Shown: positions 1-64,000 of the stretch, one piece after another
Layout: every line of letters begins with the position of its first letter
Position numbering within the stretch: position 1 is the stretch's first letter
From: Mailhella sp.
GTDB taxonomy: Bacteria; Desulfobacterota; Desulfovibrionia; Desulfovibrionales; Desulfovibrionaceae
Reading direction: 5' to 3'
Assembly (NCBI GenBank): GCA_017408905.1
Contig: JAFQTU010000030.1
Location: 1-64,000 of the forward strand
DNA length: 64,000 nt
Made by a program: the position numbers and the translations under genes
Notes under the pieces: model-generated
Seen by the model: the letters and a program-made list of their open reading frames with translations, nothing else
Told to the model about the DNA's origin: nothing
Databases searched by the model: none

Positions 1-45
1 ACGGCGTGAAAGGCCGCTGTCCTGGGCCGGCTAGACGATGGGGAC
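1..45 (-). tRNA. tRNA-Glu (TTC), 3' part cut by window edge
   Basis: Read on the minus strand, the first 45 nt of a tRNA are present. The acceptor strand starts GTCCCC, followed by a D-arm with CGTCTAG and GGCCCAGGAC, then an anticodon loop containing TTC (CCTTTCA). This matches the usual bacterial tRNA-Glu 5' half. The T-arm and 3' end lie beyond base 1. It follows tRNA-Gln by 12 nt and is probably co-transcribed with it. Confidence 0.9.
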
Positions 46-57
46 GTGTTATGCCGT

Positions 58-132
58 TGGCTGGGCTACAAGGACTCGAACCTTGATTATCGGAGCCAGA
101 ATCCGACGTCCTGCCAATTGAACGATAGCCCA
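58..132 (-). tRNA. tRNA-Gln (CTG)
   Basis: A complete cloverleaf reads on the minus strand. The 7-bp acceptor stem is TGGGCTA/TAGCCCA, the anticodon stem is TCGGA/TCCGA, and the loop TTCTGGC carries anticodon CTG. A GGTTCGAGTCC T-arm and an encoded CCA end are present. It decodes CAG and complements the TTG-anticodon tRNA-Gln near 27.8 kb. Confidence 0.95.
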
Positions 133-147
133 ACGGTGCGAGAAAGA

Positions 148-175
148 GAACTACCAGATTCCCCGCAGATGTCAA
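148..175 (-). promoter_or_regulatory. sigma-70-type promoter for the tRNA-Gln/tRNA-Glu pair
   Basis: On the minus strand a perfect TTGACA (170-175) is followed after 16 nt by TAGTTC (148-153). This lies 16 nt upstream of the tRNA-Gln 5' end, as expected for a tRNA promoter. Confidence 0.7.
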
Positions 176-234
176 GCGGGAAATCACCCCCTTTCTCATT
201 TTTCCGGAAATTATCGCAAAAGCCGCTCCCGGCC

Positions 235-852
235 TCAGCCGAGCTTCCTATGGGACGAGAAGCGTATGATGATCAGGTGGCAGGCCCACCACACCGCTAT
301 GACCGAGACCATCCCCAGCAACCATCCCACCAGGATGTCGAATGGGTAGTTCTTGCCCACATAAATCTGCGAAAAGCCCACACATATCGGCAGGAGAAAC
401 ACCCACGGGTTCGACTTGGCAAAAAGCAGGGAAAGCACCACGGCCACGGCCATGCAGGCCGCAGACGCGGACGAGGGCATGGAACCGCCCAGCCTCTGCT
501 CTTCGGCCAGTTCCTGCGTCACTTCGGCCCACTGCTGGGTGCTCACGTCATAGTAATTCGCCCCCAGAAGCTCTTCGCAGGGGCGGTCGCGCCCGATGGA
601 ATGCTTGAGCGCGCTGGAGCTGAAATCCGTCACGCCCACGGAAAGGCCCATGAGCAGGACCAGCATCAGAACGCGGCCCACGGGCTCCAGCGAACTGCGC
701 CAGCAGTGCACGGCATAGGCTATCACGCAGATCAGCACGCCGACCCATATCAGCCAGACCTGCGAGAAAAGCGGCATTATGAAGTTGAATACCTCGTTAT
801 GGAACGTGATATTGATAAGGTCGAAAAGAGCTTCATCGATGACTTGGAGCAT
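235..852 (-). CDS. PAP2-superfamily membrane protein, probably catalytically inactive
   Basis: A 205-aa integral membrane protein with the length and helix pattern of PAP2 (type 2 phosphatidic acid phosphatase) proteins. The first motif is intact (K-x6-RP, about residues 83-91). The second motif reads PSS-AS where the family has PSGH-AS, and the third reads SQ-x5-N-x3-D where the family has SR-x5-H-x3-D. Both catalytic histidines and the arginine are therefore missing, while the final Asp remains. I chose ATG at 852 because an AGAGG ribosome site precedes it. A TTG 14 codons upstream is the alternative. Membership of the fold is seen in motif order and spacing; loss of phosphatase activity is inferred. 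Confidence 0.75.
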   Translation of the reverse strand: MLQVIDEALFDLINITFHNEVFNFIMPLFSQVWLIWVGVLICVIAYAVHCWRSSLEPVGRVLMLVLLMGLSVGVTDFSSSALKHSIGRDRPCEELLGANYYDVSTQQWAEVTQELAEEQRLGGSMPSSASAACMAVAVVLSLLFAKSNPWVFLLPICVGFSQIYVGKNYPFDILVGWLLGMVSVIAVWWACHLIIIRFSSHRKLG

Positions 853-902
853 AAACGCCTCTGCTGTGATACTGTGCCGCCTCTGGGCAGACAAAAGGAA
901 TC

Positions 903-930
903 GGCCCCGAAACCTCTCCTTAACGGGGCT
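903..930 (-). terminator. weak terminator-like hairpin after the TtcA-like gene
   Basis: GCCCCG and CGGGGC arms flank a 13-14 nt loop on the minus strand, about 65 nt beyond the TtcA-like stop. The T-tract is poor, so termination is uncertain. Confidence 0.4.
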
Positions 931-993
931 GACGCGGAAATATCCCGCCGAAACATCACCTTACGCCGACACGCTCCCCCGCGTCAATCGGCC

Positions 994-1806
994 TCAATGC
1001 CCTCTGGCCGTGGGGATATGCGGCATAGCGCCCTGCTCCGGCGCATCGCCTTCTTCGGCGTCCGAAACAAGGTTCTGCTCCCACTGCCAACGGGCCAGCC
1101 CGTTATAGACGTTCTTGCGCCTGACCTTGCTTCCGCCGCACATAGCGTCAAGAACTTCAAGCATATCGGTGCGTTTCGTCTTGCCTGCCGACGGGCAGGG
1201 ATTGGAAAAGACCGGCAGTTCCCACTGCTTCGCCGCCCGGACGATCTCCGTCTTGGGCAGAAGCATGAGCGGCCTGATGACCTGAAGCGCGCCGCCGAAA
1301 AACGGCTCGTTCATGCTCATGCCCGCCACTTTGCCGGTCTGGACGAGGTTCATGAGGAAGTTGGTCACGAGGTCGTCGTTATTATGCCCGAAGGCCAGAT
1401 GCGTGAGCCCGTACTGCTGGCACAGCGCAAAAAGGCGTTTGCGGCGCAGGCGGGCGCAGTAGAAGCAGGGCGAATTGCGGAGATTCTCTTCGGAGTGCCC
1501 ACGGGGGCCGTAGTCCGTCACTTCCAGATGTCCGGCAATCCCTTCGCTGGCCAGCCAGTCGGCAAGCGGAGCATGGTTATGCGGGTCGAAGCCCGGATTC
1601 AGGTGTATGGCCATGAATTCAAAGGGGAAGGGAACGATACGCTGGCGGAGCTGCATGACCTTCAGCAGGACGAAGCTGTCCACACCGCCCGATACGGCCA
1701 CGCCCACGCGCGCGCCCGGGCGCAGCATCCCCGTGGTCTGCATGGCTTTTCCCGCGGCCTTCACGCAGACCTGCTGGGCATAGCTGAGTTTACCTATCCT
1801 GCTCAT
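994..1806 (-). CDS. TtcA/TilS-family PP-loop ATPase, tRNA thiolation
   Basis: A 270-aa N-type ATP pyrophosphatase with the PP-loop SGGVDS near residue 39, a PCFYCARLRR segment with a CxxC pair in mid-protein, and a CPSAG segment near residue 204. Known TtcA proteins use a [4Fe-4S] cluster on such cysteines to make 2-thiocytidine at tRNA position 32. The size and cysteine pattern favour TtcA over TilS. The ATG is preceded by GGGGAGGG. It is the last gene of a minus-strand run after pepA, separated from it by a terminator-like hairpin. The substrate is inferred; other TtcA-like thiolases share this layout. Confidence 0.8.
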   Translation of the reverse strand: MSRIGKLSYAQQVCVKAAGKAMQTTGMLRPGARVGVAVSGGVDSFVLLKVMQLRQRIVPFPFEFMAIHLNPGFDPHNHAPLADWLASEGIAGHLEVTDYGPRGHSEENLRNSPCFYCARLRRKRLFALCQQYGLTHLAFGHNNDDLVTNFLMNLVQTGKVAGMSMNEPFFGGALQVIRPLMLLPKTEIVRAAKQWELPVFSNPCPSAGKTKRTDMLEVLDAMCGGSKVRRKNVYNGLARWQWEQNLVSDAEEGDAPEQGAMPHIPTARGH

Positions 1807-1830
1807 GGCCCTCCCCTTCCTGAAATCCAG

Positions 1831-1853
1831 AAAAGCCCCGCCGAAGCGGGGCT
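1831..1853 (-). terminator. intrinsic terminator after pepA
   Basis: On the minus strand AGCCCCG, a six-base loop and CGGGGCT form a 7-bp stem followed by TTTT. It lies just past the pepA stop and ends 24 nt before the TtcA-like start. Confidence 0.8.
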
Positions 1854-1863
1854 CTCGTCACGT

Positions 1864-3399
1864 TTACTGAAGCACTTCCTCGGCCTTGTCCCACACGGCA
1901 CTGAGCAGAGTGCGGACGCCGAAGCCCGTAGCGCCCTTGGCGTTGATGGGGTTCTCGGCATTGTCGGCGGCGGCCATGTCGATATGCGCCCAGATCTGCC
2001 CTTCCCGGATGAACTGCTGGAGGAAGACGGCGGCATGGATGGCCCCGCCCTCGCGCTGGCCTGCGTTCACAAGGTCGGCGCAGGGCGACTTCAGGGCCTT
2101 GAGGCTGGTCCCCGTCCACAGGGGCAGGCGCCAGTTGCGTTCGCCAAGGGCCGTACCGGCCTCGTGGAGTTCGGCTGCAAGCTTGTCGTCGTCGCAGAAC
2201 AGCCCGGCGGCCTCAAGGCCGAGGGCCACGGCGCAGGCGCCGGTGAGCGTGGCGATATCCAGCAGGCGAGCGGCCTTGTAGTTCTCCTGAGCCCATGCCA
2301 GCGCATCGGCCAGCACAAGGCGGCCTTCGGCATCGGTATTCACGATCTCAATGGACTTGCCGTTCTTCGCCACCACGATATCGCCGGGGCGGGCGGCATG
2401 ACCGTCGGGCATATTTTCGGCACAGGCCATGATGCCCACCACAGGACGGGAAGGAGCATGGCCGCCGCCAAGCTGGCCAAGCGCTTCCATCACGCCCAGA
2501 ACGGCGGCCGCGCCGGACATATCGCCCTTCATTTCTTCCATGCCCTTGGCGGGCTTGAGGCTGATGCCGCCGGAGTCGAAGCAGAGGCCCTTGCCCACCA
2601 GTACCACGGGCTCACGGCCTTCAGCGCCCTTGGGAGTGTATTCGATGACGGCCATTTTCGGCTCTTCGGCAGAACCGCGCGCCACGGCAAGATAAGCGTT
2701 CATCTTCTCGGCTTCCAGTTCGGCGCGGCCGAGAACACGGAAGGCCATACCGTACTTCCCGGCCACTTCGCGGGCCTTTTCCGCAAAGGCGGTCGGCGTG
2801 GTCACGTTGGCGGGGTCGTTGGCGAGGTCGCGGGCCAGCACTATGCCGGAAGCCTCGGCTTCGGCCATGCGGGCGGCGGCGCGCACATCGTTCTCCACGA
2901 ATTCGCCTTCGCAGAGCAGGGCAAGCCATTTCGGGTCTTCGTGTTCGCTCTTCTGGCTCATCCAGCGCTCGTAGCGGTACAGGGAAAGCAGGCAGGCGAT
3001 GACGGCTTCGCGCACCAGAACATCGAGGGCCACGCCCATCTTTTCGGCCACGCGGGCCAGAGACGCAGCATCGAGGCCGACACCGGCAAGGTCGTATTCA
3101 CGGCACTGGCGCATGGCCCGGCCCACGGCATAGCGAAAGGCGCCCATGTCCAGCTTGCCCGCCTTGCCGAGGCCCACGCCGAGCACGCGGGATATCTCCA
3201 TAGCCTTGGGGCCGTAGAACATGGTCATTTCCCCGGCCCTGCCGTGGAAGTCGCGCCATGCGGGAGCGATACTCAGCCAGAGCGCGTTCTGGATGAGAGC
3301 GGAGCAGGCCTGTTCGGCGTCTTCGCCTTCAAAAACAAAGCTGATAACGGCATCGGCCTTCCACTTGGAAGGGCCGCCAGCCTGAAAACGTATATCCAT
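1864..3399 (-). CDS. pepA: leucyl aminopeptidase (M17 family)
   Basis: A 511-aa protein of normal length for cytosolic M17 leucyl aminopeptidase, a hexameric two-metal enzyme that removes N-terminal residues from peptides. The C-terminal catalytic half shows the VGKGLCFDSGG metal-binding segment, the MKGDMSGAAAV segment and the signature NTDAEGRL, followed by a conserved TLTGA. The N-terminal half is the less conserved macro-like domain. An AAGAGGT ribosome site precedes the ATG. The pseudouridine synthase gene ends 33 nt upstream, so the two are probably one transcript, and a terminator closes pepA. Confidence 0.95.
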   Translation of the reverse strand: MDIRFQAGGPSKWKADAVISFVFEGEDAEQACSALIQNALWLSIAPAWRDFHGRAGEMTMFYGPKAMEISRVLGVGLGKAGKLDMGAFRYAVGRAMRQCREYDLAGVGLDAASLARVAEKMGVALDVLVREAVIACLLSLYRYERWMSQKSEHEDPKWLALLCEGEFVENDVRAAARMAEAEASGIVLARDLANDPANVTTPTAFAEKAREVAGKYGMAFRVLGRAELEAEKMNAYLAVARGSAEEPKMAVIEYTPKGAEGREPVVLVGKGLCFDSGGISLKPAKGMEEMKGDMSGAAAVLGVMEALGQLGGGHAPSRPVVGIMACAENMPDGHAARPGDIVVAKNGKSIEIVNTDAEGRLVLADALAWAQENYKAARLLDIATLTGACAVALGLEAAGLFCDDDKLAAELHEAGTALGERNWRLPLWTGTSLKALKSPCADLVNAGQREGGAIHAAVFLQQFIREGQIWAHIDMAAADNAENPINAKGATGFGVRTLLSAVWDKAEEVLQ

Positions 3400-3432
3400 A
3401 TCGATACCTCTTGCGAGATTGGTGTTGAAAAA

Positions 3433-4197
3433 TCAGCCTTCCAAGCCCACGGCGCGGCGCAGGGCCGACACCTCGGACGAGGAAAGCGGGCGTACGCGCC
3501 CCGGGGCCAGCGTTCCCAGCTCCACCGGGCCTTCCTTCACGCGCTTCAGCCGGAGCACGGTGAAGTCCACGTCGCGGCACATGCGGCGTATCTGCCGGTT
3601 CAGGCCTTGATGCAGGACCATTTCCAGCAGTATGCCCCGCCGGGACTGGCTGGGAAGGACACGGGCCTCCACGGGGGCGAGCCTGTCGCCCTCGGAGAGG
3701 GTCATGCCCCGGCGGAACCATGCCAAAGCCTCGGGAACGGATTCCTCGCCCAGCTCCGGCCGTACCAGAACATGATAGACCTTGGGCAGATGCCAGCGCG
3801 GATGCGTAAGCCGATGCGCCAGTTCGCCGTCGTCGGTGAGCAGGAGAAGGCCTTCGGAAAAATAGTCGAGCCGCCCCACGGGGTAGAGGCGCTTGCGGCA
3901 CCAGGGGTCGGGCACAAGGTCGAGCACGGTCTCGCGCCCCTCGGGGTCGCTTGCGGTGGACACCACCTGCACGGGCTTGTGGAGCATGAGCCAGCAGGCC
4001 TGCGAGCTCTGCTCCCTCAGCACGACAGGGCGGCCGTTCAGGCTTATCGCATCCCCGGGCATGACGCGCACGCCGGGATTGTCCGCCACCTGCCCGTTCA
4101 CACGGACAGCCCCGGAAAAAATATATTCATCGGCCTTACGGCGCGAGCATACGCCGGCATCCGCCAGCGCCTTGTTCAGTCGTATTCCTTCAGCCAC
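3433..4197 (-). CDS. RsuA/RluB-family pseudouridine synthase
   Basis: A 254-aa protein from a GTG start preceded by GGGGGA. Longer in-frame starts reach into non-conserved sequence. The N-terminus is an S4 RNA-binding domain (RLNKALADAGVCSRRKAD, residues about 5-60). The catalytic domain carries GRLDYFSEGLLLLTDDG, which contains the catalytic Asp of the GRLD motif, and ends with LHQGLNRQIRRM typical of RsuA/RluB/RluE/RluF. It isomerises uridine in rRNA. The S4 domain suggests an RluB or RsuA role, but the target site cannot be read from sequence. Divergent from the acyltransferase pair. Confidence 0.9.
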   Translation of the reverse strand: MAEGIRLNKALADAGVCSRRKADEYIFSGAVRVNGQVADNPGVRVMPGDAISLNGRPVVLREQSSQACWLMLHKPVQVVSTASDPEGRETVLDLVPDPWCRKRLYPVGRLDYFSEGLLLLTDDGELAHRLTHPRWHLPKVYHVLVRPELGEESVPEALAWFRRGMTLSEGDRLAPVEARVLPSQSRRGILLEMVLHQGLNRQIRRMCRDVDFTVLRLKRVKEGPVELGTLAPGRVRPLSSSEVSALRRAVGLEG

Positions 4198-4348
4198 GTT
4201 TCCCCCGGAGCTTTTCCAGCCAGTCCCACCTGAAAAAAAGACTTTTCGTGACCGGCACAATGGGATAATGTGGGCTAACATACTCGCCGTCAAGAGCAAT
4301 CCTCGAACAAAAGCCCCTTTTTTCCGCTTTCCTTCCACCAAGAAAAAT

Positions 4349-5008
4349 ATGCATCTTCCGCCAGCACTTACTTCCTTCCTGATAGTCCACATCTACAAGG
4401 CTATCTGCGCCACTCTCCGCATCAAAGAAGAGAACCGCGAAGCTGTGGACGCCGCCCACGCCCGCGGCGAACGCCTTATCTTCTGCCTCTGGCACGACGA
4501 GCTTTTCTCGCTCATCCCTGTGGCGCGCCATCTCAAAGTGGTGGCTATCGTCAGCCCCAGCAAGGATGGCGACTACCTTGAGCGCATCCTCTCTTCCAAC
4601 AATGTCGGCGCGGTGCGCGGTTCCAGCACCCGTGGCGGCGTGCGCGCCCTGCTCGGCCTTGCCCGCATGATGAAGAACGAGCTCATCCACGCCTGCATCA
4701 CCATAGACGGCCCGGCAGGGCCGCGCCACGAAGTCAAGGACGGCGGCTTCTTCCTTGCCAACCGCACCAACGCACGCATCGTTCCGGTGCGCATCTACAT
4801 GAAGAACGCCTTCCTCGCCCCTACGTGGGACAAATTCCAGATCCCCCTGCCCTTCTCCAAGGTCGTCATCCGCTTCGGCGATATCTGGGACGAAGGGGAA
4901 AAGGAAGTGCCGGATATCGAGGAAAGCACGCTTCTCCGCCTCAGAAGCAGGCTGAAGAAGGAACTGCACGAGCTGACCATCGGCCTTTTCCCCGGAGCGA
5001 AAGCATGA
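4349..5008 (+). CDS. DUF374 lysophospholipid acyltransferase-like protein
   Basis: A 219-aa protein matching DUF374, a branch of the PlsC-like acyltransferases. It has an N-terminal hydrophobic helix, the HDE segment (CLWHDELFSL) corresponding to the HX4D catalytic motif, and the TIDGPAGPR block diagnostic for DUF374. The start ATG at 4349 fits the family N-terminus; an in-frame ATG at 4268 is possible. Its TGA overlaps the ATG of the LpxL-like gene by ATGA, so translation is coupled. In some bacteria DUF374 proteins are proposed to act in lipid A assembly. The acyl donor and acceptor here are unknown. Confidence 0.8.
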   Translation: MHLPPALTSFLIVHIYKAICATLRIKEENREAVDAAHARGERLIFCLWHDELFSLIPVARHLKVVAIVSPSKDGDYLERILSSNNVGAVRGSSTRGGVRALLGLARMMKNELIHACITIDGPAGPRHEVKDGGFFLANRTNARIVPVRIYMKNAFLAPTWDKFQIPLPFSKVVIRFGDIWDEGEKEVPDIEESTLLRLRSRLKKELHELTIGLFPGAKA

Positions 5009-5919
5009 CCTTCGGCCAGAAACTCGTTTTCCAGCTCCTCAAGGCCTTCGGCGCCGTGGTGCGCTGTGCGGGCTTTTCCGGCGTCACCAGCATGGGCCGC
5101 CTCATGGGCCGCCTTATCTGGCGTTTCGTTCCTTCGCGCCGGGAACTCGCGGTGGCAAGCATTATGAAGCATCTCGGCAAAAGCCGCGCCGAGGCCGAAA
5201 GCATTGCCTTCGAGAGCTTCTGCCAGAACGGCTGTTCCTTCCTTGAGATCGTCCTCACCCGCTCCTTCGGGCTGGATTCGCCCCGCCTGCGCTTCGACCC
5301 GCCGGAACTCTTCGAAGAGCTGAAGAACTGCCAGCGGCCCATCGTGGCGGCTACGGCGCATTTCGGTTCGTGGGAGCTTCTGGCATCCCTGCTCGGTCAG
5401 GTCTATGAAGAGCCGCGCCCGCGCATGGTCGTGGTGCGCCGCTACGACAATCCTGCCGTGCAGGAATTCATCGCCACCTGCCGCGAAGCCACCGGGGCCG
5501 AGATGGTAGGCCACAGGCAGGCCGCCATGAGCGTTATCCGCGCCCTGCACAAGAAAGGCATCGTCGCCTTCCTTGTGGATCACAACACCCGCAGAAGGGC
5601 GGAAGCCGAATTCATCCCCTTCCTCGGCGAAGAGGCCTCCGTCAATGCCGGGCCCGCCCTTCTTGCCGTACGCGGCAAGGCCCTTGTCTGGCCCGTCGTC
5701 CTCCAGCGCGACGGCGAGGACTACGTCTTCCGCCTGCAAAAGCCGCTGGATACGGCGGAACTCACTGGCACGCGGGAGGAAAATATCCGCGAAACGGCCC
5801 TGTTCTATACCAGAGCCATCGAAAAATTCATCCTAGACGCCCCTGAACAATGGTTCTGGATGCACGAACGCTGGAAGACCAAGGCAAAGCCTGAGAAAAA
5901 CACCGCCGCAGAAGCATGA
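5005..5919 (+). CDS. LpxL/HtrB-family lipid A acyltransferase
   Basis: A 304-aa protein of the lysophospholipid acyltransferase (HtrB/LpxL/LpxM) family, which adds secondary acyl chains to lipid A at the inner membrane. It has the HFGSWE motif (HX4E, about residue 115), a central RRYDNPAVQEF segment, the FLVDHNTRR block that replaces the family's DQ motif, and the C-terminal PEQWFWMHERWK signature. The GGAG ribosome site lies inside the upstream DUF374 gene and the start overlaps that stop codon. The pair probably forms one lipid-A modification unit. Which acyl position is modified is not readable. Confidence 0.85.
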   Translation: MTFGQKLVFQLLKAFGAVVRCAGFSGVTSMGRLMGRLIWRFVPSRRELAVASIMKHLGKSRAEAESIAFESFCQNGCSFLEIVLTRSFGLDSPRLRFDPPELFEELKNCQRPIVAATAHFGSWELLASLLGQVYEEPRPRMVVVRRYDNPAVQEFIATCREATGAEMVGHRQAAMSVIRALHKKGIVAFLVDHNTRRRAEAEFIPFLGEEASVNAGPALLAVRGKALVWPVVLQRDGEDYVFRLQKPLDTAELTGTREENIRETALFYTRAIEKFILDAPEQWFWMHERWKTKAKPEKNTAAEA

Positions 5920-5923
5920 ACAT

Positions 5924-5946
5924 AAGCCCCTTTCGAGGGGCTTTTC
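5924..5946 (+). terminator. intrinsic terminator after the LpxL-like gene
   Basis: AAGCCCC, loop TTTCGA, GGGGCTT then TTCCTTT. A compact hairpin with T-tract directly after the stop codon. Confidence 0.85.
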
Positions 5947-5964
5947 CTTTACTCGAAGCGGCCC

Positions 5965-7476
5965 TCACTGCCAGCCGCCGCCAAGGGCCACGCAGACCTG
6001 AACGATGGCGGCAAGGTGGGCGCTCCGCCGTTCCAGAAACTGCATCTGCGCGGCGTACTGCGTGCGCTCCGCTTCCAGCACATCGAGGTACGGCGCATAA
6101 CCTTCGGCGTAGCGTTTCCGGGCCAGTTCGGCGGCCCGCTCCATGCGGGCGGCGGCCTTGCCAAGGCTTTCTGCACTTTCCGCCATGCCGCGCTGGGCGG
6201 CAAGGGCGTTCCGAACATCGCGGAAGGCCTGCTGTACGGCCTTTTCGTAGGCCGCCGCGGCTTCTCGCATGGCGGCTTCGCTCTGCCGTACAGAACCCAG
6301 CGTGCGCCCGAAGGTGAGCAGGGGCCAGCTCACCGCGCCGCCGAAGCTCCACGCCTGCGAATCCCCGGAAAAAAGACTGCCCAGCTCCGTGCTCTCCACA
6401 CCAAGCGCCCCGGTCAGGCTGATGCTGGGGAAGAAGGCCGCCCGTGCCGCTCCCACCTGAAAATGCGCCGCCCTGAGCGCGGCCTCGGCAGAAACGATAT
6501 CCGGCCGCCGGGCCAGAAGTTCGGAAGGCAGGCCGGGCGGCAATTGCGGCACGGCGGGAAGCTCCGTCAGGGATGCGCCGCGCTCCACCCTGCCCGCGTA
6601 TATCGCTGCAGGTTCCGCCCCTGTGAGCAGGAGCAGGGCCGATTCCGCCTGCTCTCGCCGCATCATGGCCTGCGCCAGACTGTCCTGAAGCGTGTCCACC
6701 TGCGTACGCGCGTTCAGCACGTCCAGTTCGTCCACGCTTCCGGCCGCATACTGCCTTTCATAGAGCTCTGCCGCCTTCCGGCGCGCTTCCAGCGTCTTTT
6801 CCGTAAGGGCCGCCTGCGCGTCCGCGTTCAGCAGTTCGAAGTACGCCGCGCAGACCTGCCCCGCCACGGAGAGCTCAAGGGCCTTCTGCGCTTCTTCCGC
6901 CGACAGCAGGCCCTGCCTCGCCGCAGAAGCGGTATTGCGCCAGCGGCCCCAGATATCCAGCTCCCATGCCGCCTGTACGCTTCCCGACCAGACCGTGCCC
7001 GTGCGGGAAGGGGCGGACGAGGCTGGCATAGGCTGGCCTTCCAGCCTGCTCACCCTTCTGTCCAGCCCGCCCAGCTCCTGCTCCAGCCCCTTGGTTTCCG
7101 AAGTCCTGAGGCTGGGGCGGCTCCGCACACCGCTTCCCCGTGCGGTGAACTCAGGAAAAAGCCCGCCCCGTGCGGCAAGGAGCGCCGCCCTTGCCTTGTC
7201 CACCCGGGCCAGCCCCTGTTCTATGTCGCGGTTATGGGCCAGAGCCTGAGCGACAAGGGCGTCCAGCCTCGCATCCCGGAAGCGCTTCCACCACTGCCGG
7301 GAAAGGGACGCGTATTCCACTTCGGGCGCGGCGCAGTCCGGCAGGGAGGGGCGCCGTGCCGGAACAGGCTGGCACCAGGAATCAGGTATTTCCTGCCGGG
7401 GCTGGCGATATTCAGGCGCAAAGGAGCACCCGGCGGCAAGAAAGGCCAGCAGCAGCCACAGCGTCCATGTTCTCAT
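5965..7476 (-). CDS. RND efflux outer-membrane factor lipoprotein (NodT/OprM type)
   Basis: A 503-aa outer-membrane channel component. Signal peptide with lipobox LAAGC at about residues 13-17, then two repeats of the outer-membrane efflux domain with long helices. The segment EAALRAAHFQVGAARAAFFP is typical of OprM/NodT proteins. It would form the TolC-like exit duct of the tripartite pump encoded upstream. The ATG overlaps the pump gene's TGA by ATGA, showing a tight operon. The substrate is unknown. Confidence 0.93.
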   Translation of the reverse strand: MRTWTLWLLLAFLAAGCSFAPEYRQPRQEIPDSWCQPVPARRPSLPDCAAPEVEYASLSRQWWKRFRDARLDALVAQALAHNRDIEQGLARVDKARAALLAARGGLFPEFTARGSGVRSRPSLRTSETKGLEQELGGLDRRVSRLEGQPMPASSAPSRTGTVWSGSVQAAWELDIWGRWRNTASAARQGLLSAEEAQKALELSVAGQVCAAYFELLNADAQAALTEKTLEARRKAAELYERQYAAGSVDELDVLNARTQVDTLQDSLAQAMMRREQAESALLLLTGAEPAAIYAGRVERGASLTELPAVPQLPPGLPSELLARRPDIVSAEAALRAAHFQVGAARAAFFPSISLTGALGVESTELGSLFSGDSQAWSFGGAVSWPLLTFGRTLGSVRQSEAAMREAAAAYEKAVQQAFRDVRNALAAQRGMAESAESLGKAAARMERAAELARKRYAEGYAPYLDVLEAERTQYAAQMQFLERRSAHLAAIVQVCVALGGGWQ

Positions 7477-10400
7477 GCTTCCCCCCTGCCCTTTTTGACA
7501 AGTTTTTCCGAAATGCGCATGACCAGCACGTAGAAATACGGCACGAGCAGAGGCGCGAACAAGGTTGCCGCCAGCATGCCGCAGACCACGCTCACCCCGA
7601 TGGAAACGCGGCTTGCCGCTCCGGCCCCGGAACTGAATACCAGCGGCAGACAGCCCAGGATGAAGGCGATGGACGTCATGATGATGGGGCGGAAGCGCAG
7701 GCGCGCGGCTTCGGAAGCGGCCTCTTCCAGCCCCATGCCCTGCGCGCGAAGCTCCACCGCGAACTCCACGATGAGGATGGCGTTCTTGCAGGCCAGACCA
7801 AGCAGGGTGATGATAGCCACCTGCGTGTAGATGTCGTTGGAAAGCCCCACGAGCCAGTTGCCGAGAATGGCCCCGAACACCGCGAAGGGCACGGCGCTGA
7901 GCACGGCAAGCGGCAGGCTCCAGCGCTCGTACTGCGCCGCAAGGATGAGGAATATCATCAGAAGGCTGAGACCGAACACGCCGAAGTCCGTACCGCCGGT
8001 CTCCACTTCCTGATAGGTCGTGCCCGACCAGGCATAGCTGTAGCCCGGCGGGAGCTGTTCCGCCACGCGCACCAGAGCGCCGATGGCCTGCCCCGAACTC
8101 ATGCCCTGAGCCGGACTGCCCGTTATCTTGGCGGACATGAGGCCGTTGAAATGCGTGATCATGGCCGGGCCGCCGCGCACCTCCACCGAAACCAGCGAGG
8201 AAAGCGGTATCTGCTCCCCGGAAGCCGATGTCGCGTAAAGCAAGCGCATACTGTCCGGCAGGCTGCGCCATTCCTGATCCGCCTGCATCATGACCTTGAA
8301 GGTGCGGCCCATCATGTTGAAGTCGTTGATATAGGTAGCGCCCAGCGTAGCCCCGAGTGTTTGGAACACCTGCGCTTCGTCCACCCCCAGCATCATGGCC
8401 TTCTCTTTGTCCAGCGTGACGAAAAGGCGAGGCGAGGCTACATTGAAGGAAGAGCTCACCCGGGCCAGCTCGGGCTGTTTCGCGGCTTCGGCGGCAAAGC
8501 GCGAGGCCACGGCCGCCAGCTCCGCCGGGCTGCCCGAGGTGGTGACGATCTGCATCTCGAAGCCGCCGGTATTGCTCATACCCATGATGGGCGGCGGATT
8601 GAACGGAAGCACCGTTCCCCTGCTCTCGCGCAGGCCAAGGCCGTAGATATGCTTCAAGGTCTCTTCCAGCCCGAGGCCTGCCTTCTCGCGCACGTCCCAG
8701 GGCTTGAGCTTAACGAACAGCGTTCCTGCGCTGGTATCGAGGGTACTGTTGATGAGGTCGTAGCCGGAAAGGCTGAGTACGTGCTCCACCGAGGGCAGGC
8801 GGCGAATGTTCTCGCTCACCGAACTGACCACGCCCCTTGTCTGCGGGAGCGCCGAACCTTCCGGGAGGGCGATGGTGCACATCACCGAACCCTGATCCTC
8901 TTCCGGGACGAGCGTTGTGGGCACACGCTCGAAAAGCAGGAACGTTCCGGCACTGAGCAGAAGCAGGACGCCCACGGAAGCCAGCCCCCGGCGCAGGAAC
9001 ACGTGCACTGCCGCCATGAAGCCGCCGGTGGCCTTTTCGAAGGCGCTGTTGAACCAGCGGAACGGGCGAGCAGGCTCGGTATGTTCCGCCCGGAGCAGAA
9101 GGCGGCACAGGGCCGGGGTAAGGGTGAGGGCCACCACGCCGGATATCACCACGGCAATGGCGATGGTCACGGCGAACTGCCGGTACATAACGCCCGCAAG
9201 CCCGCCGAGGAAGCCCACGGGGATGAACACCGAACACAGGACGAGCACGATGGCGATGACGGCATAGGTCACTTCGTTCATGGCCAGAGTCACCGCCCCG
9301 GAGACCGATATCTCCTGCGTCCTGAGCACGCGCTCCACGTTCTCCAGCACCACGATGGCATCGTCCACCACCATGCCTATGGCAAGCACCAGCGCGAACA
9401 GGGTCAGCGTATTGATGGAGAAATCCAGAAGCCAGACCCCGGCGAACGTGCCCACGAGCGAAATCGGGACGGCGATGCAGGGGATGAGCGTGGCCCGCCA
9501 GTCCTGAAGGAAGAGATAGACCACGGCAAAGACCAGCAGCATGGCCTCGAAAAGCGTGCGTATCACCTCTTCCACGGAAAGGCGCACGAAGACCGTGGTA
9601 TCGTAGGGAACAAGGTAGCCTATGCCCGCAGGAAAGAGCGCGGACTGCTTCTCCATGTATTCGGCCACGCGTTCCGCCGTGTCGAGGGCGTTGCTCCCCG
9701 GGGCAAGGAAGACGGCCAGCGGGATAGCGGTAGCGCCGTCGATGGCGCAGGAGAAATCGTAGCTTTCCGCCCCAAGTTCCACGCGCCCTATGTCGCGCAG
9801 GCGCAGGACGCCTTCCCCCGGGGCGGCGCGCAGTATGATATCGCCGAACTCTTCAGCCGTGACGAGCCTGCCCTGCGTTTCCATCTGCCATGTCAGCGTG
9901 GTGGTGTCCGGCCCGGGCTGGGAACCGATACTGCCCAGCGAATACTGCGCGTTCTGCGATTCCACGGCGCGGGCCACATCGGCCGTGCTCACGCCGAGCT
10001 GGGCCATGCGCAGAGGGTCCAGCCAGATGCGCATGGCGTACTTGCGCGCGCCGAGTATCTGCGCCTGCCCCACGCCGGGCACGCGCTTGAGCCCGTCCAG
10101 CAGGTTCACCAGAGCGTAGTTGCTGAGGAAGGTGGCATCGTAGCGCCCCTCTTTCGAATACAGGGCCACAATCTCCAGAATGGCGGGGGAAAAGGTGTCC
10201 ACCGTAACGCCGTACTGCCGCACTATCTCGGGCAGCATGGGTTCGGCGGCCTGCACGCGGTTGTTCACGTTGACCTGTGCGATGTCGGGATCAGTCCCCA
10301 CGGCAAAGGTCACGGATATCTGGAGCGAACCGCTGGAGGAACTGACCGAACTCATGTAGATCATGCCGTCCACGCCGTTTATCTGCTCTTCGATGGGCGT

Positions 10401-10625
10401 GGCCACGGTCTGCGCTATGGTCTCGGGGCTGGCCCCGGGGTACTGGGCGCTCACCGTGATGGTAGGCGGGATGAGGTCAGGGTATTGCGCCACAGGCAGT
10501 TCCCGGATGGAAAGCAGGCCTGCCAGCACGATGAAAATGGACAGCACCATGGACAGAACGGGGCGGCGCAGGAAAAAGTTGGGCCTGAGTTCCTGAGGCG
10601 GGGAAGACGCGGTACGCTCAGTCAT
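7473..10625 (-). CDS. RND efflux pump inner-membrane transporter (HAE1 family)
   Basis: A 1050-aa protein of normal AcrB/MexB length with 12 transmembrane segments and two large periplasmic loops. It begins with FFLRRPVLSMVLSIFIVLAG, the conserved first helix, then RELPVAQYP. The proton-relay pair is present in GMVVDDAIVVLENVERV and the second-half signature in LLGLACKNAILIVEFA. It exports hydrophobic compounds using the proton gradient, with the MFP and OMF proteins of the same operon. I chose ATG at 10625, which overlaps the end of the MFP gene; a longer in-frame start would add an arginine-rich, non-conserved leader. No regulator gene is adjacent. Confidence 0.95.
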   Translation of the reverse strand: MTERTASSPPQELRPNFFLRRPVLSMVLSIFIVLAGLLSIRELPVAQYPDLIPPTITVSAQYPGASPETIAQTVATPIEEQINGVDGMIYMSSVSSSSGSLQISVTFAVGTDPDIAQVNVNNRVQAAEPMLPEIVRQYGVTVDTFSPAILEIVALYSKEGRYDATFLSNYALVNLLDGLKRVPGVGQAQILGARKYAMRIWLDPLRMAQLGVSTADVARAVESQNAQYSLGSIGSQPGPDTTTLTWQMETQGRLVTAEEFGDIILRAAPGEGVLRLRDIGRVELGAESYDFSCAIDGATAIPLAVFLAPGSNALDTAERVAEYMEKQSALFPAGIGYLVPYDTTVFVRLSVEEVIRTLFEAMLLVFAVVYLFLQDWRATLIPCIAVPISLVGTFAGVWLLDFSINTLTLFALVLAIGMVVDDAIVVLENVERVLRTQEISVSGAVTLAMNEVTYAVIAIVLVLCSVFIPVGFLGGLAGVMYRQFAVTIAIAVVISGVVALTLTPALCRLLLRAEHTEPARPFRWFNSAFEKATGGFMAAVHVFLRRGLASVGVLLLLSAGTFLLFERVPTTLVPEEDQGSVMCTIALPEGSALPQTRGVVSSVSENIRRLPSVEHVLSLSGYDLINSTLDTSAGTLFVKLKPWDVREKAGLGLEETLKHIYGLGLRESRGTVLPFNPPPIMGMSNTGGFEMQIVTTSGSPAELAAVASRFAAEAAKQPELARVSSSFNVASPRLFVTLDKEKAMMLGVDEAQVFQTLGATLGATYINDFNMMGRTFKVMMQADQEWRSLPDSMRLLYATSASGEQIPLSSLVSVEVRGGPAMITHFNGLMSAKITGSPAQGMSSGQAIGALVRVAEQLPPGYSYAWSGTTYQEVETGGTDFGVFGLSLLMIFLILAAQYERWSLPLAVLSAVPFAVFGAILGNWLVGLSNDIYTQVAIITLLGLACKNAILIVEFAVELRAQGMGLEEAASEAARLRFRPIIMTSIAFILGCLPLVFSSGAGAASRVSIGVSVVCGMLAATLFAPLLVPYFYVLVMRISEKLVKKGRGEA

Positions 10626-11886
10626 GCGGCGTCTCCTTCTGCGCTGGCGTGCCCGCTTCGCCCTGCTTCGGGAAGACAGGGGCCGGGGCGTCGTCCACCG
10701 CGCCTCGGGCATCCGGGATGCGGGACGAGCCCGGCGCTTCCAAAGCCCCGGTCACGCTGGCCGGGCCTTTTTCCGCCGGTACGGCAGGCGTAACCTTCTG
10801 CCCGGGCTTCACCTTATCCTGCCCCTGCACTATCACCCGCTGGCCCTCCTCAAGGCCGCCTTCTACAAGGAATTCCGCACCGAAGGCCGGACCGAGGCGC
10901 ACGCTTTTCTGCACGGCCCTGTCTTCACTGTCCAGCACATAGACGGCAGGGCCGCGCTCGGCCTGCATGACGGCCTCCTGCGGGAGCATGACGGCCTTGA
11001 GCAGGCAGGCCCCGCCTACGCGGACAGCCGCGAACTGCCCGGGCAGGAGACGCCCCTGCGGGTTGGGGAAGCGAGCCTTGGCCCGCACCGCACTGGTTGC
11101 GGCGTCCACCTGCGTATCGAGAAAGAAAACCTCGCCGGGAAGGGCATATTCCCCGCCATCCAGAACGCGCAGGTGAGCCTGCGAGCCACGTCCGTAACTG
11201 CGCGCCCTGCCCTCGGCCTCCATGTCGCGCATGGCGGCGAGCTCCGCGCCGGGAACAGCGAAGAGCACGTCCATAGGGTCGCTCTGATGGATGAACGTGA
11301 GCACGCTCTCGGGGCCGACAAGACTGCCGAGCGTCGTCACCTCGCGGCTGGTCCAGCCCGAAAGGGGCGCGTCCACCGTGGTATAGCCGAGGCGTATGCT
11401 GGCTTCCTCCACGGCGGCGCGGGCGGATTCCGCTTCGGCACGGGCGCTGAGGAAGGCCGCCCGGGCATTGTCGCGCTCCTGCTGGCTCACGGCGTTGCTC
11501 TTGTACAGCTTCTGCACGCGGGCGTTCTCGCGCCGGGCGTTCTCAAGGCGGCTCTTGGCCGAGGCAAGCTGACCCTGAGCCTGTTCCAGCGCGGCCTTGA
11601 ACGGGGCGGCGTCCAGCCTGAACAGGGGCGCGCCCTGCTCCACCCTCGCCCCTTCCTCGAAAAGGCGCTCCTGAAGTATGCCCGTCACCTGCGGCTTCAC
11701 CGCCGCAGAACGACTGCCCGCCGTCTGCCCCATGAACACGGAATACAGCGGCACGTCCGCCCTTTTCAGCTCCAGTACGGAAACCAGAGGCGGAGGCAGC
11801 GGCCCCTGAGCGCTCTTCTTCTCCCCTTCGCAGGCGGCAAGGCACAGCATAAGCCCCGCCGCACAGCCCATCGCCCAAAACCTCAT
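10618..11886 (-). CDS. RND efflux periplasmic adaptor lipoprotein (MFP family)
   Basis: A 422-aa membrane-fusion protein. Signal peptide ends in lipobox LAAC (about residue 18), then a biotinyl-lipoyl-like half, an alpha-helical hairpin with repeated ENAR and ESARA stretches, and beta-barrel segments. It bridges the RND pump and the outer-membrane channel. ATG at 11886 was chosen for the strong AAGGAGG site. First gene of the MFP-RND-OMF operon and overlaps the next start. The C-terminal tail is rich in Pro, Ala and Glu and looks disordered. Confidence 0.93.
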   Translation of the reverse strand: MRFWAMGCAAGLMLCLAACEGEKKSAQGPLPPPLVSVLELKRADVPLYSVFMGQTAGSRSAAVKPQVTGILQERLFEEGARVEQGAPLFRLDAAPFKAALEQAQGQLASAKSRLENARRENARVQKLYKSNAVSQQERDNARAAFLSARAEAESARAAVEEASIRLGYTTVDAPLSGWTSREVTTLGSLVGPESVLTFIHQSDPMDVLFAVPGAELAAMRDMEAEGRARSYGRGSQAHLRVLDGGEYALPGEVFFLDTQVDAATSAVRAKARFPNPQGRLLPGQFAAVRVGGACLLKAVMLPQEAVMQAERGPAVYVLDSEDRAVQKSVRLGPAFGAEFLVEGGLEEGQRVIVQGQDKVKPGQKVTPAVPAEKGPASVTGALEAPGSSRIPDARGAVDDAPAPVFPKQGEAGTPAQKETPHD

Positions 11887-11917
11887 GACAACCTCCTTGT
11901 CCTCCGGCCCCAAGTCA

Positions 11918-11945
11918 TTGACAAAACAGCGGGCGGCCGTAAATT
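11918..11945 (+). promoter_or_regulatory. sigma-70-type promoter for the small membrane protein
   Basis: A perfect TTGACA (11918-11923) is followed after 16 nt by TAAATT (11940-11945), about 57 nt upstream of the small ORF. The same stretch is the leader of the divergent efflux operon, so a regulator binding here could affect both. Confidence 0.6.
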
Positions 11946-12001
11946 ATGACGGACACTTCTTTCTTAATACGGTGTGAAAAAAATCGTCCATGAGGTTCTG
12001 T

Positions 12002-12187
12002 ATGAGCAGTTTTATTTTCCGGGGATTCCTTATCGGCAGTTCCTTCGGCGTGTTCGCGGTGCTGGCCGGTTTCATGCGGCCCGCCGAAGGCATCGTCTTC
12101 GGGGCGACTATGGGCCTTCTGGCAGGCCTGACCACGGCCCGACTCCATGAAAAGCGCATGGAAAAACAGAGAAAAGAGCAGAAATAG
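12002..12187 (+). CDS. small membrane protein, unknown function
   Basis: A 61-aa protein with two hydrophobic segments (residues about 3-22 and 28-45) rich in small residues (GxxxG-like spacing), then a charged tail of Lys, Glu, Arg and Gln. A GAGG site precedes ATG at 12002; an in-frame ATG four codons earlier is less well placed. It has its own promoter and terminator and sits alone between two minus-strand operons. I recognise no family. The glycine-zipper-like helices resemble small membrane proteins of unknown role. Confidence 0.65.
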   Translation: MSSFIFRGFLIGSSFGVFAVLAGFMRPAEGIVFGATMGLLAGLTTARLHEKRMEKQRKEQK

Positions 12188-12203
12188 CCGCCCTTCCGGC
12201 ATG

Positions 12204-12232
12204 AAAAAAGCCCGTTCGAAAACGGGCTTTTT
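12204..12232. terminator. bidirectional intrinsic terminator
   Basis: AAAAAAGCCCGTT and AACGGGCTTTTT form a hairpin flanked by A- and T-tracts on both sides. It serves the small plus-strand gene and the convergent minus-strand coaBC operon. Confidence 0.9.
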
Positions 12233-12251
12233 CGTACTCGGCATCAGTTTT

Positions 12252-13043
12252 TCAGCGTTTGGCGCAGAAGCTCAGGATGCGCGCCAGAAAGGCCTGCGCC
12301 TGCCGGAAGGCGGCTTCATCAGCCGCAAGGGCCTGAGGGCGGGGGAGCTGTATGACCAGCCTGCCGTGCACCCGGGCCTGACAGAAGGGCAGGAGCGACT
12401 TCGGCATATCGAGGGCGTCGCGCGTGTCTGACCCGAAGAGCAGGAGCACCCTCGGGTCGAGCAGGGACACGCCGGACCAGAACAGCGAGGCTTCCGCCGA
12501 CACCTCTTCCCCGGCCAGCGCAAAAGGCCAGAACACGTGCGTGCCTGCCGGATGCCGCAGTTCCATGAGCATACGCACGATGACCTTCTTCCGGGCCTCG
12601 TCCGGCGTACCGGCAAGGTCTTCGCCCAGCCCCGCATAGGACCACAGCACCAGAGGGCGCTGGGGCAGGGGCCTCCTGTCCTTCAGGGCCAGCCACGCGG
12701 CAGGCCAGCGTTCAGGCGGCAATGCTCCCGGGGCGGCCAGAAGCGACTGCGGCGAACGGCTCCTTGCCGCCTGAGGGGGGCGGGTGGGCGCTGGGGCCGC
12801 CTTCTTAGGCTCGGCAGGAACAGGGGGAACGGCGGGTGCAGGACTCGGGGCAGGGCGCGCAGGCGCGGCATACCGGGGCGGCGCAGAAGGCCGGAACGCA
12901 GGGGCAGGCGCGCTTGCGGGCACGCTCTGCTCCTTCCTGCCGGAATCGGCACGCAAGGCAAGGACACGCTCCTCGCTTTCCATGAGGAGCACGTTCAGCC
13001 CGGCCTTGATCCAGGGCCGCACGAGGGGCGCGTATCCTTTCAT
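12252..13043 (-). CDS. hypothetical protein downstream of coaBC, Pro/Ala-rich linker
   Basis: A 263-aa protein starting at an ATG with a GAGGAAA site, 7 nt after coaBC, so almost certainly in its operon. Three parts are visible. There is a short N-terminal piece (residues 1-40). Residues about 45-115 form a low-complexity Pro/Ala/Arg linker. The C-terminal domain of about 140 residues contains LVLWSYAGLGEDL, HVFWPFAL and LLLFGSD. The C-terminal piece has alternating hydrophobic strands and could be a Rossmann-like or glycosylase-like fold, but no catalytic motif is clear. The position next to coaBC suggests a conserved neighbour in this lineage; function is unknown. Confidence 0.7.
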   Translation of the reverse strand: MKGYAPLVRPWIKAGLNVLLMESEERVLALRADSGRKEQSVPASAPAPAFRPSAPPRYAAPARPAPSPAPAVPPVPAEPKKAAPAPTRPPQAARSRSPQSLLAAPGALPPERWPAAWLALKDRRPLPQRPLVLWSYAGLGEDLAGTPDEARKKVIVRMLMELRHPAGTHVFWPFALAGEEVSAEASLFWSGVSLLDPRVLLLFGSDTRDALDMPKSLLPFCQARVHGRLVIQLPRPQALAADEAAFRQAQAFLARILSFCAKR

Positions 13044-13050
13044 AGTTTCC

Positions 13051-14277
13051 TCACACGGCAAGCGTGCGGAGCCAGTCGATGATATTCCACGCCACTTCGG
13101 GCTTGGGCATCTCGGGCCAGAGTTCTTCGCGGCCCTGAACGTCGGCCACATAAACGCGGTTGGCGGCGCGCACGAATCCGTCGGCAATGCGGTTGCCCAC
13201 GATCATGTCGGCCCCCTTGTAGGAAAGCTTGTGGCGCACGGCCGCGCCAAGGGCTTCCATGTCAGGCGCACTTTCGGCGGCAAAGCCCACGATGACCTGC
13301 CCTTCACTGCGCTCTTCGGCAAGGGTGCGCAGGATATCGGCATTGGGCAGGAAGTTCAGCGTGAAGCCGTCTTCAGCCCTGTCCTTCTTGAATTTGCCCG
13401 GGCCGTGCGGTTCGGGGCTGAAGTCCGCAACGGCGGCGGTGAACACACCGGCAGAGGCGGAAGGCCACAGCCTGCGGGCCGTTTCCAGCATCTGCCTTGC
13501 GCTGACCACGTTATGCCTGTGGAAGGAGGCGTCGTCCGGAAGCCAGATATCCACAGGGCCGCACACGGCATGGACCTCTGCACCGCGAAGCCATGCGGCC
13601 ACGGCGATGGACGCCCCCATCGAACCGGTGGAGGCATTGGTCCAGAAGCGCACGTCGTCCCACGTTTCGCGGGTAGGCCCGAGAGTGAGCATGACGGTCT
13701 GCCCTTCCATGTCCTGCGGGGTGAGGGCCTTGAGCGCGGCAAGGTAGATCATGCGCAGGTCGGCAAGGCGGCCCCTGCCCTCGTCATGGCAGGCTACCAC
13801 GCCGCTGTCCGGCCCGACGAAAATGAAGCCGCGTTCCTTCAAGGTGGCCACATTGGCCTGCGTAGCCGGGTTGCTCCACATACGCGGGTTCATGGCCGGG
13901 GCCACCACGATGGGCCCGTCAAAACCGAGGGCCTGCGCGGAGAGCATATCGTCCGCCCTGCCCTGCGCCAGCCTGGCGATGATATCCGCCGTGGCCGGAG
14001 CGATGATCATGGCATGGGCGCTCTGCCCGGGCTCGAGATGCTCGAACGGCGCTTCACCGCTGAACATATCGCCGTACACAGGGGACGCGCCAAGGGCTTC
14101 GAAGGTAAGCGCCCCGATGAACTGGCGCGCCGCAGAGGTGAGCGTGGCGCTCAGGGTCAGGCCTGTTTCCTGCCAGCGATGCACGAGCTCCGCCACCTTG
14201 AAGGCGGCAACGGAACCGCACACGCCAAGGTGCAGGCGCTTCCCTTTGAAATGATTGAAACGCAGATGCTTTTCCAT
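13051..14277 (-). CDS. coaBC: bifunctional phosphopantothenoylcysteine decarboxylase / phosphopantothenate-cysteine ligase
   Basis: A 408-aa protein that performs two steps of coenzyme A synthesis: ligation of cysteine to 4'-phosphopantothenate, then decarboxylation. The N-terminal CoaC flavoprotein domain shows LGVCGSVAAFKVAEL, the APAT segment and APAMNPRMW. The CoaB domain begins near residue 200 with LTLGPTRETWDDVRFWTNAS, a variant of GPTREPIDPVR-ITN-SSG, followed by SMGASIA, AAVADF and the lysine-rich GKFKK segment. The catalytic His of CoaC aligns within GEAPFEHLE. Length is normal. It is followed by the hypothetical protein in the same operon. Confidence 0.93.
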   Translation of the reverse strand: MEKHLRFNHFKGKRLHLGVCGSVAAFKVAELVHRWQETGLTLSATLTSAARQFIGALTFEALGASPVYGDMFSGEAPFEHLEPGQSAHAMIIAPATADIIARLAQGRADDMLSAQALGFDGPIVVAPAMNPRMWSNPATQANVATLKERGFIFVGPDSGVVACHDEGRGRLADLRMIYLAALKALTPQDMEGQTVMLTLGPTRETWDDVRFWTNASTGSMGASIAVAAWLRGAEVHAVCGPVDIWLPDDASFHRHNVVSARQMLETARRLWPSASAGVFTAAVADFSPEPHGPGKFKKDRAEDGFTLNFLPNADILRTLAEERSEGQVIVGFAAESAPDMEALGAAVRHKLSYKGADMIVGNRIADGFVRAANRVYVADVQGREELWPEMPKPEVAWNIIDWLRTLAV

Positions 14278-14286
14278 ACGCTGTTC

Positions 14287-14844
14287 CTAGTAGGGAAGGC
14301 TCGTCACCTGACTGGAGGCCGGATCGGCATAGGAAGAAGGCGTGCCGAGGGCCGAGGGCGTGGCCGGAGGAACGGCAGAGGCGGGATTGGCGGCCTCGGG
14401 GATGAGGGTCATGATATCCACGGAGACGTTGTTCACCACCCACACGTCCATGGACGTGTTGATGATTCCGTCGCTGTAGAAGATGACGGCATAATGCGGC
14501 TCCTTCTGATAAAGCTGGATACAGCGCATCCCGTTGCTGGAACCGCGGAGCTGCCAGCCGCTTCTGGCCATGTTCTGCATCATGACATTGCCGAGCGACG
14601 TGACTTCCACACGGCCCCGGAAGGATTCAAGGCCGATCTTCCCGCCGTCATGGCCTACGGTGACGTAGGACTCCTTGGTCAGGGATTCCATAGGCGCAGG
14701 GATGGGGACATCGCGGAACTGCGACACATAGGAATCCGTGAGGCTGGGCTGTTCAAAGGGGTTCTGTATCTCAAAATCGCCGACGGAACAGCCGCTCAGC
14801 ATCAGCGTAGCGGCAAGGGCGGCAAAAAGGGCGCGAACTTTCAT
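14287..14844 (-). CDS. predicted lipoprotein, unknown function
   Basis: A 185-aa protein with a signal peptide and lipobox LSGC at about residue 19, so anchored to a membrane from the periplasmic side. A GGAGG site precedes the ATG. The mature part has an N-terminal Pro/Asn-rich segment, a compact domain of about 110 residues and a Pro/Ala/Ser-rich C-terminal tail that is likely disordered. It lies 74 nt after the DUF2207 gene and 10 nt before coaBC, all on one strand. I recognise no named family. Confidence 0.75.
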   Translation of the reverse strand: MKVRALFAALAATLMLSGCSVGDFEIQNPFEQPSLTDSYVSQFRDVPIPAPMESLTKESYVTVGHDGGKIGLESFRGRVEVTSLGNVMMQNMARSGWQLRGSSNGMRCIQLYQKEPHYAVIFYSDGIINTSMDVWVVNNVSVDIMTLIPEAANPASAVPPATPSALGTPSSYADPASSQVTSLPY

Positions 14845-14918
14845 AGCATACCTCCAAAACGGGCTGGAACAACAGTACGGCAAAACAGCGCGATGTGCAA
14901 ACTGCGGCAGGGCGCAGG

Positions 14919-16850
14919 CTAGCAGCCGCCACCGCCGCCACCGCCGCCGCCACTTCCCGCGCCTCCGCCGCCACCGCCGCCGAAGGAGCTGTGGGAGCTG
15001 GCGGCCTCGCTGGCATGAGAAGCCGCACTGGACGCGGCATGAGCCGCAAAGGCCCGTGCCGCCGCCGGAGACCAGAAGTCGCGGCTGTGCTCCTGCCCGA
15101 GGCTGGCGGCATGGGCTTCCAGCACGGAAGCGAAGCGTGCGCCCCATGCTTCCTCCAGATCGAGGGCCACGGCATAGGGCAGGATCTCCTGATAATGCTC
15201 CAGAGTCTGTTCCGGCGGGTTCATGGCGTTCAGCCTGCCGCTCTCCGCAACACCGATGTACAGGGCGAGCCCCTCTATCTCGTCGAGCAGGGCGCGCGCC
15301 TCCACGCTGGGGGCATCCATGATGAAGGAAAAGCCGAAGGGAACAAGGAGCACTGCGGCCATGAGCGCGACCTGAAGCGGCGTGAACCAGAGGAACACGT
15401 TTTCCGCCGTGGCGTACACCAGAGCGCCGAAGAAACAGCTCAGGAAGCCACCGAAAAAGAGCGCCGTGAAGCAGGCGCGCGCCTTCCTGCCCCTCTTCCA
15501 GTCCGCGCCCACAATCTTGGTGAAACTCCTTGCGAAGAAGGAGCAGAACAGCACGGCCAGCGGAGCAGTCATCATCTCGGGCGGAAGCACGCCGCCCGAA
15601 CTCCAGCCGGCAATGGCCGCAAGGCCGAGGAGCGCCGCCGCCATGCCGAAGAAGGTCCAGACAGAGCCGAAAAGGCCGTTCAGCAGGCCGCCGCGCCCGC
15701 CCTTCCACATTCTGGCGTATTCGCGGCGCAGGCGTACCTGCAGGGACTGGCGCATATCGTTCAGCGTTTCGCCGTGTGCCTTGTCCACGGGCAGGGCCGC
15801 GCCCGCGGGCAGATGCCGCAGAAGGGCGTTTTCTTCCACGTAGGGCGATTCGCCCTCGCCGCGCATCAGGGTGAAGCCCTGTTTGGCACTGCCTTCAACG
15901 CGGCAGTTCCCGCGCCCCGCAAGGGAAAGGAGCGCCGCTCCGAAACAGCGGGGCGATAACAGGGCCTGATTTGCCAGATAGCCCACGGCCGCAGGCGACA
16001 TACGCCCGGGCTTGCCGTCGGCCTGTCCGCGCTTCGTGACGGGGGGATAGAAGCGCGGGATGACGACGCCCTTCTGCGGGTCGCGCCCGAAGAAGTACCA
16101 TGTCACGCAGAAATAGAGGAAGAGGGCCAGCGCCAGAGCGGCAAGGAGAAGCGTGGTCAGGCCCTGCCCTCTGTCGGAAACGCTGACGAAGCCCTTGCCC
16201 CAGCCTGCGGCCACGGTGAGCTGTTCGCCGGGCAGTATGGCGCGCCGGGCCTTGAAGCTCATCACCACGCGGCCGTCCTTCTCGGTCCGCGACAGAGACA
16301 CGCCGGAGCTGTCCTTGCCGCGCAGACGATCCAGCCATGCGGCCTGCCCGTAGAAGGGCGCACCTTCGGGGCAGAGCACCACACAGGAGGCCTTGTCGAT
16401 GGGGGCTTCCCAGCCCGAGCCGGTAACGTTCCACGTCAGCTCGTCGTTAGGCGGGAAGAAGCCTATCTGCCCTGTCATGCGGTAGGTGAGGACGAATTCA
16501 TGCAGGCCGGGCTTGAGGAGAGCGCCCTTGTCGCGCTGGAAGATGCGCACGGAGCCGTTGCGCTTCTCCACGTCGTCGGCGGGGCGGGCCCTGCCGTCCA
16601 GCGTGACGGAGAGCACGTCCATGCGGGCCACGCCGGATTCGCGCCAGCGCGTGACCACGGGGATATCGCGGTAGATGCCGTGGAATTCGCCCTGGCGGGG
16701 GATATCCACGAGCAGTTTCTCCTGCACCACGATGCCGCCGTCGCCGCCGATATCCACCAGAGCCTGAAAATCCCTGATGTGGATGGGGGCGGCTATGGCC
16801 GCCGAGGCCAAGGAGAGGAGCAGAAACAAGGCAAGGAGCAGACGCTTCAT
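14919..16850 (-). CDS. DUF2207-family membrane protein with poly-glycine C-terminus
   Basis: A 643-aa protein with an N-terminal signal peptide, an extracytoplasmic DUF2207 domain (residues about 22-200, including QEKLLVDIPRQGEFHGIYRDIP), a transmembrane helix near 235, the segment VIPRFYPP, a cytoplasmic region and two further membrane helices near 405-450 and 475-500. The C-terminus is almost pure glycine with a few Ser and Ala, ending in a single Cys, as in many DUF2207/YmfK-like proteins ending in GGGGGG. Family function is unknown. An AGGAGG site precedes the ATG. Glycine tails in this family may aid assembly, but that is not established. Confidence 0.85.
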   Translation of the reverse strand: MKRLLLALFLLLSLASAAIAAPIHIRDFQALVDIGGDGGIVVQEKLLVDIPRQGEFHGIYRDIPVVTRWRESGVARMDVLSVTLDGRARPADDVEKRNGSVRIFQRDKGALLKPGLHEFVLTYRMTGQIGFFPPNDELTWNVTGSGWEAPIDKASCVVLCPEGAPFYGQAAWLDRLRGKDSSGVSLSRTEKDGRVVMSFKARRAILPGEQLTVAAGWGKGFVSVSDRGQGLTTLLLAALALALFLYFCVTWYFFGRDPQKGVVIPRFYPPVTKRGQADGKPGRMSPAAVGYLANQALLSPRCFGAALLSLAGRGNCRVEGSAKQGFTLMRGEGESPYVEENALLRHLPAGAALPVDKAHGETLNDMRQSLQVRLRREYARMWKGGRGGLLNGLFGSVWTFFGMAAALLGLAAIAGWSSGGVLPPEMMTAPLAVLFCSFFARSFTKIVGADWKRGRKARACFTALFFGGFLSCFFGALVYATAENVFLWFTPLQVALMAAVLLVPFGFSFIMDAPSVEARALLDEIEGLALYIGVAESGRLNAMNPPEQTLEHYQEILPYAVALDLEEAWGARFASVLEAHAASLGQEHSRDFWSPAAARAFAAHAASSAASHASEAASSHSSFGGGGGGGAGSGGGGGGGGGC

Positions 16851-16872
16851 GACGCCTCCTGAAAAAGATACG

Positions 16873-16908
16873 GAAAAAGGGAGGAACGCCCTGAAGCATT
16901 CCTCCCCT
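16873..16908 (-). terminator. intrinsic terminator after the infA-DUF4911 unit
   Basis: On the minus strand GGGGAGGAA and TTCCTCCC arms enclose a loop of about a dozen bases and are followed by TTTTTCC. It lies between the DUF4911 stop and the DUF2207 start. Confidence 0.8.
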
Positions 16909-16977
16909 TGGAGTATCGTATTTCCGTGAAAATTCCTACGTCTCCGGCACGGCTTCCGGGAAAAGATTCCCGCCCGT

Positions 16978-17310
16978 TCAGGAGGCGAAGGGCCATTCCT
17001 GCACCTCGAAGGGCACGGCCTGACGCATGGATTCCAGAAAGGCCAGAAGCTCTTCGCGCTGATGCGGCGAAAAAAGCAGTTTGAACAGCGCCTTTTTCGG
17101 GTCCAGCACGGTGAGCATGGCGAGATTGTCGCCGCCTTCCAGAAGGTAACGAAAAAGACCCGTATCAGCAGGAGCGATACGGATCAGGAGCATTTCCGAT
17201 GCGCTGGCGGCAGGAAGGCTTACCGGCTTGCGCCGCCTCGCAAGAGCCCCGGAACGGGGGGCTCCTGCGAAAGGCCGCCCCTCTTTCTCAGGGGAGGCTG
17301 ACGCACCCAT
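16978..17310 (-). CDS. DUF4911-domain protein
   Basis: A 110-aa protein. Residues about 40-110 match the small DUF4911 fold seen in Desulfovibrio-type genomes (LLIRIAPADTGLFRYLLEGGDNLAML then LDP and a terminal acidic/hydrophobic segment). The first 35 residues are Arg/Pro-rich and not conserved in character, so the true start may be the internal Met near residue 40. The ATG at 17310 lies 3 nt after the infA stop, implying translational coupling. Function unknown. Confidence 0.65.
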   Translation of the reverse strand: MGASASPEKEGRPFAGAPRSGALARRRKPVSLPAASASEMLLIRIAPADTGLFRYLLEGGDNLAMLTVLDPKKALFKLLFSPHQREELLAFLESMRQAVPFEVQEWPFAS

Positions 17311-17313
17311 CGC

Positions 17314-17532
17314 TTACTTCATGCGATAGGTGATGCGGCCGCGGGTAAGGTCGTAGGGCGAAAGCTCGACCTTCACACGGTCACCGGGCAGGATGCGAAT
17401 GTAGAACTTGCGCATCTTCCCGGAAATATGGGAAAGCACCTGGTGGCCGTTTTCCAGCTTCACGAGGAACATGGCATTAGGAAGGGCTTCTTCCACGATG
17501 CCGTCGACTTCAATGGCGTCTTCTTTAGGCAT
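17314..17532 (-). CDS. infA: translation initiation factor IF-1
   Basis: A 72-aa protein, the standard IF-1 length. It is a single OB fold with the family blocks [34 protein letters not shown] and the terminal [13 protein letters not shown]-1 binds the ribosomal A site during initiation. A TTTGGAGG site precedes the ATG. Here it stands alone with a DUF4911 gene, not in a ribosomal-protein operon. Confidence 0.98.
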
Positions 17533-17558
17533 ATTTCCTCCAAAAAAACTATCGAGCC

Positions 17559-17587
17559 ACCATTCCCGAAAGTTCCCTTTCTGTCAA
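17559..17587 (-). promoter_or_regulatory. possible promoter of infA
   Basis: On the minus strand TTGACA (17582-17587) is followed after 17 nt by AATGGT (17559-17564), 27 nt before the infA start. The -35 box is perfect but the -10 box is poor. Confidence 0.45.
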
Positions 17588-17857
17588 GCTAAAGCCGTTT
17601 TTCTTCCCGGGCAGCAGCATTTTGCCGTTTTTTTCACATTGGGAGAAATTTTCGCCTGCTTTTATATCCACGTAACCTGTTTGTTTAAACAGTCATTTTT
17701 CCGATGCACTCCTCAGACGAGAATCACCCATTATTTCAATATGGATTATTTTTTTCTTGAATCACAGCAGGATAACATACAAAAAGCTTCTCTTTCCTCC
17801 TCAGCCAGAATCTTCAATACTTCGCAAAAAACGCTGGATTTAACCATTTGATTGTGC
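17588..17857. other. A+T-rich intergenic region between infA and the hydrogenase operon
   Basis: No gene seen. This stretch is clearly richer in A and T than the surroundings. With the palindrome at 17858-17875 it makes up the divergent control region of about 370 nt between infA and the hydrogenase operon. I could not place a convincing plus-strand -35/-10 pair. Confidence 0.6.
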
Positions 17858-17875
17858 TAGTGATTTATCTCACGT
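17858..17875. promoter_or_regulatory. Rex/CRP-FNR-like palindrome upstream of the hydrogenase operon
   Basis: The sequence TAGTGATTTATCTCACGT contains a perfect GTGA-N6-TCAC inverted repeat ending 29 nt before the first hydrogenase ATG. Nine of the twelve defined bases agree with the Rex operator TTGTGA-N6-TCACAA; CRP/FNR-family sites share the core. Rex senses NADH/NAD+ and would suit an NAD-linked hydrogenase. Which regulator binds is inferred. Confidence 0.55.
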
Positions 17876-17903
17876 TTCAGGTTAGTATCAGGAGGATACC
17901 TTT

Positions 17904-18389
17904 ATGTCTTGCAACTGCACGGGCAAAACTCTCGACCTTGCTCCGTTGATGGATATCCTGGCCCCTTATAAGCAGAATCCCAAGGGAGCTCTCATTCCCG
18001 TTCTGCAGCACGCCCAGGATGTTTACGGCTACCTTCCTCAGGAAGTTCTCGAAGCCATCGCTTCCGAACTCAATATCCCCGTTGCCGAAGTGTTCGGTGT
18101 GGTCACGTTCTACGCCCAGTTCCACCTCACCCCCCGCGGCAAGAACATCATCCGCATCTGCCAGGGCACGGCCTGCCATGTGCGCGGCGCGAAAACCATC
18201 CTCGAAGCCGTGTGCAGCCACCTCGGCGTCAAGGCCGGAGAAACCACGCCCGACCTCAACTTCACCATCGAGACCGTGGCCTGCCTCGGCGCCTGCGGCC
18301 TTGCCCCCGTCATGATGGTCAACGACAATACCCACGGCCGCCTGACCCCCAGCGACATCCCCGGCATCCTCGACAGCTATCTGGACTAA
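17904..18389 (+). CDS. hndA: NADP/NAD-reducing hydrogenase, NuoE-like [2Fe-2S] subunit (HndA/HydC)
   Basis: A 161-aa protein of the NuoE (24-kDa) family. It has a helical N-terminal part and a thioredoxin-like domain with [2Fe-2S] ligands C-x4-C (CQGTAC, about residue 86) and C-x3-C (CLGAC, about residue 127). In bifurcating hydrogenases this subunit contributes an iron-sulfur centre next to the flavin subunit. The ATG has a strong AGGAGG site. First gene of a three-gene operon, 13 nt from the next. Confidence 0.95.
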   Translation: MSCNCTGKTLDLAPLMDILAPYKQNPKGALIPVLQHAQDVYGYLPQEVLEAIASELNIPVAEVFGVVTFYAQFHLTPRGKNIIRICQGTACHVRGAKTILEAVCSHLGVKAGETTPDLNFTIETVACLGACGLAPVMMVNDNTHGRLTPSDIPGILDSYLD

Positions 18390-18402
18390 AGGAGAGGACG
18401 AT

Positions 18403-20289
18403 ATGCTTGAACTCAAACGCCTCACTTCCATTGCCGCCCTCACCAAGCTGCAGGCCAAGACCAAGGATCTTGTCAGCCTGCGCCACTACGACCGCAAGCC
18501 CAACGAAGAAAAGCATCAGATCCTCATCTGCGGCGGCACCGGCTGCCATTCCTCCGGCTGCGGCGCTGTGAAGGACGCCCTTCAGGCCTCCATCGACGCC
18601 CACGGCCTGCACGACAAGGTGAACATCGTTGTCACCGGCTGCCACGGCTTCTGCGAAGTCGGCCCGCTGGTCATCTGCTACCCCGGCGGCCTCTTCTACG
18701 TCCGCGTGAAGCCCGAAGACGCTGAAGAGATCATCGTCTCCACCATCGTGGAAGGCAAGGCCGTGGAACGCCTGCACTTCAAGGACGAACACGACAACGC
18801 CCCCCGCCCCAGCTACCGCGACGTGCTGTTCTACAACCTTCAGAAGCGCGTGGTGCTGCACAACTGCGGCCGCATCGACCCTGAGAATATTTTCGAATTC
18901 ATCGCCAACGGCGGCTATCAGGGCTTTGCCAAGGCCTTGGGCATGGGCCGTCAGGCCACGCTGGACGAAGTGCTCAAGTCCGGCCTTCGCGGCCGCGGCG
19001 GCGCTGGCTTCCCCACCGGCATGAAGTGGAAGTTCATGGCTTCCGAACCCGCCGAGCCCAAGTACATGCTCTGCAACGCTGACGAAGGCGACCCCGGCGC
19101 GTTCATGGACCGTTCCATCCTCGAAGGCGACCCCAACGCCGTCATCGAAGGCATGCTCATCGGCGCATGGGCCACCGGCGCTACCGAAGGCTACGTGTAC
19201 GTGCGCGCCGAATATCCGCTGGCCATCAAGCGCCTCGGCATCGCCCTTGCTCAGGCCGAAGCCCTCGGCCTCATCGGCGACAATATCCTCGGCACGGACT
19301 TCTCCTTCCACCTGAAGATCAAGCAGGGCGCCGGCGCCTTCGTCTGCGGCGAAGAAACCGCCCTCATGCGCTCCATCGAAGGCAAGCGCGGCATGCCCCG
19401 CGTTCGTCCTCCCTTCCCGGCCAAGCAGGGCCTGTGGGAAAAGCCCACTGTCCTCAACAACGTGGAAACCCTCGCCACCATCGGCCACATCATCACCGTC
19501 GGTGCCGATGAATACCGTCAGGACGGCACGGAAAAGTCCCCCGGTACCAAGATCTTCGCCGTTACCGGCAAGGTGAACAACACCGGCCTTGTGGAAATCC
19601 CCATGGGCGTTTCCATGCGCCACATCATCTTCGATATCTGCGGCGGCATCAAGGACCACAAGAAGTTCAAGGCTGTGCAGATCGGCGGCCCCTCCGGTGC
19701 CTGCCTGCCCGCCTCCCTGCTGGACAACCCCGTGGACTACGACTCCCTGACCGCGGCCGGTGCCATGATGGGTTCCGGCGGCCTCGTGGTCGTGGACCAG
19801 GACACCTGCATGGTGGACCTTGCCCGCTTCTTCCTCACCTTCACGCAGGCTGAATCCTGCGGCAAGTGCACCCCCTGCCGCGAAGGCTCCAAGCGCATGC
19901 TCGAGATCCTCGAACGCATCTGCGACGGCAACGGCAGGAACGGCGACATCGAAGAGCTGGAACGCCTCGCCAAGACCATGCGTACCTCTTCCCTCTGCGC
20001 TCTCGGCCAGACTGCCCCCAACCCCGTGCTTTCCACCCTGCGCTTCTTCCGCTCCGAATACGAAGCCCACATCGTGGACAAGCACTGCCCCGCCGGTGCC
20101 TGCACCAGCCTGCTCCAGTACAAGATCGACGCCACCAAGTGCAAGGGCTGCACGCTCTGCGCCCGCAACTGCCCGGTGAACGCCATCATCGGCAAGGTGA
20201 AGGAAGCTCACCTCATCGACACCAACAAGTGCATCAAGTGCGGCACCTGCATCGATAAGTGCAAGTTCGGCGCTATCAGCCGCGGCTAA
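18403..20289 (+). CDS. hndC: hydrogenase NuoF-like flavin/NAD(P)-binding subunit (HndC/HydB type, with N-terminal 2Fe-2S domain)
   Basis: A 628-aa protein, long for NuoF because of two extra modules. The N-terminal residues about 30-130 are a thioredoxin-like [2Fe-2S] domain (CGGTGC and TGCHGFC). The NuoF core follows, with the GRGGAGFPTG nucleotide/FMN segment, CNADEGDPGAFMDR and the [4Fe-4S] signature ESCGKCTPCREG (about residue 487). The C-terminus is a two-cluster ferredoxin (KCKGCTLCARNCP and KCIKCGTCIDKC). This equals the layout of Thermotoga HydB. It binds FMN and NAD(P) and is the site where electrons reach or leave the pyridine nucleotide. Separate hndB is absent; its domain appears to be fused here. 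Confidence 0.93.
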   Translation: MLELKRLTSIAALTKLQAKTKDLVSLRHYDRKPNEEKHQILICGGTGCHSSGCGAVKDALQASIDAHGLHDKVNIVVTGCHGFCEVGPLVICYPGGLFYVRVKPEDAEEIIVSTIVEGKAVERLHFKDEHDNAPRPSYRDVLFYNLQKRVVLHNCGRIDPENIFEFIANGGYQGFAKALGMGRQATLDEVLKSGLRGRGGAGFPTGMKWKFMASEPAEPKYMLCNADEGDPGAFMDRSILEGDPNAVIEGMLIGAWATGATEGYVYVRAEYPLAIKRLGIALAQAEALGLIGDNILGTDFSFHLKIKQGAGAFVCGEETALMRSIEGKRGMPRVRPPFPAKQGLWEKPTVLNNVETLATIGHIITVGADEYRQDGTEKSPGTKIFAVTGKVNNTGLVEIPMGVSMRHIIFDICGGIKDHKKFKAVQIGGPSGACLPASLLDNPVDYDSLTAAGAMMGSGGLVVVDQDTCMVDLARFFLTFTQAESCGKCTPCREGSKRMLEILERICDGNGRNGDIEELERLAKTMRTSSLCALGQTAPNPVLSTLRFFRSEYEAHIVDKHCPAGACTSLLQYKIDATKCKGCTLCARNCPVNAIIGKVKEAHLIDTNKCIKCGTCIDKCKFGAISRG

Positions 20290-20307
20290 GCCCGAGGAGA
20301 AAATCTC

Positions 20308-22053
20308 ATGAGTGATATGATTACTCTGACTATAGACGGCCAGAAAGTCACCGCTCCCGCCGGCTCCACCATTCTGGAAGCCGCGAAACTGGTCGGTATC
20401 GACGTTCCCACCCTCTGCCATCATCCCCTGCTCCGCCCCGAAGGCGCCTGCCGCGTGTGCGTGTGCAAAGTGACCGGCGCCCGCTCCTTCCTGCCCGCCT
20501 GCATCGCCAAGGCCACCGAAGGCATGGAAGTGTTCACCCACGACCCCGAAGTGCTGGAAGCCCGCAAGAACATCGTCGAGCTCCTGCTGGCCAACCATCC
20601 TCAGGACTGCCTCGCCTGCGCCCGTTCCGGCAACTGCGAACTGCAGACCGTGGCCAACAACCTCGGCATCCGCAAGGTGCGCTACGAATACAACCGCCCC
20701 GAGATGGAACTCGACCTGAGCAACCCCTGCCTCGTGCGCGATCCTGCCAAGTGCATCCTCTGCGGCCGCTGTGTGCGCGTGTGCTCCGAAGTGCAGGGAA
20801 CCAGCATCTACTCCTTCGCCTACCGCGGCCTGAACGCCCGCGTGACCCCGGCCTTCAACATGGGCCTTGGCGAAGTTTCCTGCACCTTCTGCGGCCAGTG
20901 CCGCAAGGTATGCCCCACCGGCGCCATCACCGTGCGCAGCGATACCCAGCGCGTGTGGGACGCCCTGCGCGACCCCGATAAGATCGTCATGGTGCAGACC
21001 GCTCCTTCCGTGCGCGTGGCCATCAGCGAACCCTTCGGCGGCAAGCCCGGCGACCTGAACACCGGCCAGATGGTCAGCGCCCTGCGCCGCCTCGGCTTCG
21101 ACAAGGTCTTCGACACTAACTGGGCCGCCGACCTTACCATCATGGAAGAAGGTACCGAGCTCATCGGCCGCGTGACCAAGGGCGGCAAGCTGCCCATGAT
21201 CACCAGCTGTTCCCCCGGCTGGATCAACTTCATCGAGCTGAACTACCCCGACCTGCTGGACAACCTTTCCACGGCCAAGTCCCCGCAGTCCATGTTCGGC
21301 GCCATGCTGAAGACCTACTACGCCAAGAAGCAGGGCATCGACCCCTCCAAGATCGTGTCCGTGTCCATCATGCCCTGCACCGCCAAGAAGTTCGAAGCCT
21401 TCCGCCGCGAACTCTCGGCCAGCGGCTACCCCGATACCGACATCGTGCTCACCACCACCGAACTCGCCCAGATGATCAAGGAAGCCAACATCAACTTCCT
21501 CGGCCTGCCTGAAGAGCAGTTCGACCCCATCATGGGCGAAGGCTCCGGCGCAGGTACCATCTTCGGCGCTACCGGCGGCGTTATGGAAGCCGCCGTGCGT
21601 ACCGCCTACAAGGTCATCGTGGGCGAAGAGATGGAACCCATCGAGCTCGAAGCCGTGCGCGGCCTCGAAGGCATCAAGGAAGCCTCTGTGGACTTCGGCG
21701 GCAAGGTGACGCTCAACGTGGCCATCGCTCACGGCCTCGCCAACGCCCGCAAGGTGTGCGAACTCATCCGCGCCGGCAATCCCCACAACTGGCACTTCAT
21801 CGAGATCATGGCCTGCCCCGGCGGCTGCATCAACGGCGGCGGCCAGCCCGTCAACATGGATGCCGATACGCCCCGCCTGCGTGCCGAAGCCCTGTACCGC
21901 GATGATGCCGGCCTTCCCGTGCGCAGAAGCCATGAAAACGCCGAAGTGCAGGCCCTGTACCGTGAATTCCTTGGCGAGCCCAACAGCCACAAGGCCCACG
22001 AACTCCTGCACACGCACTACTATCGCCAGTCCCGCATCTGCAAGAGCAAGTAA
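20308..22053 (+). CDS. hndD: [FeFe] hydrogenase catalytic subunit (HndD/HydA type)
   Basis: A 581-aa cytoplasmic hydrogenase. In order: an N-terminal plant-type [2Fe-2S] domain (residues 1-80), a His-ligated [4Fe-4S] (HPQDCLACARSGNC), a two-cluster ferredoxin (CILCGRCVRVC and CTFCGQCRKVC), then the H-cluster domain. The H-cluster motifs are L1 TSCSPGW (about residue 298), L2 MPCTAKK and L3 MACPGGCINGGGQP. L1 has Ser where standard clostridial HydA has the second Cys, the proton-relay residue. With the NuoE and NuoF subunits it should couple H2, NAD(P)H and probably ferredoxin. No HydE, HydF or HydG maturase is in the window. A terminator follows. Confidence 0.95.
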   Translation: MSDMITLTIDGQKVTAPAGSTILEAAKLVGIDVPTLCHHPLLRPEGACRVCVCKVTGARSFLPACIAKATEGMEVFTHDPEVLEARKNIVELLLANHPQDCLACARSGNCELQTVANNLGIRKVRYEYNRPEMELDLSNPCLVRDPAKCILCGRCVRVCSEVQGTSIYSFAYRGLNARVTPAFNMGLGEVSCTFCGQCRKVCPTGAITVRSDTQRVWDALRDPDKIVMVQTAPSVRVAISEPFGGKPGDLNTGQMVSALRRLGFDKVFDTNWAADLTIMEEGTELIGRVTKGGKLPMITSCSPGWINFIELNYPDLLDNLSTAKSPQSMFGAMLKTYYAKKQGIDPSKIVSVSIMPCTAKKFEAFRRELSASGYPDTDIVLTTTELAQMIKEANINFLGLPEEQFDPIMGEGSGAGTIFGATGGVMEAAVRTAYKVIVGEEMEPIELEAVRGLEGIKEASVDFGGKVTLNVAIAHGLANARKVCELIRAGNPHNWHFIEIMACPGGCINGGGQPVNMDADTPRLRAEALYRDDAGLPVRRSHENAEVQALYREFLGEPNSHKAHELLHTHYYRQSRICKSK

Positions 22054-22077
22054 GCTCCGGCAGTTGACCGCATGAAA

Positions 22078-22108
22078 AAGGGGAGGCTTCGGCCTCCCCT
22101 TCCCTTTT
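22078..22108 (+). terminator. intrinsic terminator of the hydrogenase operon
   Basis: AAGGGGAGGC, loop TTCG, GCCTCCCCTT followed by CCCTTTTT. A strong hairpin 24 nt after the hydrogenase stop. Confidence 0.9.
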
Positions 22109-22109
22109 T

Positions 22110-22410
22110 AACAGCGCGCTTCCTATCTCTCCAATATATAAAGATTTCTTCATAAGCACGGCAAGCGGCAGCGCAGAACAGTGCCGGCATCGCAGTTCCG
22201 CATATGCAGTACCGTTAGAAGTAATTTCTGAAATATCAGTGCATTACATAAATTTCGTTCCTCGATGGATTTATTTTCCAACCCCTCTTGACGTCACGTT
22301 ATTTTTATCACAGTCTAATGACACGAGCATATATGCCCAAACGGATGCTCTTCTCCGAGGACCGACGCCTCGCAGATATTCCTTCAACTTTTTGTTCCCG
22401 AGGTGTGGCG
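22110..22410. other. A+T-rich intergenic region upstream of a 26-aa ORF
   Basis: No larger gene seen. The stretch contains a perfect TGACGTCA palindrome (22289-22296) and a possible weak TTCTGA-N17-TAAATT pair (22226-22254). These could drive the tiny plus-strand ORF at 22411. Nothing else is supportable. Confidence 0.4.
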
Positions 22411-22491
22411 ATGACTATCTTACTGACCCTGAGCATCATCTTTGCTATCTGTTTCGTAGTTCTCTTCCTCTCCAAGAAGAAGAAGGGCTAG
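22411..22491 (+). CDS. 26-aa single-helix membrane peptide, unknown function
   Basis: Short ORF of 26 codons. It is one continuous hydrophobic helix (residues 2-20) followed by a Ser-Lys4-Gly tail, fitting a one-pass inner-membrane peptide with a positive cytoplasmic end. GAGGTG lies 5-10 nt before the ATG. A small hairpin follows the stop, then a bidirectional terminator shared with the convergent 45-aa membrane protein. No family recognised. The clean ribosome site, the positive-inside tail and the dedicated terminator are the reasons to call it. Confidence 0.6.
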   Translation: MTILLTLSIIFAICFVVLFLSKKKKG

Positions 22492-22534
22492 TCGGGCGAT
22501 AGCGCGATTTCCTGAAATCGCTGAAGTACAGACG

Positions 22535-22574
22535 CAAAAAACGCCTCCTCCCGCGAAGGGAAGAGGCGTTTTTC
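22535..22574. terminator. bidirectional terminator between two small membrane-protein genes
   Basis: AAAAAACGCCTC and GAGGCGTTTTT with inner CTCCC/GGGAA pairing form a long stem with A- and T-tracts on both sides, between convergent short genes. Confidence 0.88.
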
Positions 22575-22590
22575 GTGGCAAGAGGTAGCA

Positions 22591-22728
22591 TCAATGATGC
22601 ATGTGATCGCCGCGCTTCACGCGATAGATGATGGCGCTGATCATAACGGCGAAGTAAACGAAGATGCAGCCCACGCCCACAAAGCCCTGGGCGCTGGAAT
22701 GCATGGCACTGCTGATGAGATCACCCAT
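22591..22728 (-). CDS. 45-aa single-helix membrane protein with His-rich tail, unknown function
   Basis: A 45-aa protein starting at ATG 22728 behind a GGAG site. Residues 14-34 form one hydrophobic helix, followed by YRVKRGDHMHH, so the C-terminus has three His and one Asp that could bind metal. Convergent with the 26-aa membrane peptide. Its size and form resemble small accessory subunits of transporters or respiratory complexes, but no partner gene is adjacent and I recognise no family. Confidence 0.6.
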   Translation of the reverse strand: MGDLISSAMHSSAQGFVGVGCIFVYFAVMISAIIYRVKRGDHMHH

Positions 22729-22911
22729 GATATCTGCTCCTGAATGTCTGGCCCGTTCAGGCCTAACGCCTGTTGGAATCACGTAGCAGACTCGCTTAAC
22801 ATCGCGGGAAAGTCAAGGTGGGGGCTGAACTTCGTTCGCTGTCTCACATAGCGCTTTTGCTTTTCCTCGCGGCCTCGGCTATGATAGCCCATCCCAGCTT
22901 GGAGAACTCAC

Positions 22912-24393
22912 ATGGAATACGAAAAGGGCGATACTCTGGAACTTACTCTGCACGGCTTCTCTCCCGACGGGAGGGCCGTCGGACGCACCGAAGAAGGCAT
23001 GACCGTCTTCGTGCAGGGCGGCCTTGCAGGCCAGCGCGTACGCGCGCGCCTGACCGCACTCAAAAAACGGCTTGGCGAAGCCGAACTTCTCGAAGTCCTG
23101 GAACGCGCCCCCGAAGAGCGCCCCGCCCCATGCCCCCATGCCGACACCTGCGGCGGCTGCCCCTGGCAGAATATGCCCTACCCCGTCCAGCGCGAGTGGA
23201 AGACAAGGCTGGTGGACGATTCCCTGCGCCGTATCGGCAGGCTCGACGTTCCTGACGGCCTGATACGCCCCACCCTCTATGCGGGCAGCAGTGAACAGCC
23301 TGCGGAATGGCATAGCCGCAATAAGATGGAATTCGCCTTTGCCGCCGGGCCTGACGGCAGAACGAAGCTGGGCCTTCGCGCCCGGGCTTCCCGCGCCGTG
23401 GTGGAAGTCGAACACTGCATGCTCCAGACTCCGCGCACCATGTCGGTGCTTGCCGCCCTGCGCGAACTTTGCGAACGCTTCGACCTGCACGCCGCCCCTG
23501 CCGAAGAGCATCCGAGGGGCAGGCAGAACACCCGGGGCCAGAAACAGAAGTTCAGCAAGGTGGTACGCCAGAACGACATCCTCCGCTTTGCCGTCATACG
23601 CGAACCCGGGGATGGCGGCTGTCTGGTGGAGCTCATCACCCTGCCCTCTCCGCAGGAGGCCCGCGCGGTGCGCAGGATCGGCGAAGAGCTTCTTTCCGGC
23701 CCGTGGGGCGTCACCGGCTTTGTGCACAGCCTGCGCACCTCTTCCGCGCCGGTGGCCTACGGCGAAGAGACCGCCTTCACCCTGGGCGACTGCCGCCTTA
23801 CCGAAACGCTTCATCTGCAGGGGCGCGATGTAGCCTTCCAGCTTGGGCACAATTCCTTCTTTCAGGTGAACAGCCACGCCGCCGAACTGCTCTACAATAC
23901 CGCGGCCGAACTGGCTTCCGAACTGTTTGAATCGTCTAACTCCGCATGGGACAAGCAGTGCTGGGACATCTACTGCGGCGTTGGCGGCCTTGCCCTGACA
24001 ATGGCCCCCCGCTTCAGCAAGGTCTATGGGCTCGAGATCTCCGCGCCCGCCATCGAGCTGGCCAAGGCCAATGCCGAAGCCGCAGGCGGAAGCACGGCCT
24101 TCTGCTTCGAATCGGGCGACGCCGCCACGCTGGAACGCGCGTTCAAGCGCTTCGGCGCACCCGACCTGCTTGTGACCGACCCGCCCCGCGCAGGCATGGA
24201 CGAACGTACTGTGCAGGCCATACTGCGGCACAGGCCGCCGCGCCTTGTCCTCGTTTCCTGCAACCCGGCCACCCTTGCCCGCGATCTGGCCCTGCTCTCC
24301 CCCACCTATGACATCTGCGCCGTCCAGCCCGTGGATCTCTTCCCCCAGACGCCGCATATCGAAACCGTGGTAAGTCTTTCGCTGAAGGACTGA
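22912..24393 (+). CDS. RlmD/RumA-family 23S rRNA (uracil-C5)-methyltransferase
   Basis: A 493-aa class I SAM-dependent RNA methyltransferase. N-terminal TRAM domain (residues 1-60), [4Fe-4S] cysteines in CPHADTCGGCPWQ (about residue 74) with a fourth Cys in EHCML, then the catalytic domain. SAM-binding CWDIYCGVGGLAL lies near residue 350, DPPRAGM near 422, and the nucleophile region VSCNPATLARD near 450. It would methylate U1939-type sites in 23S rRNA. The exact site (RlmD or RlmC) is inferred. There is an insert around residues 195-215 rich in Arg and Gln. GGAG precedes the ATG. Confidence 0.9.
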   Translation: MEYEKGDTLELTLHGFSPDGRAVGRTEEGMTVFVQGGLAGQRVRARLTALKKRLGEAELLEVLERAPEERPAPCPHADTCGGCPWQNMPYPVQREWKTRLVDDSLRRIGRLDVPDGLIRPTLYAGSSEQPAEWHSRNKMEFAFAAGPDGRTKLGLRARASRAVVEVEHCMLQTPRTMSVLAALRELCERFDLHAAPAEEHPRGRQNTRGQKQKFSKVVRQNDILRFAVIREPGDGGCLVELITLPSPQEARAVRRIGEELLSGPWGVTGFVHSLRTSSAPVAYGEETAFTLGDCRLTETLHLQGRDVAFQLGHNSFFQVNSHAAELLYNTAAELASELFESSNSAWDKQCWDIYCGVGGLALTMAPRFSKVYGLEISAPAIELAKANAEAAGGSTAFCFESGDAATLERAFKRFGAPDLLVTDPPRAGMDERTVQAILRHRPPRLVLVSCNPATLARDLALLSPTYDICAVQPVDLFPQTPHIETVVSLSLKD

Positions 24394-24535
24394 CGGCCCG
24401 GAATCCGCCCCGCGCCCGAGCCGCGCCTCGCCGCCCCCCGAGCCCTCCTCGCGCCGCAGGCCGCAGAAAACGCTAGACCTTCGCCCCAAAGCCTGATAAA
24501 GCACGGTCACCCACTTTGCTACTAGGAGATTCGCC

Positions 24536-25396
24536 ATGCATTTCAGCTGGAAACAGGACAGCAAAACCCTGCTTATGGTCGTCATCGCCTCGGTCATCAT
24601 AGCGGTGAACATCAATACCTTCGTGCAGACGGGCGGGCTCTACCCCGGCGGCGTGACCGGCCTTACCCTGCTCATACAGCGCTTTGGCGAAACGTTCTTT
24701 GGCCTGCATCTGCCCTTTGCGCTGGTGAACTTTGCGCTCAACCTCGTGCCGGTGTACATAGGCTTCCGCTACATAGGCAAGAAGTTCACCATGTATTCCT
24801 GCATGGTCATCGGCCTTACCGCCCTGCTCATCGACATCATCCCCCCGCATATCGTCACTGAGGACACCTTGCTCATCGCGGTGTTCGGCGGCATCATCAA
24901 CGGCATTGCCGTAAGCCTCTGCCTTCGCAGTGACACCACGGCCGGCGGCACGGACTTCATCGCCATCTACCTGTCGCAGAAAAAGGGAATAGACGCCTGG
25001 AACATCATCCTCGGCTTCAACATTGCCCAGCTTGCCGTGGCAGGCCTGCTTTTCGGCTGGGACAAGGCCCTGTATTCCATCATCTTCCAGTATGCCGCCA
25101 CGCAGGTCATACAGATGATGTACACCCACTTCCAGAAGAAAACTCTGTTCATCGTGACCAGCAAGGCACAGGAAGTGTGCGACATCATTTACGATAAGAC
25201 CCATCACGGTGCGACCATCCTGCTTGGCGTGGGCTCCTTTGAGCATCACCGCCGCAGTGTGGTGTATTCTGTGGTGTCTGCCGACGAGAGCAAGCGCGTG
25301 ATGCGTGCCGTGCGCGCTGTGGACCCGGGGGCTTTCGTGAATACCTTCAAGACGGACGAGCTCAAAGGCCTGTTCTACCAGCGGCCGACGGAGTAA
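24536..25396 (+). CDS. YitT-family membrane protein (DUF161 plus DUF2179)
   Basis: A 286-aa protein with about five transmembrane segments in the first 200 residues, including the conserved GGLYPGGVTGL and SDTTAGGTDFIA blocks, and a C-terminal cytoplasmic DUF2179 domain (KKTLFIVTSKAQEV onward). YitT proteins are widespread and of uncertain function, possibly transporters. The GGAG site and the start fit the family. The 141 nt upstream is very GC-rich with nothing recognisable. Confidence 0.9.
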   Translation: MHFSWKQDSKTLLMVVIASVIIAVNINTFVQTGGLYPGGVTGLTLLIQRFGETFFGLHLPFALVNFALNLVPVYIGFRYIGKKFTMYSCMVIGLTALLIDIIPPHIVTEDTLLIAVFGGIINGIAVSLCLRSDTTAGGTDFIAIYLSQKKGIDAWNIILGFNIAQLAVAGLLFGWDKALYSIIFQYAATQVIQMMYTHFQKKTLFIVTSKAQEVCDIIYDKTHHGATILLGVGSFEHHRRSVVYSVVSADESKRVMRAVRAVDPGAFVNTFKTDELKGLFYQRPTE

Positions 25397-25414
25397 GCGC
25401 CCCTTGGAAACGTC

Positions 25415-25453
25415 AAAAGTCCGTGCCTCCTCATTGGAAGCACGGACTTTTTT
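25415..25453. terminator. bidirectional terminator between yitT-like gene and ruvC
   Basis: AAAAGTCCGTGC and GCACGGACTTTTTT form a 9-bp stem with A- and T-tracts on both flanks, between convergent genes. Confidence 0.9.
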
Positions 25454-25470
25454 CATGGCAGGAGCAAAGG

Positions 25471-26004
25471 TTAGAGCTCGGCCTTCTGCAATTCTTCCAG
25501 CCTGCGGAAGCGCCTCAGCGTAAGGTGGCAGAGGGCGATGCCGATGGCGTCGGTGGTATCGAGCGGGCCTTCGATATGCGTCTGGCCAAGCAGGCGGGCC
25601 ACCATATAGGCCACCTGCTCCTTGTCGGCCCTGCCGGTCCCGACCAGCGTTTTCTTCACCAGCGAAGGCTCGTAGTCCAGAACGGGCAGGTCGAAGGAGG
25701 CGCAGGCCGCAATGGCCGCCCCTCTGGCCTGCGCCAGCTTGATGGTGGACATGACGTTCTTCGAGGTGAACACCTGTTCCACCCCCACCTCGTCCGGGCG
25801 GAATTCCTCGATGATGTGGTGCAGGCCGTGATAGATGCAGGCCAGCCTTTCCGGGAAGCTGTTCCCCTTGATGCGCAGTACGCCGTTGGCCACCAGTTCC
25901 AGCCGCCCGGAGCGTTCCCGCACTATGCCCCAGCCTGTGGTGTTGGAGCCGGGGTCGATGCCGAGAGCGGTGATGCAGGATGCGTTCAGTGAAATCGTGG
26001 CCAT
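25471..26004 (-). CDS. ruvC: Holliday junction endonuclease RuvC
   Basis: A 177-aa protein of normal RuvC length. The RNase-H-like fold carries the catalytic acids in GIDPGSNTTGWG (Asp about residue 17), VGVEQVFTSKN (Glu about 74) and the C-terminal DTTDAIGIALCH. It resolves Holliday junctions as a dimer together with RuvAB. Last gene of the prs-rplY-ruvC run; a terminator-like hairpin ends 28 nt before its start. ruvA and ruvB are not in the window. Confidence 0.97.
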   Translation of the reverse strand: MATISLNASCITALGIDPGSNTTGWGIVRERSGRLELVANGVLRIKGNSFPERLACIYHGLHHIIEEFRPDEVGVEQVFTSKNVMSTIKLAQARGAAIAACASFDLPVLDYEPSLVKKTLVGTGRADKEQVAYMVARLLGQTHIEGPLDTTDAIGIALCHLTLRRFRRLEELQKAEL

Positions 26005-26031
26005 AGCGCCTTCCCCTGAAAAAAGGATAGG

Positions 26032-26063
26032 AAAAAGGCCGGGGCAATGGCTGACCCGGCCTT
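26032..26063 (-). terminator. terminator/attenuator between rplY and ruvC
   Basis: On the minus strand AAGGCCGGG and CCCGGCCTT arms are followed by TTTTCC. It lies after the rplY stop and 28 nt before the ruvC start. Confidence 0.8.
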
Positions 26064-26092
26064 AGTATCAAGCGAAAAGCTCGAACCGAAAC

Positions 26093-26680
26093 TTATTCGG
26101 CAGCGGCTTCGGCGCCTTCCATGAAGACAGACACCATGGTGTAGTCAGACTTGTACACGGGGCGCACGCCTTCGGGAAGGGGCATGGTGGACACGCGGAT
26201 GGTCTGGCCGATTTCCATGCCGGTAACGTCGAGAACGAGCTTGCGGGGCATATCGGTGGGCTTGGCGGCGAGGACGACTTCGTCGCGGTAGGTTTCCATC
26301 TTGCCACCGACCTTAACACCCTTGGGAGTGCCGGCGTATTCCACCTGCACCTTGACCTGGATTTCCTTGTCGAGGTCAACACCGAGGAAGTCGATGTGGG
26401 TGAAGGTGCTCTTCACAGGAGAGTACTGGGCGTCCCACACGAAGACGGGGTGCAGGGTCTTGGCGCCGTTTTCATCTTCGAGTTCCAGCTGGAACACGTT
26501 GGTGCGGCCCACCTGCTCGTACATCTTGACGAGGGGGAGTTCGGGCATCTGCACGGGGATGTTCTGGCCGTCGGCGGTGTAGTACACGCCGGGCACGAGG
26601 GCTTCGGCGCGAAGACGACGGTTGGCACCCTTGCCGAAAGCAGTACGCTTCTTGACAGAGAGAGTTTTCAGTTCAGCCAT
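26093..26680 (-). CDS. rplY: 50S ribosomal protein L25 (CTC form)
   Basis: A 195-aa protein. The N-terminal L25 5S-rRNA-binding domain (residues 1-90, with RTAFGKGANRRLRAEALVPGVYY) is followed by the TL5/CTC C-terminal beta domain. This gives the long CTC type found in many non-enteric bacteria. It binds 5S rRNA in the large subunit. An AAAAAGGAG site precedes the ATG. It follows prs with a 77-nt gap lacking a clear terminator, so co-transcription is likely. Confidence 0.97.
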   Translation of the reverse strand: MAELKTLSVKKRTAFGKGANRRLRAEALVPGVYYTADGQNIPVQMPELPLVKMYEQVGRTNVFQLELEDENGAKTLHPVFVWDAQYSPVKSTFTHIDFLGVDLDKEIQVKVQVEYAGTPKGVKVGGKMETYRDEVVLAAKPTDMPRKLVLDVTGMEIGQTIRVSTMPLPEGVRPVYKSDYTMVSVFMEGAEAAAE

Positions 26681-26757
26681 GACTATTTCTCCTTTTTTGC
26701 CGTCTCCCGCCTTTTAACGGGGTGCGGCTGTCGATAAATCAAATATGGGGGCCCGTA

Positions 26758-27693
26758 TTAGAACAGGGCGCTGACGGAAGAACCATCGTGGATGTTGCGG
26801 ATACTCTTGGCGAGGATACCAGCGATGGAGGCCACGCGGATCTTGTCGCACTGGGCGATGCGGTCGCCGAGCGGAATGGTATCCGTAACGATGATTTCCT
26901 TGAAGGGAGCGGCATTGAGGCGCTCGATGGCGGGGCCGGAAAGCACGGCATGGGAGGTGCAGGCGTACACTTCCTTGGCGCCGCCTTCCATGAGGAGATT
27001 GGCGGCGGTGCAGATAGTACCGGCGGTGTCGATCATATCGTCCACGAGCACGGCGGTCTTACCGGCCACATTGCCGACGATGTGCATTTCGGCCACCTGA
27101 TTGGGGCGGTCGCGGCGCTTGTCGATAACGGCGAGGCTGGCGTCCATCTTCTTGGCGAAGGAGCGGGCGCGTTCCACGCCGCCGGCGTCGGGGGAAACCA
27201 TCACGATGTCGCCAGAGAGGGAGCTGAGCTTCTTCAGCAGAACGGGGCGGGCATAGAGGTTGTCCACAGGGCAGTTGAAGAAGCCCTGGATCTGGCCGGC
27301 ATGGAGATCGACGGTGACGATGCGCTGGGCACCGGCCACGGTGAGGAAGTCGGAAACGAGCTTGGCGCTGATGGGGGCGCGGGGGCTGGCCTTGCGGTCC
27401 TGACGGGCATAGCCGAAGTAGGGGATAACGGCAGTGATGCGGCCGGCGCTGGCGCGCTTGAGGGCGTCCAGCAGGAGGCAGAGTTCCATCAGGGACTTGT
27501 TGGCAGGAGCGCAGGTAGGCTGGATGACGAAGACGTCATGACCGCGCACGCTGTCGCTGATCTCGACGCGCAGTTCGCCGTCGCTGAAAGTGGAGCACAG
27601 AGCAGGCGTGAGGGCGCAGCCGAGGTGGTCGCAGATGTCCATGGCCAGCTGGGGGTTGGCCGTACCCGCAATGATCTTGAGGTCGCCGTACAT
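26758..27693 (-). CDS. prs: ribose-phosphate pyrophosphokinase (PRPP synthetase)
   Basis: A 311-aa class I PRPP synthetase making 5-phosphoribosyl-1-pyrophosphate from ribose 5-phosphate and ATP for nucleotides, His, Trp and NAD. It shows FSDGELRVEI, PYFGYARQDRK, the metal/PRPP site VTVDLHAGQIQGFF and the pyrophosphate-loop VLVDDMIDTAGT. ATG at 27693 was chosen for AGGAAGG and the family N-terminus; upstream in-frame sequence is not conserved. A tRNA-Gln gene lies 69 nt upstream on the same strand. Confidence 0.97.
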   Translation of the reverse strand: MYGDLKIIAGTANPQLAMDICDHLGCALTPALCSTFSDGELRVEISDSVRGHDVFVIQPTCAPANKSLMELCLLLDALKRASAGRITAVIPYFGYARQDRKASPRAPISAKLVSDFLTVAGAQRIVTVDLHAGQIQGFFNCPVDNLYARPVLLKKLSSLSGDIVMVSPDAGGVERARSFAKKMDASLAVIDKRRDRPNQVAEMHIVGNVAGKTAVLVDDMIDTAGTICTAANLLMEGGAKEVYACTSHAVLSGPAIERLNAAPFKEIIVTDTIPLGDRIAQCDKIRVASIAGILAKSIRNIHDGSSVSALF

Positions 27694-27762
27694 AGTAAGC
27701 CTTCCTGAGTAATAATGTATAAAACGGCGTCGCCTTTCGGCAACACCTGTCATTCGATTCGA

Positions 27763-27837
27763 TGGCTGGGGCGGCAGGACTTGAACCTGCGAATGGCGGA
27801 ACCAAAACCCGCTGCCTTACCGCTTGGCTACACCCCA
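27763..27837 (-). tRNA. tRNA-Gln (TTG)
   Basis: Complete cloverleaf on the minus strand. Acceptor stem TGGGGTG pairs with CGCCCCA (one G-T pair). The anticodon stem GCGGG/TCCGC holds loop TTTTGGT with anticodon TTG. GGTTCAAGTCC T-arm and encoded CCA are present. It sits between ispE and prs on their strand. Confidence 0.95.
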
Positions 27838-27856
27838 CCGCGTCCAGTTCCGGCAA

Positions 27857-28723
27857 TCAGTCTTCGAAATGGAAGGGGCCGTACACTGCCGGTTTGCCCT
27901 CGGCAGTACGAAGCACGCCTGCGGCGCGCGCCGCGCTCTCCCCGCTTCGGAATATCCCGAACAGGGAAGAACCGCTCCCACTCATCCCTGCGATATCCGC
28001 ACCCTCTTGAATTAACAAAGCTTTCAGCTCCGCCAACTGCGGGTGTGCCGCGAATACCACGAGTTCGAAGTCATTCATGCCATAGAAACACTGGCAACTC
28101 GAACGGTTATTTTTATCTGCCTTCCTTTTCTCTGTCAAGGAAAATGACGGTTTTTCCGCGTCCCATGCGCCATAGGCCCATGCGGTGTTCACCGCCACTC
28201 TCGGGCAGACGAGCACGCCGAACCAGCCCTCGATGCCGCTCTCGGCAGGGCGCAGGACATCGCCGATGCCCTCGGCAAAACACGCCCCCCGGCCAAGGAA
28301 GAAGGGCACGTCCGCCCCTACGCGAGCCGCCAGAGCGTTGAGCGCCAACGCTTCCATGGGTTCGGGGTTCTGCCGCTGGAGCCATGCCAGCACTTCCGCA
28401 CCGTCGGCACTGCCGCCGCCCAGCCCGGCCCCGTGGGGTATGCCCTTGACCAGCTCCACGTCCACGGCAGGTGCGAATCCCGTGGCCCGGGCATAGAGCT
28501 CGTAGGATTTCGTCAGCGTATTTTTTTCAAGGTCGATGCCGGGCGTATCGCAGAAAACGCGGATGCCGCCCTCCCGCTCCGCAGGCCGGAAGGTCAGGGT
28601 GTCCAGCGGTTCGGGCAGGCGGACGAACAGGGTGTCCAGCTCATGGTAGCCGTTTTCGCGCCTGCCTGTGATGAAAAGGTACAGGTTGATCTTGCCCCCG
28701 GTGCGGACGATCTCTTCTTGCAT
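27857..28723 (-). CDS. ispE: 4-diphosphocytidyl-2-C-methyl-D-erythritol kinase
   Basis: A 288-aa GHMP kinase of the MEP isoprenoid pathway. It shows KINLYLFITGRRENGYHEL near the N-terminus, the ATP-binding PHGAGLGGGSADGAEVL (about residue 95) and the C-terminal GMSGSGSSLFGIF motif. It phosphorylates CDP-ME at the 2-hydroxyl. The start is ATG 28723; an ATG at 28744 would overlap the upstream terminator T-tract. It lies between cmk and tRNA-Gln. Confidence 0.93.
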   Translation of the reverse strand: MQEEIVRTGGKINLYLFITGRRENGYHELDTLFVRLPEPLDTLTFRPAEREGGIRVFCDTPGIDLEKNTLTKSYELYARATGFAPAVDVELVKGIPHGAGLGGGSADGAEVLAWLQRQNPEPMEALALNALAARVGADVPFFLGRGACFAEGIGDVLRPAESGIEGWFGVLVCPRVAVNTAWAYGAWDAEKPSFSLTEKRKADKNNRSSCQCFYGMNDFELVVFAAHPQLAELKALLIQEGADIAGMSGSGSSLFGIFRSGESAARAAGVLRTAEGKPAVYGPFHFED

Positions 28724-28747
28724 GGCTGTCTCTCGGGCCGACATGGC

Positions 28748-28776
28748 AAAAAGGCGGCACACCTGCGTATGCCGCC
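28748..28776 (-). terminator. terminator-like hairpin between cmk and ispE
   Basis: On the minus strand GGCGGCA and TGCCGCC arms are followed by TTTTT. It begins a few bases after the cmk stop and its T-tract is only 24 nt from the ispE ATG. Confidence 0.8.
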
Positions 28777-28782
28777 CTGTTT

Positions 28783-29811
28783 TCAGATAAGGAAGGAACG
28801 TATCTGCGCTTTCTCGCCGCCCGCAGTGGCGGCGACGGCAGAGGCCGCGGCCGTCTGGACGGCCACCAGGGCGCAGAGCGCGGCCATTTCCCGCGCCACG
28901 TCCGCCACTTCGGCCACGATGGCCGCATGGCCGTCTTCCGTCCATTCGAAATCGGTGAAGATGTCCACGGCTTCGGCATCGCTCAGGGAAAGGATACGCC
29001 TGGCGGCCTGCATACCGGTCACGCAGGCGGCGGCCAGCTTCAGCGGGGCTTCCTCGTCCGCGCAGGAGGTCAGCACGAATTCCGCACGGGCGCGCACAAG
29101 CTCTTCCTCCTCTTCCGCAGGCGCTTCGGCCTGACGCCGGGCCACGTTCTCCAGAAGGACGCGGAGGACGCCTTCGAGATCGAGGTCGGAGGTGTCCACG
29201 ATGGTCGCGTCTTCGGCGGGGCGCAGAGGGTCGACGGCGCGGTTGCGGTCCTGCTCGTCACGGGCCTCGATACCGGCCTGTATCTCTTCCACCGTGGCCC
29301 CGTTCAGCGTGCCGCGGGCCTCCAGCTCCAGCCAGCGGCGCATGGCGCGCACGGCGGGGCGGGCATCGAGGAAGAACTTGTGACGGGCATCGGGGAAAAC
29401 GCGCGTGCCCATATCGCGGCCCTCGGCCACAAGGGAGCACTGGGCGCCTATCTCGCGTTGGGCGCGCTGGAGCTCTTCGCGCAGAACGGGCAGGCGCGCC
29501 ACCAGAGACGCAAGGCGGCTGGCCTTTTCGGTGCGTATCTCGTCGCCCACGGCCTCGCCATTGCAGCAGAGCACGGGAGCGCCGCCCTCGCGCTGTTCCA
29601 GCGTGAAGCGGCATTCGCGGCAGCGGGCGCGAAGATCGCCGTCCGTCATGTCGGCGGCCTGTGCGCCAAGGCGAAGCCCGAGCGTGCGGTACATGGCCCC
29701 GGTATCCAGATAGGCCACGCCGAGCTCGGAGGCCAGACGGCGGGCCAGCGTGCTTTTGCCCACACCGGCGGGGCCGTCCATAGTGATGACGCCAAGGGAT
29801 GCTCTGGTCAC
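28783..29811 (-). CDS. cmk: cytidylate kinase with C-terminal extension
   Basis: A 342-aa protein whose first 225 residues are a normal (d)CMP kinase: P-loop MDGPAGVGKST (about residue 11), LDTGAMYRT, EGRDMGTRVFPDA and RNRAVDPLRPAEDA. The remaining 115 residues are an extension not found in the usual enzyme of about 225 aa. It has a Glu-rich linker, then an Ala-rich helical segment. It starts at GTG, one base after the hisC stop, with GGAG. The kinase role is certain; the extension is of unknown use. Confidence 0.93.
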   Translation of the reverse strand: MTRASLGVITMDGPAGVGKSTLARRLASELGVAYLDTGAMYRTLGLRLGAQAADMTDGDLRARCRECRFTLEQREGGAPVLCCNGEAVGDEIRTEKASRLASLVARLPVLREELQRAQREIGAQCSLVAEGRDMGTRVFPDARHKFFLDARPAVRAMRRWLELEARGTLNGATVEEIQAGIEARDEQDRNRAVDPLRPAEDATIVDTSDLDLEGVLRVLLENVARRQAEAPAEEEEELVRARAEFVLTSCADEEAPLKLAAACVTGMQAARRILSLSDAEAVDIFTDFEWTEDGHAAIVAEVADVAREMAALCALVAVQTAAASAVAATAGGEKAQIRSFLI

Positions 29812-29812
29812 G

Positions 29813-30931
29813 TCAGGCTCCTAAGATCTCTTTGGTATAGTTGAAGAAAAGTTCGTTCTCTTCATCCGTGCCCATGCTCACGCGAAGCCATTCGGGGAGC
29901 TGATAGGCCTTCAGGGAACGTATGATGATGCCCTTCCTGAGGAGTTCCCCGTGCAGGGCCTTCGCATCGACCGTGCCGGGAGTGGGCCGGAACATGATGA
30001 AATTCGACATGCTGGGCAGGACTTCACAGCCAAGGGCGCGCAGGCCCTCCGTCAGGAAGGCGCGGCCGCGCCGCACGAGGCTTACCGTCTCTTCCCGGAA
30101 CTCCGCGTCGGCAAGGGCGGCAAGGGCGGCTTCTTCCGCAAGGATGTTCAGGGAGAACGGCAGGCGGACGCGCCACATGTAATCGGCCAGCGCAGGGGGC
30201 AGGATGCCGTAGCCTATGCGCAGGCCTGCCAGGGCATAGACCTTGGAGAAGGTGCGCAGGAGCGCCACGTTGGGCAGGCTCTCCAGACGGCTGAGGAGGG
30301 AATGCTCCGGCCCGGCGAACTCGGTATAGGCCTCGTCCACCACCAGCAGGCAGGCCGGGGGAAGGGAGCGGGCCAGCTTTTCCAGCTCGTCCACGGAAGC
30401 GATGCGGCCGGAAGGATTGTCCGGCGTGGTCACGAAGGCCAGCGTGGTATTCTCGTCCACCAGCTTGAGCAGGCCTTCGAAGTCGAAGGAGAAGTCGGGG
30501 TTCAGCGGCGTCTGGCGAAGTTCCACCCCGGCCATGCGGGCCTGCGTGGGATAGATGCCGAAGCAGGGCCGGAAGGCCACGGCATTGTGCACGCCCGGAA
30601 CACAGCGGATGCGGAACAGAAGGTCGATGATCTCGTCGGAGCCGTTGCCCACGCAGATGCGCTTGGCGTCCACGCCGCAATGTTCGGCAAGGGCCTTCAC
30701 AAGGCGGGGATTGCCCGACTGCGGGTAGCGGAAGGCCTCGCAGGCCTTGTCGGCAATGACTTGGCGCACTCGCGGCGAGACCCCGAGCGGGTTCTCGTTG
30801 CTGGCCATCTTGATAACGCGGGAAAGGCCGTAGCGGCTGGCTATCTCCGCTATGCTGAGGCCGGGCTCATAGGACTCGAATGCCGCCACTTCGGGGCGCA
30901 CATCGGTACAGGACGTGAATCTGGCAGACAT
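29813..30931 (-). CDS. hisC: histidinol-phosphate aminotransferase
   Basis: A 372-aa PLP-dependent aminotransferase of fold type I. It shows MASNENPLGVSP near residue 42, GNGSDEIID near 98, VDEAYTEF near 200 and the PLP lysine in RTFSKVYALAGLRIGYG near 230. It converts imidazole acetol phosphate and glutamate to histidinol phosphate. Tightly linked to cmk. The USP terminator ends only 17 nt before its start, so transcription probably comes from readthrough. Confidence 0.94.
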   Translation of the reverse strand: MSARFTSCTDVRPEVAAFESYEPGLSIAEIASRYGLSRVIKMASNENPLGVSPRVRQVIADKACEAFRYPQSGNPRLVKALAEHCGVDAKRICVGNGSDEIIDLLFRIRCVPGVHNAVAFRPCFGIYPTQARMAGVELRQTPLNPDFSFDFEGLLKLVDENTTLAFVTTPDNPSGRIASVDELEKLARSLPPACLLVVDEAYTEFAGPEHSLLSRLESLPNVALLRTFSKVYALAGLRIGYGILPPALADYMWRVRLPFSLNILAEEAALAALADAEFREETVSLVRRGRAFLTEGLRALGCEVLPSMSNFIMFRPTPGTVDAKALHGELLRKGIIIRSLKAYQLPEWLRVSMGTDEENELFFNYTKEILGA

Positions 30932-30947
30932 GGGACATTCCTCGGAA

Positions 30948-30990
30948 AGAAAAAGGGCTTCCCCTTCGCATAACGCAGAGGGGAAGCCCT
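30948..30990 (-). terminator. intrinsic terminator between the USP gene and hisC
   Basis: On the minus strand AGGGCTTCCCCT and AGGGGAAGCCCT arms form a 12-bp class stem followed by TTTTT. Strong hairpin directly ahead of hisC. Confidence 0.88.
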
Positions 30991-31010
30991 GTCGAGTCTA
31001 AATCAGAGCA

Positions 31011-31481
31011 TCAGTCCTGATAGGCGGGGCCGCCGGTGTAGTTGCCGGCAGGACGGATGGTAAGAACGGGCACAGGAGAGTTCTTCACCACCTTTTCGGC
31101 CACGGAGCCGAAGAGGATGCGGTCGATGCCCTTGCGGCCATGCGTACCCATGATGATCATGTCCGCGCCTTCCTTCTCGGCAATGGTGATGATCTCTTCC
31201 GCCGCATAGCCGACCACGACTTCGGCCTTGGCTTCCACATCGCCGAAGTTTTCGGTCACGAACTGCTGCATGGCCTTTTCAGCGCCGGTCACGATCTCGC
31301 CCACGAAGCTGTCGATGGTGTTCGGGGGAACATGGAAGCCGGTGTACTGGGTCAGCGTGGGGGCCGCATACACTGCCACGATGGATGCGCCGGTAGCCTT
31401 GGCAAGAGAGCTGGCGTAGTCGGCCACAGTCTTGCTGTGCTCGGAAAGGTCAAGCGCGCACACGATCTTCTGCAGGTTCAT
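31011..31481 (-). CDS. universal stress protein (UspA family)
   Basis: A 156-aa cytoplasmic protein with the UspA fold: N-terminal KIVCALDLSEHS and the ATP-binding GTHGRKGIDRILFGSVAEKVV-x4-PVPVL motif (G-x2-G-x9-G-[ST]). It probably binds ATP and dimerises. ATG at 31481 has an AAGGAGG site. It has its own promoter and terminator. Confidence 0.95.
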   Translation of the reverse strand: MNLQKIVCALDLSEHSKTVADYASSLAKATGASIVAVYAAPTLTQYTGFHVPPNTIDSFVGEIVTGAEKAMQQFVTENFGDVEAKAEVVVGYAAEEIITIAEKEGADMIIMGTHGRKGIDRILFGSVAEKVVKNSPVPVLTIRPAGNYTGGPAYQD

Positions 31482-31527
31482 ATTTGCCTCCTTGGAAGTT
31501 GCAGATGAGAGGCGGTAGGCCCCATGA

Positions 31528-31555
31528 AACATAGCTCCATCATACGAGCTTTCAA
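31528..31555 (-). promoter_or_regulatory. sigma-70-type promoter of the USP gene
   Basis: On the minus strand TTGAAA (31550-31555) is followed after 16 nt by TATGTT (31528-31533), about 47 nt upstream of the start. Confidence 0.6.
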
Positions 31556-31603
31556 CCCCGCTTGCAAGGGGGTGGAGCACAAAAACCCTGCACTCAGGTC
31601 TGA

Positions 31604-34537
31604 TTAGACGATTTTTCCGTCCCGCGAGGCTTCGGCCCTCATTTCTTCCACGATCTGGGCGGCGGCCTCGGTGTCGCCCTCTTCCCATGCGGCGCGGAAA
31701 CAGCGGGCCATGTCGGCCAGCTTCTGCATACCGTAGCCTTCGGCCAAGGCGGCAAGGAGCACCGCCCCCCGGCGCACGGAATAGGCGTCCAGCTCTTCAA
31801 GGGCGGCCTTCAGCGCATCCAGCCCCTGCATGATGCGTTCCACCGGGGCGTCCAGCATCTCGGCGCTTTCGGCTGGAGCTGTCGGCGCGACCGGGGCGGA
31901 CTGCACGGCGGCAGGTTCCGCCAAGGGAGCCTTCTTCTCCACGGCAGGAGCAGGCTGTTCCGCGCGCAGGGGGCGCAGACTGCCCTTGCGCTGGAAGCGC
32001 AGGTTCCCTGTGCTCGCCCCGGCCAGAACAGCCGCCAGCGTCACGCCCTGCGAGGAAAGCTCGGGCCTCGGGAGCGACTTCGACGCGGCGGTGAGCCACT
32101 TCGCCATAGCCCGCAGGTCCTTGCGCACCAGCGGCGGCAGAAGGGCTTCGTCGCACCCGGCCTTGCCCATGCGTTCGGCCTGAAGCGCATCCTTGGCGAT
32201 AAGGAGGAAGGGCACGGCAGGCAGGGTATGCTCGCCCTCGTGCATACGCACGGCGGCAAGGGCCTGTACCATATCGTCCTCCGCCAGCGAGGAATCGAAA
32301 ACGATGAGCGAGGCCGCCTCCACAGCGTAGAGCCCGGCGGCTTCTGCGGCGCTGGCGGCTTCCCATACGCGAAAATTCAGGCCGCCAAGGTAATGCGACA
32401 GCATCTGTCGGCCCACACGGCCCGCCGAAGCCACGATGACCAGCTTGGGGGGATTCCGGCGGCCCTTGCGGCCTTCGGGCATCTCGAACGCCTCGCCGGG
32501 GACGGGTTTGGGCGTCACGCCGTCTTCTTCGTAGGCCGTGCATTCAAGGCTGAAGCCGAGTTCCGTGCCCTGCGCCCCACTGCTGACGAAAAGCTCGCCA
32601 TTGCAGGCCGAAGCCAGTTCCCATGCGCGGGCAAGGAGCGAGCTGGAGCGGCCATGCGGGGGAAGCCCCTCGCCGGTATCGGAAACGGAGAACAGGAGCT
32701 GGCCGGGGTGCGTGCTGTCCGCCCTGCGCACATGGAGGCTCACCGCACCGCTGGAAGAGGCGCGCACGGAATCCGAAAGCAGGAGGGAAAGCAGGGCTGT
32801 GAGGCGGGCCTTGTCGCCACGGTAGCGGCGGCCGAGATGCGGGGCCACATACCACGAAAGCCCCAGACCCTTGCTCTCCGCCTCGGCAAACACCGAGGAG
32901 AAGACCGACTGTATGACCTGCCGCAGGTCGAAATCGCTTTCCGAAGCCCCGGGAAGAACAGCAGGTGCAGGCGTATCCAGCGCCTTTTCCGAAAGCTTCC
33001 GGGCAAGGGACACCATGCCGTCGGCACGGGCCATGATATCCACATGGCGCGTATCCACTCCGGCCCGGTTCAAGGCCTGATCGAGGCGGCAGGCCTCGTC
33101 GAGCAGTTCCTCGACAGTCCCCTTGACGGATTCGCGCAGGGCTTCGAGCTCATGGTTCTTCGCGGCCTCTTCCTGCTCTTCCGGCCTGCCCCGTTCCGGC
33201 CGTTCCCCGACCTGACGGGCAGGAGACGCCGCGATGAGGCAGAGCAGGCCGAACACCGGGCCGAAAAGGACGCACGTCCCCCAGAGGGGGGCTTCCATGC
33301 CGCGCGGCAGGCCGGACAGTGCGATGAGCGCCCCGCCGCCCATGAAGAGGCAGGCCATGGTGAAGGGCAGACTGCCCTGTATGCCCCGCAGAAGGAGCAC
33401 GGTAGAAGGCAGGAAGCAGAGCACCGCCGCCAAGGGCCACAGCACGAGCAGGCGCGCCATCCATGCGAACTTGGGGATGAGGGGCAGAAGCGCCGCGCAG
33501 ACGCCCAGAAGCGCCAGCACCATGAAGAAGATATCCGCCGCAGGGGAATGGATGCGCGTCCGCATGAGCACGCGCCCGATATGGGGAAGCATGAGCAGGG
33601 CCACGCCGGCGGCGAAGATGCCGGGCAGAGCGCCAGCCCCTATGCCTGAAGCCGTGGCAGGCACGGCCCACAGGGCCTGCACCGCCGCGGCCGAGGCAAG
33701 CAGGAAAGTCCAGAAGCGGCTCTCGCCCCGCAGGCCGAGGCAGAGGAAGAAGCATACTGCGCCCAGCAGACTGAGCACGGCCAGCGCAAAATCGAAGGTC
33801 AGGCGTTCCGGCGACTGCATCACCAGCGACAGGGGGCGGAGCGCAGGGCTGAACCAGAGGCCGGGCATGCCGTCCATACGGATGAGGGCCTGCCCGTCGT
33901 TGCCGGCGTGGGCCAGCGAATAGACGCCTTCCTTTTCCGCAGCTATGCGCTTCCAGCGCAGGCCGTCGGACGAAAGCCATACCTCAACACCCGGCGGAAG
34001 CTGATCCCCAAGGTCCAGCCACAGCGCCCCGGGCCGCTCATGCGCCACGTTGTCCAGTGCAAGGTGAAGCCAGAGCTCGCCGCTTTCCCGCAGAAGCGCC
34101 TTCCTGTCGAAAGGCTGGAACTCGCTGAAGCGGGAGACGGCTTCGTCGAAGCCGAGGGCTTTGCCGTCCGCCAGCATGGTGAGCACGGGAAGGAGTTCGA
34201 CCTGCACGGCGTCGGCCTGCTCGTCTTCCATCTGCACGGCAGGCTCAGACGGTGCCGGCTGATATTCCGCACGAAGCGTCACCTGCTCGGGCATATTGCG
34301 GACAGGGGCGTCCTCGGCAAAAATGTCTTCCCCGGAAGGGAGCGGAGATTCGACGACGATACCGGCCTCGGCAGGCTGGGCGAAAGGCGCGTTTCCGGCG
34401 GAAAGCTCCGCCTGCCCTTCCGCAGGGCCGCCCGGCAGTTCGCCGCCTTCCGCCGCGTACAGCAGGGAAGGCGAGGCGCACAGAAGGCAGAACAGGACAA
34501 GGGCGCAGATCAGGCGGAAGGGGCGGAGATAGGACAT
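31604..34537 (-). CDS. degenerate hybrid histidine-kinase-like membrane protein (pseudo-phosphorelay)
   Basis: A 977-aa protein laid out as signal peptide, periplasmic 7TMR-DISM-like sensor (about residues 150-250), seven hydrophobic helices (about 250-460), coiled-coil/dimerisation segment, HATPase-like domain (about 535-690), receiver-like domain (about 715-830), Pro/Ala linker and HPt-like helical end (about 890-970). Key residues are altered. The helix before the ATPase has no His-Glu H-box, and the N-box Asn is replaced by Asp in LLLSDSVRAS. The receiver's acidic pocket is missing (VIVASA), and the HPt helix lacks its His. DTGEG and the Asp of IVFDSS remain. It is likely a non-phosphorylating signalling scaffold. 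Cotranscribed with the TPR gene. The start lacks a clear ribosome site. Confidence 0.75.
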   Translation of the reverse strand: MSYLRPFRLICALVLFCLLCASPSLLYAAEGGELPGGPAEGQAELSAGNAPFAQPAEAGIVVESPLPSGEDIFAEDAPVRNMPEQVTLRAEYQPAPSEPAVQMEDEQADAVQVELLPVLTMLADGKALGFDEAVSRFSEFQPFDRKALLRESGELWLHLALDNVAHERPGALWLDLGDQLPPGVEVWLSSDGLRWKRIAAEKEGVYSLAHAGNDGQALIRMDGMPGLWFSPALRPLSLVMQSPERLTFDFALAVLSLLGAVCFFLCLGLRGESRFWTFLLASAAAVQALWAVPATASGIGAGALPGIFAAGVALLMLPHIGRVLMRTRIHSPAADIFFMVLALLGVCAALLPLIPKFAWMARLLVLWPLAAVLCFLPSTVLLLRGIQGSLPFTMACLFMGGGALIALSGLPRGMEAPLWGTCVLFGPVFGLLCLIAASPARQVGERPERGRPEEQEEAAKNHELEALRESVKGTVEELLDEACRLDQALNRAGVDTRHVDIMARADGMVSLARKLSEKALDTPAPAVLPGASESDFDLRQVIQSVFSSVFAEAESKGLGLSWYVAPHLGRRYRGDKARLTALLSLLLSDSVRASSSGAVSLHVRRADSTHPGQLLFSVSDTGEGLPPHGRSSSLLARAWELASACNGELFVSSGAQGTELGFSLECTAYEEDGVTPKPVPGEAFEMPEGRKGRRNPPKLVIVASAGRVGRQMLSHYLGGLNFRVWEAASAAEAAGLYAVEAASLIVFDSSLAEDDMVQALAAVRMHEGEHTLPAVPFLLIAKDALQAERMGKAGCDEALLPPLVRKDLRAMAKWLTAASKSLPRPELSSQGVTLAAVLAGASTGNLRFQRKGSLRPLRAEQPAPAVEKKAPLAEPAAVQSAPVAPTAPAESAEMLDAPVERIMQGLDALKAALEELDAYSVRRGAVLLAALAEGYGMQKLADMARCFRAAWEEGDTEAAAQIVEEMRAEASRDGKIV

Positions 34538-34555
34538 GGCAGTGACGCAGTAAGG

Positions 34556-35392
34556 TTAGCGGATGCGATCGCGAACAGGCTTGCCTGCCGGGTCAAGGGT
34601 GTTGGCATCGAGTTCCACAACGCGCTTCCAGAGGGGAAGGGCCTCGTTCCCGCGGCCCGTCTGTTCAAGAAGCCATGCGCGATGCACCAGCGCCGGAAGG
34701 AAGTCGGGCTTGAGCTTCAGCGCTTCGGCATAGGCGCGGAGGGCCGTGTCGTATCTGCCGTGGGCTTCGAGCTGTACCCCGGCATCCGCAACGAGTTCAT
34801 GGATGATGGCGTGCAGATGCGTTCCGTTGTTCAGGGCGAAATGGGGAACGCGGGCAAGGACGGAGTTCCAGAAGGTCACAGCCTCTTCGGGCTTCTCCAT
34901 GTCCAGCAGAAGGGTCACGCCCTTGTTGAACACCGCGTTGGCATGATCCGGCTTCAGGGCAATGGCCTGCTCGTAATACTTCACCGCCTCGGCGCTCTGC
35001 CCCTTCATGCGGTGCATGGAACCAAGGTCGGTGATGACATCAGGGTTGCCCGGGGCCAGCGCCAGTGAACGGCCATAGGCCTCGATAGCCTCGTCGAAGC
35101 GGCCGGAATCGTAGCAGAAATTGCCAAGATGCGTCCAGAGCGAGGCATCGTCCGGGCTTTTCTTCAACTGCTCGCGCAGTTCCGCGATGCGGCTTTCCGT
35201 GCTAGCAGGGCCAGCCTGCTTCGCCGGGGCCTGCGGTGCCGCCTGCTGGGCCTGCACCGCCACGGCGGGGGCGGAGCCCCGGCGGTATTCCGATACGATA
35301 TCGCCGCAGAGGAAGCCCGCGCCGAAGGTCACACAGCACAGGATGAGCGCCGTACTGGAGAGCATGGTCCCGCGAGTTTTTTCCGTCTTCAT
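34556..35392 (-). CDS. membrane-anchored TPR protein
   Basis: A 278-aa protein with one N-terminal transmembrane helix (residues 10-30), a Pro/Ala/Gln linker, then tetratricopeptide repeats: about four units with the A-x3-Y and LG-x2-Y patterns, for example NFCYDSGRFDEAIEAYGRSL. It is likely a periplasmic scaffold for protein contacts. GGAGG precedes the ATG. It lies 13 nt after the M16C protease stop and 18 nt before the kinase-like gene, so one operon is likely. Confidence 0.85.
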   Translation of the reverse strand: MKTEKTRGTMLSSTALILCCVTFGAGFLCGDIVSEYRRGSAPAVAVQAQQAAPQAPAKQAGPASTESRIAELREQLKKSPDDASLWTHLGNFCYDSGRFDEAIEAYGRSLALAPGNPDVITDLGSMHRMKGQSAEAVKYYEQAIALKPDHANAVFNKGVTLLLDMEKPEEAVTFWNSVLARVPHFALNNGTHLHAIIHELVADAGVQLEAHGRYDTALRAYAEALKLKPDFLPALVHRAWLLEQTGRGNEALPLWKRVVELDANTLDPAGKPVRDRIR

Positions 35393-35405
35393 AGGCCTCC
35401 CTCCA

Positions 35406-38309
35406 TCACATCACGCGGGTGCGCGTCCAGCCTTCGGCCTGAGCCGCCGCTTCGGCCACAGCGCCGCCGAGCACGCAGGGCACGGCGCTCTCAAGGGCCT
35501 TGGCAAGGCAGGGGGCGAAGTCGTGGAAGTCCGACAGGCGCGTGGAAAGAATCTCGTCGCGGATGCGCTGGCGCTCCTCGTCGGTCTCGCCGCACATCCA
35601 GCGGGAGAAGGCCGCCGAGCCCTTGGCTCCGGGAAGCATATAGGCATCCACGTCGCCGATGGCGCCGACCACGGCACGGGTGATGTCCGCCTCGGACAGG
35701 GAGAGATTGCCAAGGTAGTCGGCCGTGGCGCGATAGACCTTGAGGGTCTCGGCCACATTGGGATCGCGGTAGGAAGCGAAGGTGAACGCGGCGGTACTGC
35801 GGCCATAGCGGGCGAAACAGCCGTACGCGCCGCCCTGCACGCGCACACGATCCCAGAGGTAACCCATGCGCAGGTGGCGCATGATGACCGCCAGCGAGCC
35901 GCGATACTCGTAGCCCGTATCCTTCATGCTGAGGCCGAGGCCGGTGTAGTTGACCTGCGCCGGAGCACTGAGCCATTCCGCGCCGGGCAGTTCCGGCAGG
36001 TCGAGGACAGCGGCAGGAAGCGGGCGGGAAGGCAGGAGACGGGCCAGCCCTTCCAGCGTCCCGCGGGACAGCGCGATGAGCGCGGCATCACCCGTAAGGG
36101 AGAGGCGGAGCGCATCACGGCGCACGATGAGTTCGTGCAGGGCGCGAAGGTCGGCGGCCACGGAAGCCCAGTCGTCTTCCACGCGGCGGCTGAGTTCACG
36201 CGCATAGAACAGCGCGTTCACGCCGTTCATCTCTTCCGAGATGCGGCCCACGAGCGAAAGGCGACCGTTCAGGCGGGTATTGACCAGCATATGGCCGGAA
36301 GGCACGGCCGACTGCTCCATGCGGGCCTTTTCTTCCAGCACCATCTGGGCGAAGCGCTCCCGATTGTCGAAATCCGGCTCGAAAAGGATCTCTTCCATAA
36401 GCGCGGCCATGCGTTCCACCTTCTCGGCCGTGCATTTGCCGGACAGGGAAAGGTAGGAGACCACGGAGGCGTCAGCGGAATGCGGCAGTATCACCGGGCC
36501 AGCGCCAAGGGAGCCGGTCTGCGCCGAGATATCGAAGCCAAGCTCCACGTAGTCGCGGCGCTTCGTGCCGAGTTCGGTGAGGGCGCGGGCATAGAGCGGA
36601 ACCAGCGGCAGGAGGCGCGCAGGCACGGCGGCAAGGTCGAAGGCATAGCGGGCGTAGAGGATGCCCGTGGTGTCCAGCTCATGCGTCACCACATCGAGCC
36701 CTTCGCTCTGCTCCACAGCGCAGGGGATGAGCTTGTTTTCCTTGGGCAGGTCTTCCTTGCCGAGGCTGGGAACGGAGTCCAGCGCCTCGGGGGAATCCGG
36801 GGCCTGCTGGGCGGCGCGAAGTTCGGCGGCAAGGGCCACGATGCGCACGCGCTCTTCCCGCTTCATGGAAGAGCGGAGAGCCTCGATGCGGGCGTCTTCC
36901 TCGGCCTGACGAGCCTGAGCCAGACCGGCATCGGGCAGGAGCAGGACGGTGACGCGATGCGTGTTCTCAAGGAACCAGCGGCGGATGGCGTTCTCGAACA
37001 CGGGTTCACCGGCGGCAAGGCGGGCCTTGATGGAGGCCAGCGGCGCTTCCCAGGCCAGCGGGGCGAACGCATCGCCATCGTAGAGCCAGTCGGCCAGAGA
37101 GCGGAACATGGCGGAAAGGCCGCGGGGGAAGGAGCCGGTATTGTTCTCGCGGAGCATGAATTCCAGCGAGTTGAGCGCGGCCTCCACAGCCGGGGCGGGC
37201 ACGCCCTCTTCGGCAAGACCGGCCAGCGTGTCGAGCATGATGCGCTCGACCTCGTCGGCCTTGTCGGCTTCGATGGAGCGCAGGCCCATGGAGAAGTACG
37301 CCTGACGCAGGTCGCCTTCGAGGCCGCAGCCGGAAATGTCTTCACCGAGACCGGAATCCATGAGCGCCTTGCGCAGGGGAGAACCGGGCAGGCCGGAAAT
37401 GATATGCTCGAGCATATTGAGCACGAACATCTCCTCGGTCTCGCGGGATTCGCAGAGCAGCCAGTTCACTGCCACATGGGCCTTGTCGCCGCCTTCCTCT
37501 TCGGACGCGGCATAGCAGGCCTCGATCTTGCGGGGAGCGGCAAGGCGGGGCTGGAGCGGAACTTCGGAAGAAACGTCGCGGCGCTCGTACGGGCCGATGA
37601 ATTCCGCCACCTTGGCAAGGCGGCCTTCCTCAGGGTCATCGCCCCAGAAGAAGAAGCGGGCGTTGGACGGGTGATAGTACGAAGCATGGAATTCGCGGAA
37701 GGCCTCGTAGGTCAGCGAGGGGATGACGGCAGGGTCGCCTCCGGAGTCGAGGCTGTAGAGCATATCCGGGAACACGGCGTGCTGGCATTCTTCCATGAGC
37801 ACGGAGTCCGGCGAGGAATAGACGCCCTTCATCTCGTTGAAGACCACACCCTTGAAGGCCCACGGGCCGTCGGGTTCGTCGGCCTCGATATGCCAGCCTT
37901 CCTGACGCAGGACGTTCTCGTCGATGCGCGGATGGAACACGGCGTCAAGATACACGTCCATGAGGTTGTAGAAGTCCTGCAGGTTGCAGCTCGCAACCGG
38001 GTAGCAGGTCTTGTCCGGGAAGGTGAGCGCGTTGAGGAAGGTCTGGAGCGAGCTTTTGAGGAGCTCCACGAAGGGTTCCTTCACGGGGTACTTGTCCGAA
38101 CCGCAGAGCACGGAATGTTCAAGGATATGGGCCACGCCCGTGGAATCCTTGGGGGGTGTGCGGAAGGCCACGCCGAAAGACTTGTTCTCGTCGTCGTTGC
38201 AGACGGAAAGCAGTTCCGCGCCCGTCTTCTCGTGCTTCCACAGGCGGACAGCGCCGCCGACTTCGCGCATGCTTTCTTCGCGTATCAGGGTGAAACCGTG
38301 AGTATTCAT
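35406..38309 (-). CDS. M16C metalloprotease (presequence-protease/insulinase type)
   Basis: A 967-aa zinc protease of the PreP/Cym1 group. The inverted zinc motif HxxEH appears in AHILEHSVLCGS (about residue 61), with the downstream Glu in NEMKGVYSSPDS. The C-terminal half includes the M16C helical arm and the GGAYGCFARYG segment typical of PreP. It degrades peptides of moderate size in a closed chamber. There is no signal peptide, so it is probably cytoplasmic. Length is normal for PreP. AAGGAA precedes the ATG. Confidence 0.92.
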   Translation of the reverse strand: MNTHGFTLIREESMREVGGAVRLWKHEKTGAELLSVCNDDENKSFGVAFRTPPKDSTGVAHILEHSVLCGSDKYPVKEPFVELLKSSLQTFLNALTFPDKTCYPVASCNLQDFYNLMDVYLDAVFHPRIDENVLRQEGWHIEADEPDGPWAFKGVVFNEMKGVYSSPDSVLMEECQHAVFPDMLYSLDSGGDPAVIPSLTYEAFREFHASYYHPSNARFFFWGDDPEEGRLAKVAEFIGPYERRDVSSEVPLQPRLAAPRKIEACYAASEEEGGDKAHVAVNWLLCESRETEEMFVLNMLEHIISGLPGSPLRKALMDSGLGEDISGCGLEGDLRQAYFSMGLRSIEADKADEVERIMLDTLAGLAEEGVPAPAVEAALNSLEFMLRENNTGSFPRGLSAMFRSLADWLYDGDAFAPLAWEAPLASIKARLAAGEPVFENAIRRWFLENTHRVTVLLLPDAGLAQARQAEEDARIEALRSSMKREERVRIVALAAELRAAQQAPDSPEALDSVPSLGKEDLPKENKLIPCAVEQSEGLDVVTHELDTTGILYARYAFDLAAVPARLLPLVPLYARALTELGTKRRDYVELGFDISAQTGSLGAGPVILPHSADASVVSYLSLSGKCTAEKVERMAALMEEILFEPDFDNRERFAQMVLEEKARMEQSAVPSGHMLVNTRLNGRLSLVGRISEEMNGVNALFYARELSRRVEDDWASVAADLRALHELIVRRDALRLSLTGDAALIALSRGTLEGLARLLPSRPLPAAVLDLPELPGAEWLSAPAQVNYTGLGLSMKDTGYEYRGSLAVIMRHLRMGYLWDRVRVQGGAYGCFARYGRSTAAFTFASYRDPNVAETLKVYRATADYLGNLSLSEADITRAVVGAIGDVDAYMLPGAKGSAAFSRWMCGETDEERQRIRDEILSTRLSDFHDFAPCLAKALESAVPCVLGGAVAEAAAQAEGWTRTRVM

Positions 38310-38388
38310 ATCGTATTCCTTATGGATGGCAGGATAAAAAAGGCGGCCGCAAGGTCGCCTCCAAAGGGGCAGGCACAGCGCCGGGGCG

Positions 38389-38760
38389 TCAGCAGCCGGC
38401 GGAACGCAAGGTCTCCTCCACCTGCTCCATGACCATGCCGCTTTCCGCCCCGCAGAGCGTGCGCACGGCCAGCATGAGCATATCGAGGGGAAGTTCCATC
38501 ACACTGCGGCCATTGTAGATGACACAGCGCTCGCCGCGTACGCTGACGCGATAGGCGCGGCAGAGGCGGCGTTCCCCGCCCTTGCGGATGACATAGACGT
38601 GCTCGTTCTGATCAGTGACATAGAGCTTCTGATGCGTGAAAACGCCGCTTTCCTCATCGTTCCACACCGCCTCGGAAAAAAGGCGGCCGCGAAAGGAGAG
38701 CACGGCGTCGCCTTCGAGGCGCAGGGTGATGTTTTCCATACCGTCAGCGGGGGTGGACAT
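38389..38760 (-). CDS. hypothetical protein, 123 aa
   Basis: A small soluble protein with alternating strands in residues about 8-75 (for example VYVIRKGGERRLCRAYRVSV) and a C-terminal helix. No signal peptide or membrane helix. The chosen ATG at 38760 has GGAG; an internal Met eight codons on is possible. It has its own promoter, and the M16C gene follows 79 nt downstream. I recognise no family. Confidence 0.7.
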   Translation of the reverse strand: MSTPADGMENITLRLEGDAVLSFRGRLFSEAVWNDEESGVFTHQKLYVTDQNEHVYVIRKGGERRLCRAYRVSVRGERCVIYNGRSVMELPLDMLMLAVRTLCGAESGMVMEQVEETLRSAGC

Positions 38761-38810
38761 GGTCCTGACTCCTGAGATCAAAACGGGCAGAGCCCTTTGC
38801 GTTACCTTCC

Positions 38811-38840
38811 TGTGTAGCAGAGAAAAAAGGGCACTGTCAA
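38811..38840 (-). promoter_or_regulatory. sigma-70-type promoter for the 123-aa protein
   Basis: On the minus strand TTGACA (38835-38840) is followed after 18 nt by TACACA (38811-38816), about 50 nt before the start. It may also serve the downstream M16C-TPR-kinase-like genes. Confidence 0.55.
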
Positions 38841-38931
38841 CGCTCACATTGGTAACATTGTGAAATAACAGTATTTTAATTTTGTAAACAAATGTTGCAG
38901 CGCCTCTTTTCCGCCAAGGGCATTGCCGCAC

Positions 38932-38960
38932 TTGAATTCCCGCCATGCCGTGACTATATA
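38932..38960 (+). promoter_or_regulatory. sigma-70-type promoter for the EVE-ankyrin-Acr-like genes
   Basis: TTGAAT (38932-38937) is followed after exactly 17 nt by TATATA (38955-38960), 41 nt before the EVE ATG. It is the only good plus-strand promoter seen before the three-gene islet. Confidence 0.65.
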
Positions 38961-39001
38961 GGAAGTACTCCTGACCAACCATGTTCACAAAGGACTGCCC
39001 T

Positions 39002-39457
39002 ATGAAATACTGGCTCTTCAAGACCGAACCCGGCTGCTTCTCGCTGGACGACCTCATCTTCTCGCCGAACTCCACCACCTCGTGGGACGGCGTGCGCAAC
39101 TTTCAGGCCCGCAACCTCATGCGCTCCATGCAGGTGGGCGACCTCGGCTTCTTCTACCACAGCGGCAAGAACCCGCACATCGCCGCCCTTGTGGAAGTGG
39201 TGCGCGAAGCCTACCCCGACCATACCGCCCAGGACCCGAAGAACCAGCACTACGACGAAAAGGCCACGCCCGAAGACCCGCGCTGGTACATGGTGGACGT
39301 GAAGCTGGTGCGCAAGTTCGCCAAGCCCCTCCCCCTTTCCGACCTGAAGAAGGAAGCGGCCCTCGACGGCATGGAACTTCTGAAGCGCGGAAGCCGCCTC
39401 TCCGTCCAGCCCGTGGAAGAGGAGTATTACAAGCATATCATGAGTATGGTGGAGTGA
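39002..39457 (+). CDS. EVE-domain protein
   Basis: A 151-aa protein consisting of one EVE domain, a PUA-like fold. It starts KYWLFKTEP, has WDGVRNFQARN, YHSGKNPHI and DPRWYMVDV, all family hallmarks. EVE domains bind modified bases in DNA or RNA and occur in restriction and RNA-modification contexts. An AAAGGA site precedes the ATG at 39002. The ankyrin lipoprotein gene begins 10 nt later, and its ribosome site overlaps this gene's end. The base composition is like that of the chromosome. Confidence 0.93.
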   Translation: MKYWLFKTEPGCFSLDDLIFSPNSTTSWDGVRNFQARNLMRSMQVGDLGFFYHSGKNPHIAALVEVVREAYPDHTAQDPKNQHYDEKATPEDPRWYMVDVKLVRKFAKPLPLSDLKKEAALDGMELLKRGSRLSVQPVEEEYYKHIMSMVE

Positions 39458-39467
39458 GGGGAATCTT

Positions 39468-40694
39468 ATGCGCCTTTCCCATATCCTTATGGTCACGATG
39501 ACCATTCTGTCCATATCCGGCTGTATGCCCAAGCAGGAACAGCCCCCTGTTATCGCTACGCCTCCCAATGTTGAGGATGTCGCACACTCCCCGCAGGAAC
39601 TCATGGAGGAGGCGATTTTCAAGCATAGCTTGGAAACTTTTGAAAAACTTTTTGCTGAAAATCCTGATGTCGATAAAAACAGACTTCTGACTCGCGCTAT
39701 AGCAATGGGCCGTCCTGACATCATGAAAATCCTGCTGGATGCTGGAGCTGACCCCAATTACCACCCGGCCGAAGGCAATCCTGAGTTCAATCTGCTATTC
39801 ATCCCCAGCTTTATCCGTCGTATAGAGGTTCCTAAACTCCTAATTGAGTCCGGCACCGATATCCATTTCAGAACCAGTACTGGTCTGACAGCTCTTCATG
39901 CCGCAGCAGAGATGAAGGATGTTGAAAAAGCGGAGCTTCTCATCCGCCATGGAATCAACGTGGATGCTCGTTCTTTAAAGGGCAACACGCCTCTGCATAT
40001 AGCTACAGGCAAAACCTCTACGCTCGACTATCATATAGAAACATATGGCGGAAAAGGCATTATGCTCTCTCCAGAAGAAAAAGAAGAACTCGAACAATAT
40101 CTAAAATCTGAACAGCTTGAGATGGTTTCCATGCTATTGGCCAAAGGTGCGAACCCCAATGCCGCGAACAAAGGCAAGGTCACGCCCCTTCACAGCGCGG
40201 CGAGTTATGGACGCGCACAGGTCGTAAAAAAACTTATCGCTCACAACGCCAACGTAAACCTTTTAGATGGTCAAGGTTGGTCGCCGCTCGAATGGGCTAT
40301 AGCATCTGATAATTTTGAAACCGTACAAGTTTTACTTTCTAATGGTGTTAGCATTAAAAAAACGACCACACCTTATTCAAGTCCCCTTCATGGCGCAGTG
40401 GCTAAAGGAAATCTGAAAATATCCAAGGCTCTCATAGCGTGTGGAGCAGATGTCAATCACCCTATCACGGTTGCAGAAGATGAAAGCAACTTTACCCCCA
40501 TTCACCTTGCCGCAACCAACAATTTTCCTGAGATCGTTGACCTGCTCATCCAGAAAGGTGCTGATGTCACCGTTAAGACCTCAAAAGGACTGACCGTTCT
40601 CGACATCATCAACGAACGCCCTGAACGCATAGAGAAGTTCAAAAAAAGTGGCGTATTCTGGAAAATTAACGACGCACTCTACAATGCTATGTAA
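39468..40694 (+). CDS. ankyrin-repeat lipoprotein
   Basis: A 408-aa protein with a signal peptide and lipobox ISGC (about residue 19). The mature part is built from ankyrin repeats, about seven recognisable, with the helix-turn-helix consensus visible in GLTALHAAAEMKDVEKAELLI, GNTPLHIA, VTPLHSAASYGRAQVVKKLI and FTPIHLAATNN. It is probably a periplasmic binding scaffold. A GTGAGGGG ribosome site overlaps the end of the EVE gene. Codon use is visibly more A+T-rich than flanking genes, suggesting transfer. Ankyrin proteins next to small unknown genes are common in defence and counter-defence islets, but no direct role is shown. Confidence 0.88.
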   Translation: MRLSHILMVTMTILSISGCMPKQEQPPVIATPPNVEDVAHSPQELMEEAIFKHSLETFEKLFAENPDVDKNRLLTRAIAMGRPDIMKILLDAGADPNYHPAEGNPEFNLLFIPSFIRRIEVPKLLIESGTDIHFRTSTGLTALHAAAEMKDVEKAELLIRHGINVDARSLKGNTPLHIATGKTSTLDYHIETYGGKGIMLSPEEKEELEQYLKSEQLEMVSMLLAKGANPNAANKGKVTPLHSAASYGRAQVVKKLIAHNANVNLLDGQGWSPLEWAIASDNFETVQVLLSNGVSIKKTTTPYSSPLHGAVAKGNLKISKALIACGADVNHPITVAEDESNFTPIHLAATNNFPEIVDLLIQKGADVTVKTSKGLTVLDIINERPERIEKFKKSGVFWKINDALYNAM

Positions 40695-40733
40695 GTAAGA
40701 TCTCATCCCATTTTACTTGACAAGGCTGACAGT

Positions 40734-41813
40734 ATGGAAAACAACACCCTTTCTAAACATTTTGTTACCCCTCTTGATGTCCTTCATTATCTCGGCAAGC
40801 AGTCGCCTGATTTATGGAAATATCTTGATGCCTACCGCTATATCTTAATTTCCAAAGAGGACACAAAACAGTACCCTGAAAGCTTCTTCGATAAAGGGCG
40901 CTGTTTCCTTCCCGACGTGGGCTACAGACGCCTTGCAAAGAAAATCTTTCCTCCTGCGACTCCCGTTGAAGAGCAAGTCAGAACGATGGATACCATCGCG
41001 GCAGTTGCGGCATGGCGCCCCAGCATGGATGTCATTAATATTGATGATGACGTACTGATGGCATTACTCGACACCCCCTGTGAAAAAGTTCCTGCCGAAA
41101 TACTTGGACGTCTCCCCTCCTGGAGTATCTATGTAACCATTCCTATGGGGGATTATTTTACTCTCGGAGACGCCCCTATCGCCGGATTCTTTGCCTACTA
41201 CGGCGATCCTATTTACTGGCCGGCAACATCACAAGGAGCTGAACTGCACATCCTGCCTTGGACGTCGAAAGGGCCCCTTTGTGAAAGTGTAGCCCTCTGC
41301 CTTGATTCTGAAACGGTGGCTGACGCCTTGCTTGAGTCCATGCGTCGTAAACTTTCTCAGGAACAGTTCTCTACCCACATGGCTCAACCCGAAATACCCG
41401 AAGCTCACTCCGAGATGTCCAAACTTGCAGGCCGCTTTATTTCCGTTCTTCTGTATATCATTACCCAACATGAAGAACGCCTGAAAAATAATCCTAAAGA
41501 GGCCAAGCTCTGCATCCCCTCTCCTAAACGCACCAAAAATGGCTGGCGGCTATTTCAACCTGACAAGCCTAAACTTTGGAATCTGGGGCAAGAAATCGGA
41601 GAGCAGATTCGTGAAGGGAAAAAGAAAATCAGGCAACATTCCGGCACTCATGAAGGGCCTCGCCCTCACATTCGCCGTGCTCATTGGCACACCTACTGGA
41701 CAGGTCGCCGAGTGTGGAAAGAGGGAGAAACACCAGTTCCACAGACAGCAGAGGCCAAATGGCTACCCCCCATTCCTGTGGCTATGGTCGAAGATGAGTT
41801 ACCAGAGCTTTAA
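40734..41813 (+). CDS. AcrVA2-like protein (putative anti-CRISPR relative)
   Basis: A 359-aa cytoplasmic protein without signal or membrane helix. The C-terminal end (about residues 310-350) contains RPHIRRAHWHTYWTG and then KWLPPIPVAM, the hallmark of AcrVA2 and its relatives. Upstream, AAWRPSMDV, LPSWSIYVTIP and WNLGQEIGEQIR match AcrVA2 segments in order and spacing, as I recall the Moraxella protein (about 322 aa). Known AcrVA2 inhibits type V-A CRISPR by lowering Cas12a expression. Here no cas gene is near, so activity and target are inferred, and relatives exist with unknown roles. A+T-rich like the preceding ankyrin gene, 39 nt away. Confidence 0.75.
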   Translation: MENNTLSKHFVTPLDVLHYLGKQSPDLWKYLDAYRYILISKEDTKQYPESFFDKGRCFLPDVGYRRLAKKIFPPATPVEEQVRTMDTIAAVAAWRPSMDVINIDDDVLMALLDTPCEKVPAEILGRLPSWSIYVTIPMGDYFTLGDAPIAGFFAYYGDPIYWPATSQGAELHILPWTSKGPLCESVALCLDSETVADALLESMRRKLSQEQFSTHMAQPEIPEAHSEMSKLAGRFISVLLYIITQHEERLKNNPKEAKLCIPSPKRTKNGWRLFQPDKPKLWNLGQEIGEQIREGKKKIRQHSGTHEGPRPHIRRAHWHTYWTGRRVWKEGETPVPQTAEAKWLPPIPVAMVEDELPEL

Positions 41814-41972
41814 TTCTCTCCTAGTTCACCTCACGTTCCTACCTCGAGGCTCATCGGCAAACCTCTCTCACTTTCGACAAAATGAGCCCCATTTCTCCCA
41901 TATTTAACAACATACTGCTGACAATTTTTCGACACGAAAAACTTAGACACGTCTAACCTTCCCCTAAAACAC

Positions 41973-42049
41973 CAGAAGGCCGACACCGCACGGAATCTCG
42001 TTCCGGCGGCATCGGCCTTCTCATATGAGGGGGGGGGAAATCATTTCCC
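41973..42049 (-). terminator. double hairpin after fusA-like gene
   Basis: Two inverted repeats lie downstream of the EF-G-like stop on the minus strand. A perfect 9-bp stem (GGGGGAAAT/ATTTCCCCC, 42031-42049) touches an 8-base G run at 42028-42035. Next is AGAAGGCCGA/TCGGCCTTCT with further inner pairing (41973-42020). The T-tract is modest. The convergent Acr-like gene may share it. Confidence 0.6.
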
Positions 42050-42064
42050 CCACGCTCTTTCTTC

Positions 42065-44125
42065 TTATTCAGCGGCCTTGGCGGCTTCGTAAGCGGCCAC
42101 GACCTTATCGACCACGGGCTGGGGAGCTTCTTCGTAGTGGTCGAATTCCATGGTGAAGGTACCCTGGCCGCCGGTCATGGAGCGGAGGTCGGGGGCGTAG
42201 CGGAGCACTTCGCTCATGGGCACATAGACCTTGAGTTCGGTGAGGCCGCCCTGAGAGTCGGAACCGAGCACCTTGCCGCGGCGGGAGGAAAGGTCGCCGA
42301 TAACGTCACCCATATATTCGTCCGGGATGGTCACGGTCATCTGCACCACGGGTTCCAGCAGAACGGTCTTGAGCTGGGCCATAGCGGCCTTGAAGGCAAT
42401 GGAGCCAGCCATCTTGAAGGCCATTTCGGAGGAGTCCACGGTGTGGTAGGAACCGTCGTACACGCGAACCTTGAAGTCCACCACGGGGCAGCCGGCGAGG
42501 TAACCGCGGGCGGCGCTTTCCTGAATGCCCTTGTCGATGGCGGGGATGTACTGGCGGGGGATGACGCCGCCCACAATGCCGTCTTCGAACTGGTAGCCAG
42601 CGCCACGGGGCAGGCCTTCCATTTCGATCCAGCAGTCGCCGAACTGGCCGCGGCCGCCGGACTGCTTCTTATGACGGCCCTGCACCTGCACCTTGCCGCG
42701 CACGGTTTCGCGGTAGGGGATCTTGGGAGCCTTGAGTTCGATATCGACCTTGGAACGGCGGCGGGCCTTTTCCACGGAGATTTCGATATGGAGCTGGCCC
42801 ATGCCGGAGATGAGCACGTCGCCGGTCTCTTCGTCGCGGCTGAGCTTGAGGGTCACGTCTTCGTCGAGGAGCTTCTGCACAGCGGCGAACACCTTGTCTT
42901 CGTCGCCCTTCTGCTTGGGAGCGAGGGCGAAGGAGATGAGCTGGGCGGGAAGTTCGGGAAGTTCGGCTTCGAAGGAGGACTTTTCTTCACCAAGGGTGTC
43001 GCCGGTGCGGGTGGACTTCAGCTTGGCAACGCCAACGATGGCGCCGGGGCCGAGGACGTCCTTGCAGGGAGTCTGGTTCTTGCCGTTCACGTAGATGAGG
43101 GAGCCGAGGCGTTCCATTTCGCCGGTGCGCATATTCTTCAGGGTGGAGTCGGAAGAAATGGTGCCGGAGAGCACGCGGACCATGTTCACCTGACCGGAGA
43201 AGGCGTCGTTCATGGAACGGAACACGAGGCAGGTGGCAGGGCCTTCAGGATCGGCGGCGAGTTCGGAAGCGTCCTTGCCGAGGACGGCGGGGCGGTCGGC
43301 AGGGGAAGGCATGAGGGCGTTGATCTCGTTGAGCAGGCGGCGGCCGCCGGTGTTGTTCACGGAGGAAGCCACGAGCACGGGCACGATTTCGCCGCTCACC
43401 ACACCCTTGCGCAGGCCGAGGGCGATCTCTTCCTCAGTCAGCGTACCTTCTTCGAGGTAGCTGTTCATGAGGTCTTCGTCGGAAGAAGCGATGTTTTCCA
43501 CGGAGGTGTCGCGGAGAAGGATGGCTTCGTCTTCGAGTTCGGCGGGGATGGGCATTTCGGTGGTAGCGCCGTTTTCGCCGAAGCGCAGAGCCTTGCCGGC
43601 GAACACGTCAACGAGGCCCACGAACTGCTCGTTCTCGAGGATGGGCAGGTAGAACACGACGGGGCGAACGCCGAGCTGCTGGGTGAGGCTGTTCAGGGCG
43701 CCGTCGAAGTCGGCACGTTCGCGGTCCATCTTAGTGACCACGGCGATAACGGGAAGGCCGGCGGCCTTCACGCTCTTCCACACGCGGCGCATCTGGGGGC
43801 GGACGCCGTCAACGGCATCGACCACGACGACGGCGCTGTCGGCAGCGGCGAGCAGCCAGTCGATATCGCCGGAGAAGTTGGCGTCGCCGGGGATGTCGAT
43901 GAGGTTATGGTGGCAGTCGTTCCAGTCGAAGGAGGCGAAGCCGGGCTGGATGGAGCCGCGACGCTTGATTTCTTCAGGTTCGTAGTCCAGAGCGGCGGTG
44001 CCTTCTTCGATAGCACCGAGACGGTTGATGATACCGGCCTGGAAGAGAAGCATTTCGGCAAGAGAGGTCTTGCCGCAGCCGCCGGTGCCCACAAGGGCGT
44101 AGGTACGCTGTTTTTCCATGGACAT
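42065..44125 (-). CDS. elongation factor G-like GTPase (EF-G2 type)
   Basis: A 686-aa translational GTPase with all five EF-G domains. G1 is GTGGCGKTS, not the usual AHVDHGKTT. G3 reads DIPGD where EF-G has DTPGH, so the catalytic His is an Asp. G4 is TKMD. The domain IV loop and the C-terminal RGKVLGSD segment are present. This is the divergent EF-G-like group found beside a canonical fusA. Its role could be ribosome recycling or a stress function. ATG at 44125 has GGAG; an upstream in-frame ATG is less likely. Confidence 0.88.
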   Translation of the reverse strand: MSMEKQRTYALVGTGGCGKTSLAEMLLFQAGIINRLGAIEEGTAALDYEPEEIKRRGSIQPGFASFDWNDCHHNLIDIPGDANFSGDIDWLLAAADSAVVVVDAVDGVRPQMRRVWKSVKAAGLPVIAVVTKMDRERADFDGALNSLTQQLGVRPVVFYLPILENEQFVGLVDVFAGKALRFGENGATTEMPIPAELEDEAILLRDTSVENIASSDEDLMNSYLEEGTLTEEEIALGLRKGVVSGEIVPVLVASSVNNTGGRRLLNEINALMPSPADRPAVLGKDASELAADPEGPATCLVFRSMNDAFSGQVNMVRVLSGTISSDSTLKNMRTGEMERLGSLIYVNGKNQTPCKDVLGPGAIVGVAKLKSTRTGDTLGEEKSSFEAELPELPAQLISFALAPKQKGDEDKVFAAVQKLLDEDVTLKLSRDEETGDVLISGMGQLHIEISVEKARRRSKVDIELKAPKIPYRETVRGKVQVQGRHKKQSGGRGQFGDCWIEMEGLPRGAGYQFEDGIVGGVIPRQYIPAIDKGIQESAARGYLAGCPVVDFKVRVYDGSYHTVDSSEMAFKMAGSIAFKAAMAQLKTVLLEPVVQMTVTIPDEYMGDVIGDLSSRRGKVLGSDSQGGLTELKVYVPMSEVLRYAPDLRSMTGGQGTFTMEFDHYEEAPQPVVDKVVAAYEAAKAAE

Positions 44126-44209
44126 ACGAATCTCCACTTGAGTTGAATTTATGATAAGGTTCAGAGGAGGCCGGGCCTCCCCACTGGGTCAATGTCAATC
44201 CAACTCATT

Positions 44210-44238
44210 TCATAAGAAGCGCCGCCTGCCCCTGTCAA
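44210..44238 (-). promoter_or_regulatory. sigma-70-type promoter of the EF-G-like gene
   Basis: On the minus strand TTGACA (44233-44238) is followed after 17 nt by TTATGA (44210-44215), about 85 nt before the start. Confidence 0.6.
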
Positions 44239-44387
44239 GCGCATCCGGAGATTTTCAGCGAGAAAAAAGAACATTTCCGCGCTGCAGGCATAAAAAGGTG
44301 ACTTTGGCGGCATCTTCCATTACCATACCGCCTCAGCGCAGTGCGGGGGAACGCTTCTGCCTGCCAATAAACCCCATGGAGCCTCGT

Positions 44388-45809
44388 ATGGATATTTCCG
44401 CCCCCCAGTTCGTTATCATAGGCGGCGGCCTTGCCGGCTGTGAATGTGCCCTTGCTCTGGCCCGTGCAGGCATCGCCAGCACCATCTATGAGCAGAAGCC
44501 CGAAGCCTTTTCGCCCGCGCACGTCAGCGAAGGCCTTGGCGAACTGGTATGCTCCAACTCCTTCCGCTCCAACGACGTGCAAGGGTCGGGCGTAGGCCTG
44601 CTCAAGCAGGAGATGCGCGAACTCGGCAGCGAGGTCATGGCCATTGCCGAAACCTGCTCCGTTCCCGCCGGCAAAGCCCTTGCCGTGGACCGCGAACTCT
44701 TCAGCCAGCGCCTCACGAAGCGCGTGGAAGACGAACCTCTCATCACGCTCGTACGCCGCCAGATCGCCAGCCTCGACGACCCTGCCCTCGAAGGAAAGAC
44801 CGTCATCCTTGCGGCCGGGCCTCTGGTCTCCGAGAACCTTGCCGCGTCGCTGGCCGAAGCCATCTCGGGCGACGGCGGCCCCTCCCGCCTGTATTTCTAC
44901 GACGCTATCGCGCCCATCGTGCGTGCCGACTCCGTGGATATGAGCATCGCCTTCCGGGGCTCCCGCTACGGCAACGACGCTCCCCCGCCCTACTCCGACG
45001 ACGCGCCCATGCTCGACAAGCCTATGGAGACCATTACCGCGCCTTCCGAAGGCGACGGCGACTACCTCAACTGCCCCATGACCCGCGCCGAGTACGAGGC
45101 CTTCTACAAAGCCCTGCTCGAAGCGGAGCGCGTGCCTTCCCATGACTTCGAGAAGGAGATCCATTTCGAGGGCTGTATGCCCATCGAAGCCCTTGCCGAC
45201 CGTGGCGAGCGCACCCTTACCTTCGGCCCGCTCAAGCCCGTGGGCTTCACCGACCCGCGCACGGGCCGCCGCCCCTACGCCCTGCTCCAGCTCCGCGCCG
45301 AAAACGCCGAACGCTCGTCCTTCAATCTGGTCGGATGCCAGACCAAGATGACCTACGGCGCGCAGGACAGGGTGTTCCGCCTTGTGCCCGGCCTTGCCAA
45401 CGCCGAATTCCTGCGCTTCGGCAGTGTGCACCGCAACACCTACGTGAACGCGCCCGAATGCCTGAACCACGACCTTTCGCTCAAGGTCCGCCCCAGCGTG
45501 CACCTTGCCGGGCAGATCACCGGCGTGGAAGGCTACGTGGAATCCGCCGCCTGCGGACTGTGGCTCGGCCTGCTCCTCGCCGCGCGCGCCCAGGGCCGCG
45601 ACCTGCCCCTGCCCCCGCAGACCACGGCCCTCGGCGCCCTTATGACGCACCTGCGCACCACGCCCGTCAAAAACTTCGTTCCGTCTAACATCCACTTCGG
45701 CCTCATGCCCGAACTCGAAGAGCGCACCAAGAAGAAGGCCCGCAAGGCCGAAATGTCCGACCGCGGCCGCGCCGACTTCGCCAAGTGGAAGGAAGAGGTG
45801 GGATTGTAG
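44388..45809 (+). CDS. trmFO: methylenetetrahydrofolate-tRNA-(uracil-5-)-methyltransferase TrmFO
   Basis: A 473-aa FAD/folate-dependent enzyme that forms ribothymidine at U54 of tRNA. It begins with the dinucleotide-binding VIIGGGLAGCECALALA, then LVCSNSFRS near residue 52 and LFSQRLT. The mid-protein CPMTRAEYEAFY, the FEGCMPIE segment with its conserved Cys, and GQTKMTYGAQDRVFR-like VGCQTKM block are typical TrmFO. The start at 44388 has GGAG; an ATG four codons earlier lacks a site. It is divergent from the EF-G-like gene and convergent with pyrF. Confidence 0.95.
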   Translation: MDISAPQFVIIGGGLAGCECALALARAGIASTIYEQKPEAFSPAHVSEGLGELVCSNSFRSNDVQGSGVGLLKQEMRELGSEVMAIAETCSVPAGKALAVDRELFSQRLTKRVEDEPLITLVRRQIASLDDPALEGKTVILAAGPLVSENLAASLAEAISGDGGPSRLYFYDAIAPIVRADSVDMSIAFRGSRYGNDAPPPYSDDAPMLDKPMETITAPSEGDGDYLNCPMTRAEYEAFYKALLEAERVPSHDFEKEIHFEGCMPIEALADRGERTLTFGPLKPVGFTDPRTGRRPYALLQLRAENAERSSFNLVGCQTKMTYGAQDRVFRLVPGLANAEFLRFGSVHRNTYVNAPECLNHDLSLKVRPSVHLAGQITGVEGYVESAACGLWLGLLLAARAQGRDLPLPPQTTALGALMTHLRTTPVKNFVPSNIHFGLMPELEERTKKKARKAEMSDRGRADFAKWKEEVGL

Positions 45810-45816
45810 GATTATT

Positions 45817-45852
45817 TTTTGTGGGGGAGAGAACTTTTGTGGGGGAGAGAAT
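45817..45852. repeat. 18-bp tandem duplication
   Basis: Two adjacent 18-bp copies of TTTTGTGGGGGAGAGAA plus one varying base (45817-45834 and 45835-45852). The second copy also forms a GGGGGAGA/TCTCCCCC hairpin with following sequence to 45859. Confidence 0.85.
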
Positions 45853-45875
45853 CTCCCCCAACACCCCCATAATTC

Positions 45876-45918
45876 TGAGCGGCCCTCGCCGATGCCTGGC
45901 ATCAGCGAGGGCCGCTCA
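45876..45918. repeat. near-perfect long hairpin 1 between trmFO and pyrF
   Basis: A 14-bp perfect stem (TGAGCGGCCCTCGC and its complement) continues, after one mismatch, into a GATGCC/GGCATC stem. Possible terminator for convergent trmFO and pyrF, but it lacks a T-tract. Confidence 0.8.
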
Positions 45919-45947
45919 GTTCATGCGAGTGAAGAAAATTCCTACGG

Positions 45948-46000
45948 CATTGAACAAGAAGGCCATCCTCTGAAACAAAGGATGGCCTTCTTGTTCAATG
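45948..46000. repeat. perfect 22-bp inverted repeat between trmFO and pyrF
   Basis: Arms at 45948-45969 and 45979-46000 are exact complements over 22 bp, around a 9-nt loop (CTGAAACAA). No T-run follows on either strand. It may act as a strong transcript end or processing hairpin. Confidence 0.85.
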
Positions 46001-46049
46001 CGTTATAAGGAGTTGCGGGAAGGGCGCTTTTTGTCGCTGTCCCTCGGCC

Positions 46050-46757
46050 CTATCCCAGAAATTCCTTGACGCAGCGGCGGTACGCGGCAACGGGGTCGGC
46101 GGCCTGCGTGATGGGGCGGCCCACCACGATGAAGTCGGAGCCGAGTTCACGGGCGCGGGCCGGGGTGGTCACACGCACCTGATCGCCCACTTCGCCGTCG
46201 GCAAAGCGCACACCGGGGGTCACGGTAAGGAAGTTCTCGCCGCAGGTCTCGTGCACCTTGCCCGCTTCGAGGGGCGAGCAGACCACGCCGTCGAGCCCGG
46301 CCTTGGCGGCGCGGGAAGCGTAGTGCATGACCACTTCGTCCAGCGGGCGTTCGATGAGCAGGTCTTCACGCATACGCTCTTCGCTGGTGGAGGTGAGCTG
46401 GGTCACAGCGATGAGCAGGGGGCGCGTGCCGTCGGCACGGGTAAGGCCGGCCAGAGCGCCTTCCATCATGGCCACGGTTCCGGCGGCATGCAGGTTGCAC
46501 ATATCGACATCAAGGTTGGAGAGCACGGCCATAGCCTTCTTCACGGTATTCGGGATGTCGTGCAGTTTGAGGTCGAGGAAGATCTTGTGACCGCGCGCCT
46601 TGATCTCGCGCACGATGGAAGGGCCTTCGGCGTAGTAGAGTTCCATGCCGATCTTCACAAAGGGCTTTTCTTCGGTGAAGAGGTCGAGAAAATCCATGAC
46701 TTCCTGCTTGCTGCTGAAGTCGAGGGCGACCATAACGTCTTTCTTGAGCTGGCTCAT
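46050..46757 (-). CDS. pyrF: orotidine-5'-phosphate decarboxylase
   Basis: A 235-aa TIM-barrel enzyme converting OMP to UMP. It shows [10 protein letters not shown] near the N-terminus, the catalytic block [13 protein letters not shown] (D-x-K-x2-D; about residue 60), NLHAAGT and the C-terminal VVGRPITQA phosphate loop. Its ATG overlaps the pyrD stop by one base (TGATG), so translation is coupled. Third gene of pyrK-pyrD-pyrF. Confidence 0.97.
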
Positions 46758-47668
46758 CAGTGAGCTCCTCCGATGATGTCGTTGAGGGATTCGATGCCGT
46801 ACTGCTTCATGACGTCGGGCAGTTCAGCGATGATCTTGGGGCAGACCCACGGATCGACGAGGTTGGCCGCGCCTACCTGCACGGCGGTAGCACCCGCGAG
46901 CATCATTTCGATGACATCGCGCGCCGAGGACACGCCGCCCATGCCGATGATGGGGAGCTTCACGGCCTCGTACACCTGATAGACCATGCGCACGGCCACG
47001 GGGAAGATGGCACTGCCGGAGAAGCCGCCCATCTTGTTGGCGATGACGGGCTTACGGGTACGCAGGTCGATGCGCATACCGAGCAGGGTGTTGATGAGGC
47101 TGATACCGTCGGCCCCGGCATCGGCGCAGGCGCGCGCGATGGCCACGATGTCCGTCACGTTGGGGCTGAGTTTGATGTACACGGGCTTGGTGGTCACGGC
47201 CTTGACCGCCTTGGTCACGGAAGCCGCGCCCAGCGGATCGGTGCCGAAGCTCATGCAGCCGTTGTGCACGTTGGGGCAGCTCACGTTCACTTCTATGATG
47301 CCCACCTGCTCTTCCTTGTCGAGCATGGCGCAGGTCTCGGCGTATTCGTCCAGCGAGAAGCCGCCCACGTTGGCCACCACCTTCTTATGGAAGACCTTCT
47401 TGAGCTTGGGCAGTTCCTCGGAGATGACCTTTTCCACACCGGGGTTCTGCATGCCGATGGCGTTGATCATGCCGGAAGGCGTCTCTGCGATGCGCGGAGT
47501 GGGGTTGCCGAAGCGCGGGTTGCGCGTCGTACCCTTAAAGGAGAAAGAGCCGAGCACATTGATATCGTAGAGCTCGGCGAATTCGTAGCCGTAGCCGAAC
47601 GTGCCGGAAGCCGGGATGATGGGATTGTCCAGCTCGAGGCCGGAGAGGGTCACTTTCAGATCTGCCAT
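46757..47668 (-). CDS. pyrD: dihydroorotate dehydrogenase, class 1B catalytic subunit
   Basis: A 303-aa FMN protein with [10 protein letters not shown], the catalytic Cys region EVNVSCPNV (Cys typical of class 1), SPNVTDI and the terminal [14 protein letters not shown] site. With PyrK it forms the NAD-linked class 1B enzyme. Start ATG 47668 overlaps the end of pyrK by 13 nt with an AGGAGG-like site. It converts dihydroorotate to orotate in the cytoplasm. Confidence 0.96.
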
Positions 47669-48393
47669 TCCAGCACCTCCTTCTGGAAGATGGGGCCGTC
47701 CTTGCACACGCGCTTGGCGCCTTCCTTGGTCATGATGGAACAGCCCATGCACGCACCGAAGCCGCAGCCCATGCGCTCTTCAAGGCTGTATTCGCCGCTC
47801 ACGTCGCCGGTGGCCTTGTACAGGGCCTTGAGCATGGGAAGCGGGCCGCAGGTATAGACGAAGCTGATGTTTTCGGGCAGGGCATGGGTCACGAAGCCCT
47901 TTACGCCGAAGGAGCCGTCCACCGTGGTCACGGCCACGTCCGCGCCCAGCGCCTTGAACTCTTCCGCGTAGAAAATTTCTTCGGCCTTGTTGAAGCCGAG
48001 GATGACAACGGGCTTCTTTCCGGCTTCGATGAGCTTTTTGGCAAGGCCGTACAGCGGAGGCACGCCCACGCCGCCGCCCACGAGCACGGGGGATTCGCCA
48101 GACTTGGCCGGGTCGAAGCCGTTGCCGAGGCCGGTGAGCACGTCCAGCTCGTCGCCGGGAACGAGCTTCGTCATGGCGTCCGTCCCCTGACCCACCACCT
48201 TATAGATAATGGTGATGCTGGCCTCGTCGTAGTCGCAGACCGAGATGGGGCGGCGAAGATAGAAGCCGGGAAGCGCTATCTCGATGAACTGGCCCGGGGC
48301 CGTCATGGCCGACGTGTCGCCCGCAAGCACCATGCGCCACACGTCCTTCGTGAGCGCCTCGTTCGCGGTGATGGTATATATGCCCTGTTTCAT
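47656..48393 (-). CDS. pyrK: dihydroorotate dehydrogenase electron-transfer subunit
   Basis: A 245-aa PyrK protein that moves electrons from PyrD FMN to NAD+. It has the FAD-binding LRRPISVCD block, the NAD-binding LVGGGVGVPPLYGLA, YTCGPLPMLKA and the [2Fe-2S] ligands in MGCGFGACMGCSI with a following Cys. First gene of the pyrKDF operon. Upstream is a long structured gene-free stretch before pyrC. A GGAG site precedes ATG. Confidence 0.95.
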   Translation of the reverse strand: MKQGIYTITANEALTKDVWRMVLAGDTSAMTAPGQFIEIALPGFYLRRPISVCDYDEASITIIYKVVGQGTDAMTKLVPGDELDVLTGLGNGFDPAKSGESPVLVGGGVGVPPLYGLAKKLIEAGKKPVVILGFNKAEEIFYAEEFKALGADVAVTTVDGSFGVKGFVTHALPENISFVYTCGPLPMLKALYKATGDVSGEYSLEERMGCGFGACMGCSIMTKEGAKRVCKDGPIFQKEVLEWQI

Positions 48394-48455
48394 ACTTGCT
48401 CCAAGTGTAGGAAAATTTCATCTTGGAAAATCTGCCGATTTTCCGCTTAAAGGCT

Positions 48456-48634
48456 GGCTGACTTTCCAGTCAGCCGAAGAGTCCTTCGGGCATGGACCTG
48501 ACCGGAGCACGCCTCGTGAGCCTTCGGCTCCCTCAGCGGCGCTCCGCTGTAACATTCAGACCGCGCCTCGCCCACCACAGATGCCGACTTCCAGTCGGCG
48601 TGGGGTCGGCGCTCAAACCGCCGCTTTGCGGCGG
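48456..48634. other. gene-free region with five perfect hairpins (possible leader RNA or decayed DNA)
   Basis: Within the 526 nt between pyrC and pyrK, five perfect short hairpins lie in about 180 bp. They are at 48456-48475 (8-bp stem, TTCC loop), 48518-48530, 48535-48548, 48583-48599 (7-bp stem) and 48618-48634 (7-bp stem, TTT loop). The first and fourth share the GACT/AGTC core. No convincing gene is seen. On the minus strand it would be the leader of pyrK. Confidence 0.55.
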
Positions 48635-48683
48635 CGCCTCCGGCGGGGTTAAGGAAAGAGTGCTTCGGACAACGGACAGTGAT

Positions 48684-48800
48684 TGCCCCTCTGTCCTAAA
48701 GCACCAAGGGCGTCAGGACTGCGGAAGTTTGTGGCTCCCGTTGGGCAACGCGCCTTGCTCGCCCCTCCATCCTAAAGCACCACGCTCGCCGGACTGCATC
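48684..48800. repeat. two imperfect 40-bp direct repeats
   Basis: Copies at about 48684-48723 and 48761-48800 share GCCCCT, TCCTAAAGCACCA and GGACTGC with a 77-bp period. No coding sense seen. Could be a decayed duplication or a structured RNA element. Confidence 0.7.
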
Positions 48801-48862
48801 AGGGAGCTTTGAGACTAGCCCTTCCTGACAAATAAAAGTCTTGGGAGGATGGGAGAGGGTCC

Positions 48863-48909
48863 GGGAGAGGGAAGGAAGCCTTTCTTCAGAAAGGTTCCTT
48901 CCCTCTCCC
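48863..48909 (-). terminator. long inverted repeat after pyrC
   Basis: Arms of about 22 bp (GGGAGAGGGAAGGAA... and TTCCTTCCCTCTCCC) with one mismatch surround a tiny loop, just past the pyrC stop. On the minus strand a loose T-rich stretch follows at about 48830-48840, so termination is plausible but not typical. Confidence 0.55.
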
Positions 48910-48919
48910 GTAAAATCTC

Positions 48920-50185
48920 CTACTTCTCCTGCCATGCCACTTCGCCGCCGCAGAGCGTGAGCACGCACTGGGCGAAGAGGCGGTCGCCGTCGAAGGGGGT
49001 GTACTTGCCCTGCGAGAGGAACTGGGACGGGTCCACGGTCCATTCGCGGGAAAGGTCGAACACGGCGAGGTCGGCGGGCTGGCCTTCTTCCAGCGGAGAG
49101 CCGAGGCCGAAGCGCTGGCGCGGCCTTTCGGACATGAGCACCACGAGGTCTTCAAGGCTCATGCGGCCGGTCTTCACGAAATGGGTGTACATGACGGCGA
49201 AGGCCGTTTCGAGGCCCACCACGCCCATCGCGCTCTTTTCAAGGCCGCGTTCCTTGGTGTCGGCCTCGTGGGGGGCATGGTCGGTGGCGACCATGTCCAC
49301 CGTGCCGTCGAGGATGCCTTCGATAAGGGCGGCGCGGTCGTCAGCGGAGCGCAGGGGCGGGTTCATCTTCCAGCGGCCATGTTCCTGCAGGTCGGCGTCG
49401 CAGTACACGAGGTAATGCGGGCCGGTCTCGCAGGTGATGTCCACGCCCTCGGCCTTGGCGCGGCGGATGATGTCCACGCTCTCCTTGGTGGAGATATGGC
49501 AGACGTGGTACTTCACGCCGGTCTCGCGGGCCAGTTCCACGTCGCGGGCTATCTGCCCCCATTCGCTCTCGGAGCAGATGCCCCGGTGGCCGTGGGCCTT
49601 GGCGTATTCGCCGTCGTGGATATAGCCGTGCTTGAGCAGGGAATTCACTTCGCAGTGGGCCGCGATGATCTTGCCGAGGCGCTTGGCTTCGGTCATGCCG
49701 GCGCGCATCATAGCGTCGTTCTGCACGCCGCGCCCGTCGTCGGAGAAGCCGGCCACGAAGGGGGCCATGTCTTCCATATCGGAAAGCTCCACGCCCTGCT
49801 CCTTCATGGTGATGGTCCCGTAGGGAACCACGCGAATCTTCGCCGTCTCGCGGATGGCCTTGAGCTGGACTTCAAGGTGTTCCAGCGTGTCGGGCGTGGG
49901 GTTCAGGTTGGGCATGGTGCACACCGTGGTGTAGCCGCCGTGGGCCGCCGCCGCAGAGCCGGTAGCGATATTTTCCTTCTGAAGGAAGCCGGGCTCGCGG
50001 AAGTGGACGTGCACGTCCACAAGGCCGGGCACGATGCAGAGGCCCTTCATGTCGAAGTCGGCAAGGCCTTCCTCGGCGGGGATGCCGGAAGCCATGCGCT
50101 CGATGACGCCGTTGCGGATGAGCAGGTCAAGCTCTTCAAAGCCGCCGGGGCGGTAAACAGAAGCATTCCTGAGTATGCAGTCCAT
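48920..50185 (-). CDS. pyrC: dihydroorotase (class I)
   Basis: A 421-aa amidohydrolase making dihydroorotate from carbamoyl aspartate. Metal ligands appear in DVHVHFREPG (about residue 57), AAHCE and YHVCHIST, with the catalytic Asp in ATDHAPHE. The segment FSDDGRG carries Asp where other classes use a carboxylated Lys, as in several class I enzymes. It is followed by the pyrKDF cluster. A GGAG site precedes the ATG, and a hairpin sits directly upstream. Confidence 0.95.
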   Translation of the reverse strand: MDCILRNASVYRPGGFEELDLLIRNGVIERMASGIPAEEGLADFDMKGLCIVPGLVDVHVHFREPGFLQKENIATGSAAAAHGGYTTVCTMPNLNPTPDTLEHLEVQLKAIRETAKIRVVPYGTITMKEQGVELSDMEDMAPFVAGFSDDGRGVQNDAMMRAGMTEAKRLGKIIAAHCEVNSLLKHGYIHDGEYAKAHGHRGICSESEWGQIARDVELARETGVKYHVCHISTKESVDIIRRAKAEGVDITCETGPHYLVYCDADLQEHGRWKMNPPLRSADDRAALIEGILDGTVDMVATDHAPHEADTKERGLEKSAMGVVGLETAFAVMYTHFVKTGRMSLEDLVVLMSERPRQRFGLGSPLEEGQPADLAVFDLSREWTVDPSQFLSQGKYTPFDGDRLFAQCVLTLCGGEVAWQEK

Positions 50186-50202
50186 GCGTTCTCCTTGTGG
50201 GA

Positions 50203-50226
50203 AAGCCCGGTGCAGAGGCCGGGCCG
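50203..50226 (-). terminator. terminator-like hairpin between argD and pyrC
   Basis: GCCCGG and CCGGGC arms with an 8-nt loop, followed on the minus strand by TTTCCC. It ends 17 nt before the pyrC start and just after argD. Confidence 0.6.
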
Positions 50227-50231
50227 TCGTT

Positions 50232-51437
50232 TTACGCGATAGAGCGGAGCACGTCTTCGAGAGTCTCGGTAAAGGCTTCGAGGTCGGCTTCGGGGATATT
50301 GAGCGGGGGCAGGAGGCGGAGCGTCTTGCCGTAGGCGAGGTTCAGGATGAAGCCGCGCTCCATGAGCGTGCTCCACACCTTGCGGCACTTCTCGGGCTCG
50401 AGGGCCAGTTCCACGCCGATGATGAGGCCGAGGCCGCGCACGTCGCTGATAGTGCCGGGCAGGCGCTCGCCCAGTTCGCGGAAGCGGGCGCGGGCGCGTT
50501 CGCCCACTTCGGCCGCGCGTTCCACAAGGCGGTCGCGTTCCATGATCTCCAGCACTTTGAGGCCCACGGCAGTCACAAGGGCGCCGCCGCCGAAGGTGGT
50601 GGCATGGCTGCCGTAGTCGAAGCCCTGCGCCACTTCCTCGGTGGCATGGAGCGCGCCGAGGGGCAGGCCGTTGGCCATAGCCTTGGCACTGGTGAAGACA
50701 TCGGGCTTGAGGCCGAAATTCTGGTAGCCCCACCACTTGCCGCTGCGACCCATGCCCGCCTGCACTTCGTCGCACATGAGCAGTACGCCCTTGTCGCGGC
50801 AGAGCTGGGTCACGCCGTCGGCGTATTCCTGCGAGATGGGGAACACACCGCCTTCGCCCTGGATGGACTCGAAGAGAACGGCGGCCGTGGTCGGCTTGAT
50901 GGCGCGTTCGAGGGCGTCAAGGTCGCCCCACTTCACGCGGCCGAAGCCGGGCGTCTCGGGCTCGAAGCCTTCGGTATGCTTGCCCGTGGCGGCAAGGGTG
51001 GCGAGGGTGCGGCCGTGGAAGCAGTTCTCGAGTGTGATGACTTCCCACGCGTCGCGGCCCTTGACCGCGCGCTGGTAGCGGCGAGCCATCTTGATGGCGG
51101 CCTCGTTGCTCTCCGCGCCGGAATTGCAGAAGAACACGCGGGAGGCGTGGCTGGTGGAAAGGAGCTTTTCGGCGTAGTCGAGCTGTTCTTCCTGATAGAA
51201 GAGGTTGCTCACATGAACGAGCTTTCGGGCCTGTTCGGCCATGACTTCGGCAATTTCCTCATTGCCGTGGCCCACGCCGATGACGGCGATGCCGGAGAGC
51301 AGGTCAATATATTCCTTTCCGTCCACGTCCCAGAGGCGCGAGCCCTTGCCGCGCACGATGCTCAGGGGGTAGCGGGAATAGGTGCGGCACATCAGCGCCT
51401 GTTCGCGCTGTTTCAGTCTTTCGAAAGCTTCACTCAT
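50232..51437 (-). CDS. argD: acetylornithine aminotransferase
   Basis: A 401-aa class III PLP aminotransferase of the ArgD group. It has RGKGSRLWDVDGKEYIDLLSG, SNLFYQ, FFCNSGAESNEAAIK, CFHGRTLATL, LLMCDEVQAGMGR and TSAKAMANGLPLGA with the PLP lysine. It uses glutamate to form N-acetylornithine in arginine synthesis and may also act on succinyldiaminopimelate. ATG 51437 was chosen because the family begins near FERLKQRE; the upstream extension is unconserved. Confidence 0.92.
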   Translation of the reverse strand: MSEAFERLKQREQALMCRTYSRYPLSIVRGKGSRLWDVDGKEYIDLLSGIAVIGVGHGNEEIAEVMAEQARKLVHVSNLFYQEEQLDYAEKLLSTSHASRVFFCNSGAESNEAAIKMARRYQRAVKGRDAWEVITLENCFHGRTLATLAATGKHTEGFEPETPGFGRVKWGDLDALERAIKPTTAAVLFESIQGEGGVFPISQEYADGVTQLCRDKGVLLMCDEVQAGMGRSGKWWGYQNFGLKPDVFTSAKAMANGLPLGALHATEEVAQGFDYGSHATTFGGGALVTAVGLKVLEIMERDRLVERAAEVGERARARFRELGERLPGTISDVRGLGLIIGVELALEPEKCRKVWSTLMERGFILNLAYGKTLRLLPPLNIPEADLEAFTETLEDVLRSIA

Positions 51438-51626
51438 CGTTAAAAATCCTGTGTTTGAATACGCGGCGCAGCGTCTTTCGCCGCCGTCCTGCGGCCAGAC
51501 GGGCACGCCTTCGCCCCCATCTGCGCACAGAACGATTTAACATATACTATTAATAAACCAGAGCCAAGTATGAACATAGCCGCATCGGGGATTGCTTTTT
51601 ATGCCGGAGGGGATAAATTTTCGTGC

Positions 51627-52256
51627 ATGACCAACGCATTCACTATCTTACGTCCCCTTGTCCTCGCGTCCGGCTCTCCGCGCCGCCGCGCTTTCCTTGA
51701 AGGCATGGGCATTCCCTTCGAGGTCCTGCCCGCCGACTGCCCCGAACCCCGCCCCCTCCCAGGCGAAGATCCGCGCGAATACACCAACCGCTGTGCCGAA
51801 GCCAAGGCCCGGCATGTGCTCGCCTCCCTTGCCCATCGCGGCGACAGCCCGGCCGTGCTCTCGGCCGACACCACCGTCATCATCCGTGACGAGCACGGTT
51901 CCGACATCCTCGGCAAGCCCCGCGACAAGGCCGAAGCCGTGGCCATGCTTTCGCGCCTTTCGGGCCGTACGCATCAGGTGGTCACAGCCTGCTGCCTCGC
52001 CATGGACGGCCATGTGGAACGCTTCGACGACGTGACCGACGTGACCTTCGCCGCGTGGCCGCGCCCGCTCATCGAAGCCTATGCCGACAGCGGCGACCCG
52101 CTGGACAAGGCCGGAGCCTACGGCATCCAGGAAGGCGGTGCCTTCATGGTGCAGAGCATACGCGGTTCGTGGTCCACGGTGGTAGGCCTTCCGCTGGATA
52201 TCGTGCTGGAGCGCCTGCTGGCCGCCAAGGTGCTGAAACTGAACGAAAAACGCTGA
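51627..52256 (+). CDS. maf: Maf-family nucleotide pyrophosphatase
   Basis: A 209-aa protein with LVLASGSPRRRAFLEGMG at the N-terminus, SADTTVII and DKAGAYGIQEGGA toward the end, all Maf signatures. Maf proteins hydrolyse non-canonical or modified NTPs and are linked to septum formation. The nearest strong ribosome site (GGAGGGG) is about 15 nt upstream of the ATG, so the start is slightly uncertain. thiM starts 10 nt later. Confidence 0.93.
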   Translation: MTNAFTILRPLVLASGSPRRRAFLEGMGIPFEVLPADCPEPRPLPGEDPREYTNRCAEAKARHVLASLAHRGDSPAVLSADTTVIIRDEHGSDILGKPRDKAEAVAMLSRLSGRTHQVVTACCLAMDGHVERFDDVTDVTFAAWPRPLIEAYADSGDPLDKAGAYGIQEGGAFMVQSIRGSWSTVVGLPLDIVLERLLAAKVLKLNEKR

Positions 52257-52266
52257 GGGCCGCACG

Positions 52267-53097
52267 ATGAAGGAAGAGATCATCCGCGCTATCGAACGAG
52301 TTTACGCCACTTCTCCGCTGGTCCACAGCATCACCAATTACGTGGTGATGAACGTTACGGCCAACGCCCTTCTCGCGGCCCACGCCTCGCCGCTCATGGC
52401 CCACGCGCCCGAGGAGCTGGACGACCTCACGGACATCGACTCCGCCCTCGTCCTCAATATCGGCACGCTGGACGCCCCGTGGCTGGAAAGCATGGAACTG
52501 GCCGGAAAGCTCATGCGCGCCAAGGGCAAACCCGTCGTGCTCGACCCCGTGGGAGCCGGAGCTTCGCGCCTGCGCACCGAAGCCTCCCTCCGCCTTCTGG
52601 ACATGGTGCGCCCGCAGATCGTGCGCGGCAACGCTTCCGAGATCATGGCCCTCGCCGCCGAGATACGCAGGGCCGAACACCTGCCCTCCCCTGCGGATTC
52701 CCCCAGCACCAAGGGCGTGGACAGCCTGAACGACAGCCGCGAGGCCGTGGATTCCGCCCGCCTCCTTGCCGAACGCTTCGCCTGCGTGGTGAGCATCAGC
52801 GGCGAGCGGGACTTCATCACGGACGGGGAAAGGACGCTCATGGTAGAAGGCGGCTCTTCCCTCATGCCGCTGGTCACGGGCATGGGCTGTTCGGCCTCCG
52901 CCGTCACCGGTGCGTACGCCGCCTGCGCCGCCCCGCTCATTGCCGCGGCCGCCGCTATGGCGGTCTTCGCCTCGGCCGGGGCCAGAGCCGCCGAGAAGGC
53001 CTCCGGCCCGGGAAGCTTCCTGCCCCACTTCCTCGACGCGCTCTACACCGTGGATGCGCATGACGCCGCAGACAGGGTACGGGAATCCAGCATCTGA
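52267..53097 (+). CDS. thiM: hydroxyethylthiazole kinase
   Basis: A 276-aa ribokinase-like enzyme salvaging the thiazole moiety of thiamine. It shows VHSITNYVVMN at the N-terminus, VLDPVGAGASRLR, RGNASEIMAL and VTGMGCSASAVTGA containing the catalytic Cys/Asp region. No other thi gene and no TPP riboswitch is near. It follows maf closely. Length is normal. Confidence 0.94.
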   Translation: MKEEIIRAIERVYATSPLVHSITNYVVMNVTANALLAAHASPLMAHAPEELDDLTDIDSALVLNIGTLDAPWLESMELAGKLMRAKGKPVVLDPVGAGASRLRTEASLRLLDMVRPQIVRGNASEIMALAAEIRRAEHLPSPADSPSTKGVDSLNDSREAVDSARLLAERFACVVSISGERDFITDGERTLMVEGGSSLMPLVTGMGCSASAVTGAYAACAAPLIAAAAAMAVFASAGARAAEKASGPGSFLPHFLDALYTVDAHDAADRVRESSI

Positions 53098-53350
53098 CGC
53101 TTTCCGCACTGGAAAAATCCATCTTCCGCTTCTTGCAGTGCCATGACGGATCAGCTCTGAGCGTTTTTTCTGCATCTGTTTCTTTTATAGTAGCGAAGAA
53201 AAGGACACATCATAGTTCAGAAAAGCAGAAAAAGGCAAAGAAGCATCCGCGACAGCCTTCCTAAGGCAAAGGAAGAATGGCTGAACCTCTTCCGCCCCTC
53301 TACCGCAGGAGACAAAGAAAAAACAAAGGAAACAGTTTGTAAGAAAAAAC
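53098..53350. other. intergenic region before the TRAP operon
   Basis: No gene seen. It is A+T-rich, and the promoter at 53351 lies at its end. The remainder carries only short open frames without ribosome sites. Confidence 0.5.
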
Positions 53351-53379
53351 TTGCCTATACTTCCTTTTTGTTCTATTCT
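53351..53379 (+). promoter_or_regulatory. sigma-70-type promoter of the TRAP operon
   Basis: TTGCCT (53351-53356) is followed after 17 nt by TATTCT (53374-53379), 51 nt before the dctP ATG. Confidence 0.6.
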
Positions 53380-53430
53380 GCACAAAGCATTAGGTATAGA
53401 CCTTTGTTTGAAATTTTAAGGAGGTTTTTT

Positions 53431-54543
53431 ATGAAAAAGCTCGCAGCTATCGCAGCCGCCGCAGCCGTTCTGGGCCTTGGTTCCAATGCTATGGCCGCCC
53501 AGTACGAACTGAAGATTCAGGCCGCTCAGGGCAGCTCCAGCATCTACACTCAGGTGCTCGAACGCCTTGGCGACCGTATCGAAAAGCTCTCTCAGGGCCA
53601 GATTTCCGTGGAAATCCTTCCTGAAGGCGCTGTGGTGAAGGCCGGCGGCATCCTCGATGCCGTGAACAAGGGCCTCATCAACGGCGGTCAGGCCTGGACC
53701 CACTACTGGTCCGGCAAGCACCCCGCTGGCGTTCTTTTCGCCGCCCCCACCGCCGGCCTCGGCATGGGCCTCGACCAGGACTCCGTGATGGCCTGGATCC
53801 TTGAAGGCGAAGGCGGCAAACTGCTCGATGAATACTATCAGCAGGTCCTCAAGATGGACATCAAGCCCTACCTCGCCATGCCCATGGGCCCCGAGCCCTT
53901 CGGCTGGTTCAAGCAGAGCTACAAGTCCCTTGACGAGATCCGCAAGGTCAAGTTCCGTTCGCCTCCCGGCGTGCCCGCCCTGTCCTTCCAGGAACTCGGC
54001 ATGAAGACCGTGGCCATGCCCGGCCCCGACATCATCCCCGCCGCCCAGCGCGGTGTTATCGACGCCGCTGAATGGATCAGCCCCGCCGACGACGCCATTC
54101 TCGGTTTCCAAGAAATCTGGAAGCACTTCTATCTGCAGGGCCTGCATCAGGTTATCTCCATTGCTGATATCATCATCAACAAGACCTGGTACGACAGCCT
54201 TCCCCAGCATCTGCAGTACGTGATCGACGAATCCATGAAGGCCTGCGTGACCGACATGAAGTTCTACAACGTGTCCGCCAACTCCATGGCTCTGAAGAAG
54301 CTGGTGCAGGAACAGGGCGTTATCATCGAAGAAACTCCCACCGACTACGTTGCCGCCTACATGGCCGCCGCTAAGAAGGTGAACGACCGCTTCGCCAAGG
54401 ATCCCTTCTACGCCAAGGTGTACAAGTCCCTTCAGGACTGGGCTCACCTCACCGTGCCTTACCAGAAGCGCTGCAACGGCATCTACTACAACATGGGTCA
54501 GGCCGCCATGGACGCCGGTGTGATCACCGACTACCAGAAGTAA
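53431..54543 (+). CDS. dctP: TRAP transporter substrate-binding protein (DctP family)
   Basis: A 370-aa periplasmic binding protein with a signal peptide ending in AMA-AQ near residue 23. The TRAP signature follows, with GP-x2-FGWF around residue 155 and the conserved Arg segment KVKFRSPPG that binds the substrate carboxylate. The length and GWF motif are close to TakP-type proteins for 2-oxo or hydroxy acids, but the ligand is not readable. AGGAGG precedes ATG. A terminator-like hairpin separates it from dctQ. Confidence 0.92.
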   Translation: MKKLAAIAAAAAVLGLGSNAMAAQYELKIQAAQGSSSIYTQVLERLGDRIEKLSQGQISVEILPEGAVVKAGGILDAVNKGLINGGQAWTHYWSGKHPAGVLFAAPTAGLGMGLDQDSVMAWILEGEGGKLLDEYYQQVLKMDIKPYLAMPMGPEPFGWFKQSYKSLDEIRKVKFRSPPGVPALSFQELGMKTVAMPGPDIIPAAQRGVIDAAEWISPADDAILGFQEIWKHFYLQGLHQVISIADIIINKTWYDSLPQHLQYVIDESMKACVTDMKFYNVSANSMALKKLVQEQGVIIEETPTDYVAAYMAAAKKVNDRFAKDPFYAKVYKSLQDWAHLTVPYQKRCNGIYYNMGQAAMDAGVITDYQK

Positions 54544-54566
54544 TCTGACTTAAAACCGGTTTCTCT

Positions 54567-54605
54567 GGAGGAGGAAGAAGGTTTCTTCCTCCTCCTTTTC
54601 CTTTC
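54567..54605 (+). terminator. intercistronic terminator/attenuator between dctP and dctQ
   Basis: GGAGGAGGAAGAA, loop GGT, TTCTTCCTCCTCC then TTTTCCTTTC. A 13-bp stem, likely partial termination that keeps the binding protein more abundant than the membrane subunits. Confidence 0.85.
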
Positions 54606-54677
54606 TTCCTGCGTGCAGAAACCGAGTGCCGCACCCACGAAAGGAAGCCTGCCTTAACTCCTCAAGGAGTGGATTCA

Positions 54678-55286
54678 ATGGAACACAACGAAGCTCTTGA
54701 ACGCGCAATGGCAACGGTTCCCGCCTCTGCCCTGCGCACCATCAATGCGCTTGACGGCCTGAGCGTATTCACGGGCAAAGCCGTTTCGTGGCTTTACATC
54801 CCGATGGTGGCCGCTCTCGTCTTCGAAGTGGTGATGCGCTACGCCTTCCATGCCCCGACCATCTGGTCCATGGACGTGGCCGTTACCCTTTACGCCATCA
54901 ACTTCATGATCAGCTCTCCCTACTGCCTGCAGTCGGGCGGCCATATCCGCATGGACTTCTTCTACAACAACTGGTCTGTGCGCCGTAAGGCCACTATGGA
55001 CCTGATCATGTACATCCTTTTCTATTTCCCTGTCCACGTCGTGTTCCTGTACGTGGGCTTTGAATTCTTCTGGGAATCCTTCACTACCGGCGAACGCTCC
55101 ATCATGAGCCCGTGGATGCCCCTGCTGTGGCCCATGAAGATCGCCATCCCGATCAGCCTTGTCATCATGCTGACGCAGGGCGTTTCCGAAGTCATCAAGT
55201 GCTGGTTCCGCAGAAAGACCGGCGAAAACCTCTGGAGCACCGAAGAAGTTCTTGAGGATGAAACTACTCAGGTTGCGGGGAACTGA
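54678..55286 (+). CDS. dctQ: TRAP transporter small permease (DctQ)
   Basis: A 202-aa membrane protein with four transmembrane helices and the DctQ blocks FEVVMRYAFHAPTIW and GGHIRMDFFY. It pairs with DctM to import organic acids with Na+. AAGGAG precedes ATG 54678; an in-frame GTG three codons earlier is unlikely. dctM starts 2 nt after its stop. Confidence 0.92.
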   Translation: MEHNEALERAMATVPASALRTINALDGLSVFTGKAVSWLYIPMVAALVFEVVMRYAFHAPTIWSMDVAVTLYAINFMISSPYCLQSGGHIRMDFFYNNWSVRRKATMDLIMYILFYFPVHVVFLYVGFEFFWESFTTGERSIMSPWMPLLWPMKIAIPISLVIMLTQGVSEVIKCWFRRKTGENLWSTEEVLEDETTQVAGN

Positions 55287-55288
55287 TT

Positions 55289-56614
55289 ATGGAAATATCC
55301 TATAACGAACTTCTCGGCCTGATTTCCCTCGGTGCTATGTTCCTGCTGTTCTGCACCGGCTTCCCCATTTCCTTCATCATGATCTTCAGCGGCCTGCTGT
55401 TCGGCTACCTCGGCTTCGGCAAAGTGGTGTTCATGCTGCTTACCCTGCAGTTCGACCAGCTTATGACCGACTCCGTGATGGGCGCTATCCCGCCGTTCCT
55501 CCTCATGGGCTACCTATTGGAGAACGCAGGCCTGATGGACAGGCTGTTCCGCTCCATCCAGATGCTGCTCTGCCGCCTGCCCGGCTCCCTGTACGCCGCC
55601 GTCATCGGTACCGGCACCATCTTCGCCGCGGCCACCGGCATCGTGGGTTCTTCCGTGAACCTGCTCTGCGTCATGGCTGAACCCGGCATGCGCCGCTCCG
55701 GCTACAACGTGCGCATGGGCGCTGGTGCCATCGCCGCCGCCGGTACTCTGGGCATCCTCATTCCCCCGAGCGTCATGCTCGTGGTCATGGGCCCCATCAT
55801 GGGCGTGCCGATCACCGACCTGTTTGCCGCGGCCATCATCCCCGGCCTGCTGCTCGCCGGCATCTACATCGCCTATTCCCTCATCCGCTGCGCCATCCAG
55901 CCTGAAATGGGCCCGCCCCTTCCCCGTGATATGTGGCCCACCAGCATCGGTGCCGCCCTGTGGGACATGGTGGTCGGCGTTCTGCCCCTGATGATCCTCA
56001 TCTTCTCCACGCTGGGCTGCATCCTCATGGGTATCGCCACGCCTACCGAAGCGGCCTCCTGCGGCGCTCTCGGTTCCCTGCTTCTGGTCATCGGCTACCG
56101 CCGCTTCACCTGGACAGGCCTGAAGGAAGCCCTGTTCAAGACCACCAAGCTCGGCGCCATGATCCTTATCATGATCGCGTCCTGCAACTTCTTCGGTGCG
56201 GTGTTCTCCCGCCTTGGCAGTGCGGCCTGGCTGTCCCGCTTCCTGCTGTCCATGGACATTCCTCCCATGGCCATGCTGGCCCTCATCATGATCATCATCT
56301 TCTTCCTTGGCTGGGCCATGGAATGGATCCCGATCGTGCTGATCTTCCTGCCGCTCATGCTTCCCACCATCGAAGCCATGCAGTTCGACAAGCTGTGGTT
56401 CTGCCTCGTCATCGCCGTGACCCTGCAGACCTCGTGGCTGTCGCCGCCTGTGGCCTTGTCGGCGTACTTCATCAAGGGCTCCATCCCTCACTGGAAGCTC
56501 ATCGACATCTACAAGGGTATGTTCCAGTATATCGGCTGTCAGGTCGTGGGCATCATCCTCATCATCGCCTTCCCGGCTATCGTGACCTGGCTCCCCATGT
56601 ACATGAAGCAATAG
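55289..56614 (+). CDS. dctM: TRAP transporter large permease (DctM)
   Basis: A 441-aa membrane protein with about 12 hydrophobic segments. It shows FCTGFPISFIM, LMGYLLENAGLMDRLF, GTLGILIPPSVMLVVMG and ATPTEAASCGALGSLL, all DctM signatures of the ion-coupled large subunit. Translationally close to dctQ. Length is normal. A terminator follows. Confidence 0.96.
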   Translation: MEISYNELLGLISLGAMFLLFCTGFPISFIMIFSGLLFGYLGFGKVVFMLLTLQFDQLMTDSVMGAIPPFLLMGYLLENAGLMDRLFRSIQMLLCRLPGSLYAAVIGTGTIFAAATGIVGSSVNLLCVMAEPGMRRSGYNVRMGAGAIAAAGTLGILIPPSVMLVVMGPIMGVPITDLFAAAIIPGLLLAGIYIAYSLIRCAIQPEMGPPLPRDMWPTSIGAALWDMVVGVLPLMILIFSTLGCILMGIATPTEAASCGALGSLLLVIGYRRFTWTGLKEALFKTTKLGAMILIMIASCNFFGAVFSRLGSAAWLSRFLLSMDIPPMAMLALIMIIIFFLGWAMEWIPIVLIFLPLMLPTIEAMQFDKLWFCLVIAVTLQTSWLSPPVALSAYFIKGSIPHWKLIDIYKGMFQYIGCQVVGIILIIAFPAIVTWLPMYMKQ

Positions 56615-56660
56615 CGCTGAACTGCCCGCCTTTCTCTGAAAGAGCGGCCTGAAGAAACAA

Positions 56661-56694
56661 GCCCCGCTGGAGGACATCCTCTGGCGGGGCTTTT
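56661..56694. terminator. intrinsic terminator between dctM and MATE gene
   Basis: GCCCCGC and GCGGGGC arms around a 16-nt loop, then TTTT on the plus strand. The minus strand reads CTTGTTT, so it may also serve the convergent MATE gene. Confidence 0.85.
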
Positions 56695-56736
56695 CGCATG
56701 GCTTGCGGCTCTGTTTTTCGAAGGAAGCGCCATGCC

Positions 56737-58143
56737 TCACATGGGCTTCGGCTTGAAGAAATCCGGCGGGGGCGTACATTCCGGGTCGCCCTTCTGGCAG
56801 TCGTTGTCTTCGGCGCGGAGCGTGAGGAAGAGAAGCGCGGCCGCCACCACGAAGCCCATGAAGTCCGAGAAGGGGATGCTCCACCACACGCCGTCCAGCC
56901 CCCAGAACAGGGGGAAGACGAGCAGGGCCGGAACAAGGCATATCATCTGGCGTGTGGTGGACATGAGGCTGGCCAGCTTGGCCATGCCGATGGCCTGGAA
57001 ATACGTGCCGGTGATGATGCCGGGGCCGACGAAGATGAACATACTGCCGCTTATCATCATGGCGCGGGTGGTTATCTCCACAAGCGGCTCATGGTCGGTG
57101 AACATGAGCACCATGAACCTCGGGCAGAGCAGGAAGCACAGCATACCCGCAAGGGCTATGCTCGTACCGGCCGCCATGCCGTACCACAGGGCCTTGCGCA
57201 CGCGCACCTTGTCCCTTGCGCCGAAATTGAAGCCGATGATGGGCTGCATGCCCTGACCAAGGCCGATGAGCCCCAGCGCGAAGAGCATGAGCAGGCGGTT
57301 CACGATGCCGAAAGCGCCGATGGCAAGGTCGCCCCCGTTCTCCATGAGGGCCCGGTTGATAAGGATGACCACGATGCAGGCGCAGAAGTTGATGAGGAAG
57401 GGGGCCATGCCGATGGCCACGATGTCCTTCACGCAGGAAGAGGCAAGCCGCCAGATGCCGCGCCGGAAGCGCACCAGCGTGCCCGGCCTCAGGAAATGCA
57501 CGATGAGCCATACCAGCGAGATGAGCTGGCCCGAAACCACCGCCAGCGCCGCGCCTTCCATGCCCCAGCCCCATTCGTAGATGAACAGCGGCGAGAACAC
57601 CACGATGCCGAGCGTGGTCATAAGGGCCGTCGTCATGGCGGTTTTCGGGTAGCCCGTGGCGCGGGTGAAGAAATTCAGCCCGATCATGATGAAGACGATG
57701 GGCGAGGTCACGAGCAGGGGGAACATGTATTCCCGGGCGTAATCCAGCGTTTCCCCGCTCGCCCCGAAGAAGATGAGCATGGGGTCGAGCACGGCCCAGA
57801 AGGCGAAGCTGAACACCACGCTCACGATGATTTCAAGAAGCACGGAATGGCCGAGGATGCGGTGCGCCTTGGCAATGTCCTTCTTGCCAAGCTCGATGGA
57901 GCACAGGGTCGCACAGCCTACGGCGATGAGCTGGCTGAAGGCGACGAGCAGGTTGATGACCGGGAAGGTGACGGCCATTGCGGCCAGTGCCAGCGGCCCT
58001 ACGCCATGCCCGATGTAGATGCTGGATATGATCTGGTTCAGCGCCACGATGACCATGCCCAGTATGGCAGGGATGGAAAAGGAGATGAGAAGGCGGCCTA
58101 TGCTCTTCGTTCCCATCACGTTGGCTTTGGCGGCATTGTCCAT
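56737..58143 (-). CDS. MATE-family efflux transporter
   Basis: A 468-aa membrane protein with 12 transmembrane segments and the MATE repeat. It shows SIPAILGMVIVALNQIISS, then LLVAFSQLIAVGCATLCS near residue 70 and ALGLIGLGQGMQPIIGFNFGA near 275. It exports cationic compounds or drugs with Na+ or H+. ATG 58143 was chosen for the GGGGGA site and the conserved N-terminus. The C-terminal tail after residue 445 is charged and Pro-rich. No regulator is next to it. Confidence 0.92.
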   Translation of the reverse strand: MDNAAKANVMGTKSIGRLLISFSIPAILGMVIVALNQIISSIYIGHGVGPLALAAMAVTFPVINLLVAFSQLIAVGCATLCSIELGKKDIAKAHRILGHSVLLEIIVSVVFSFAFWAVLDPMLIFFGASGETLDYAREYMFPLLVTSPIVFIMIGLNFFTRATGYPKTAMTTALMTTLGIVVFSPLFIYEWGWGMEGAALAVVSGQLISLVWLIVHFLRPGTLVRFRRGIWRLASSCVKDIVAIGMAPFLINFCACIVVILINRALMENGGDLAIGAFGIVNRLLMLFALGLIGLGQGMQPIIGFNFGARDKVRVRKALWYGMAAGTSIALAGMLCFLLCPRFMVLMFTDHEPLVEITTRAMMISGSMFIFVGPGIITGTYFQAIGMAKLASLMSTTRQMICLVPALLVFPLFWGLDGVWWSIPFSDFMGFVVAAALLFLTLRAEDNDCQKGDPECTPPPDFFKPKPM

Positions 58144-58292
58144 ACTTGTCCCCCGGGCGGCCTGTCTGCCGCTATTCCCCGGAAATATAGCGCGGGCACT
58201 GGATTTTTTCAACGCAGGGAACGCAGGGCCGAGGCCGGAAAATGGCAGTCCCGCCTTACACGGAACGCCGCGCTCCCTACGGAAAAGCCTCT
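58144..58292. other. divergent region between the MATE gene and the Tol operon
   Basis: No gene seen. It includes the leader of the minus-strand MATE gene; the plus-strand promoter at 58293 lies at its right end. Between that promoter and tolQ is a GC-rich leader of about 135 nt without a clear gene. Confidence 0.5.
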
Positions 58293-58321
58293 TTGACGGG
58301 CAGGAGGAAAAACGGTACATT
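58293..58321 (+). promoter_or_regulatory. sigma-70-type promoter of the tol operon
   Basis: TTGACG (58293-58298) is followed after 17 nt by TACATT (58316-58321), well spaced and upstream of tolQ by about 135 nt. Confidence 0.65.
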
Positions 58322-58456
58322 GCCCGGTGAAACAATTTGAAAGACTCCCGCACCTTGCATGGCTTGCGCGGCCTGCCTTTCGAGCATATCAGAAGACGGG
58401 ACATCACGCCGCACCCTTGCGGCTCAAGGCCGGAAACGGCACATATCGGAGCATCC

Positions 58457-59134
58457 ATGGACTACAGCATCATTTCCCTTTTCACCAGCGCCACCCTGGT
58501 GGCCAAGGTGGTCATGGCCATCCTCGTCGCCATGTCCGTCCTGAGCTGGACCGTCATCATCGGCAAGTTCTTCTCCCTCGGCGCGGCCGAACGCAAGGCC
58601 GCTTCCGGCCTCGCCCGCTTCAACGAAGCCCCCGACCTGCGCCAGGCCCTGCAGAGCCTCGGTTCCGACCCTTCCTCCCCGCTCTATGCCGTGGCCCAGC
58701 ATGGCGTGCGCGAGTTCAACAACGGCAAGGAAGCCGGTGTGAGCGAAAGCGTGGTGGTGGAAACCGTGCGCCGCGCCCTCAATCAGGGCGTGGGTCAGGA
58801 ACTGGACCGTATGCATAAGAGTCTGTCCCTGCTTGCCACTGCCGCCAACACGGCCCCCTTCATCGGCCTCTTCGGCACGGTGTGGGGCATCATGACCTCG
58901 TTCCACGCCATCGGCCAGATGAAGTCCGCCTCCCTCGCCACGGTTGCCCCCGGCATCTCCGAAGCGCTCATCGCCACTGCCGTCGGCCTTGCCGTGGCCG
59001 TGCCTGCCACCATCGCCTACAATATGTTCCTCGGCAAGCTCGACAGCATCGAGACCCGCCTCATCAACTTCGCAGGCGTCTTCCTCAACCGCGTCCAGCG
59101 CGAAGTCAACGCCCATCGCCGCGGCGACAAGTAG
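58457..59134 (+). CDS. tolQ: TolQ/ExbB-type proton-channel subunit
   Basis: A 225-aa membrane protein with three transmembrane segments. The C-terminal half has TAANTAPFIGLFGTVWGIMTSFHAIG and ISEALIATAVGLAVAVPATIAYN, the MotA/TolQ/ExbB proton-channel signature. It would energise an outer-membrane-reaching protein. TolQ is favoured over ExbB by the following genes, but the two cannot be separated firmly. GGAG precedes ATG 58457. Confidence 0.9.
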   Translation: MDYSIISLFTSATLVAKVVMAILVAMSVLSWTVIIGKFFSLGAAERKAASGLARFNEAPDLRQALQSLGSDPSSPLYAVAQHGVREFNNGKEAGVSESVVVETVRRALNQGVGQELDRMHKSLSLLATAANTAPFIGLFGTVWGIMTSFHAIGQMKSASLATVAPGISEALIATAVGLAVAVPATIAYNMFLGKLDSIETRLINFAGVFLNRVQREVNAHRRGDK

Positions 59135-59142
59135 GTCCGCCA

Positions 59143-59562
59143 ATGGCCAGAAAGAAAGGTTTCGTTTCCGAGATCAACGTAACGCCCTTCGTGGACGTTA
59201 TGATGGTTCTGCTCATCATCTTCATGGTAACGGCCCCCATGATGGATTCCGGCCTCGACGTGGATCTGCCGCAGGCCAAGCAGGTGGACAACCTGCCCAC
59301 CGACGCCGAACATCTGGTGCTCACCGTGCGTGAAGACGGCGCCCTCTTCCTCGACACGTATCAGGTCCAGCTCGACGAGCTGGAAACCCGCCTGTCCATG
59401 CTGGTCAAGGACAAGGGCCGCGCCCTCTTCCTGCAGGCCGACAAGGCCGTGCCCTACGGCATCGTGGTGGATGTGATGGGCCGCATCAAGGCCGCCGGCA
59501 TCGAAAGGCTCGGCGTCATCGCCATGCCCGCTGTGGACAGCGCCAAGAACGCCAAGAAATGA
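59143..59562 (+). CDS. tolR: TolR/ExbD-type subunit
   Basis: A 139-aa protein with one N-terminal membrane helix holding the functional Asp (EINVTPFVDVMMVLLIIFMV) and a periplasmic domain with DLPQA and the terminal YGIVVDVMGRIKAAGI segment. It pairs with TolQ. Starts 8 nt after tolQ. Confidence 0.92.
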   Translation: MARKKGFVSEINVTPFVDVMMVLLIIFMVTAPMMDSGLDVDLPQAKQVDNLPTDAEHLVLTVREDGALFLDTYQVQLDELETRLSMLVKDKGRALFLQADKAVPYGIVVDVMGRIKAAGIERLGVIAMPAVDSAKNAKK

Positions 59563-59575
59563 TACGGCTGATGCC

Positions 59576-60607
59576 ATGCGAAGCGTAAGTTTCATACTCT
59601 CCATCCTGCTCCATATCGGTGCGCTGGCCTTCATCCTCTATGTGCCCATGCAGCCGGCCATAGACCTTACGAAGCCCGTGTATCAGGTGAGCCTTGTGAT
59701 GGGTGCTCCCGGCGGCGAGAACCTGCCTTCTCCCGTGCTGGGCCATCGCCCGCCCACGGCGGAACAGCAGGTGCATTCCGTGGAAGCGCCCAAGCCGGAT
59801 GCCAAGCCTCTGGCCGCGCCCGACGCACCCGAGGTCATCAGGCCCGAAGCACTGGAAGCCAAGGCCAGGCCCGAACCGGAAACGCCCGCGCCCAAGCCTG
59901 AGCCGGAAGCCAAGAACGAGCCCAAGCCCGAACCTAAACCCGAGCCGAAGCCGGAAAAAAAGCCTGACCCCGTGCTTGCCCCCAAGGTTCCCGAACCCAA
60001 GCCGGAAGAAAAGAAGAAAGAGCCTGAGCCGGAAAAGAAGCCCGAGCCGAAGCCGGAGCCCAAACCGGAACCCAAGCCTGAGCCGAAGAAAGCTGATCCC
60101 AAGCCTGAACCCAAACCCGAGAAAAAGCCCGAGCCCAAGAAGGCCGAACCGAAAAAGCCCGCCAAGCCTGCCAAGAAGCAGAACGACGTGCTGGCCGCGG
60201 CCCTTGCCGATGCCCGCAGGCAGACGCGCTCTTCTGCGGCCAAGGCCCTTGCCGACCTTGAGAAGATGCAGCGCCAGCAGGGCGTGGGCGGCGGTGGCGG
60301 CGATGGCGACGGCCCGGGCGGCGGCGGTATCTACGACGTGTACGTGGCGCAGGTCATCCTTGCGGTACAGCCCAACTGGAGCATGCCCGTCTATTCCCGC
60401 TCCAACATGGTGGTGCAGGTGCGCATCAAGCTCGACCCGCACGGAAAGGTGCTGGACTGCAAGGTGGAAAAAAGCTCCGGCAGGCCGGAATTCGACGCTT
60501 CGGCTGTGAACGCCGTGGTGCGTACCGGCAACCTTCCCGCACCGCCTACGCCTGCCCAGCAGGATCTTATCATCAGCTTCAATTCCCTTCAGATGATGGG
60601 CCGCTAA
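59576..60607 (+). CDS. TonB/TolA-like energy-transducing protein with KPEP repeats
   Basis: A 343-aa protein with one N-terminal signal-anchor helix, then a long Pro/Lys/Glu region (about residues 95-200) made mainly of repeated KPEP-like units that would span the periplasm. The C-terminal domain (about 250-343) has [10 protein letters not shown] and VDCKV-like [16 protein letters not shown], as in TolA/TonB. A Gly-rich run links the two. In an operon with tolQ and tolR. TolA and TonB roles cannot be told apart here. No tolB or pal follows. Confidence 0.85.
59875..60175 (+). repeat. KPEP-coding low-complexity repeat
   Basis: Repeats of about 6-12 bp units coding mainly Lys-Pro-Glu-Pro within the TolA/TonB-like gene. 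Related units vary in third positions (CCCGAG, CCTGAG, CCGGAA), so the run is old, not a fresh expansion. It would form an extended polyproline-like periplasmic stalk. Confidence 0.8.
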
Positions 60608-60671
60608 TCCGACTTCATGGGTCGCCTTGCGGCCCATTTCCCTACCTACCGTTCCAGCAGAGAGGCCGAAC

Positions 60672-63086
60672 ATGAACCCTTGCCGCCTTTTCCTCATGCT
60701 CCTCCTTGCGGGTATGCTTGCCCTTTCCCCTGCCCTGTCCAGCGCCGCCCCCGACACAGCGCCCGGCGCTTCCGCACCATCAGCCGGTAGCCAGCCGACG
60801 GAAGAGGCCGACGAGGAAGCCAAAGCCGTTCAGGAGGCGTGGGAAGCCCTCCTTGCCACGCATAAGACCCAGCTCGACAGCATTTCCCAGCGCGGCCAGA
60901 AACTCCGCGCCGAGCTTAAGGAACTGGACGCCGCAACACAGGCCCCTCTGGCCGCGCTGGAGCAGGAATTCCAGCGCCTGATCGCCCTTTCCCGGGTGAA
61001 CAGCAGTATGCCTTCCGACCTCACCGTGCTTGCCGAACGCATCAAGCGCGTCCGTGAACGGGCCGAAAACCTTGCCGCCCCCCTGCGTTCCGCCATCGAG
61101 GAGCTGGAACAGGAAAAGCAGGCCCTTGAGCTTCTGGAAAACTCCCTCTCCGGGCAGAAGAACGAATCCACGGCCTCCCTGCTCAGGCAGATACGGCAGT
61201 CCAAGAACAGGACCATAGAACTCAAGCAGTACTATACCCTTGCCCTCCGCCCCATAGACGAACTTACCAGCGACATCCAGGCCCGGCTCGACATCCTCGT
61301 GAAGCAGATGCCCGAGCTGTGGAACAGCTACTATTTCCAGTCCTCGGGCCATGTCTATGACGTGGTGGCGTGGAAGAGGGAATTCCGCAACCTCGATTCC
61401 CTGCGCGAGCTCTTCGCGCTCCGCCTCAGCACGGAAATCCCCAACAATCTGAAATCGCTGGCTATCCTCTTCGTCCATGCCAGCCTTGTCCTGGGCGTGC
61501 TCTTCCTTCTGGCAACGGCCCTGCGCCGTGTGGTGGACGACAAGATGCCCCCCAGTATGTTCCGCGGCCTCGAACGCACCCTCAGGAACAGCGGCATCTG
61601 GATAGCGCTGGGGCTGGCCCTGCACATCGCCTCGTGGAGCGACGGCAAGCTCTATCAGATGATCGCCACGCTGGGCGTCATGTGCCAGTGCTGGGGGCAG
61701 ATGCTCCTTGCCTGGGACCTCTACGACTTCGAGAACGTGGACAAGCCGAAGCTCTCGCCGCTCTGGCCCATGTTCCCCTCCCTGCTCGCCGGTATGGTGC
61801 TCCTGAACTTCGATCCCTTCCCGCTCTTCATCGGCGTGGTGTGGGTAGCAGTCCAGATTTTCGACCTGTGGAAGACGCGCCGCCGCCCCCTGCCGGAAGA
61901 GCGTCTGCCCAATATCATCATGCGCCTGCATATGGTGCAGCTCTGGGTCACTCTGCTCATCAGCATTGCCGGTTTCGCCCGCCTCGCCATCCTCATCAGC
62001 ATGATTTGCACGTCCCTTGCCGTGACCGTCATGCTCTGCGTGGCTATCATCAAGGTCGAAAACCGCATCGAGTCCTACCTGCCCAAGGAAGGTTCGCGCG
62101 CGGTCATCGCCAGCCTCGTCATGGCGCTGGCCATGCCGCTCATACTCATGCTGGCGGCCCTCGCCTCCCTGCTGTGGATACTGGCCTATCCCGGCGGCTA
62201 CTTCCTCATCCAGCATCTGGCCACTCTGGGCTTCAGCATCGGCAGCTTCTCGCTGAACGCCATGCAGGTCTTCAGCGTGTTCATCGCCTTCTATCTCACC
62301 CGCACCCTGCTCATCGTGGGCAATACGCTCATGGCCGGGATGCAGAGCCAGATAGCGCGCATCTCCGTTTCTCTGCTGGCCCCCATCCAGATCATCTACA
62401 AGTGCGTGCTGTGGGGCATCTTCGCCCTCTACGCGCTCAACGCACTGGGCTTCAACATCTCCAGCCTCTCCATGATTGCAGGCGGCCTTTCCGTGGGTAT
62501 CGGTCTCGGCCTTCAGAACATGGTGCAGAACTTCACCAGCGGCCTTTCCGTCATCTTCGGGCAGACCATCCGTGAAGGCGACGTTGTGGAAGTGGGCGGC
62601 GTGACCGGCGTGGTGAAGAAGATCAATATCCGCAACACCATGCTCCAGACCTTCGACAACGCCATCATCTTCATCCCCAATTCCAGCTTCCTCGGCGGCA
62701 CGTTCACCAACTGGACGCATAATGACCAGAAGGCCCGCCAGCAGATAGCCGTGGGCGTGGCCTACGGTTCGGACGTGGAGCTGTGCAAAAAGCTCATGCT
62801 GGATATCGCCAAGGCCCACCCGCAGGTGCTGTTCCGCCCCGAACCTGCCGTGCTGTTCATGAACTTCGGCGCAAGCTCGCTCGACCTCGTCCTGCGCTTC
62901 TGGACGCTCTACGACAACGGCGTGAGCGTTTCGTCCGACATACGCATGAAGATCAATCAGGTCTTCGCGGCCAACGGCATCGAGATATCCTTCCCGCAGA
63001 TGGACCTGCACCTCAGGAGCGGCGATTTTGCCGCCCTTGCAGGCCAGCTCTCGCCCAAGCCGGAAGAACCCGCCGACAAGGCCTGA
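60672..63086 (+). CDS. large MscS-family mechanosensitive channel
   Basis: An 804-aa protein with a signal peptide, a periplasmic coiled-coil segment (about residues 50-220) and about eleven membrane helices. The MscS core is at about residues 600-770, with IAGGLSVGIGLGLQNMVQNFTSGL lining the pore and GDVVEVGGVTGVVKKINIRNT as the beta domain. It resembles the large MscK/YbdG-like or MscM types that release solutes on osmotic downshock. It follows the TolA/TonB-like gene by 64 nt, with a small hairpin in the gap (60617-60637). Confidence 0.9.
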   Translation: MNPCRLFLMLLLAGMLALSPALSSAAPDTAPGASAPSAGSQPTEEADEEAKAVQEAWEALLATHKTQLDSISQRGQKLRAELKELDAATQAPLAALEQEFQRLIALSRVNSSMPSDLTVLAERIKRVRERAENLAAPLRSAIEELEQEKQALELLENSLSGQKNESTASLLRQIRQSKNRTIELKQYYTLALRPIDELTSDIQARLDILVKQMPELWNSYYFQSSGHVYDVVAWKREFRNLDSLRELFALRLSTEIPNNLKSLAILFVHASLVLGVLFLLATALRRVVDDKMPPSMFRGLERTLRNSGIWIALGLALHIASWSDGKLYQMIATLGVMCQCWGQMLLAWDLYDFENVDKPKLSPLWPMFPSLLAGMVLLNFDPFPLFIGVVWVAVQIFDLWKTRRRPLPEERLPNIIMRLHMVQLWVTLLISIAGFARLAILISMICTSLAVTVMLCVAIIKVENRIESYLPKEGSRAVIASLVMALAMPLILMLAALASLLWILAYPGGYFLIQHLATLGFSIGSFSLNAMQVFSVFIAFYLTRTLLIVGNTLMAGMQSQIARISVSLLAPIQIIYKCVLWGIFALYALNALGFNISSLSMIAGGLSVGIGLGLQNMVQNFTSGLSVIFGQTIREGDVVEVGGVTGVVKKINIRNTMLQTFDNAIIFIPNSSFLGGTFTNWTHNDQKARQQIAVGVAYGSDVELCKKLMLDIAKAHPQVLFRPEPAVLFMNFGASSLDLVLRFWTLYDNGVSVSSDIRMKINQVFAANGIEISFPQMDLHLRSGDFAALAGQLSPKPEEPADKA

Positions 63087-63091
63087 CGCAC

Positions 63092-63127
63092 AACGAAAAA
63101 AGCCCCCGCAAGGGGGCTTCTTCGTTC
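63092..63127. terminator. bidirectional terminator
   Basis: AACGAAAAAAGCCCCC and GGGGGCTTCTTCGTT form a long stem around GCAA, between the convergent MscS and NadX-like genes. Confidence 0.88.
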
Positions 63128-63139
63128 CACGCAAGACCG

Positions 63140-63991
63140 CTAGAAATAGCGCACGGGGCTGGCCAGCTCGTCCAGAAGGGCCAGCACGCTCCACGCCGTC
63201 ATGGTGCTGGAGCGCGGGTTCTCCGGGTCAGGGAGAGAGGCGAACTCCATTTCGGCCCGCACACCGAAGCCCTGAACATGGATGCGATGCGTGTTCTCCA
63301 CGAGGGCCGGATCGCTGGCGATGGTCACCCGTGTGCGCCCCATGCCCGCCGAAGCGGAAGCCGCGGCCACGGCCACGTTCACGTTCTTGGGGAAGCCCGC
63401 TATGGCTTCGGCCGCCGTACCGGCGAACACTTCCACGCGGCGGTCGGCAGGGAGCTCCTTCCCTCCAAGGAAGGGCGCGCCGTTGAGCGAGGACGGAGCC
63501 TTGAAATTGTCCACCCGGGCTTTCAGTTCCTGCCCGGGGAGCGCCTTCTGCCCGCGCCGGGCGAGCTGTCGTTCACGGAAGGCCAGCGTGCGCATGAGGT
63601 CGAAGCCGCCGATAGCTCCGGAGGCGATGTGGAGCACGCTCCCGCCCTGCTCCGCCGCCTTGCGCAGGCGGAGGGCAAAGGCCTCGTCGGCCAGAATGCC
63701 GCCGGAAAGCAGGATGAGCGAAGCGCCGGAACGCAGTATGGCCTCGGCATACTGGCGGGCCGCCTCGCAGCCTGCGGCTTCCACCACCACGTCGGGCCGG
63801 GCGGCGAGCATGTCTTCCGCACTGGTGAAGGCTTCACAGTCGAAGCGCCCGGCCAGCGCCTGCGCCTTTTCCGGCGTACGGGCATAGACCCCGGCCAGCT
63901 TCCATGTTTCCAGAAGATCCAAAGCCACGCCCTCGGCTACCAGAGAGCCAAGAGCGCCGCATCCGAGAACGGCAACGGTCTTTCTTTCCAT
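63140..63991 (-). CDS. nadX: L-aspartate dehydrogenase-like protein (NadX family)
   Basis: A 283-aa protein with an N-terminal Rossmann motif VLGCGALGSLVAEGV and DVVVEAAGCEAARQYAE. The catalytic DUF108 part contains the SGAIGGFDLMR block, FPKNVNVAVAAASASAG and ENPRSSTMTAWSVLALL. It would oxidise aspartate to iminoaspartate for NAD synthesis. nadA and nadC are not in the window. It ends next to a bidirectional terminator and starts 9 nt from the window edge. Confidence 0.88.
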   Translation of the reverse strand: MERKTVAVLGCGALGSLVAEGVALDLLETWKLAGVYARTPEKAQALAGRFDCEAFTSAEDMLAARPDVVVEAAGCEAARQYAEAILRSGASLILLSGGILADEAFALRLRKAAEQGGSVLHIASGAIGGFDLMRTLAFRERQLARRGQKALPGQELKARVDNFKAPSSLNGAPFLGGKELPADRRVEVFAGTAAEAIAGFPKNVNVAVAAASASAGMGRTRVTIASDPALVENTHRIHVQGFGVRAEMEFASLPDPENPRSSTMTAWSVLALLDELASPVRYF

Positions 63992-64000
63992 AGATATCTC

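Follow-up and report, generated by a model that had tools for sequence, protein, structure and literature searches.

The Moraxella bovoculi prophage protein AcrVA2 has been described to recognize the nascent N-terminal sequence LSKT and to trigger the loss of cas12a mRNA (PMC13131331). FinQ, a protein of IncI1 plasmids responsible for fertility inhibition of F, is reported to halt transcription at several points within the F tra operon (PMC8744291). ORF43 of Shewanella phage vB_SbaS_Y11 has been reported to be AcrVA2-like by sequence and modeled fold (PMC10846135). We analyzed a chromosomal gene related to these systems in the window, the whole stretch of 64,000 nucleotides. The gene is an intact ORF with an ATG start. 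An antisense frame was rejected as the true gene of this region, since stops interrupt the opposite strand. The gene and its conserved blocks are as follows:

40734..41813, + strand: AcrVA2/FinQ-family gene (P0001), 359 aa, assigned by homology and AF2 model
41010..41021, + strand: AWRP block, residues 93-96; W94 is invariant in both alignments (30 and 62 sequences)
41112..41135, + strand: LPSWSIYV block, residues 127-134; P128 is invariant in the 30-sequence alignment
41577..41600, + strand: WNLGQEIG block, residues 282-289; G285 is invariant in 62 sequences
41661..41705, + strand: RPHIRRAHWHTYWTG block, residues 310-324; the most conserved stretch of the family
41757..41771, + strand: KWLPP block, residues 342-346; W343 is nearly invariant

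Homology to AcrVA2 and place in the family

The five blocks named in the preliminary description, AWRP, LPSWSIYV, WNLGQEIG, RPHIRRAHWHTYWTG and KWLPP, are all found in the ORF and in the order claimed. In the RPHIRRAHWHTYWTG block, H312, R314, H317, W318 and G324 are invariant in the 62-sequence alignment. The window protein carries all of the near-invariant residues of the family (W94, P120, P128, G151, G285, H312, R314, H317, W318, G324 and W343; 30 to 62 sequences). Searches with it against Pfam, NCBIfam and PADLOC matched no model.

Sequence searches linked the protein to AcrVA2. The AcrVA2 structures 7ci1/7ci2 are its sole match in the PDB (phmmer, E 4e-12). A family profile built from 30 relatives matched 7ci1 only, with an E-value of 1.5e-59, and spans AcrVA2 residues 4-320 of 323. 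The protein also matches the PHROG family phrog_6160 (E 1.9e-42). Structural analysis gave a similar result. An AF2 model was produced from the 62-sequence alignment (pLDDT 84.7, pTM 0.86), and Foldseek placed it with AcrVA2 7ci1/7ci2 (E 1.7e-14, prob 1.00, TM 0.60-0.71). The PDB matches 7ci1_A, 7ci2_A and 7ci1_B all have E-values of about 1e-14 and nothing else is significant, the next match being at E 0.11. In the BFVD, 11 phage proteins match the model with E < 1e-3.

The similarity across the sequence and structure searches indicates that the relationship is not confined to the HWHxYW motif. The preliminary description had proposed a distant chromosomal homologue of AcrVA2 with no CRISPR locus in sight, and had called for a structure prediction in case the likeness ended at that motif. 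The prediction gave a strong match with the HWHxYW block in the same place, and similarity in sequence and structure is near full-length. The window protein is a member of the AcrVA2/FinQ homologous family.

The position of the protein in the family was examined with a quick maximum-likelihood tree of 81 rows. Its deep branches are weakly supported and some end branches are long, so only the pairing described next and the AcrVA2 and FinQ clades are used here. The window protein pairs solely with a relative from a congener, G002, with a support of 99. It falls outside the AcrVA2 clade, in which AcrVA2 groups with the Moraxella phage Mcat5 protein and a M. osloensis plasmid gene, and also outside the IncI1/IncFII FinQ clade. 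These positions suggest that its target, and even its mechanism, may differ from those of AcrVA2 and FinQ.

Genomic setting and distribution in the genus

The gene is located in a low-GC insert with the following organization:

38981..39457, + strand: EVE-domain protein; left flank of the insert, synteny conserved
39458..41973, no strand: low-GC insert between the EVE-domain and fusA2-like genes; right edge approximate
39468..40694, + strand: ankyrin-repeat protein, 408 aa, with a signal peptide and a lipobox-like N-terminus (LSISGC)
41974..42021, no strand: hairpin beyond the fusA2-like 3' end, probably a terminator; bounds the insert on the right
42065..44137, - strand: EF-G-like GTPase (fusA2-like); right flank of the insert, synteny conserved

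The ankyrin gene precedes the AcrVA2/FinQ-like gene by 39 bp and shares its strand. GC3 is 0.48 in the AcrVA2/FinQ-like gene and 0.47 in the ankyrin gene, whereas core genes nearby range from 0.77 to 0.87. An empty site is present in eight congeners, where a M16C protease, a small ORF and the EVE gene on the left adjoin the fusA2-like gene and trmFO on the right, and both insert genes are missing. The gap between the EVE and fusA2-like genes is about 140 to 470 bp in these congeners and 2.6 kb in the window. Similar hairpins are found in congeners at the matching place beyond the fusA2-like 3' end. Foreign composition and the empty site in relatives indicate that the AcrVA2/FinQ-like gene was horizontally acquired. 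The earlier suggestion that it was left by a mobile element is supported to that extent, but no mobile-element genes remain: no integrase or transposase was seen within the insert, and no flanking repeat or target-site duplication was found at its edges. The ankyrin gene was considered as a fixed partner and rejected, since a 66% identical orthologue in genome G018 has no AcrVA2-like gene beside it. This ankyrin lipoprotein gene (L157, 4755-5981) is separated by 15 bp from a preceding hsdR-like gene of type I restriction and is followed by a transposase-like ORF.

The AcrVA2/FinQ-like gene is present in three of the 19 genomes of the genus, in three different places. This sporadic presence rules out a core host gene, the form in which a host protein with another job had been considered. 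The copies in G002 and G008 flank opposite sides of one nitroreductase-DUF368-hemN-gluQ block. Their dN of 0.036 and dS of 0.328 (dN/dS about 0.11) indicate that they are maintained by selection.

In both genomes (G002, L016, C137; G008, L017, C124), a Fic gene with a HPFLEGNGR motif stops 10 bp before the start of the relative. The Fic gene and the relative lie on different sides of the gene block in the two genomes, as if they had moved together. This arrangement raises the question of a toxin-control unit, in which the relative may hold down expression of the paired Fic toxin. The 10 bp spacing in G002 and G008 is consistent with such a unit, as is purifying selection on the Fic gene as well as on the relative. 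However, a search of the window's genome, G000, which lacked a positive control, gave no Fic match, and the other loci examined showed no Fic motif. The window copy neighbors the ankyrin lipoprotein gene instead of Fic, and the genes next to most of the plasmid and phage members are unrelated. We consider toxin control very improbable. Fic pairing as a trait of the family was rejected, being confined to the two congeners.

As in the preliminary description, no Cas12a gene was found in the window, and no Cas12a match was obtained elsewhere in G000 in a search whose positive control did not work. Cas12a was likewise not matched in any of 149 genomes of its bacterial family or of 11 genomes holding relatives, with the positive controls silent in both sets. 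None of these controls exceeded the cut-off and none was a genome known to hold Cas12a, so that Cas12a is to be read as 'not found' rather than 'absent'. Cas1 was not found in G000, and the control for this search worked.

These searches bear on the possibility that the window protein is a true anti-Cas12a protein, which still recognizes the Cas12a N-terminus and arrived on a phage or plasmid that elsewhere encounters hosts with Cas12a. Homology to AcrVA2 is near full-length, and the AcrVA2.1 orthologue inhibited MbCas12a as well (PMC7556299). Against this possibility stand the three Cas12a searches, with their silent controls, the result for Cas1, and the tree, which sets the window protein apart from AcrVA2. 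We regard an anti-Cas12a function as improbable, and Cas12a as an unlikely target of the window protein.

FinQ and the breadth of the family

FinQ belongs to the same family. It matches AcrVA2 in the PDB directly (E 3.8e-17) and the window protein by BLASTP (E 1e-21), and its match to phrog_6160 is strong, like that of the window protein. Searches with FinQ against Pfam and NCBIfam returned no model and its PADLOC match is marginal. The reading of the window gene as an AcrVA2-family member thus stands on homology, but the family is not solely anti-Cas12a, since a plasmid protein that inhibits the expression of F transfer genes belongs to it too. We found no paper in the open PMC literature that names both AcrVA2 and FinQ; the AcrVA2 preprint 10.1101/2022.11.29.518452 may already note the link.

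Relatives are widespread on mobile elements. With tblastn, 597 plasmid records were found, 507 of them predicted to be conjugative, together with 61 phage records; 98 viral contigs in IMG/VR also contain a relative. About 500 of the 597 plasmid records are from Escherichia, Salmonella, Shigella or Klebsiella. In a set of rows sampled evenly along the ranking, nearly all of these enterobacterial records carry a FinQ annotation. On IncI1 plasmids finQ adjoins trbA-trbC. A family member in Erwinia phage RisingSun (H114, 128416-129138) is annotated as 'putative mycothiosynthase' and looks misannotated.

A family-wide conserved gene partner was sought and rejected, as neighbors vary from locus to locus. 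Several of them are related to counter-defense. On Thermus aquaticus p61 (L160, 2138-4023), the annotated gene immediately upstream of the family member is STIV-B116-like; we take its product to belong to the family of the ring nuclease AcrIII-1. ArdC is found near family members on other plasmids, and so is ArdK. In Moraxella phage Mcat5, the accession of which was taken from PMC7556299, AcrIF14 is two genes downstream of the family member. Two further arrangements were observed. A lone Cas6e-like gene is directly upstream of the family member on an Acinetobacter baumannii plasmid (L039, 1967-3771). On a Thioflavicoccus plasmid (L035, 1-4011), the BREX genes pglZ and brxL, a small ORF and the family member follow one another on one strand.

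Proposed action and comparison with known systems

We propose that the window protein is a horizontally acquired, trans-acting silencer guided by nascent peptides, and that its target is a competitor or defense gene rather than Cas12a. We think this reading probable, with considerable room for doubt. The protein would recognize a short N-terminal stretch of the nascent peptide of its target on the ribosome. Recognition would lead to the loss of the mRNA of one specific gene in trans, as has been described for the action of AcrVA2 on cas12a. This gene probably belongs to a competing mobile element or to a defense system. No nuclease fold was found among the Foldseek matches of the AF2 model, so destruction of the RNA would probably need a host partner.

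An mRNA-lowering mechanism is what we infer from the studied relatives. FinQ lowers F tra transcripts in trans, as AcrVA2 does cas12a mRNA, which we count in favor of silencing. The membership of FinQ in the family suggests that the gene silenced by the window protein is probably a competitor or defense gene other than Cas12a. Homology and fold, spread on mobile elements, counter-defense neighbors, the foreign insert and selective constraint are also counted for this reading. Against it, the effect of FinQ has been attributed to premature termination of transcription instead of mRNA decay, and the window protein falls outside both the AcrVA2 and the FinQ clades in a tree with weak deep branches.

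The protein might instead inhibit a finished target protein, for example by blocking a conjugation or defense protein, and not act via mRNA. AcrVA2 was crystallized also with an internal Cas12a peptide, residues 618-634 (7CI2; PMC13131331), so that a peptide might be bound with no loss of mRNA, and the result on nuclease folds fits this type of inhibitor as well. However, both studied members, AcrVA2 and FinQ, have been described as lowering the transcripts of their targets. We judge the binding of a finished protein unlikely, although less so than an anti-Cas12a function, and retain the nascent-peptide-guided silencer as the preferred reading.

FinQ and AcrVA2 may share one mechanism. In a wider proposal, they are two faces of one widespread family of nascent-peptide-guided mRNA silencers that serve in conflicts of mobile elements with each other's kind and with their hosts, in which each member would target the N-terminus of a different protein and the window protein is one such member; the effect of FinQ on F tra would then be translation-coupled mRNA loss rather than transcription termination. 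We offer this proposal tentatively, with somewhat less than even confidence. LSKT-like motifs were searched for in the N-termini of F Tra proteins as a hint to the FinQ target. This approach was rejected, since there was one weak match (TrbB, LTKS), which is at chance level.

Taken alone, the window gene is one more uncharacterized relative of AcrVA2, and it is the kinship of FinQ and AcrVA2 that is of wider interest. The label 'anti-CRISPR' is too narrow for a family that holds FinQ. No molecular account of the FinQ block of F transfer was found in the literature covered. If FinQ works like AcrVA2, a decades-old question becomes testable by standard E. coli genetics. In that case, the several hundred plasmid and phage members would be natural gene-specific silencers with targets that could be sought.

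The window protein resembles AcrVA2 of the M. bovoculi prophage (PDB 7CI1, 7CI2) in fold, block order and near full-length homology. They differ in that the window gene is chromosomal, falls in a separate clade and has no Cas12a found in its host, and only about one quarter of its residues are identical to those of the Mcat5 orthologue. ORF43 of vB_SbaS_Y11 is reported to be AcrVA2-like, as the window protein is, but it is a gene of a phage, whereas the window gene is chromosomal. The family phrog_6160 is strongly matched by the window protein and FinQ alike; unlike these proteins, it is a sequence family without assigned function. FinQ is homologous to the window protein, and its RPHIRRxHWHTYWTG and WLPPxPV blocks are almost identical to those of the latter. 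In contrast to the window gene, finQ lies next to trbABC on conjugative plasmids and belongs to a separate clade, and its product affects the expression of F tra.
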